Below, in pieces: positions 1-22,905 of a stretch of 22,905 bases of DNA. How positions within the stretch are numbered: the first letter of the stretch is position 1; each line of letters opens with the position of its first letter. This DNA comes from a virus. Location of the stretch: the IMG/VR virus record IMGVR_UViG_3300043446_000622, positions 1 through 22,905 of that record. One strand, 5' to 3'. The notes under the pieces are model-generated. The model saw nothing but the letters and a program-made list of their open reading frames with translations, searched no databases and was not told the origin of the DNA. The position numbers and the translations under genes are program-made.

Positions 1-21
1 AACAGCCGTGGCTTTTTTTTT
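1..21 (+). terminator. Right arm of a probable rho-independent terminator (cut by window edge)
   Basis: GCCGTGGC is followed directly by a run of nine T (13-21), the usual end of an intrinsic terminator. The left arm would lie before base 1, so pairing cannot be confirmed. If real, it ends the transcript of the gene to the left of the window. Confidence 0.35.
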
Positions 22-35
22 CTTTGGAGAAAACG

Positions 36-203
36 ATGGAACACCCCTATGAAACACTTACGCATCTATTGCGCGAATATAAGCATCTATGCGACATGTG
101 TGATGCGATTGGTGCGCTTGAGTGCGCGATGCAGCTCAGGCGCGTGGCGGCGGAACTTGTGGTGCTGGCTGCACAAAATGCTGAACCGACGTTGGGCCCG
201 TAG
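36..203 (+). CDS. Small hypothetical protein (55 aa), upstream of DNA polymerase
   Basis: Unrecognised short protein beginning MEHPYETLTHLLREYKHL. The start ATG at 36 has a good ribosome-binding site (GGAGA at 26-30, five bases of spacing), and the TAG stop at 201-203 directly abuts the polymerase ATG at 204, so the two are probably translationally coupled. It looks largely helical, with four Cys/Met-rich turns in the middle and an Ala/Val-rich helix near the C-terminus. No catalytic motif is visible. Position and coupling suggest an early replication-module accessory protein, but the function is unknown. Below the size cut-off of many gene callers. Confidence 0.7.
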   Translation: MEHPYETLTHLLREYKHLCDMCDAIGALECAMQLRRVAAELVVLAAQNAEPTLGP

Positions 204-2153
204 ATGAGCACCCTGTGGGTTGACTTTGAGACTCGCAGTCGCTGTGACCTGACAACCAAAGGTGTGTACAACTACGCGCAAGACGGCAGCACTGACGTCT
301 TGTGCATGTCCTATGCGTTCGATGACGATGAGGTCGTGACGTGGACGCCCGATCAGCCGTTCCCAGAGGCCGTGCGCCAGCACAAAGGCCAGATCCGCGC
401 ACATAACGCAGCCTTTGAGCGTCTGATTTTCTGGTACGTCTTGCAAATCAACTTCGATCTTGAGCAGTTTTACTGCACTGCAACACAGGCGCGTGCTAAC
501 TGTGCGCCAGGGTCGTTGGAGGACGTGGGCAGGTTCGCCAGCGCAGACATGCGTAAGGACTACCGTGGGGCGCAACTGATCAGGCGGCTATGTTTGCCGC
601 AGGCAGACGGCAAGTTTTGCCAAGATGCGGCACTTTTTGCCGAGATGGTGGCCTATTGTGAGCAAGACGTCCGCGCCATGCGAGCCATCTCTAAGGCCAT
701 GCGCGACCTGTCAGCCGAAGAATTAGCCGACTACCATGTGAACGAGCGCATCAACGACCGTGGCGTGCTGGTGGACGTTGCGTTGTGCAAGGCCGCTATC
801 GAGTACGCGTCAGACGAACTGGTCGAGATCGAGCAACTGGTCGCTGAAGTAACGCAGGGTGAGATCATGAGCGTACGCTCGCCTAAGATGCGCCAGTGGG
901 TCATGGACCGCGTTGGCCCTGAGGCGTTGAAGCTCATGGAGTCTTATAAGGACGGTGAGAAGAAGTATTCGATTGATAAGACCGTTCGCGCTAATCTGCT
1001 TGCGATGGACGATCCTGAGCAAGTGCCATCGGACGTTGCTGACGTGATCCAGTGCGCGGATGACCTGTGGGCTAGCAGTGTGGCTAAGTTCGCTCGCTTG
1101 GCTGAGCTTGCCGACGATGAGGATCATCGCGTCAGAGGCGCGTTCGTATTCGCTGGTGGCTCGGCCACGGGCCGTGCGTCGTCCTACGGCGCTCAGGTCC
1201 ACAACTTCACGCGCAAGTGTGCGGATGATCCTGAGGCTGTGCGTCACGCGATGGTGCGCGGCCACAAGATCGTGCCGACCTATGGGCGACGCGTCACTGA
1301 CGTGCTGAAAGGGATGCTACGGCCTGCGCTGATGCCTGCGCCTGAGCATGTGCTTATCGTAGCAGATTGGGCGGCTATTGAAGCGCGGATGAACCCGTGG
1401 CTGTCCGCGCATGTGACGTCTGAGGCTAAGTTAGATTTGTTTCGCACAGGCGCAGACATCTACAAATATAACGCAAGCCGTACGTTTAACGTGCCCATCG
1501 AGCAGATCGACAAGGAACAGCGTCAGATCGGCAAGGTCCAAGAACTCGCCTGCGGCTACGGTGGCGGTGTGGGTGCGTTCGCCTCGATGGGGCGCATCTA
1601 TGGCGTTAACTTACCTGAGGCTGACAGCAGGCGCATGGTCGACGCGTGGCGTCGCGCTAACCCGTGGGCGGTGCATTACTGGCAGGCGCTTGAGTCGGCC
1701 TACTTGCGTGCGATGAAGCATCCAAAGTCTGAGTTCAAGGCTGGCCGTGTAACGTACTATTTTGATGGTCAGCATCTCTGGTACGCGCTGCCGTCAGGGC
1801 GCATCCTATGCTATCCCTACGCGCGGCTAGAGGAGGATGGCGTGTCCTATGCCAAGGCGTCATGGAAGCCTGCTGCTGACGCTAAGGAGTGGCCTAGAAC
1901 GCGGTTGTGGAAGGGTCTAGCTGCTGAGAATATCTGCCAAGCCGCAGCGGCTGACATCTTGCGCTCGTCGCTGCGCCAGCTTGATAGCGTCGTGTTGCAT
2001 GTGCATGATGAGATTGTGTTAGAGGTTCCAGCGTCTGACGCTGACGCTGCGGTGGCGATGCTGCATAGCGTCATGTGTACGTCGCCCACATGGGCAAGCG
2101 GTCTGCCCTTAGAGGCCGAGATTAACGTTATGGATAGATATGGAAAGGGTTGA
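204..2153 (+). CDS. Family A DNA polymerase with 3'-5' exonuclease domain (Leu762 type)
   Basis: Replicative phage DNA polymerase of the Pol I family, 649 aa, without a 5'-3' exonuclease domain. The N-terminal proofreading domain shows ExoI D7-x-E9 in WVDFETRS, ExoII HNAAFE at 67-72, and ExoIII Y151-x3-D155. The polymerase domain shows motif A (D388WAAIEAR395), motif B (R440-x3-K444-x3-L448-x3-Y452G453) and motif C (H601-D602-E603), so the catalytic carboxylates D388 and D602 are present. The motif B residue equivalent to Klenow Phe762 is Leu448. The ATG directly follows the stop of the upstream 55-aa ORF and has no clear ribosome-binding site, consistent with coupling. The next gene starts at the polymerase stop. 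Acts with the downstream primase/helicase in phage DNA replication. Confidence 0.95.
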   Translation: MSTLWVDFETRSRCDLTTKGVYNYAQDGSTDVLCMSYAFDDDEVVTWTPDQPFPEAVRQHKGQIRAHNAAFERLIFWYVLQINFDLEQFYCTATQARANCAPGSLEDVGRFASADMRKDYRGAQLIRRLCLPQADGKFCQDAALFAEMVAYCEQDVRAMRAISKAMRDLSAEELADYHVNERINDRGVLVDVALCKAAIEYASDELVEIEQLVAEVTQGEIMSVRSPKMRQWVMDRVGPEALKLMESYKDGEKKYSIDKTVRANLLAMDDPEQVPSDVADVIQCADDLWASSVAKFARLAELADDEDHRVRGAFVFAGGSATGRASSYGAQVHNFTRKCADDPEAVRHAMVRGHKIVPTYGRRVTDVLKGMLRPALMPAPEHVLIVADWAAIEARMNPWLSAHVTSEAKLDLFRTGADIYKYNASRTFNVPIEQIDKEQRQIGKVQELACGYGGGVGAFASMGRIYGVNLPEADSRRMVDAWRRANPWAVHYWQALESAYLRAMKHPKSEFKAGRVTYYFDGQHLWYALPSGRILCYPYARLEEDGVSYAKASWKPAADAKEWPRTRLWKGLAAENICQAAAADILRSSLRQLDSVVLHVHDEIVLEVPASDADAAVAMLHSVMCTSPTWASGLPLEAEINVMDRYGKG

Positions 2154-2154
2154 C

Positions 2155-4467
2155 ATGACAAAAAATTTTTTAGATTTCTTAATTTCTCTTGCGCCTGAGG
2201 GCGAGACGCCGCTTATCGTGCGGCAAAAGCCTATGATGAAGGATGGTCAGCTACAGTTCCATGCAGACGGCGCGATCAAGTGTACGTGGCCTGCCCACCT
2301 GCCCGACATTAAGAAGATCAAGCCCGATCAGGCATGGTACGGCAACACGGCGAGTTTTATTGTTGATCGCTTTGGTGATCATGTGTCGGCATCGGCGGCT
2401 AACTGCGAGTATTGTCTGGTGCTCGTGCTTGATGACGTGGGCACTAAGTCGAAGGCGCCATCGCTTGCGCCGACGTGGGTGATGGAGACCTCGCCAGGGT
2501 CGTATCAGTATGGTTACGCCTTTAGTGATGACCAACCCACCAAGGGTGAGTTCAGTGCGGCCATTAAAGCGATTGCCAACGCAGGCTACACCGACCCAGG
2601 CGCAACCAACGCCGTGCGTAACTTTCGCCTGCCTGGCTCGATCAACCTTAAGCCAGGTCGCAATAACTTTGCCGCGCAGCTTATCGAGTTCCACCCTGAT
2701 CGACTGTTCACGCTGCCTCAGATCTGCGAGGCGCTAGGCGTTACGCCTGCTGAGGCTGATAGCGCAGGCCCAAGCCCGATTAAGATCGTTGACACGGGCG
2801 ATGATGACGTCTTTGCGTGGCTGGCCGAGCAGGGTCTTGTCTTGTCGCGCCCGAACCAAGAAGGCTGGGCTGGCGTGATCTGCCCGAACCATGCCGCGCA
2901 CACCGACGGCAACCCCGAGGGGCGATATAAGCCTGCCTTGCGCGCGTACTGCTGCCTGCACTCGCACTGCGTTGACTTCGACACCAAGACGTTCTTATCG
3001 TGGGTCACCGAGCAGGGCGGGCCTTCGCACGCGCTTGGCTTGCGCGATGATCTGCTTGCGGCCACCATGCAATCGACCCTTACCAAGATCGAGCCTTCGA
3101 CGTTTTTTAGTGACGACGCTAAAAAAGTGATTGAAGAAGTCGAGCGCAAAGAGCTTGGTCGCGTGGAGATGAAGGGTTGGTTTGAGCGCTTTGCATACAT
3201 TCAGTCCGATGACTCGTTTTTTGATATGCAAGATCGGCGCGAGGTGCCGCGCTACGTATTCAACGCGCTCTATCGCCATGTTAATTGCATCTCCATCAAT
3301 AGCAAGCGCAAGGTCGAGGCAGCGACCGCATACGATGAGCAACGCCAGGCGATGGGCGCTCGCACCTTGGTGGGTGTGACCTACGCTGCGGGCGAAAGTC
3401 TGCTCGTTGCGCGTGATGGGGATGTGTATGGCAACCGTTGGCGCGACGCGCGGCCTGTGGTCGATAAAGCGTTTGTTGGGGATATTAGCCCTTGGCTTGA
3501 GCACTGCGAGCGGCTTGTGCCTGAGCCTAGCGAGCGCGAGCACCTATTTAACGTGATGGCGTATAAGTTGCAGCACCCCGAGGTCAAGATCAATCACGCC
3601 GTGTTGCATGGCGGCGATCAAGGCTGCGGTAAAGACACCATGTGGGCGCCTTTTCTATGGGCCGTGTGCGGGCCAGGATTGAAGAATCGCGGTCTGCTTG
3701 ATAACGACTCGCTGTCGAGTCAGTGGGGTTATCAACTTGAGTCGGAGGTGTTGATCATCAACGAACTGAAAGAGCCTGAGGCCGCTGCGCGTCGTGCGCT
3801 GGCGAATAAACTTAAGCCCATCATCGCTGCGCCTCCAGAGATGCTCCCAATCAATCGCAAGGGATTGCACCCCTATGACATGCTCAACCGATTGTTTGTG
3901 CTGTCGTTTACCAATGATCCGTTGCCCATATCGCTTGATTCACAGGACAGGCGTTGGTTTTGCATCTGGTCGCGTGCGCCTCGTATGCGCGATGATGATG
4001 CGAGGCGGCTTTGGGATTGGTACAAGTCGCATGGATTTGTTGCCATAACGGCATGGCTCTATCAACGTGACGTATCGTCGTTTAACCCTGCCGCTACGCC
4101 TGCCTGGACTGAGTTTAAGTCGAACCTTGTTGAGCACTCGATGTCGACGGCTGAAAGTTGGCTTGTGGACATGATGCGCCGCCGCCAGGGCGAGTTTAGT
4201 AAAGGCGCAGTCGGGTCGCCCTTCCATGCGCTTATCGACCGATTGCTTGGCAGTATGCCCGCAGGCGTGAAGGTTCCCCAGGCTGCGCTGTTACATGCGC
4301 TCAAGGAAGCTGGTTGGATTGACGTGGGCCGGTTAGCCAGTGCGGAATATACAACTAAAAAGCATGTCTTCGCTGCGCCTGAGCTTGCCAATAGACTGAG
4401 CAAGTCTGAGCTTAGGCGCTTAGTCGAGGATACTGCACCTGCATCGAAAATGGCGCTTGTGAAATAA
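2155..4467 (+). CDS. RepB-like primase / P-loop (SF3/D5-like) helicase
   Basis: Large replication protein (770 aa) that should prime and unwind DNA for the polymerase. The N-terminal part resembles RepB-like/PrimPol phage primases: an acidic LVLDDVGTK strand, WVMETSPGSYQ, and FRLPGSINLK. A His/Cys zinc-binding-like patch follows (C243-x2-H246 and C266-C267-x-H269-x-H271-C272). The C-terminal ATPase has Walker A GGDQGCGKDT (486-495, Lys493), a Walker B-like strand VLIINE ending at E537, a sensor Asn in SFTND (N587), and a candidate arginine finger at R599/R600, as in D5/virulence-associated-E-type SF3 helicases. The start at 2155 is preferred because GGAAAGGG lies five bases upstream. An in-frame ATG at 2140 lacks a ribosome-binding site. 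The gene begins one base after the polymerase stop. Confidence 0.88.
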   Translation: MTKNFLDFLISLAPEGETPLIVRQKPMMKDGQLQFHADGAIKCTWPAHLPDIKKIKPDQAWYGNTASFIVDRFGDHVSASAANCEYCLVLVLDDVGTKSKAPSLAPTWVMETSPGSYQYGYAFSDDQPTKGEFSAAIKAIANAGYTDPGATNAVRNFRLPGSINLKPGRNNFAAQLIEFHPDRLFTLPQICEALGVTPAEADSAGPSPIKIVDTGDDDVFAWLAEQGLVLSRPNQEGWAGVICPNHAAHTDGNPEGRYKPALRAYCCLHSHCVDFDTKTFLSWVTEQGGPSHALGLRDDLLAATMQSTLTKIEPSTFFSDDAKKVIEEVERKELGRVEMKGWFERFAYIQSDDSFFDMQDRREVPRYVFNALYRHVNCISINSKRKVEAATAYDEQRQAMGARTLVGVTYAAGESLLVARDGDVYGNRWRDARPVVDKAFVGDISPWLEHCERLVPEPSEREHLFNVMAYKLQHPEVKINHAVLHGGDQGCGKDTMWAPFLWAVCGPGLKNRGLLDNDSLSSQWGYQLESEVLIINELKEPEAAARRALANKLKPIIAAPPEMLPINRKGLHPYDMLNRLFVLSFTNDPLPISLDSQDRRWFCIWSRAPRMRDDDARRLWDWYKSHGFVAITAWLYQRDVSSFNPAATPAWTEFKSNLVEHSMSTAESWLVDMMRRRQGEFSKGAVGSPFHALIDRLLGSMPAGVKVPQAALLHALKEAGWIDVGRLASAEYTTKKHVFAAPELANRLSKSELRRLVEDTAPASKMALVK

Positions 4468-4491
4468 AAAAAGCCCGTCACTTGGACGGGC
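4466..4491 (-). terminator. Rho-independent terminator of the minus-strand operon
   Basis: GCCCGTC (4473-4479) and GACGGGC (4485-4491) form a perfect 7-bp stem with a 5-base loop. Read on the minus strand the stem is followed by seven T (4472-4466). The plus strand has no T run after the stem, so it should act mainly on the leftward transcript. It abuts the primase/helicase stop codon. Confidence 0.85.
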
Positions 4492-4525
4492 TAAACCCAC
4501 GGAGGGGAGAGGAGAAGTTCCAGCG

Positions 4526-4603
4526 TTATAAGTCTAACAGTTCGCTGATGCACCATGCAAGCACTATTGCGATTAGCGCAGTCAGCATGGTGGTAGCGTC
4601 CAT
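4526..4603 (-). CDS. Tiny membrane peptide (25 aa), candidate
   Basis: A 25-residue ORF beginning MDATTMLTALIAIVL and ending SELLDL. Residues 6-18 form one uninterrupted hydrophobic segment long enough to insert in or span a membrane. The start overlaps the end of the 61-aa gene by 22 bases, so translation could be coupled. The only ribosome-binding-like sequence (AGGAC) is too close to the ATG, which lowers confidence. It is the last gene before the terminator. Its size and MD start parallel the other 25-aa peptide in the operon (4777-4854). Function unknown. Confidence 0.4.
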   Translation of the reverse strand: MDATTMLTALIAIVLAWCISELLDL

Positions 4604-4767
4604 GTCCTAAAGGCTTTGTGTTTTGCCATGGTTTCGGCGCACTCCGTTGAGGGTGGGCGCCAACCATAGCGTCGCCAGACAGTCTCCACTGGCACGCACC
4701 ATTTATCAGGCGTGATTTGATGCGCGAGTAGCGCGAGCCACTCGGGCGGTTTATTGTCGTCGGTCAT
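4582..4767 (-). CDS. Hypothetical protein (61 aa)
   Basis: Unrecognised small protein beginning MTDDNKPPEWLALLAHQ, rich in Trp and Pro, with three cysteines. AGGGGA on the minus strand lies about six bases before the ATG at 4767 and overlaps the stop of the upstream 25-aa peptide gene, which supports this start. No transmembrane segment or known motif is seen. It sits in the middle of the leftward operon between two tiny membrane peptides. Function unknown. Confidence 0.65.
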   Translation of the reverse strand: MTDDNKPPEWLALLAHQITPDKWCVPVETVWRRYGWRPPSTECAETMAKHKAFRTWTLPPC

Positions 4768-4776
4768 ATGCGTCCC

Positions 4777-4854
4777 CTATAGGTTGAAGAAAATAGCGCA
4801 AGCAAACGCAACGCCGAACACAAGCGCAACGATCCAATCAAGTATTAAGTCCAT
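4777..4854 (-). CDS. Tiny membrane peptide (25 aa)
   Basis: A 25-residue ORF beginning MDLILDWIVALVF and ending FFNL, almost entirely hydrophobic after residue 7: a single predicted membrane-spanning helix. On the minus strand GAAGGG lies seven bases before the ATG, a good ribosome-binding site. The gene starts inside the end of the upstream 55-aa gene (17-base overlap) and its stop is fused to the ribosome-binding site of the 61-aa gene, so the order and spacing look selected. It could be a small membrane-active early protein. No family is recognised. Confidence 0.6.
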   Translation of the reverse strand: MDLILDWIVALVFGVAFACAIFFNL

Positions 4855-5005
4855 CTTTCATCCCTTCAATAATATGAGCCACTGCTAGCCAGTAGCGGTA
4901 ACCAAGCCCATCATGGGCAAACTTATCGGCCATGTAAGAGCAAAACACAAGCGCATGTTCGCCATACATGTCCAAGACCTTATGCGCGGTTCTGGTGGGG
5001 TTCAA
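4838..5005 (-). CDS. Hypothetical protein (55 aa) with a TTG start
   Basis: Unrecognised protein beginning (M)NPTRTAHKVLDMYGEHALV. The start is inferred as TTG at 5005: GGAGGG lies six bases upstream and the TTG overlaps the TGA of the preceding 91-aa gene (TTGA), the classic coupled arrangement. An internal ATG (residue 13) is possible but has no ribosome-binding site. The protein is probably helical, with aromatic-rich GLGYRYWLAVAHIIEGM near the C-terminus. No function can be assigned. Confidence 0.6.
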   Translation of the reverse strand: MNPTRTAHKVLDMYGEHALVFCSYMADKFAHDGLGYRYWLAVAHIIEGMKDGLNT

Positions 5006-5277
5006 ACGTTACCCTCCACAATATCGCCGCAAGCGATCCACAATAAACGGTCCAAATTGGCGTCATGGTCCGACAAATCGTCGTCATCCCACGCGCCATA
5101 ATCGCGCAACACTTCGCGGACCTTTATAGGGTCTAAGCGATTAAGTTGCTTTTTAATCGTTGGGACTTCCCTAAGCACTTGAATGTCACTATCGCATTGG
5201 CCTTGATGATGGCCCGTATGCGCTTGCGCTTTGGTGATATTTAGTTCAATGAAGCCGTAAGAGTCAGTCCAATACAT
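5002..5277 (-). CDS. Hypothetical acidic protein (91 aa)
   Basis: Unrecognised cytosolic-looking protein beginning MYWTDSYGFIELNITKA. AAGGAC lies five bases before the ATG at 5277. The middle is basic and helical (IKKQLNRLDPIKVREVL) and is followed by an acidic stretch WDDDDLSDHD. No membrane segment or known motif is seen. The TGA stop overlaps the TTG start of the next gene. Member of the leftward early-type operon. Confidence 0.72.
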   Translation of the reverse strand: MYWTDSYGFIELNITKAQAHTGHHQGQCDSDIQVLREVPTIKKQLNRLDPIKVREVLRDYGAWDDDDLSDHDANLDRLLWIACGDIVEGNV

Positions 5278-5288
5278 GGTTAGTCCTT

Positions 5289-5486
5289 TTAATAAAGTGC
5301 TTCGCCGTAGTTTTCGATAGTTTTCTTATCGCGCGCTAGGCGCAATTGCTTGCGCGGGAACACGAGCCACTCGGGTAGCGGAAACCGTGAGTCGATCAGG
5401 CGCACCGTGATGCTATCGCCGTGCACGCCTTCGACCACGCCTAGGCCTTTGGGCGTTGTGACGCGATCATGCTTCCGCATTTTCAT
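5289..5486 (-). CDS. Small KOW/SH3-like beta-barrel protein (65 aa)
   Basis: The segment HDRVTTPKGLGVVEGV followed by GDSITVRL has the alternating beta-strand/glycine pattern of small KOW/SH3-like barrel domains, where a short protein binds nucleic acid or a protein partner. This is a pattern-based inference. Two in-frame ATGs (5486 and 5480) lie within the end of the upstream gene. Neither has a strong ribosome-binding site, so coupling is likely and the exact start is uncertain. A longer in-frame extension upstream encodes an unrelated hydrophobic stretch inside the neighbouring gene and was discarded. Confidence 0.65.
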   Translation of the reverse strand: MKMRKHDRVTTPKGLGVVEGVHGDSITVRLIDSRFPLPEWLVFPRKQLRLARDKKTIENYGEALY

Positions 5487-5676
5487 CGCCAAATAGGTTA
5501 GGCAAGCATTCGCGCACGAAAGCATGAGCATGCTTTGCATCAATAAAACGGCGAATAGTGACCGTGTTATCGCTATCAGTATCAATCAAGCGTACAGCGT
5601 AGGGTAGACGGCCAGAGGCATAGTAAACATGGCACGCCATGCCGTCAGTAGAATCGACAAATAATTGATCATCCAT
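5467..5676 (-). CDS. Hypothetical protein (69 aa)
   Basis: Unrecognised small protein beginning MDDQLFVDSTDGMACHVYY. The ATG at 5676 has AAGGAT five bases upstream. An ATG further up (5712) has no ribosome-binding site and lies in the end of the preceding gene. The N-terminal half looks beta-rich (ACHVYY, YAVRLI, TVTIRRF) and the end is an alpha helix (DAKHAHAFVREC) with an acidic tail. It overlaps the next gene by about 20 bases. Function unknown. Confidence 0.7.
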   Translation of the reverse strand: MDDQLFVDSTDGMACHVYYASGRLPYAVRLIDTDSDNTVTIRRFIDAKHAHAFVRECLPNLFGDENAEA

Positions 5677-5686
5677 GATTATCCTT

Positions 5687-6400
5687 TCATACGTATGCTG
5701 CAGCCTTGCCATGCGCGACTATGGCAATGGATACACTCAAAGGCTTAAGCGCGCCGTCACAAGCGCCACAATCGATGCATTGTTTACGATTGCCACCTTC
5801 CGGGCTTGCTGGGCAGGCTATCTCATGATTAAGCGCTGGCGCTTGCATCAATGGGATAACCCTAAATGTGCGCCAGCCCATGCTGCGCGCCAGATCGCGC
5901 TCCGACGCATTGTCTGCGCTTGCCATGCATAATTCCCGATGCGCTTGCGCCCAAGCTTGGCGCCATTGATGAGAGTAACCCGTCCAACCCTTGGCGAATT
6001 GAAGGATCGCTAACCATGCATCAACGTCGACCATTGCCGGGTCACCGTAAGCGCCAAGTCTAACCATGCGGCCACGCAACAATTCAGCACCTAAGCTTGG
6101 ATCGTGAGAATAGTCCGCATATGATCCACGCGTGAAAGCTTTATAAACTGCGCTGACCGATTTTGAAACATCAACGTAGCAAGTGCGCTTGCGCGACGCA
6201 TCGCCGCGATGCACGCAATCGCCGCATATGCTTGCGTCGTCGGCGCTTTTGATTGCATCCATTGGATGCACATCGGCGCGCAATATGAAAGTTTGAACCA
6301 TGTTACCGGTTTTCTCATTTTTGGATTTGAGAATAGCGATACCGACAATGGGCGCGCCGTCGATCGGTGATGCGCCGCGATAGAAGATGAATCCATTCAT
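5687..6400 (-). CDS. Double cysteine-cluster phage protein of unknown function (237 aa)
   Basis: First and largest gene of the leftward operon. It resembles a family recurrent in phage genomes, with an N-terminal cluster ICGDC...CYV (C59-x2-C62-x11-C74) and a C-terminal cluster CPAS...CIDCGAC (C196, C208-x2-C211-x2-C214) followed by SIAIVAHG (H230). Both clusters look like metal sites (zinc or Fe-S). The CxxCxxC...H arrangement is loosely reminiscent of the zinc site of TGT/DpdA-type enzymes, but no catalytic residue of those enzymes can be identified here, so this is only a hypothesis. Start 6400 is chosen because AGGAC lies seven bases upstream. The in-frame ATG at 6445 lies upstream of the predicted -10 box and would not be transcribed. 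Confidence 0.8.
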   Translation of the reverse strand: MNGFIFYRGASPIDGAPIVGIAILKSKNEKTGNMVQTFILRADVHPMDAIKSADDASICGDCVHRGDASRKRTCYVDVSKSVSAVYKAFTRGSYADYSHDPSLGAELLRGRMVRLGAYGDPAMVDVDAWLAILQFAKGWTGYSHQWRQAWAQAHRELCMASADNASERDLARSMGWRTFRVIPLMQAPALNHEIACPASPEGGNRKQCIDCGACDGALKPLSVSIAIVAHGKAAAYV

Positions 6401-6433
6401 TTTATTGTCCTTTACTGTAGTGGATGAGCTTTT

Positions 6434-6462
6434 ATTGTAAAGCATTGTTTTGCAGAAGTCAA
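6434..6462 (-). promoter_or_regulatory. Sigma70-type promoter of the leftward operon
   Basis: Read on the minus strand: -35 TTGACT (6462-6457), a 17-base spacer, -10 TACAAT (6439-6434), each five of six to consensus. The predicted start near 6427 gives a leader of about 27 bases to the ATG at 6400. A TTGCCAAT-related half-site (ATTGGC on the plus strand) sits immediately upstream of the -35. Confidence 0.8.
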
Positions 6463-6712
6463 AATTGGCGGTTTAAAACGCGTGAATTGCCCAGGAAATG
6501 GGGGGTAGATTGCCAATGATTGCCAATGGCAAGTGCTTCATTTACAAGGAGATTGTGGGGCTATTGGCAGTCTTGTCATTTATTCTGTATTGCAAAGAAT
6601 TATCTAAGTGGGGCTAGGCTAACTTGAGGAGCATGACAATTTTGCCAATATTGCCAATAACTAACGGCTGAGTGCCCTCCCCATCCCCGAACGCATGAAG
6701 CCAGCCGAAATC

Positions 6713-6868
6713 ATTGCCAATGTTTACAAACTTTGTAGCATTGCCTAGATTGCCAATGTTTACAAATAGTAGATCATTGCCTAGATTGCCAATTGTCCTA
6801 AAGTCTAGAGCATGACCCAACTTGCCAATCGCTACAAACTTTGGAGCATGACCCAAATTGCCAATCGG
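6713..6868 (+). repeat. Tandem 36-bp direct repeats (four units plus a partial fifth)
   Basis: Units start at 6713, 6749, 6785, 6821 and (partial) 6857, each exactly 36 bases apart. Each begins (A/C)TTGCCAAT, and units 1, 2 and 4 continue with a TACAAA element. The right end of each unit is CATTGCCTAG (units 1, 2) or CATGACCCAA (units 3, 4). A further copy at 6642 is exactly two periods to the left, with the intermediate unit degenerate. The octamer TTGCCAAT occurs nine times between 6510 and 6865, always in the same orientation. Confidence 0.9.
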
Positions 6869-6936
6869 TTTTCGGTTTTTGGTTTAAGGCCCCCCTGGTA
6901 GGGCCGACGGCCTGGCTGGTCAGGGCCGGAGGGTCT

Positions 6937-7007
6937 ACAAGAAATTTTTTTTATTTTTAAAAGTTCACTAGCACAAGAAATTTTTTTATTTTTAGTAGTC
7001 CACTAGC
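6937..7007 (+). repeat. AT-rich tandem duplication (36 + 35 bp)
   Basis: Two adjacent copies (6937-6972 and 6973-7007) share ACAAGAAATTTTTTT, ATTTTTA and a final CACTAGC, differing by one T and a few substitutions. Beside the 36-bp repeats they could form a DNA-unwinding element, although no protein or experiment supports this here. Confidence 0.85.
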
Positions 7008-7094
7008 CAAAAGTATTAGAATGTCTTACGCTTGCGTTGTAGCAACGATGGTGTTGTAACGACGCTTAGGTCATCTTGGTAAAATTGTCACGCT

Positions 7095-7586
7095 ATGTTT
7101 AAGAGCCTACCCCTCACAGTCCGTACGATTGAAGCGACAGAAGCTGTACTGGAGCGCATATACGACGCTGCGTATTTAGGATTAAAAGAAGATTCGTTGG
7201 CGTTAGCGGCAGGGTTGTTACCTGTAGAGTACCGGCTACTTAAACAGCATGACAAACTTGCCGAAATTGCCGAACTCAAGGGACGCGCAGATAGTGAGCG
7301 CGAACACAGCCAGCACATGTTGAACGCAGCGCGGCAAGGCGACGCTAAGGCGGCGTTAGAGATACTGAAACACACGCATGGTTGGGTCGCCAAGCAGGCG
7401 GTGAGTATTGAGGTGGATCAGCGCATCAGCGTGATCGACGCACTCAGAGCGGCGGAGACACGCGTTGATGAGGGTAAAGTGATCGACGTGACGCCACGAA
7501 GTGAAAAGCTAACACATGCAGAAACCAATATACAGTCCGGAAGACGAGCAACTGCTGATGACGCGGTTGTGGTCGCCCGCGATTAA
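7095..7586 (+). CDS. Probable terminase small subunit (163 aa)
   Basis: DNA-recognition subunit expected directly before TerL. The N-terminal part is helical with a helix-turn-helix-like stretch (EDSLALAAGLLPVEYRLL, about 35-52). It is followed by a charged helix and by DAKAALEILKHTHGWVAKQ (about 82-100), a pattern typical of phage small terminases, then the SIEVDQRISVIDALR strand-helix segment. Assignment rests on position, size and this pattern rather than on an enzymatic motif. There is no recognisable ribosome-binding site before ATG 7095, and no alternative start in frame upstream. The 3' end overlaps the TerL gene by 71 bases, which is long even for a phage. Confidence 0.7.
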   Translation: MFKSLPLTVRTIEATEAVLERIYDAAYLGLKEDSLALAAGLLPVEYRLLKQHDKLAEIAELKGRADSEREHSQHMLNAARQGDAKAALEILKHTHGWVAKQAVSIEVDQRISVIDALRAAETRVDEGKVIDVTPRSEKLTHAETNIQSGRRATADDAVVVARD

Positions 7587-9042
7587 AGACGACCCGGAAG
7601 CGTTTGTGTTGTTTGCCTTCCCGTGGGGGCAAGAGAACACGCCACTGGCGAAGTACGGCGGACCGCGCATGTGGCAGCGGCAGGTGCTGCGCGACATCAA
7701 GGCGCACATAGAAGATAACAAGGGTAAAGTGGACATGGACACACTGCGAGAGGCAGTCAGTTCAGGTCGAGGGATTGGTAAGTCGGCGCTGGTGAGTTGG
7801 TTAATTATGTGGATGCTGTCCACACGGATAGGGTCAAGCGTGATCGTGAGCGCTAACAGTGAGGCGCAGCTACGGTCGGTGACCTGGGGCGAGCTGACTA
7901 AGTGGTCCACGATGATCATCAACGCGCACTGGTGGGAGATCAGCGCAACCAAGCTGCAACCGGCTAAGTGGCTATGCGACATCGTGGAGCGTGACCTACG
8001 GAAGGGTACGCGCTACTGGGCGGCAGAGGGCAAGCTGTGGTCGGAAGAAAACCCTGACAGCTACGCGGGGGTACACAACCACGATGGGATGATGCTGATC
8101 TTTGATGAGGCGTCGGGTATTCCTGACGGCATCTGGTCGGTGGGGGCGGGGTTCTTTACGGAGAACATATTAGATAGGTACTGGTTTGCGTTCAGTAACC
8201 CGCGACGCAACACGGGGTACTTCTTTGAGTGCTTTCACGCCAAGCGCGACTTCTGGCGCACAAGGCAGGTGGACGCAAGGACGGTCGAGGACACTGACAA
8301 GCAGGTGTATCGTCAGATCATTGAGGAGTACGGCGAGGACTCAAGCCAGGCGCGGGTCGAGGTGTACGGTGAGTTTCCATCAAGTGGAGACGATCAGTTC
8401 ATCTCGCCAAGCCATGTGGCTGACGCTGCCGCCAGACCTCGGTACAAGGACGAGACTGCGCCAATCGTGATCGGGGTCGATCCGGCACGAGGTGGGGCGG
8501 ACTCGACAGTAATTGCGGTGCGGCAGGGGCGTGACCTAGTGGCAATCCATCGGTATCATGGCGAGGATACGATGACAATCGTGGGTCGGGTAATTGACGC
8601 AATCGAGCAGTACAAGCCAACGCTCGTGGTGCTAGACGAAGGTGGGCTAGGGTACGGCATATTAGATAGGCTACATGAGCAGCGCTACAAGGTGGTAAGG
8701 GGTGTAAACTTTGGTTGGAAGGCGAAGAACCCTGTGATGTACGGTAATAAGCGAGCCGAGCTGTGGGGCACGATGAAAGAGTGGCTTAAAACTGCTTCCA
8801 TTCCGAACGATAGGGCGTTAAAGTCTGATCTGGTTGGGCCTACCATAAAACCCAATTCGTCGGGTACAATTTTCTTGGAAGGTAAAAAGGAAATGAAAGC
8901 CCGAGGATTAGCATCACCCGACGCTGCTGACGCGCTGGCGGTGACGTTTGCATTTCCGGTCGCGCACAGGCAGTATGTCGAGAAACAAACTAATCGTGCG
9001 TACAACGCCAACGGCGTAGCAACATCTTGGATGGGTGCTTGA
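7516..9042 (+). CDS. terL: Terminase large subunit
   Basis: Packaging motor ATPase and headful/end-cutting nuclease, 508 aa. The ATPase domain carries Walker A GRGIGKS (84-90, Lys89) and Walker B MMLIFDE with D197 and catalytic E198. The RNase H-like nuclease domain carries VIGVDPARGG with D322, a second acidic site LVVLDEGG (D374/E375), and a third in SPDAADALA (D469/D472), so the metal-binding triad is complete. The start at 7516 lies inside the small-subunit gene and is coupled to it, with only a weak ribosome-binding site. Works with the portal to fill the capsid. The N-terminal 80 residues precede the P-loop, as usual for the family. Confidence 0.95.
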   Translation: MQKPIYSPEDEQLLMTRLWSPAIKDDPEAFVLFAFPWGQENTPLAKYGGPRMWQRQVLRDIKAHIEDNKGKVDMDTLREAVSSGRGIGKSALVSWLIMWMLSTRIGSSVIVSANSEAQLRSVTWGELTKWSTMIINAHWWEISATKLQPAKWLCDIVERDLRKGTRYWAAEGKLWSEENPDSYAGVHNHDGMMLIFDEASGIPDGIWSVGAGFFTENILDRYWFAFSNPRRNTGYFFECFHAKRDFWRTRQVDARTVEDTDKQVYRQIIEEYGEDSSQARVEVYGEFPSSGDDQFISPSHVADAAARPRYKDETAPIVIGVDPARGGADSTVIAVRQGRDLVAIHRYHGEDTMTIVGRVIDAIEQYKPTLVVLDEGGLGYGILDRLHEQRYKVVRGVNFGWKAKNPVMYGNKRAELWGTMKEWLKTASIPNDRALKSDLVGPTIKPNSSGTIFLEGKKEMKARGLASPDAADALAVTFAFPVAHRQYVEKQTNRAYNANGVATSWMGA

Positions 9043-9061
9043 TAACAGCGAAAGGAAAATA

Positions 9062-9226
9062 ATGCCACTTGTTAAATCAACCAGCAAAGAAGCCTTTCGT
9101 AAAAACATTAAGGCTGAAGTTAACGCAGGCAAACCTGTCAAGCAGGCTGTTGCAATTGCTTACAATACTCAACGTGCTGCGGCGGCTAAAAGGCCGAGCA
9201 CTAAACCTATGGCAAAGAAAAAGTAA
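9062..9226 (+). CDS. Short basic conserved phage protein (54 aa)
   Basis: Very basic small protein beginning MPLVKSTSKEAFRKNIKAEV, with GKPVKQAVAIAYNTQR in the middle and a Lys-rich tail. This layout is frequently seen as a mini-gene in packaging modules of aquatic phages, but its role is unknown. DNA or RNA contact is plausible from its charge only. The ATG at 9062 has AAGGA five bases upstream. A longer in-frame version from 9035 has no ribosome-binding site. Its TAA overlaps the portal ATG by one base. Confidence 0.75.
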   Translation: MPLVKSTSKEAFRKNIKAEVNAGKPVKQAVAIAYNTQRAAAAKRPSTKPMAKKK

Positions 9227-11472
9227 TGGCAACGCTTAAGCAAGACCCTACAGGTATTGAAGGCGCGGGCAAGGTATCGGCTCGCGGCGGTCCTGACCAG
9301 AAGGATCATCGAGATACGTTGCAACTGATGCGCGACCGGCTACGGCAAGCGATTGGTGCGTACTCAGAGAGCCGCGAAGATGAGCTTGACGACCTGCGCT
9401 TTATGGCCGGTTCGCCAGACAACCAGTGGCAGTGGCCGCAAGATGTATTGGCAACGCGTGGGTCGGTGCAAGGGCAGACGGTCAACGCAAGACCTTGCTT
9501 GACTATTAATAAGCTACCACAGCATGTAAGACAAGTAACTAACGAGCAGCGCCAGAACCGGCCAAGCGGCAAGGTCATACCTGTTAACGATCAAGCCGAC
9601 GTTGAAGTTGCCGAGGTGCTAGATGGCATCGTGCGGCATATTGAGTACATGTCAGACGCTGATGTAGCGTATGACACCGCGTGTGAGAACCAAGTAACCT
9701 ACGGTGAAGGCTATATACGCATTTTAACCGAGTATTGCTACGAGGATAGTTTTGATCAAGACATCAAAATTGCTCGCGTACGCAATAGCTTTAGCGTTTA
9801 CATGGACCCATTGATCCAAGACCCATGCGGTGCAGACGCTGAATGGTGCTTTATTACCGAGGACATGCTTAAGGAAGATTACCAGCGCATGTACCCTAAC
9901 GCTGCGCCGCTGTCATCGATCATGGCGCAGGGTATTGGCGACCAAGACATCAGCCAGTGGATTACTGAAGATACGATTCGTATTGCTGAATACTTCTACA
10001 TCGCGCACAAAACGGAAACGCTGTACCTGTACCCAGGCAACAAGTCGGTGTTTAAAGGCTCCGTTGAAGACGCTACGCTACGTTCAATGGGGGTAAAACC
10101 CATACGCGAACGTCAGGTAGATCGTAAAAAAATCATGTGGATGAAAACCAATGGTTTTGAGGTGCTTGAGGAGCGTGAATGGGCGGGCAACTGGATACCT
10201 GTTGTACGCGTGGTAGGTAACGAGTTCCAAGTTGACGGGCGTATTTTTATATCAGGCATAGTGCGTAACGCCAAGGATGCCCAACGGATGTATAACTACT
10301 GGACAAGCCAGGAAGCCGAAATGCTTGCGCTTGCCCCTAAAGCCCCATTTATTGGCTACGGCGGTCAATTTGAGGGTTATGAGTACCAGTGGAAGACGGC
10401 TAACACGCAAAACTGGCCGTATTTAGAGGTTAATCCAGACGTTACAGACGGCGCAGGATCTATTTTACCGCTACCACAGCGTGCCGCACCACCTTTACCT
10501 CAAACGGGCCTCATACAGGCCAAAATGGGGGCTTCTGAGGATATTAAAGCTACCACAGGCCAGTACGATGCAAGTCTGGGCCAGGTGTCAAACGAACGTT
10601 CTGGACGTGCTATTTTAGCTAGGCAAAAGGAATCTGACAACGGAACATATCACTATGTAGATAATTTAGCGCGTGCTGTGCGTTACGTGACCCGTCAACT
10701 GGTGGATTTGATACCAAAAATCTACGACACGCAGCGTATTGCTAGGATTGTTGGTATTGATGGCGAGACCAACATGGTCAAAATCGATCCAACTCAACAA
10801 GAGCCAGTCAAAAAGATTGTGGATCAGACGGGCGTGGTGATCGATAAGATTTACAACCCTTCCGTTGGCCGTTACGACGTGGTGGTGACCACTGGGCCAA
10901 GCTACATGACTAAGCGCCAAGAGTCAATGGACGCCATGTCGCAGATCTTGCAGGGCAACCCCAATTTATGGGCTGTTGCAGGCGATTTGTTTGTTAAAAA
11001 CATGGATTGGCCTGGTGCTCAGGAGATGGCGGCACGTCTTCGCAAGACCATTGACCCGCAATTGCTAGCTGATCAAGATAACGATCCAGCGCTGCAAGCA
11101 GCTCAAAAGCAAATTGAAGCAATGAGCATGGAAATGCAGCAAATGCACGATATGCTAATGAACGTTAACCAGTCGATTGAGGCTAGAGACGTACAAGTAC
11201 GCGAATTTGAAGCTAAAATTAAGGCGTTTGATGCTGAAACTAAGCGTATTTCAGCCACAATGCCTGGTATGACGATGGAGCAAATTCAAGATATTGTGAT
11301 GGGCACGATTGCTGCGGCGCACGATGCAGGGGATTTGATACCACCTCAGCAAATGCAAGGCCCAATTATGGAAGAACCTGAGGGTATGGGTCGCGAAGCA
11401 GAGATTATGGCCCGCCAGGAAGAAGCGCAACAAGCCAGACCTATGCCTAACGTAGTACCTCAGGAGGGTTGA
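9226..11472 (+). CDS. P22-like portal protein
   Basis: Portal of the P22 family (748 aa against about 725 in P22). As a dodecamer it forms the DNA channel at one capsid vertex and binds the terminase during packaging. Recognisable features are the N-terminal NDQADVEVAEVLDGIVRHIE segment with AYDTACENQVTYGEGYIRI (about 145-175), the central IKATTGQYDASLGQ stretch and SNERSGRAILARQ that follow in P22 portals. A long Met/Gln-rich coiled-coil C-terminus (about 620-690) corresponds to the barrel region. The start overlaps the preceding stop (TAATG). The Pro/Gln/Met-rich end is followed by an AGGAGGG ribosome-binding site for the next gene. Confidence 0.92.
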   Translation: MATLKQDPTGIEGAGKVSARGGPDQKDHRDTLQLMRDRLRQAIGAYSESREDELDDLRFMAGSPDNQWQWPQDVLATRGSVQGQTVNARPCLTINKLPQHVRQVTNEQRQNRPSGKVIPVNDQADVEVAEVLDGIVRHIEYMSDADVAYDTACENQVTYGEGYIRILTEYCYEDSFDQDIKIARVRNSFSVYMDPLIQDPCGADAEWCFITEDMLKEDYQRMYPNAAPLSSIMAQGIGDQDISQWITEDTIRIAEYFYIAHKTETLYLYPGNKSVFKGSVEDATLRSMGVKPIRERQVDRKKIMWMKTNGFEVLEEREWAGNWIPVVRVVGNEFQVDGRIFISGIVRNAKDAQRMYNYWTSQEAEMLALAPKAPFIGYGGQFEGYEYQWKTANTQNWPYLEVNPDVTDGAGSILPLPQRAAPPLPQTGLIQAKMGASEDIKATTGQYDASLGQVSNERSGRAILARQKESDNGTYHYVDNLARAVRYVTRQLVDLIPKIYDTQRIARIVGIDGETNMVKIDPTQQEPVKKIVDQTGVVIDKIYNPSVGRYDVVVTTGPSYMTKRQESMDAMSQILQGNPNLWAVAGDLFVKNMDWPGAQEMAARLRKTIDPQLLADQDNDPALQAAQKQIEAMSMEMQQMHDMLMNVNQSIEARDVQVREFEAKIKAFDAETKRISATMPGMTMEQIQDIVMGTIAAAHDAGDLIPPQQMQGPIMEEPEGMGREAEIMARQEEAQQARPMPNVVPQEG

Positions 11473-11474
11473 GC

Positions 11475-11837
11475 ATGAAATGTGCTGATTTTGTAGGTAT
11501 GTTGTTTTTGGCACGAGATGTTGCTCATTCAGTGCATTTAAACACCCGCAGCTACAGCAAACATAAAGCATTAGGTAAGTTTTATGGCGAAATTGTCGAT
11601 TTAGCGGATAAATTTGCTGAGGCCTATCAAGGCCGACATGGTTTGATAGGACCTATTTCATTGATGAGCGCGAGCAAAACCTCTAATATCTTAGCTTTCA
11701 TGCAAGATCAGGTTGATGAAATCGAAAAAATCAGGTATGAAGTGTGTGATAAAGCAGAGACTCCGCTGCAAAACATTATTGATGAAATTGTAGGTTTGTA
11801 TTTAAGTACAATCTACAAACTTAAATTTCTTGCTTAA
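11475..11837 (+). CDS. Small helical protein with Dps-like ferroxidase-site spacing (120 aa)
   Basis: Helical protein beginning MKCADFVGMLFLARDVAHSV. Residues H18, H30, D45 and E49 are spaced 12-15-4, exactly as the ferroxidase ligands of E. coli Dps (H51, H63, D78, E82). The local sequence IVDLADKFAE parallels Dps LIDHLDTMAE, with D42 also matching D75. One Dps residue, D67, is Gly here. At 120 aa it is shorter than most Dps proteins, so it may be a stripped four-helix bundle. The ATG at 11475 has AGGAGGG six bases upstream; the TTG at 11469 is too close to that site. It follows the portal directly, so it is likely made with virion proteins. Iron handling or a purely structural use are both possible. 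Confidence 0.72.
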   Translation: MKCADFVGMLFLARDVAHSVHLNTRSYSKHKALGKFYGEIVDLADKFAEAYQGRHGLIGPISLMSASKTSNILAFMQDQVDEIEKIRYEVCDKAETPLQNIIDEIVGLYLSTIYKLKFLA

Positions 11838-11846
11838 GGAACCAAG

Positions 11847-12410
11847 ATGGAACAAGCTAAAGCTAATGATGTTACAACAAGCGGGTTGATTGCTCGCCCT
11901 GCTTCGTCGGAAGGTGCCCGTGCTATGGGTAAATTCACGTTTGAGTGCTATGACAAAGATGGCAAGCTCAAGTGGACGGCTGAATCCAAGAATCTCGTGG
12001 TTAACGTTGGGCTTCAGTATATGGCTGGCACGGCACTCGATGGTGCTACCGCAAGAATTACATCTTGGTATATTGGGCTTTATGGCGCAGGTGCGTCTAA
12101 CACCCCGGCAGCTTCAGATACGCTGGCTTCACATGCGGGGTGGACTGAAATTACACCTTATTCGGGTAGCCGCCCCGCCGCTACGTTTGCCGCTGCAACC
12201 ACAGCTAATCCTTCGGTTGTTACAAACTCGGCAAGTAAAGCTTCATATAGCATTACAAGTACAGCTACGGTTGGTGGGGCGTTCTTAGCAAGCGCTGCTT
12301 CAGGCACGTCGGGCACATTGTTCTCAGCTTCTGATTTTACTGGTGGTGACCGCTCAGTCGTTAACGGCGACACCTTGCAAGTAACTTACACCTTTAGCTT
12401 GGCTGCATAA
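11847..12410 (+). CDS. Virion/tail-associated beta-rich protein (187 aa)
   Basis: Ser/Thr/Ala-rich protein with short beta-strand stretches. GKFTFECYDKDGKLKW and NLVVNVGLQYMAGTAL (about 28-60) form the recognisable N-terminal part seen in many phage structural proteins annotated only as hypothetical. The C-terminus ends in a strand, NGDTLQVTYTFSLAA. There is no signal peptide, membrane helix or enzymatic motif. The ATG at 11847 has AAGGA six bases upstream. A start at residue 27 (MGKFTF) is possible but lacks a ribosome-binding site. It overlaps the next gene by one base (TAATG). Likely a tail-fibre or capsid-surface component, inferred from context. Confidence 0.7.
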   Translation: MEQAKANDVTTSGLIARPASSEGARAMGKFTFECYDKDGKLKWTAESKNLVVNVGLQYMAGTALDGATARITSWYIGLYGAGASNTPAASDTLASHAGWTEITPYSGSRPAATFAAATTANPSVVTNSASKASYSITSTATVGGAFLASAASGTSGTLFSASDFTGGDRSVVNGDTLQVTYTFSLAA

Positions 12411-13111
12411 TGGCCCTTGTCCTTGCGGATCGTGTACAGGAAACGACGACAACCACAGGCACCGGCACAGTAACACTTGCTGGTGCGGTATCGGGGTTCC
12501 AATCGTTCTCCGTTGTTGGTAACGGGAACACTACCTTTTACACGATTGTCGATTCAACCGCTGGTACTTGGGAGGTTGGCCTAGGTACTTACACATCGAG
12601 CGGGACAACGCTGGCACGGACCACGGTCCTTGCTTCAAGCAACTCAGGCAGCTTAGTCAATTTTGGTGCTGGCACCAAGCAAGTCTTTGTTACTTACCCT
12701 GCTTCGCAATACGGTAACGTTGTAGGTCCGGCTTCGGCGTCGGATTCCCGAATTGCTATTTATGATGGCACGACGGGTCGGCTGCTAAAAAACTTTACGT
12801 CAGGTGTTGCGTATCTATCGTCGGGTTCTGAAGCTTACGTTACAGCGATTGGGCAGATAACTGCCAAGTATTCATTCACGCTTGATAGCGCTGATACAAC
12901 AGGATGGACACTAAATTCTGCAACCGCTGGCAATAGTGTTACGTTTAAGCCACCGTCATCAGGTGGAAACAACACATATATCTGGCCTGCTGGCCCTGGG
13001 TCTTCTGGGTATGCGCTAACGACCAATGGAACTGGGACGCTGTCTTGGACTGCTGTTGGTGGCGGTGGTGGCGGTATGTCTCCCGTTACCGCTTCAATGA
13101 TTTGGGGATAA
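12410..13111 (+). CDS. Putative tail fibre protein, N-terminal attachment type (233 aa)
   Basis: Begins MALVLADRVQETTTTTGTGT, followed by an all-beta region with GFQSFSVVGNGNTTFYTI and GTYTSSGTTLARTTVLASS (about 20-80). This N-terminal module precedes diverse fibre tips in many aquatic phages. The C-terminal part (about 110-233) has fibre-like repeats ending in a Gly-rich run and MIWG, which recalls tail proteins with a plug-like C-terminus. Start coupled to the previous stop (TAATG), no separate ribosome-binding site. Probably host-contact appendage material; the receptor is unknown. Confidence 0.72.
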   Translation: MALVLADRVQETTTTTGTGTVTLAGAVSGFQSFSVVGNGNTTFYTIVDSTAGTWEVGLGTYTSSGTTLARTTVLASSNSGSLVNFGAGTKQVFVTYPASQYGNVVGPASASDSRIAIYDGTTGRLLKNFTSGVAYLSSGSEAYVTAIGQITAKYSFTLDSADTTGWTLNSATAGNSVTFKPPSSGGNNTYIWPAGPGSSGYALTTNGTGTLSWTAVGGGGGGMSPVTASMIWG

Positions 13112-13114
13112 CAA

Positions 13115-13504
13115 ATGGCTGCACCTAATTTAGTTTCACCGACTACGATCAATGGTAAGACAACAACGACAAACGTCACGACGGCTGCTACGGCGACTTC
13201 CATACTTAGCAATGCAGCATCTTCAGGGAAAGTGCTGAAGGTCAACGCGCTTTATGTTGCCAATACCGACGGGACTACAAACCTTGAAGTGACTGTAAAT
13301 TACTACTCCGCTGCGGCATTAGGTGGAACAGCAACGCCTATTGTGTCTACGGTTAGTGTTCCTGCGGATGCAACGCTTGTGGTTATTGACAAAGACGCTT
13401 ATGTGTATCTTGAAGAAGACCGCAGCTTAGGTATTACAGTAGGATCTAGCGGGTTTGATAGCGGCGACATTAAAGTTGTCTGTTCATACGAAGACATTAG
13501 CTAG
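13115..13504 (+). CDS. Beta-sandwich virion protein (129 aa)
   Basis: All-beta small protein beginning MAAPNLVSPTTINGKTTTTN, with strands around VLKVNALYVAN, LEVTVNYY and TLVVIDKDAYVYLEED. The pattern (an interaction-domain-sized sandwich with conserved LYVANTDG and IDKDAYVYLEE) is common among short virion proteins placed beside fibre genes in aquatic phages. No catalytic residue is seen. GGGGAT lies five bases before the ATG at 13115. Role inferred from position: part of the adhesin/decoration set. Confidence 0.7.
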   Translation: MAAPNLVSPTTINGKTTTTNVTTAATATSILSNAASSGKVLKVNALYVANTDGTTNLEVTVNYYSAAALGGTATPIVSTVSVPADATLVVIDKDAYVYLEEDRSLGITVGSSGFDSGDIKVVCSYEDIS

Positions 13505-13512
13505 GAGTCGTT

Positions 13513-15273
13513 ATGCCATACGGTAACGGCGGGATTATCGGCCCAGCAAACATACCGACTACATCTTCGGCTAAAGGCGTCTGGTCCTTGATGGAACAGC
13601 TTATCGCCAAACAACAAGGCATCTGGCCTTTAGCAGGCGGCTACACCGTCATCCAAACCTTTACCGCTACGTCTACTTGGACTTGTCCTACTGGTGTTAC
13701 AAGCGTTGAGTATTTGGTTGTTGCTGGTGGTGGTGGTGGTGGCAAAACTATATCTTCAGTTTATGCAGGGTCGGCAGGTGGCGGCGCAGGTGGGTTTAGA
13801 ACTGGAACAGGTCTAAGCGTTACTGCTGGAACAGACTATACCGTTACTGTTGGTGCTGGTGCAACCGCTCAAACAACTGCTGCAACACAAGGCAATAACG
13901 GCAATGATTCAATATTTAGCACTATCACATCAACAGCAGGTGGTGGTGGAGGGGCCACAACTACAACAGCAGGAAGGGCTAACGGTAAAAATGGAGGTTC
14001 CGGCGGTGGAGCATCATGGGACGCCTCTGGGCCGGGTGCTTCTGGTACAGCAGGTTCAGGGAACACACCATCTGTAAGCCCGTCTCAAGGTAGTAACGGC
14101 GGTATTGTTACTGCTAACTCTAATGGCGGCGGCGGCGGCGGTGCGGGGGCCGTTGGAAGTAATGGAACAGGCTCTTCTGGATCAGGAGCTGGTGGCACTG
14201 GTACATCTTCTTCTATTTCAGGTTCATCTGTAACTTACGCAGGCGGCGGTGGTGGTGGTGCTTATACTGGGAATGGTGGGTCTGGTGGTTCTGGCGGTGG
14301 CGGCGCAGGTGGCAACCAAGGCGGTAGTGCCGGAGCAGATGGAACTGCTAACACTGGTGGTGGCGGTGGTGGTGGGGGTTCAAATGGAGGCCCAGGTAAT
14401 GGCGGCGCAGGCGGCTCCGGCATTGTTATCCTGAAGTACACCGTACCAAGCCAAACTGTATTTACGTTCAAAGGCACTACACAATGGACAGTGCCAACGG
14501 GTGTAACGAGTATTGATTACTTGTGTGTTGCAAGCGGTGGTGGTGGCGGTGGTTGTGGCCCAGGTGGATTTGGTGCTGGAGGTGGCGGCGCAGGTGGTTT
14601 TAGGATTGGGTCATCACAAACAGTGAGTGTTGGAGCAACGTTAACTATTACTGTTGGCGCATCATCTCCTGGAGGAGCCGCAGGAAAAAATCGTGGGACA
14701 GATGGTAATCTGTCATCAATAGTTGGTGGGTCTTCCCCATCTATTTTTGCATCCCCTGGGATTGTTTCTGCTGGCGGTGGCGGTGGTGGTGGAGGCGATG
14801 GCGCTGGAGGACAGACGGGTAACAATGGAGGTTCTGGCGGCGGTAGCTCACAAGGATTGACAGCGGGAACAGGGAATACACCGTCAACTAGCCCATCTCA
14901 AGGAAATAATGGGGGTGTAGGAACCGGAACTTCACCGGCTTTTGCTGGTGGTGGCGGCGGTGGCGCTACTGGTACTGGAGGAACTGGATCTAGTACGGAT
15001 GGAGGCAATGGCGGCGCAGGCACAGCAAACAGCATTACTGGATCATCAGTAACTTACGCTGGCGGAGGCGGTGGTGGCGTAGATTCGCGGACATCTGGCC
15101 CATCTGGTTCTGGAGGTTCTGGGGGCGGAGGAGCAGGTGGGAAAGGCGCAGCGGGATCAGCGGGGACTGTTAACACAGGCGGTGGCGGTGGCGGTGGCGG
15201 TGGCGGCCCAGGATTGTCTGGTGCTGGCGGAACAAGCGGCTCCGGTATCGTAATCATCAAAATCAATCAATAA
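13513..15273 (+). CDS. Glycine-rich tail fibre/adhesin with internal duplication
   Basis: 586-aa fibre-like protein. Residues 1-40 (GGIIGPANIP, GVWSLMEQL, IWPL) are an N-terminal module typical of phage fibre proteins. Two homologous glycine-rich domains follow, at about 45-312 and 315-586. Each opens with a beta strand set (TSTWTCPTGVTSVEYLVVAG; TTQWTVPTGVTSIDYLCVAS) and ends SGIVI(L/I)K. The runs of GGGGGG and GGxGG repeats resemble the polyglycine-type adhesin tips known from some phages (for example the S16 gp38 adhesin), so a host-binding role is likely. AGGAG lies five bases before the ATG. The next gene starts one base after the stop. Long G-runs make this locus liable to length and base errors. 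Confidence 0.8.
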   Translation: MPYGNGGIIGPANIPTTSSAKGVWSLMEQLIAKQQGIWPLAGGYTVIQTFTATSTWTCPTGVTSVEYLVVAGGGGGGKTISSVYAGSAGGGAGGFRTGTGLSVTAGTDYTVTVGAGATAQTTAATQGNNGNDSIFSTITSTAGGGGGATTTTAGRANGKNGGSGGGASWDASGPGASGTAGSGNTPSVSPSQGSNGGIVTANSNGGGGGGAGAVGSNGTGSSGSGAGGTGTSSSISGSSVTYAGGGGGGAYTGNGGSGGSGGGGAGGNQGGSAGADGTANTGGGGGGGGSNGGPGNGGAGGSGIVILKYTVPSQTVFTFKGTTQWTVPTGVTSIDYLCVASGGGGGGCGPGGFGAGGGGAGGFRIGSSQTVSVGATLTITVGASSPGGAAGKNRGTDGNLSSIVGGSSPSIFASPGIVSAGGGGGGGGDGAGGQTGNNGGSGGGSSQGLTAGTGNTPSTSPSQGNNGGVGTGTSPAFAGGGGGGATGTGGTGSSTDGGNGGAGTANSITGSSVTYAGGGGGGVDSRTSGPSGSGGSGGGGAGGKGAAGSAGTVNTGGGGGGGGGGPGLSGAGGTSGSGIVIIKINQ

Positions 15274-15274
15274 C

Positions 15275-15529
15275 ATGACTACAAAAACATATCGCTTTCT
15301 AGGCATTGACACAGCCATGCACCTACTACGTCCAGGTGCGAAGTGGGAAATCAGTAACAACGTCTTTACAAGGTGGGATGATCCACGGCCATGCCCAAGC
15401 ATTGAAGAAGTGTATTGGGTCATTGACAAGATCAGAGAGTTTGAGGACAGCATCCCTACGATCTACACCGACGAGCAACTCAAAGAGATGGGCATAGCCC
15501 GTGAGGAATTTGAACGTGCAGTTGCATAA
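15275..15529 (+). CDS. Small conserved protein next to fibre genes (84 aa)
   Basis: Begins MTTKTYRFLGIDTAMHLLRP, with CPSIEEVYWVIDKIREFEDS and IPTIYTDEQLKEMG in the second half. This layout (short Gly-Ile-Asp strand, helix, acidic C-terminal helix) is seen beside tail-fibre genes in aquatic phages and may belong to fibre-assembly chaperones or accessory proteins. That is a contextual guess. No ribosome-binding site of its own; the stop of the preceding gene is one base upstream, indicating coupling. The 3' end overlaps the oxygenase gene by 14 bases. Confidence 0.7.
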   Translation: MTTKTYRFLGIDTAMHLLRPGAKWEISNNVFTRWDDPRPCPSIEEVYWVIDKIREFEDSIPTIYTDEQLKEMGIAREEFERAVA

Positions 15530-16118
15530 CTTATTTCCCATCCCTGTAGGCTTTGCTGAGTTAGGTAGACCCTTGTCAGATGAGGAATTGTTCTTCATCC
15601 GTGAGCTTGAAACACGTCCTAATATGGGCAATACCACAAGCACGAATAACTTTGTCCTGCGTGATCCAGCTCTAACGTCCCTGCGCTCATTCATCGAGGA
15701 TGCTGTCTCGGAATACTTCAAATCCACAGTCAACCCTAAGCACAACGTAAGCCTGAGAGTCACACAAAGCTGGTGCAACTACTCAGAGCAAGGTCAGTAC
15801 CACCACAAACACGCTCATCCTAATTCGTATATCTCAGGTGTGTTTTATGTGCAGACCAACCCTGATGATCGGATTTACTTCTACAAGGATGGCTGGCAGC
15901 AGATCAAATTCCCACCAGACCAGTGGAACCCGTACAACTCTGAATCGTGGTGGTTTGAGGCTTACGCAGGTCGCTTGATTCTCTTTCCTTCGTCGCTCAC
16001 GCATATGGTTCCTGAAGTAAAGGGCGAGGACACAAGAATCTCACTATCGTTTAATACCTTCCCTGTCGGTGTCGTTGGGGAAGAGATGGATTTAACCGGA
16101 CTTAGGCTGGAGGCGTAA
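15516..16118 (+). CDS. Putative 2OG-Fe(II) oxygenase (200 aa)
   Basis: Resembles the small phage-encoded 2-oxoglutarate/Fe(II) dioxygenases of the PF13759 type. It has SWCNYSEQGQYHHKHAHP (W86, N88, H96-H101), then SGVFYV at 107-112, then ILFPSSLTHMV with distal iron ligand H163, and RISLSFN with R174 as the likely 2OG-binding arginine. The usual HxD iron pair appears here as HxH (H99/H101). The start is a GTG at 15516 with GAGGAA seven bases upstream; an in-frame GTG at 15501 would place that site inside the coding region. It lies in a fibre-gene cluster, so it may hydroxylate a virion or host protein. The substrate is unknown. Confidence 0.8.
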   Translation: MQLHNLFPIPVGFAELGRPLSDEELFFIRELETRPNMGNTTSTNNFVLRDPALTSLRSFIEDAVSEYFKSTVNPKHNVSLRVTQSWCNYSEQGQYHHKHAHPNSYISGVFYVQTNPDDRIYFYKDGWQQIKFPPDQWNPYNSESWWFEAYAGRLILFPSSLTHMVPEVKGEDTRISLSFNTFPVGVVGEEMDLTGLRLEA

Positions 16119-16480
16119 TGGCTCACTTCGCAAAGATTGACGAGAACAACATCGTCACGCAAGTTGTCGTAGTAGACAACAAGGATACGGCTGATGCGTT
16201 TGGCGTTGAGAAAGAACACATCGGTGCTGCACACCTAGAGAAAATCCTCGGTGGAACGTGGAAGCAAACGAGTTACAACGGCAACATGCGCAAGAACTAC
16301 GCAGGGATTGGCTACACATATAGGCAAGACATTGATGCGTTTGTGCCTGTAAAACCATTTAACAGTTGGGTCTTGAATGAATCCACGGCACAATGGGAAG
16401 CCCCCGCGCCAATGCCTACTGATGGGAAAATGTATAGCTGGGATGAAGCAACAACTAACTGGATCGAAATAACAAGGTAA
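16118..16480 (+). CDS. Conserved virion-associated protein (120 aa)
   Basis: Begins MAHFAKIDENNIVTQVVVVD. Further recognisable parts are GGTWKQTSYN, RKNYAGIGYTY and PFNSWVLNE with W-E-x-P, characteristic of a family found beside fibre and structural genes in many cyanophages and freshwater phages. Probably a fibre or surface domain with a mixed fold. The exact function is not known. The ATG overlaps the oxygenase stop (TAATG), so the pair is coupled. Confidence 0.78.
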   Translation: MAHFAKIDENNIVTQVVVVDNKDTADAFGVEKEHIGAAHLEKILGGTWKQTSYNGNMRKNYAGIGYTYRQDIDAFVPVKPFNSWVLNESTAQWEAPAPMPTDGKMYSWDEATTNWIEITR

Positions 16481-16484
16481 AAAT

Positions 16485-17144
16485 GTGTTCGGCTTTGACC
16501 CATTTTCAACTGCGCCGTTCTCAGCGATCAGTGTATCGGGTGCCAACACATACACGCGTGAAGTAGCCGAAACAGCCACCGGTACTGATGCAGCCGATGC
16601 AACCCTAACGATCAATTCAGCCGTTACAGAAACGGCTACGGGCACAGATGCGATTACATCTGAAATAGCATATCAATCTTTTATATCTGAAACTGCAACC
16701 GCCGCAGATAATGTTGCCACAACATTTACTTTAGTAGCTTCTGTTGCCGAAATAGCAACTGGATCAGACGCCATTGCTGTTTTGTTAGACGGCACAAGTA
16801 GTATTGTTGAAAGCGCCACAGGCACAGACCAAACTAATCAAGGTCAAGATCAATTTGGCAACATAAGTGAATTTGCAGCAGTTTTTGATGATTTTTCTGC
16901 CGCGCAAGCTTATCAAGCTGCTGTTTCAGAAATTGCAACAAGTTCTGATCAACTTGCTACACTAATGACTTTTCAAAGTGCAGTGTTAGAGTTGTTGACG
17001 GCGACCGACCAAGTATCTATACCAGCAACTTTGCAAGGTGTTATTGCTGAAATGGCGACAGCTATAGATCAATTTGGTACGCTAGATGGGGCAGAACAGT
17101 TAGTTATTAGGTTAAGATCGTTTACTGAACGAAGGAGATTTTGA
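16485..17144 (+). CDS. Repeat protein with nine 20-residue repeats (219 aa)
   Basis: Starts with GTG at 16485 (AAGG seven bases upstream; an ATG two bases earlier is out of frame). Residues 1-28 form a Phe/Ser-rich head (FGFDPFSTAPF). Then come repeats of exactly 20 residues, with Glu at positions 29, 49, 69, 89, 109, 129, 149, 169 and 189 and a consensus E-x-A-T-x-x-D followed by a hydrophobic stretch ending in V/I. The last unit is cut by a short basic tail, LRSFTERRRF. The exact period suggests a repetitive rod or beta-helix shaft, perhaps part of a fibre. No family assignment is claimed. Confidence 0.75.
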   Translation: MFGFDPFSTAPFSAISVSGANTYTREVAETATGTDAADATLTINSAVTETATGTDAITSEIAYQSFISETATAADNVATTFTLVASVAEIATGSDAIAVLLDGTSSIVESATGTDQTNQGQDQFGNISEFAAVFDDFSAAQAYQAAVSEIATSSDQLATLMTFQSAVLELLTATDQVSIPATLQGVIAEMATAIDQFGTLDGAEQLVIRLRSFTERRRF

Positions 17145-17449
17145 TGGCGATCAATCTTAAAGCAATTACCTCGGTACTTGGTTACCAGCAGATCACTAGT
17201 TTAAGCTCTGCAACCGCGTTGACCGTACCCCAAAAAGACATTGCAGGCTTGGCGGGCTCCCCTAGGATTGCTATTATTACCCCTGAAGGGCAGGCTGTTC
17301 GTTGGCGGGATGATGGTGTAGCACCTACAGCAACTGTAGGGATGCCTTTAGCCGCAGGTGTTACTTTGCAATATGACGGCGACATCAATCAAATTAAGTT
17401 CATTGAGCAATCTGCTGGCGCTAAGTTAAACATTACTTATTACTCTTAA
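17144..17449 (+). CDS. Small beta-sandwich virion protein (101 aa)
   Basis: Begins MAINLKAITSVLGYQQITS and includes IAIITPEGQAVRWRDDGVAP and IKFIEQSAGAKLNITYYS, a small beta-sandwich pattern common among phage structural accessory proteins. The ATG at 17144 has AAGGAG six bases upstream and overlaps the preceding TGA (TGATG). No enzymatic motif. Probably an appendage or head-surface component, from context only. Confidence 0.75.
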   Translation: MAINLKAITSVLGYQQITSLSSATALTVPQKDIAGLAGSPRIAIITPEGQAVRWRDDGVAPTATVGMPLAAGVTLQYDGDINQIKFIEQSAGAKLNITYYS

Positions 17450-17459
17450 TGAGGTCAGC

Positions 17460-17969
17460 ATGAATATCTCTAATGACTCCCCAATGATGAACTACGTAGA
17501 TTATTTTACTAAGCAATTTCCTAAAGATTTGGCTGAAATGGCGGTTTTGCGTGATGAGTTGGCTGTTCGTCAGGGCGCATTAACCGCAGCCGAAGATGCG
17601 GTTGCTGACCGTAAAAAAGCAGCCGAAGAACTTCAAGCCGCTAAAAAAGAAGCAGAAGCTATCCGCGCTGATGCGAAATATGATCAAGAAGCTGCAAAAC
17701 GTGTTGTAGATGAAGCCGTAGAAAAGGCCCAAAAAATAAAAGATGAAATGGCGGCGTTGATTAATGATACAAACGCTCGTGAAAAAGCCGTTGCTGCTCG
17801 TGAAAAAATTGTTACTGCAAGAGAAAAAACGCTAGAAAGTAATGAGTTGGAATTAGCCGCTGCTCAAAAATCGCTATCAAATGACCAAGAAGCACTTAAA
17901 AATAATATAGCAGCTTTAGAAGTACGTATTAAAAACTTTCAAACTAAAGTAGCAGCTTTAACGGCTTAA
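17460..17969 (+). CDS. Coiled-coil protein (169 aa)
   Basis: After a short N-terminal segment (NYVDYFTKQFPKDL), residues about 22-165 are a nearly continuous alpha-helical coiled coil, rich in Ala, Glu and Lys. AREKAVA-AREKIVT-AREKTLE shows exact seven-residue repeats. This could be a fibre or tail rod segment, or an oligomerisation bundle. GAGG lies five bases before the ATG. The protein lies between beta-rich fibre components, so a structural role is favoured. No function assigned. Confidence 0.75.
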   Translation: MNISNDSPMMNYVDYFTKQFPKDLAEMAVLRDELAVRQGALTAAEDAVADRKKAAEELQAAKKEAEAIRADAKYDQEAAKRVVDEAVEKAQKIKDEMAALINDTNAREKAVAAREKIVTAREKTLESNELELAAAQKSLSNDQEALKNNIAALEVRIKNFQTKVAALTA

Positions 17970-17978
17970 AGGTCTATC

Positions 17979-18665
17979 ATGGCAGACGTTAAAATATCAG
18001 CGCTAACCTCCGCAACGTTACCGTTAGCCGGCACTGAAGTTTTGCCTATTGTGCAAAGCAGCATAACCAAAAAAGTTGCTACTGATGATTTAACAGTCAA
18101 AAATTTACGGTCTAACGCTACCAGTGGCTTGCTTCAAATTGTAGGTCCAGCAGCCTCAAGCACGCGAGTAATGACTGTACCTGATGCTAACTTTACCGCT
18201 GCAAGAACCGACGCAGCCCAGACATTTACTGGAAAACAGACTTTTAGTGGTTCGGCTAGCACTTTAGCTTCATCTTTTAAAAATATTGTCGAACCCGCAA
18301 CAATAGTGGCGGCAGGCGCAAATAACACAATTAATTTTGATGTTTCAACGCAATCAGTTTTGTATTACTCATCTAGTGCTGCTGGCAATTGGGGTATTAA
18401 TTTTAGAGCTTCAAGTTCTACCCAGTTAGAATCAGTTATGAGTAGTGGTGATGTGGTGACCGTTGCTTTTTTGGCAGCTCAAGGGGGCACTGCATTTTAT
18501 AACAACGCAATTTATATTGACAACACACTTATTACACCTAAATATCAAGGTGGTACGGCGTGGGCTGCCGGTAACACAAATAGCATCGACGTATATACAT
18601 ACACAATCATAAAAATAAGTGCTCTTACATACACTATTTTAGCTTCCCAAACTAAATTTGCGTAG
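17979..18665 (+). CDS. Putative tail fibre/spike protein (228 aa)
   Basis: The N-terminus MADVKISALTSATLPLAGTE and VLPIVQSSITKKVATDDL is the signature of phage fibre/spike proteins whose start anchors to the virion while the C-terminal part varies. The region TGKQTFSGSAST (about 85-96) resembles segments found in such fibres. The rest is beta-rich and Ser/Thr-rich, with no obvious enzyme site. AAAGG lies six bases before the ATG. Second fibre-type protein in this block, suggesting more than one host-binding element. Confidence 0.75.
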   Translation: MADVKISALTSATLPLAGTEVLPIVQSSITKKVATDDLTVKNLRSNATSGLLQIVGPAASSTRVMTVPDANFTAARTDAAQTFTGKQTFSGSASTLASSFKNIVEPATIVAAGANNTINFDVSTQSVLYYSSSAAGNWGINFRASSSTQLESVMSSGDVVTVAFLAAQGGTAFYNNAIYIDNTLITPKYQGGTAWAAGNTNSIDVYTYTIIKISALTYTILASQTKFA

Positions 18666-18674
18666 GAAACACAA

Positions 18675-19475
18675 ATGCCTACGATAGCAACTTTAGGTGC
18701 AGCTTCCGCTAGGGCTTTTGGTGCGTTAAATAACATTCAAATTGCTCCCGGACAACAAGCCTATACAACACCAGGTACTTACACTTGGGTCGCCCCTGCC
18801 GGAGTTACATCTATATCAGTTGTTCTTGTTGGTGGGGGCGGTGGCGGTGGAGGTGCAGGTGATGCTGGTAGCTCTACTGCTTTTGGTATTACGGTACTAG
18901 GGGGAAAAGGCGGCGCTCCGGGTACAACGCAAAGCACTTATGGAAGTGGCGCTGATGCTGGATATATAGGTGGGGCGGCTGGGACTGATAGTTCTGGACG
19001 CGGTAATTCTGGAGGTGGGGGAGCTGCTGGGTATGCAGGTAATGGGGGTAACGGCGGGAATTATGACGCAGGTTTAGGGTCTGCTGGATCAGGTGGGGGC
19101 GGTGGAGGTGGAAATGCGAATGGCGGTGCTGGCGGAGGCGTTGGTATTCTTGGGCAAGGAACTAACGGTACTGCTGGCGGTGGTGGAGGATCTGGAGGCT
19201 CTAACGGAAATGTCCGCGTAGGGGGATTTCCTGCTGTCGCAGGCGGAAATTATGGTGGTGGGGCTTCCGGTTCTGATGGTAGTTCATTTGCTGGCAGCGG
19301 CGGATGCCTGGGGTATAAAAATAATGTACCTGTTATACCTAATTCTAGTTACACAATTGTAGTTGGTGCGGGTAGAGGGGTAGGTGGTTCTGGGGCAGTA
19401 AGGATTATTTGGGCCGGTACTCGTCCAGGGGATGTAGCTAGAGCGTTTCCTTCTACAAATACCGGCGATTTGTAA
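18675..19475 (+). CDS. Second glycine-rich adhesin-like protein (266 aa)
   Basis: Begins MPTIATLGAASARAFGALNN, then a strand set GTYTWVAPAGVTSISVVLVG leading to Gly runs, the same module as in the 586-aa protein at 13513 but in single copy. The C-terminal part (SSYTIVVGAGRGVGG, AVRIIWAGTRPGDVARAF) resembles the closing strand of the Gly-rich domain, extended by a short basic/proline tail. AGGAAA lies about five bases before the ATG. Probably a fibre-tip/adhesin subunit. A second adhesin with shared modules could allow receptor variation through recombination. Confidence 0.75.
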   Translation: MPTIATLGAASARAFGALNNIQIAPGQQAYTTPGTYTWVAPAGVTSISVVLVGGGGGGGGAGDAGSSTAFGITVLGGKGGAPGTTQSTYGSGADAGYIGGAAGTDSSGRGNSGGGGAAGYAGNGGNGGNYDAGLGSAGSGGGGGGGNANGGAGGGVGILGQGTNGTAGGGGGSGGSNGNVRVGGFPAVAGGNYGGGASGSDGSSFAGSGGCLGYKNNVPVIPNSSYTIVVGAGRGVGGSGAVRIIWAGTRPGDVARAFPSTNTGDL

Positions 19476-19504
19476 TTAAGTAATCCAACACACTCGAAAA
19501 CAAT

Positions 19505-19534
19505 ATTGTCATACAATCTTCTGTAAGATATGAT
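19505..19534 (+). promoter_or_regulatory. Sigma70-type promoter with two small dyads, driving scaffold/coat
   Basis: -35 TTGTCA (19506-19511), 17-base spacer, -10 TATGAT (19529-19534). ATTGT-CAT-ACAAT (19505-19517) is a perfect dyad over the -35, and ATCTT-CTGT-AAGAT (19516-19529) is a perfect dyad over the spacer and start of the -10. This suggests a regulator or structured leader. It is in the only sizeable gap in the structural genes. Confidence 0.7.
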
Positions 19535-19540
19535 GTTTTA

Positions 19541-19582
19541 ACTGTACCGGCCCAGTAGACCGGGCACTCTAACGAGTAAGTC
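19541..19582 (+). promoter_or_regulatory. GC-rich leader before the scaffold gene
   Basis: The leader between the predicted start and ATG 19583 contains a short inverted element around CCGGCCC and CCGGGC (19547-19565; GCCC with GGGC, 4 bp, or CCGG with CCGG). It is followed by only a weak ribosome-binding site (GAG). It may form a short hairpin that affects translation. Evidence is thin. Confidence 0.3.
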
Positions 19583-20374
19583 ATGAGCGACGAAAGTCAA
19601 ACCTTAGCGGAAGTAGACTCCGCGCCAGCATCCGAGATGACGGCCATCACGGAGATTGCACAAAATGCGCCGGAAGTCGCTGAACAAGCGCAAGATCAAA
19701 CTGAGGAAAAGCGTTTTACTCAGGCTGAACTTGATGCAATGATCAGCAAACGCCTTGCAAGAGAGCAACGCAAGTGGGAACGAGAGCAAAAGCTGAGGGT
19801 GTCAGCACCCGATATGCCGTCTGGTGAGTTACCCGCGCAAGATAGTTTTGCGTCAACTGAGGAATACGCGGAAGCGTTAGCCGAAAGAAAAGCCGCAGAA
19901 TTACTTGCACGACGTGAAGCAGAAAGACAGCGTGCAGAAGTTCTTGAGGTCTATCACGAGCGCGAAGAAGAAGCACGTACAAAGTACGAAGATTTTGAAC
20001 AAGTCGCGTACAACCCACGTCTTCCAATCACAACAGTGATGGCCGAAACGATTCAAGCGTCTGATGTTGGTCCCGAGGTGGCGTATTACCTTGGTTCTAA
20101 CCCAAAAGAGGCTGATCGTATTGCCAAGTTGTCGCCTTTTTTGCAGGCAAAAGAGATTGGGAAGATTGAAGCTAAATTAAGTGAAAATCCTCCTGTTAAA
20201 AAGTCGTCGAGCGCCCCAGCGCCGATTCAGCCTGTTACCCCTAGGGGTGGCAACGCAAGAGTTTTAGACACAACTGATCCGCGTTCAATTAAAGAAATGT
20301 CAACGTCAGAGTGGATTGAAGCCGAGCGTCAAAGGCAGATTAAGAAATGGGAAGCTCAAAACCGAGTCCGCTAA
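19583..20374 (+). CDS. Capsid scaffolding protein
   Basis: Located directly before the coat gene, 263 aa, highly charged, with a helical Glu/Arg/Ala-rich middle (TEEYAEALAERKAAELLARR, about 93-112). The N-terminal acidic stretch, the RFTQAELDAMISKRLARE helix and the basic C-terminus (WIEAERQRQIKKWEAQNR) fit P22-like scaffolds, which bind the coat protein through a basic helix-turn-helix end and leave the procapsid before DNA packaging. Sequence-level recognition is moderate; synteny is strong. Expressed from the promoter at 19506-19534. The ribosome-binding site is weak. Confidence 0.82.
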   Translation: MSDESQTLAEVDSAPASEMTAITEIAQNAPEVAEQAQDQTEEKRFTQAELDAMISKRLAREQRKWEREQKLRVSAPDMPSGELPAQDSFASTEEYAEALAERKAAELLARREAERQRAEVLEVYHEREEEARTKYEDFEQVAYNPRLPITTVMAETIQASDVGPEVAYYLGSNPKEADRIAKLSPFLQAKEIGKIEAKLSENPPVKKSSSAPAPIQPVTPRGGNARVLDTTDPRSIKEMSTSEWIEAERQRQIKKWEAQNRVR

Positions 20375-20394
20375 CTTTTTGAAAAGGAATTGTC

Positions 20395-21603
20395 ATGGCA
20401 AATAGCCTACTTACCATTGACATGATTACTCGCAAGGCGCTTGAAATCCTTGAGAATAATCTTGTCTTGACCCGCAACGTAAACCGCCAATACGACGACA
20501 GTTTTGCTGTCGAGGGCGCTAAGATTGGTTCAACCCTTCGTATTCGCCTTCCGGACCGTGCGCTTGTCACTGACGGTGCTGCACTGCAAGTTCAAAGCGA
20601 TAACGAGCAGTACACCACGTTGACGGTTGCTACGCAAAAGCACATTGGCGTTAACTTCACGTCTGCTGAATTGACGTTGCAGTTGGACGACTTTGCAGAG
20701 CGCGTGCTTAAACCTCGTATCAGCCAGCTTGCTGCTAGCATCGACGCTGACGTTGCCAACTCATACCAGTACATTGGTAACACCGTTGGTACGCCAGGAA
20801 CAACACCTGCCACGTCGTTAGTTCTGTTGCAAGCACAGCAGAAACTTAACGAAAATGCTGCGGTTATGTCTCCCCGTTACGCTACAGTCAACCCCGCTGC
20901 TAACGCTGGTTTGGTTGAAGGTATGAAAGGTCTTTTTAATCCCACCGATACGATCAGCCGCCAGTTTAAAAACGGCATGATGGGTATGGGTGTGCTTGGG
21001 TTTGATGAGATCAACATGTCTCAGTCAATCAAGCAGTTCACGACTGGCTCGCGTACGGCTACTGGCGGTACAACGTCTGCTGCTGTAACAAGCGAAGGCG
21101 CAACCACTATTGCCATTACCGGCGCTGGCGCTAGCGCAACCGTTAAAGCTGGCGATGTGTTTACCGTGGCTGACTGCTATGCTGTTAACCCACAAACCCG
21201 TGAGTCTACTGGTTCGCTCTTCCAGTTTGTTGCGACTGTTGACGTCACGCTGAATGGCTCTGGCGCAGGTAACATCACTGTTGCTCCGATCTATTCTTCC
21301 GGTAATGCTCTAGCTACTGTTGCCAGCCTTCCTGCTGCTAGCAAAGCTGTTGTATTTGTCGGTGCAGCGTCTAGCCAGTACCCACAAAACCTCGTCTACC
21401 ACAAAGACGCTATCACTTTTGCCACTGCCGACTTGATGATGCCGCAAGGTGTTGACATGGCGTCGCGTCAGGTTCATAACGGTATTTCGATGCGTATTGT
21501 TCGTCAGTACGACATCAACAATGACCGTATGCCCTGCCGTATTGACGTACTGTACGGCTACAGCGTGATCCGTCCGCAAATGGGCGTTCGTCTCTGGGGT
21601 TAA
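20395..21603 (+). CDS. P22-like major capsid (coat) protein
   Basis: Coat protein of the P22 gp5 family (402 aa; P22 about 430), building the T=7-type shell with an HK97-like core. Supporting features: N-terminal helix and NRQYDDSFAVEGAKIGSTLR; DFAERVLKPRISQLAASIDA (about 100-120) resembling the E-loop/spine; and an inserted immunoglobulin-like I-domain (about 220-330) with AGDVFTVADCYAVNPQTR. The C-terminal part contains MRIVRQYDINNDRMPCRIDV and ends IRPQMGVRLWG. AAGGA lies seven bases before the ATG, following the scaffold closely. Probably the most abundant product of this operon. Followed by a stable UUCG-type hairpin. Confidence 0.92.
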   Translation: MANSLLTIDMITRKALEILENNLVLTRNVNRQYDDSFAVEGAKIGSTLRIRLPDRALVTDGAALQVQSDNEQYTTLTVATQKHIGVNFTSAELTLQLDDFAERVLKPRISQLAASIDADVANSYQYIGNTVGTPGTTPATSLVLLQAQQKLNENAAVMSPRYATVNPAANAGLVEGMKGLFNPTDTISRQFKNGMMGMGVLGFDEINMSQSIKQFTTGSRTATGGTTSAAVTSEGATTIAITGAGASATVKAGDVFTVADCYAVNPQTRESTGSLFQFVATVDVTLNGSGAGNITVAPIYSSGNALATVASLPAASKAVVFVGAASSQYPQNLVYHKDAITFATADLMMPQGVDMASRQVHNGISMRIVRQYDINNDRMPCRIDVLYGYSVIRPQMGVRLWG

Positions 21604-21610
21604 TCAATCT

Positions 21611-21628
21611 AGGGGGCTTCGGCCCCCT
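21611..21628 (+). terminator. GC hairpin with TTCG loop after the coat gene
   Basis: AGGGGGC, loop TTCG, GCCCCCT: a perfect 7-bp stem with an extra-stable UUCG tetraloop. The following T run (ATTATTTTTT) begins about seven bases later, so it may be a weak terminator or an RNA-processing/stabilising element that lets the coat message dominate. Confidence 0.6.
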
Positions 21629-21657
21629 TACCCAATTATTTTTTGAAAGGATTTATC

Positions 21658-22053
21658 ATGGCAATTCCTAATGGTGCTGGTGGCTATCAGTACAACGACG
21701 GTAATACCGGCGAGGCTTTGTTGTTTGTTCAAGGTGCCCCTACTGCGCTGACCGGCGCAGCTACGGTTACCGCCGCTCAACTAGCAAACGGTTTGTTTAC
21801 GTTTGATGGTACGGCTGGCGCAATGACGCTACCCACGGTTGCGTTGCTCGAAGATGAAATTTCTTCGGCAGCTAAAGTTAACGCAGCGTTCACGTTTGCT
21901 GTCGTTAATACCGATGGTACAGACGCTGTAACCGTAACCGCAGGTACGGGCTGGACAATTGTTGGCACCGCTGCTGTGTCGGCTAACACGTCGTCGCAAT
22001 GGCTTGCTCGCAAAACCGGCGTTGGCACTTGGACGGCTTATCGTATTGCGTAA
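21658..22053 (+). CDS. Capsid decoration/stabilising-type protein (131 aa)
   Basis: Begins MAIPNGAGGYQYNDGNTGEA, followed by an all-beta Ala/Thr/Val-rich body with TAAQLANGLFTFDG, FTFAVVNTDGTDAVTV, and an end NTSSQWLARKTG. The position directly after the coat gene, and similarity in style to phage head-decoration proteins, suggests a capsid-surface (cement) protein. AAAGGA lies six bases before ATG 21658; a longer in-frame TTG start at 21643 is rejected. Flanked by two GC hairpins. Confidence 0.65.
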   Translation: MAIPNGAGGYQYNDGNTGEALLFVQGAPTALTGAATVTAAQLANGLFTFDGTAGAMTLPTVALLEDEISSAAKVNAAFTFAVVNTDGTDAVTVTAGTGWTIVGTAAVSANTSSQWLARKTGVGTWTAYRIA

Positions 22054-22056
22054 TTG

Positions 22057-22080
22057 ATAGGGGGCTTGCCCCCTATTTTT
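22057..22080 (+). terminator. Rho-independent terminator
   Basis: ATAGGGGG and CCCCCTAT pair over 8 bp with loop CTTG, immediately followed by four T. A classic intrinsic terminator between two capsid-associated genes; partial read-through is expected because more genes follow without a visible promoter. Confidence 0.85.
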
Positions 22081-22093
22081 AAAAGGATCAGCT

Positions 22094-22504
22094 ATGTCAA
22101 ACACTAAACCTATTGGCGTTGCTTTTACAGACCAAGACATTATTGGCTCACAATATGTGTTGTCCGGTGAACAGTTTGGTTACACAGCAGATGCTCAAGG
22201 TACTGTGACTCAGGCGACCAGCAAGTCTACGGCTGTTACGCTTAATAAGTCAGCCGGTCAGATCACGATGAACAATGCGGCTTTAGCGAGCGTCACCAAC
22301 GTAACATTTACGTTGAACAATTCGTTTATTTCTGCAAACGACATTTTGATCTTGAATGTAAGCGGTGGTGCCACTGCGGGCGCTTACAACTGTTGGGTTT
22401 CGGGTTTAAGCGCAGGTTCTGCGTCGATTACCGTACGCAACATTTCGGGTGGTTCGCTGTCTGAAGCAGTTGTTGTTAATTTTGCTCTTATTCATTGCGT
22501 GTAA
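22094..22504 (+). CDS. Putative virion protein, beta-rich (136 aa)
   Basis: Begins MSNTKPIGVAFTDQDIIGSQ and carries AVTLNKSAGQITMNNA, VTNVTFTLNNSFISANDILI and a C-terminal strand set NISGGSLSEAVVVNFALIH. This pattern is common in small phage structural proteins, probably a decoration or baseplate/fibre-type beta-sandwich. AAGGA lies six bases before the ATG. It follows a terminator, so expression may be lower than for the coat gene. Confidence 0.68.
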   Translation: MSNTKPIGVAFTDQDIIGSQYVLSGEQFGYTADAQGTVTQATSKSTAVTLNKSAGQITMNNAALASVTNVTFTLNNSFISANDILILNVSGGATAGAYNCWVSGLSAGSASITVRNISGGSLSEAVVVNFALIHCV

Positions 22505-22509
22505 GGCGC

Positions 22510-22526
22510 GGGGGCTAATAACCCCC
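22510..22526 (+). other. G5/C5 hairpin after the 136-aa gene
   Basis: GGGGG (22510-22514) pairs with CCCCC (22522-22526) around a 7-base loop, a few bases after the stop. It has no following T-run, so it may stabilise or separate messages rather than end transcription. Confidence 0.4.
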
Positions 22527-22535
22527 CTGTAAACT

Positions 22536-22724
22536 ATGGCCGTCATCTATCTTCGTCACGCCACACACGGCGCTAAAGTTGCTATATCTGATAAAGAAGC
22601 CGAGAACGATAGAGAAAACGGCTGGGAAGTGTATGATCCTAATGATGTAGAAGATGAGATGGAGCCAGTTAATGAGCTTCAACCTCGTCGTCGCAGCCGT
22701 AGAACTCAGGAGGTTGAGTTATGA
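22536..22724 (+). CDS. Small protein with acidic middle and basic tail (62 aa)
   Basis: Begins MAVIYLRHATHGAKVAISDKE, followed by an acidic region (DPNDVEDEMEP) and an Arg-rich segment RRRSRR. Similar small proteins occur beside the coat and head-completion genes of aquatic P22-like phages, with unknown role; an assembly or DNA-contact part is possible from the charge. No good ribosome-binding site is seen before ATG 22536. It overlaps the gp4-like gene start by four bases (ATGA). Confidence 0.65.
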   Translation: MAVIYLRHATHGAKVAISDKEAENDRENGWEVYDPNDVEDEMEPVNELQPRRRSRRTQEVEL

Positions 22725-22905
22725 CAACTGCCGCTGAACTTATTAATGGGTCACTTCGACTTCTTGGTGTGTTAGCTGAAGGTGAGGAACCTTCAGTTGC
22801 GGTCATGCAAGATTCCATCATGGCAATGAATCAAATGATTCAGTCATGGGATACTGAACGACTATCAGTTTTTAGTACGCAAGACCAAGTGTTCACTTGG
22901 CCTGC
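22721..22905 (+). CDS. Partial gp4-like head-completion/tail accessory protein
   Basis: Runs off the right end of the window. The visible 61 residues begin MTTAAELINGSLRLLGVLAE and continue GEEPSVAVMQDSIMAMNQMI and QSWDTERLSVFS. This matches the N-terminal pattern of the P22 tail accessory factor gp4 family (PF11650-like: start with L-R-x-x-GVLAEGE, then N-x-M-x-x-SW-x-x-E). In P22 this protein binds the portal and closes the head after packaging. AGGAGG lies seven bases before the ATG, the strongest ribosome-binding site of the region. Confidence 0.85.
   Translation, partial: MTTAAELINGSLRLLGVLAEGEEPSVAVMQDSIMAMNQMIQSWDTERLSVFSTQDQVFTWP

Follow-up and report, generated by a model that had tools for sequence, protein, structure and literature searches.

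Matching between a replication initiator and its iterons is already known from SaPIs, PLEs (PMC8263062), and geminiviruses (cited in PMC12548392). In SaPI Rep and SCCmec Cch2 the iterons are bound by the C-terminal domain (PMC7581432), and PICI origins carry two iteron sets, one on either side of an AT-rich region (PMC6092414). In the PLEs, satellites of ICP1, the DNA-binding domain of RepA_N covaries with the origin, and replication requires a cognate pair (PMC8263062). For geminivirus Rep, a short variable stretch of the protein was matched to the iteron by comparison (Arguello-Astorga and Ruiz-Medrano 2001, cited in PMC12548392). So far, sequence recognition by NrS-1 is described in terms of primase recognition sites (TTTGGTTA, GTG; PMC8718748). 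Our literature search, of partial coverage, returned no report on the origin or on initiator-iteron matching of the podophage family considered here and no wing-based specificity switch for a primase-helicase; wing-based switching in this uncultured family appears to be new.

The DNA analyzed here (herein the window) is the whole 22,905-base virus record IMGVR_UViG_3300043446_000622. Megablast against phage records gave no match for it, and the sole nearer record is MW202483, at 58% identity in a tblastn search with the window polymerase as the query. The gene order is family A DNA polymerase, primase-helicase, small leftward genes, an intergenic region, a terS-like gene, terL, portal, and others:

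204 to 2153, plus strand: family A DNA polymerase, presumed replicative polymerase.
2140 to 4467, plus strand: primase-helicase gene with a RepB_primase domain, a DUF5906 SF3-like helicase, and a C-terminal winged helix; proposed initiator.
4207 to 4431, plus strand: C-terminal winged helix and following helices (residues 690 through 764), predicted with AlphaFold.
4336 to 4356, plus strand: codons of the hypervariable wing, residues 733 through 739 (ASAEYTT), which covary with the repeat word.
4582 to 6445, leftward: small leftward genes.
6446 to 7094: intergenic region holding the array.
7095 to 7586, plus strand: terS-like gene, directly 3' of the array; a profile search gave no match and the name rests on its position before terL.
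From 7516: terL.
From 9226: P22-like portal gene.

An array of repeats had been placed between the replication and packaging arms by an earlier reading of the sequence alone (herein the sequence-only reading), and this order of primase, leftward small genes, array, terS, and terL bears that out. The leftward cassette adjoining the array (5687 through 6445 and its neighbors) is variable; several close relatives have the array but no detectable phrog_2554 gene. In the structural region, two long ORFs rich in glycine and repeats (13513 through 15273 and 18675 through 19475) probably encode tail or appendage proteins.

The locus resembles the SaPIs and PICIs, including SaPI5 PriRep1, and Cch2 in combining a helicase, here the proposed initiator (theirs sometimes primase-fused), with an iteron array; the window protein also has SaPI5 PriRep1 among its fold matches. 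In those systems, however, the origin lies directly downstream of rep, whereas the array in the window lies ∼2 kb past the primase stop, beyond the leftward genes. They are satellites or cassettes; the window belongs to a podophage that encodes a family A polymerase of its own and has the array beside terS, and, unlike them, it has a RepB-type primase domain and a specificity that seems to be focused in a wing of about seven residues. Because the origin would not be directly downstream of the initiator gene, we do not class the array as a SaPI or PICI member and propose only that it works like them. PLE RepA_N is an unrelated protein that lacks a helicase fusion and has two replicon types accounted for by domain swapping, whereas the window family has many words and point-like changes in the wing. 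NrS-1 primase-polymerase likewise joins a primase domain to an SF3-like helicase region in a phage; in the text of PMC8718748 that we consulted, we found no iteron array read through a wing at the C terminus, as is proposed for the window family. The iteron-related domain of geminivirus Rep is similar in that a short variable protein stretch tracks the iteron sequence, but geminivirus Rep is a rolling-circle protein of eukaryotic single-stranded DNA viruses, with an unrelated fold and mode of replication.

All nine copies of the octamer TTGCCAAT previously listed in the intergenic region (at 6510, 6520, 6642, 6651, 6714, 6750, 6786, 6822, and 6858) are present; the window holds 12 against 1.47 expected, a count reached in none of 100 shuffles. 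The five octamers from 6714 through 6858 are spaced by exactly 36 bp and 6642 lies 72 bp (two periods) before 6714. Seven octamers had been assigned to this grid; we count six, since the supposed degenerate unit at 6678 reads TCCCCATC, matches at four of eight bases, and forms no recognizable unit. The phase of 6642 is itself incidental, because in the closest relatives (L003 and L005) the interval matching 6651 through 6714 differs in length and holds inverted copies. The octamers do share one orientation, as had been reported, but ATTG-N-CAAT is an odd palindrome, so the shared orientation is partly a choice of reading.

The true repeat unit, not recognized in the sequence-only reading, is 9 to 10 bp, TGNC followed by AAT, arranged in head-to-tail pairs and triplets. 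The 36-bp period of the window comprises two such units and an 18-bp spacer; a 26-bp period in L039 comprises two units and an 8-bp spacer. A scan with a position weight matrix (PWM) added units that the sequence-only reading lacked, namely a diverged reversed pair (6562 through 6579) and a TGAC-type unit at 6633; more TGAC-type units near 6813 and 6849 were found by eye. The resulting layout is as follows:

6508 to 6534, no strand assigned: outer left iteron units, octamers 6510 and 6520; with a near-palindromic word, equally reversed units at 6508 to 6516 and 6518 to 6526.
6562 to 6579, minus strand: core left iteron pair, diverged, ATGACAAGA CTGCCAATA on the minus strand; from the PWM scan and the layout in relatives.
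6580 to 6632, no strand: AT-richer gap of 53 bp between the inverted iteron sets; candidate melting site.
6633 to 6659, plus strand: core right iteron triplet, ATGACAATT TTGCCAATA TTGCCAATA.
6714 to 6866, plus strand: right array, five octamers at exact 36-bp spacing, two units and an 18-bp spacer each.

The window thereby has a PICI-like layout of a reversed pair, a 53-bp AT-richer gap (AT content ∼0.62 vs. 0.52 for the region), and a forward triplet. Inverted iteron sets flank a gap in 51 loci, a detection helped in the A class (A at primase residue 733; see below) by its palindromic word. Because that word is nearly palindromic, orientation and part of the layout evidence are ambiguous in the window class; L041, L341, and L342, whose words are nonpalindromic, show the same polarity of iteron sets. 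A long inverted repeat of units (ATTGGCAATcTTGGCAAT...ATTGCCAA.ATTGCCAAT) sits between the triplet and the right array in L003 (3029 through 3075), L005 (9225 through 9270), and L006 (7032 through 7080) and is missing from the window.

Searching viral contigs with TerL, phrog_2554, and the primase yielded several hundred related loci. Conservation among relatives had been named as a point on which the sequence-only reading would stand or fall, and an array does occupy this intergenic region in many relatives; wherever the octamer core is densely clustered, the cluster lies between the leftward genes and terS. The repeated word is lineage-specific: besides TGNCAAT there are others, which in more distant relatives include TGACTACA (L035), TTGCCTACA (L041), TTGTCCACA (L201), TGACACAT (L051), and TGACCGGC (L021). 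Only ∼60% of pairs with primases at 95 to 100% identity have a common word. No clear word is evident in a sizeable minority of loci, most of which are GC-rich. Short tandem repeats are expanded beside or within the array in some loci (CCGACCGC in L009, at ∼6280 through 6400; CACCCTGT in L053, upstream of terS).

Three loci with three different words (L035, L036, and L041) have TerS proteins that are 99 to 100% identical, and TerS was rejected as the reader of the word; their primases are 96 to 97% identical, with the differences concentrated toward the C terminus. The product of the phrog_2554 gene was likewise set aside, as several phages with the same word have no detectable match. We then scanned ∼2046 columns of four proteins (polymerase, primase, TerS, and TerL) in 152 nonredundant loci, comparing column identity with the similarity of over-represented 6-mers of the region while holding primase core identity constant. 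The best two columns are primase residues 733 and 738 (partial r of 0.52 and 0.47; 0.58 and 0.53 with the window clade left out). The next-best column in all four proteins, and the highest value for TerS, is r 0.26. Within primase residues 690 through 775 only 733 through 739 stand out. Neighboring variable columns do not track the word, so simple linkage is insufficient. Among pairs at 88 to 94% core identity, a word is shared by 90% of those with the same residues at 733 and 738 and by none of the 243 with different residues at 733. None of 5,000 within-cluster label permutations reaches the observed difference; phylogeny is not fully removed by this procedure because it treats one cluster of 112 sequences as exchangeable. 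The covariation supports initiator-iteron matching and suggests that the primase-helicase reads the repeats via about seven changeable residues that vary together with the word.

These relations can be stated as a provisional rule in which M at 733 corresponds to TGAC-TAC, Y to TTGC-CTACA, K to TGTC-CACA, and A, without R at 735, to TGNC-AAT. A version of the rule was fixed in writing before new loci were fetched, the regions of which share almost no 60-mers with the first set. It gave the correct word in 17 of 19 new loci (K, 15 of 15; M, two of two; A, none of two), so that the K class dominates with 15 of the 17 successes. Both class A misses carry R at 735, which is absent from the class A training loci, and the refinement "without R at 735" was made only after both had been seen. 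Most A-type loci that the written rule does not cover (ASADFKS and similar) showed the A word.

The window primase contains RepB_primase and DUF5906 domains (PF16793 and PF19263, both above their cut-offs), that is, an AEP-type primase domain followed by an SF3-like helicase. An AlphaFold model built with 70 relatives (mean pLDDT 84.7, pTM 0.51) has a C-terminal winged helix with helices at 695 through 703 and 714 through 723 and strands at 727 through 732 and 741 through 745; a separate model of the C-terminal part agrees. The predicted arrangement is a helix-turn-helix followed by a two-stranded wing, and residues 733 through 739 are assigned to the wing because they sit between the two predicted strands. 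The nearest solved fold to the full model is the C-terminal region of NrS-1 primase-polymerase (6k9c, E 3.8e-17; Foldseek), followed by other replicative primase-helicases, those of ASFV and poxviruses and SaPI5 PriRep1. The C-terminal domain alone returns generic winged-helix matches, none with E < 0.001 (Foldseek; VIA Z at most 6.5); as these are weak and generic, they support the winged-helix class and name no specific relative. As modeled, the protein has the makeup of an SF3-type helicase initiator with a predicted DNA-binding domain at its C terminus.

The repeats had been proposed to bind a replication initiator or a large regulator. That proposal gains support. The covariation points to the winged helix at the C terminus of the primase-helicase as the reader, and a replication origin is on that account the best reading; we consider it likely, judging from sequence comparison, that the array is the phage replication origin and the phage's own primase-helicase its initiator. 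A regulatory role may exist alongside. Two opposed iteron sets would flank the AT-richer gap, with more iterons to the right, and the C-terminal winged helix would bind the 9- to 10-bp units as head-to-tail pairs and triplets. The conserved TGNC half would be read by the conserved part of the winged-helix domain, and wing residues 733 through 739 would select the variable half. By analogy with SaPIs and PICIs, helicase rings would assemble on both iteron sets to melt the gap and load, after which the fused primase domain would prime synthesis for the family A polymerase. The comparison itself shows the array, its shared position in relatives, and the specific covariation of its word with the wing; direct binding, melting, loading, and origin activity are inferred. 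GC skew, suggested in the sequence-only reading as a means of placing the origin, gives no consistent position and decides nothing either way: the cumulative minimum lies away from the array and varies among seven near-complete relatives (6 to 10 kb upstream of the array in five, elsewhere in two).

That GC skew marks no origin at the array would suit an alternative in which the primase-helicase, or its C-terminal domain, mainly controls the flanking divergent genes and replication starts elsewhere. The region does lie between leftward small genes and rightward late genes, and it contains eight sigma-70-like matches against 1.6 expected in shuffles; several of these matches, however, consist of the repeat itself. 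Moreover, the strongest candidate for the reader, the fused primase-helicase, is a protein of replication, the inverted iteron sets flanking an AT-richer gap resemble PICI origins (PMC6092414), and regulation is compatible with origin function; we regard control of transcription as the main role as unlikely. Far less probable is that the 36-bp period reflects a 12-residue protein repeat in the minus-strand ORF at 6614 through 6856, even though 36 is divisible by three and this 80-residue frame is open in the window. Several relatives lack the frame (in L003, L004, L083, and L251 no open stretch across the array is longer than ∼44 to 60 residues), the spacing depends on lineage (26 bp in L039), and the word tracks a residue of another protein; a coding repeat was rejected.

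The array also sits just upstream of terS, where pac or cosB packaging sites recognized by TerS are found, and the 69- to 127-bp end overlaps of near-complete relatives fit circular assemblies of cos or headful genomes. Such a site would be expected to follow TerS, yet three words accompany near-identical TerS proteins and no TerS column exceeds the r given above; with a better packaging candidate in the conserved GC-rich/AAATTTTT element at 6886 through 7007, we think a packaging role for the array highly improbable. We give equally little credence to binding by a small phage protein outside the four-protein scan, or by a host regulator, with primase residues 733 and 738 covarying through linkage. 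The small leftward genes vary among relatives and lay outside that scan, and the end of the primase gene is only ∼2 kb from the array, but the variable columns directly beside 733 through 739 do not track the word, several phages with an identical word have no detectable phrog_2554 gene, and a host regulator would not switch its site between near-identical phages.

Returning to the array as an origin read by the primase-helicase, we suggest tentatively, and with more doubt than confidence, that the wing of about seven residues is a readily rewritten recognition code, in which A, M, Y, or K at 733, R or not at 735, and residue 738 set the variable half of the 9- to 10-bp word. Near-identical genomes of this abundant family would then often switch words, perhaps as an escape from satellites, competitors, or defenses that exploit the origin or initiator. 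If the matching holds, the origins of a widespread uncultured podophage family could be located, and the repeat word predicted in several lineages, from a few primase residues. It would also mean many natural initiator-origin switches between phages with primases at least 95% identical, and the evolution of DNA recognition by the wing could be tested with small proteins and short DNA.

The element at 6886 through 7007 consists of a GC-rich stretch followed by AAGAAATTTTTTTATTTTT; the window carries it as two direct repeats of 35 bp. At least 81 of 152 relatives have a similar element before terS. It is a candidate packaging site or second AT-rich element. The contig ends of five 37- to 39-kb relatives (G001 through G004 and G007) overlap by 69 to 127 bp, in agreement with circular assembly. 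Metagenome bins labeled Rhodoferax, betaproteobacteria, and others contain related primases, a weak pointer to the host. A PqqA-like peptide of 23 residues (MWTTPAATEMRFGFEVTMYVMNK; Pfam PqqA, E 3e-10) is encoded between the array and terS, 144 to 289 bp before the terS match, in L028, L029, L036, L039, L041, L046, L169, L171, L175, L181, and L185. It hints at methylotroph hosts; there is an earlier report of phage PqqA, from Lake Baikal (PMC7678222).

Follow-up and report, generated by a model that had tools for sequence, protein, structure and literature searches.

A Dps-lineage mini-ferritin-like protein encoded directly behind the portal gene of a phage with P22-like head genes

Does the short gene that directly follows the portal gene of a P22-like phage encode an iron-oxidising protein of the mini-ferritin type, and might such a protein travel in the virion? 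The question is raised by an open reading frame at positions 11475-11837 (+ strand) of a complete virus record of 22,905 bases, the whole of which we refer to as the window. A preliminary description of this DNA had singled out residues H18, H30, D45 and E49 of the product, equating them with the metal ligands His51, His63, Asp78 and Glu82 of E. coli Dps, and had suggested either a mini-ferritin-like component in or on the virion or a fold re-used for purely structural ends. The spacings on which this was based (12, 15 and 4 residues) are exact in the translation, in which the stretch IVDLADKFAE occupies residues 40-49, and when the whole window is translated in all six frames (45,806 codons) the pattern H-x11-H-x14-D-x3-E turns up once.

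The reading frame is genuine: its product is 120 amino acids long, and selection on the gene is strongly purifying, with a median dN/dS of approximately 0.05 over the nine near relatives for which dS was measurable. The portal protein gene immediately upstream (9226-11472, + strand; phrog_156, E = 1.2e-127) ends 2 bases before it, confirming the adjacency first described, and a ribosome-binding site, AGGAGG (11462-11467, + strand), lies within the 3' end of the portal gene, ahead of the mini-ferritin ATG. The other P22-like head genes encode the terminase (7516-9042), the scaffold (19583-20374) and the coat protein (20395-21603). A variable gene cluster is found between portal and scaffold, and between these two genes there is another iron-linked gene of the late region, a 2OG-Fe(II) oxygenase (15501-16118, + strand; phrog_81, E = 8.9e-44). 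Two further reading frames (13513-15273 and 18675-19475, both on the + strand) are highly glycine-rich, with GGGGGG-like repeats, and probably encode tail-fibre or adhesin-like proteins.

The window protein belongs to a known phage family, itself a divergent branch within the Dps lineage. Against Pfam family PF19174 (DUF5856) it scores an E-value of 3.5e-23 and 82.9 bits, the curated cut-off being 34.6, and against phrog_858 an E-value of 4.8e-28 over residues 2-119. By tblastn, relatives are present in at least 1454 of 50,697 phage records; family members occur in T4-type phages (as gene rI.-1 / mobD.6), Ackermannviridae and jumbo phages, and gp015 of RaK2 is also a relative. Most records of the family are labelled either "hypothetical protein" or, like phrog_858 itself, "starvation-inducible transcriptional regulator", and some DUF5856 relatives have already been annotated as ferritin-like or as starvation-inducible DNA-binding protein; the name DUF5856 returned no paper in PubMed Central. 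With T4-type rI.-1 / mobD.6, CBB_169 and Sajous1 gp217, the window protein shares an HMM family, a similar length and the same four invariant residues (considered below), and both members that were modelled have the same predicted fold. Compared with the T4-type and jumbo-phage members, the clade that includes the window protein (hereafter, the window clade) differs in its position behind the portal gene, in the absence of an N-terminal extension and, for the most part, in lacking an acidic residue at position 34.

Two observations concern other parts of the family. A large clade (L239-L318), many of whose members sit on long contigs (up to approximately 350 kb), carries the motif QNQLRxxHWxTxSYAxHKALG, in which position 18 is Arg or Lys and the ligand His is followed by Trp. 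In addition, CBB_169 (L087:2911-3351) also weakly matches phrog_3636, labelled "DNA binding protein" (E = 9e-4), and perhaps forms a bridge to a second Dps-like family of phages.

The link between this family and Dps is visible with profiles alone. As a single query against the PDB, the window protein attained a best E-value of only 0.69, whereas profiles built from 46 relatives (A2) and from 25 diverse relatives (A3), both run against 177,635 distinct PDB sequences, each placed Dps and NAP proteins at the top, with best E-values of 2e-5 and 3.6e-5, respectively. Comparison by hhalign with a Dps alignment that we built from seven full-length proteins and one fragment yielded a global E-value of 2.1e-5. 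Against the Pfam Ferritin model (PF00210), the window protein had no match, and five of the 46 relatives matched weakly (best E = 0.01).

Structure prediction of the monomer, one of the checks proposed in the preliminary description, points the same way. The AF2 model (mean pLDDT 94, pTM 0.89) is a four-helix bundle with helices at residues 3-22, 27-55, 72-90 and 96-118, and its closest known fold is that of Dps: the top 26 entries returned by VIA-align are all Dps (Z = 14.4, 2.3 A across 119 residues), with model residues 1-120 superposing on residues 31-166 of E. coli Dps. Foldseek likewise ranks Dps first, at weak E-values (0.09), and a model of a distant family member (L307; pLDDT 91.8) again has Dps as its top match (Z = 12.0). 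Because unrelated helical bundles can reach Z-scores near 12-14, the fold match is insufficient alone; in combination with the sequence profiles it is sufficient. Judged by its profile matches, then, the window protein is a homologue of Dps, and the mini-ferritin-like character first proposed for it is borne out by both PDB profile searches, by hhalign and by the predicted fold. Searches of BFVD with the model brought up two other groups of proteins: three annotated as "prohead protease" (A0A6J7WIS1, A0A6J7XDU5 and A0A6J7WPK9; 432, 333 and 763 amino acids) match the Dps-like model along its full length and possibly combine a head-assembly protease with a Dps-like domain by fusion, and two small giant-virus proteins (A0A481ZC29 and A0A7D3V608, from Pithovirus LCPAC404 and Fadolivirus) have a similar predicted fold.

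Which residues of the window protein correspond to the Dps ligands is a separate matter, and here the original assignment held for three positions and failed for one. In both the HMMER profile alignments and hhalign, H30 (codon 11562-11564, + strand), D45 (11607-11609, +) and E49 (11619-11621, +) pair with His63, Asp78 and Glu82 of E. coli Dps, as first described, and the residue that pairs with His51 is H21 (11535-11537, +). H18 (11526-11528, +) aligns with Lys48 and is rejected as the His51 ligand: the profile alignments put it three residues away from that position and, among 218 distinct relatives, it is His in 159, Arg in 52 and Lys in seven. Across the same 218 relatives, in which those from viral contigs had been collected by short conserved patterns (some including H30, D45 or E49, most without H21), the only fully invariant columns are H21, H30, D45 and E49 (218/218 each). 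The same invariance is seen in the relatives from phage records, which came from tblastn (A1); these four residues, together with Y114, are present in every one of the 11 sequences of A1 and the 46 of A2. Conservation among homologues, whose absence the preliminary description had named as grounds for rejecting its proposal, thus sustains H30, D45 and E49, as it does H21, and turns against H18, replaced by Arg or Lys in 59 of the 218. By these alignments, the spacing of exactly 12 between H18 and H30 is a coincidence, with H18 lying about one helical turn ahead of the ligand.

The comparison with canonical Dps proteins (E. coli Dps, B. subtilis MrgA, L. innocua Dps and H. pylori NAP) accordingly shows likeness in the four-helix fold predicted for the window protein and in the ferroxidase-center ligands (two His, one Asp and one Glu), which are in register; moreover, in half of DUF5856 (111 of the 218 relatives) the first His is directly followed by Trp, as in the His-Trp pair of Dps. 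In other respects the family departs from the canonical type. The distance from H21 to H30 is nine residues, rather than 12, in the window protein and in 210 of the 218 relatives because the A-B loop has three residues fewer than in Dps; the eight relatives with a spacing of 12, such as those of Phi1 and L109, have a loop longer by three residues. The equivalent of Asp67 is G34 in the window protein (codon 11574-11576, + strand) and Gly, Asn, Arg or Gln in most of the window clade, the acidic residue (Asp or Glu) of the T4-type and jumbo members having been lost. At 120 amino acids, the protein is also shorter than canonical Dps (approximately 140-170), and its model lacks the BC helix. Helix A begins at residue 3, leaving no Lys-rich N-terminal tail, and the pI is 6.4; with neither tail nor BC helix, tail-mediated DNA binding of the E. 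coli type is therefore not expected. On account of its spacing and of the missing fifth ligand and tail, the window protein is best kept apart from canonical Dps; in function it probably resembles one.

Where the protein acts can be approached through its relatives and its gene position. Published mass spectrometry has detected three members of the family in purified virions, all of them distant relatives from outside the window clade: CBB_169, with 3 unique peptides and 26.3% coverage (PMC5259590); Sajous1 gp217, with 10 spectra, which Phyre2 calls a ferritin at 96.7% confidence (PMC10892097) and which we assign to phrog_858 / DUF5856; and gp108/100 of ValerieMcCarty03/04, with 26 and 27 spectra, which exceeds the threshold that the authors set for virion proteins (PMC13119998), the ValerieMcCarty03 sequence bearing the motif. 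Within the window clade, the portal gene is immediately upstream in 80 of 82 loci (L001-L082), and in one of the two exceptions the sequence begins just 80 bases ahead of the gene, too short to hold a portal. Taken together, the detections and the gene position make association of the window protein with the virion likely, in keeping with the location "in or on the virion" suggested at the outset.

For the Vi01-like phages, a cluster that includes Sajous1 gp217 has been given a proposed role in entry, the "ferrojan horse" (PMC10892097); the same study found normal infection of Salmonella hosts deficient in TonB and FeoB. That proposal shares with ours a protein of the same family present in virions, and differs in assigning it a tail role in entry, whereas the window gene lies by the portal gene of a P22-like phage.

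A different reading of the gene's position is that the protein is a Dps-like metal protein acting in the infected cell, in the control of iron or peroxide or in binding phage or host DNA, and enters virions only as a minor passenger. T4-type phages, Ackermannviridae and jumbo phages carry the gene near rI, thymidine kinase, primase or other non-structural genes and not near head genes, and the virion counts cited above are modest. Ordinary Dps homologues of Lactobacillus and Bacteroides phages, which resemble the DUF5856 proteins in being Dps-like enzymes encoded in phage genomes, have been described as serving the infected host (PMC6669764, PMC8008677); these are described as of the bacterial type, and the virion detections given above concern DUF5856 relatives. 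Against an action confined to the cell are the fixed place of the window-clade gene behind the portal, where late head genes are made, and the ValerieMcCarty proteins, which exceed what their authors required of true virion proteins. We consider such a role unlikely, if the most serious of the alternatives to a virion-associated mini-ferritin.

In the virion-associated mini-ferritin that we favor, the four invariant residues would form a metal site between subunits. H30 and D45 are both on helix 27-55, separated by 15 residues or approximately 22 A, too far for the two to hold the same metal in a single chain. Dps brings its two ligand pairs together across the two-fold interface (PMC9140674, PMC6675082), and the fact that neither pair varies speaks for such an interface site in the window protein as well: two subunits would pair over a two-fold axis, with H21 and H30 of one joining D45 and E49 of the other in a site equivalent to the Dps ferroxidase center. 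In E. coli Dps, the high-affinity site is composed of His51, His63 and Glu82, and the low-affinity site of Lys48, Asp67 and Asp78 (PMC9140674). Because the equivalents of His51, His63 and Glu82 are all present and that of Asp67 is Gly, the putative site would have a complete high-affinity half and a reduced low-affinity half.

This second, reduced position leaves some room for a protein whose metal is not iron (Zn or Mn), or for a ferritin-like oxidase that acts on a small molecule; the titles of some Dps crystal entries name Zn or Mn, and ferritin-like proteins include oxidases. The completeness of the residues that make up the high-affinity iron site of Dps, and the fact that the nearest relatives by both profile and fold are Dps proteins, speak for iron, and we regard this alternative as improbable.

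A role in lysis timing, as proposed for the T4 relative rI.-1, is more doubtful still. The gene adjoins rI in T4-type phages, and over-expression of T4 rI.-1 slightly postpones the collapse of lysis inhibition (Golec et al., 2010, in the account given of it in the review PMC6832632), but the effect is slight and comes from over-expression, RaK2, which has the gene, possesses neither rI nor the T holin (PMC3622015), and in the window clade the gene stands by the portal and its invariant residues are metal ligands; the probability that remains is very small. Equally remote is the other half of the original suggestion, that the ferritin fold has been re-used for head or portal structure without metal chemistry: portal adjacency and the virion detections would suit it, but a structural part would not need two His, an Asp and a Glu, and the four metal-ligand positions are exactly those that never vary across the 218 relatives.

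The reading that we prefer is that the window protein is a compact mini-ferritin from a branch of the Dps lineage, made late, together with the portal protein, which probably enters or accompanies the virion and oxidises metal at a two-fold interface; by oxidising and sequestering Fe(II) it would shield DNA that is packaged or has just been injected from Fenton chemistry. We hold this to be reasonably probable as a whole, and infer rather than observe the dimer or cage, the identity and oxidation of the metal, packaging in the window phage and the protective purpose. Several points weigh against it: neither the window protein nor most of its clade has the Asp67 ligand, a BC helix is absent from the model, whose Foldseek E-values to Dps are weak, a gene next to the portal need not encode a virion protein, and the virion detections come from distant relatives and could partly reflect carry-over. 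The more general proposal, that DUF5856 is a phage-specific mini-Dps packaged in the virions of podoviruses and myoviruses alike, with a dimer-interface metal site rebuilt around a short A-B loop and without Asp67, is one that we advance tentatively, at somewhat less than even odds.

The family itself was already known, its kinship to Dps or ferritin had been guessed in annotations, and a "ferritin in the virion" has been proposed in print. What is new is the quantitative link between DUF5856 and Dps, the correct register of the ligands, the exclusive invariance of the four ligand positions, the short-loop variant, and the bringing together of three separate virion detections. Cumulatively, the invariance of the four ligands and the detection of family members in virions of three lineages turn a vague label into a testable question, namely whether phage genomes are packaged together with an iron-oxidising protein, which bears on the survival of virion DNA under oxidative damage and on the presence of iron in phage particles. 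If the packaged mini-Dps proves true, very many tailed phages would bring their own iron-oxidising protein beside their DNA.
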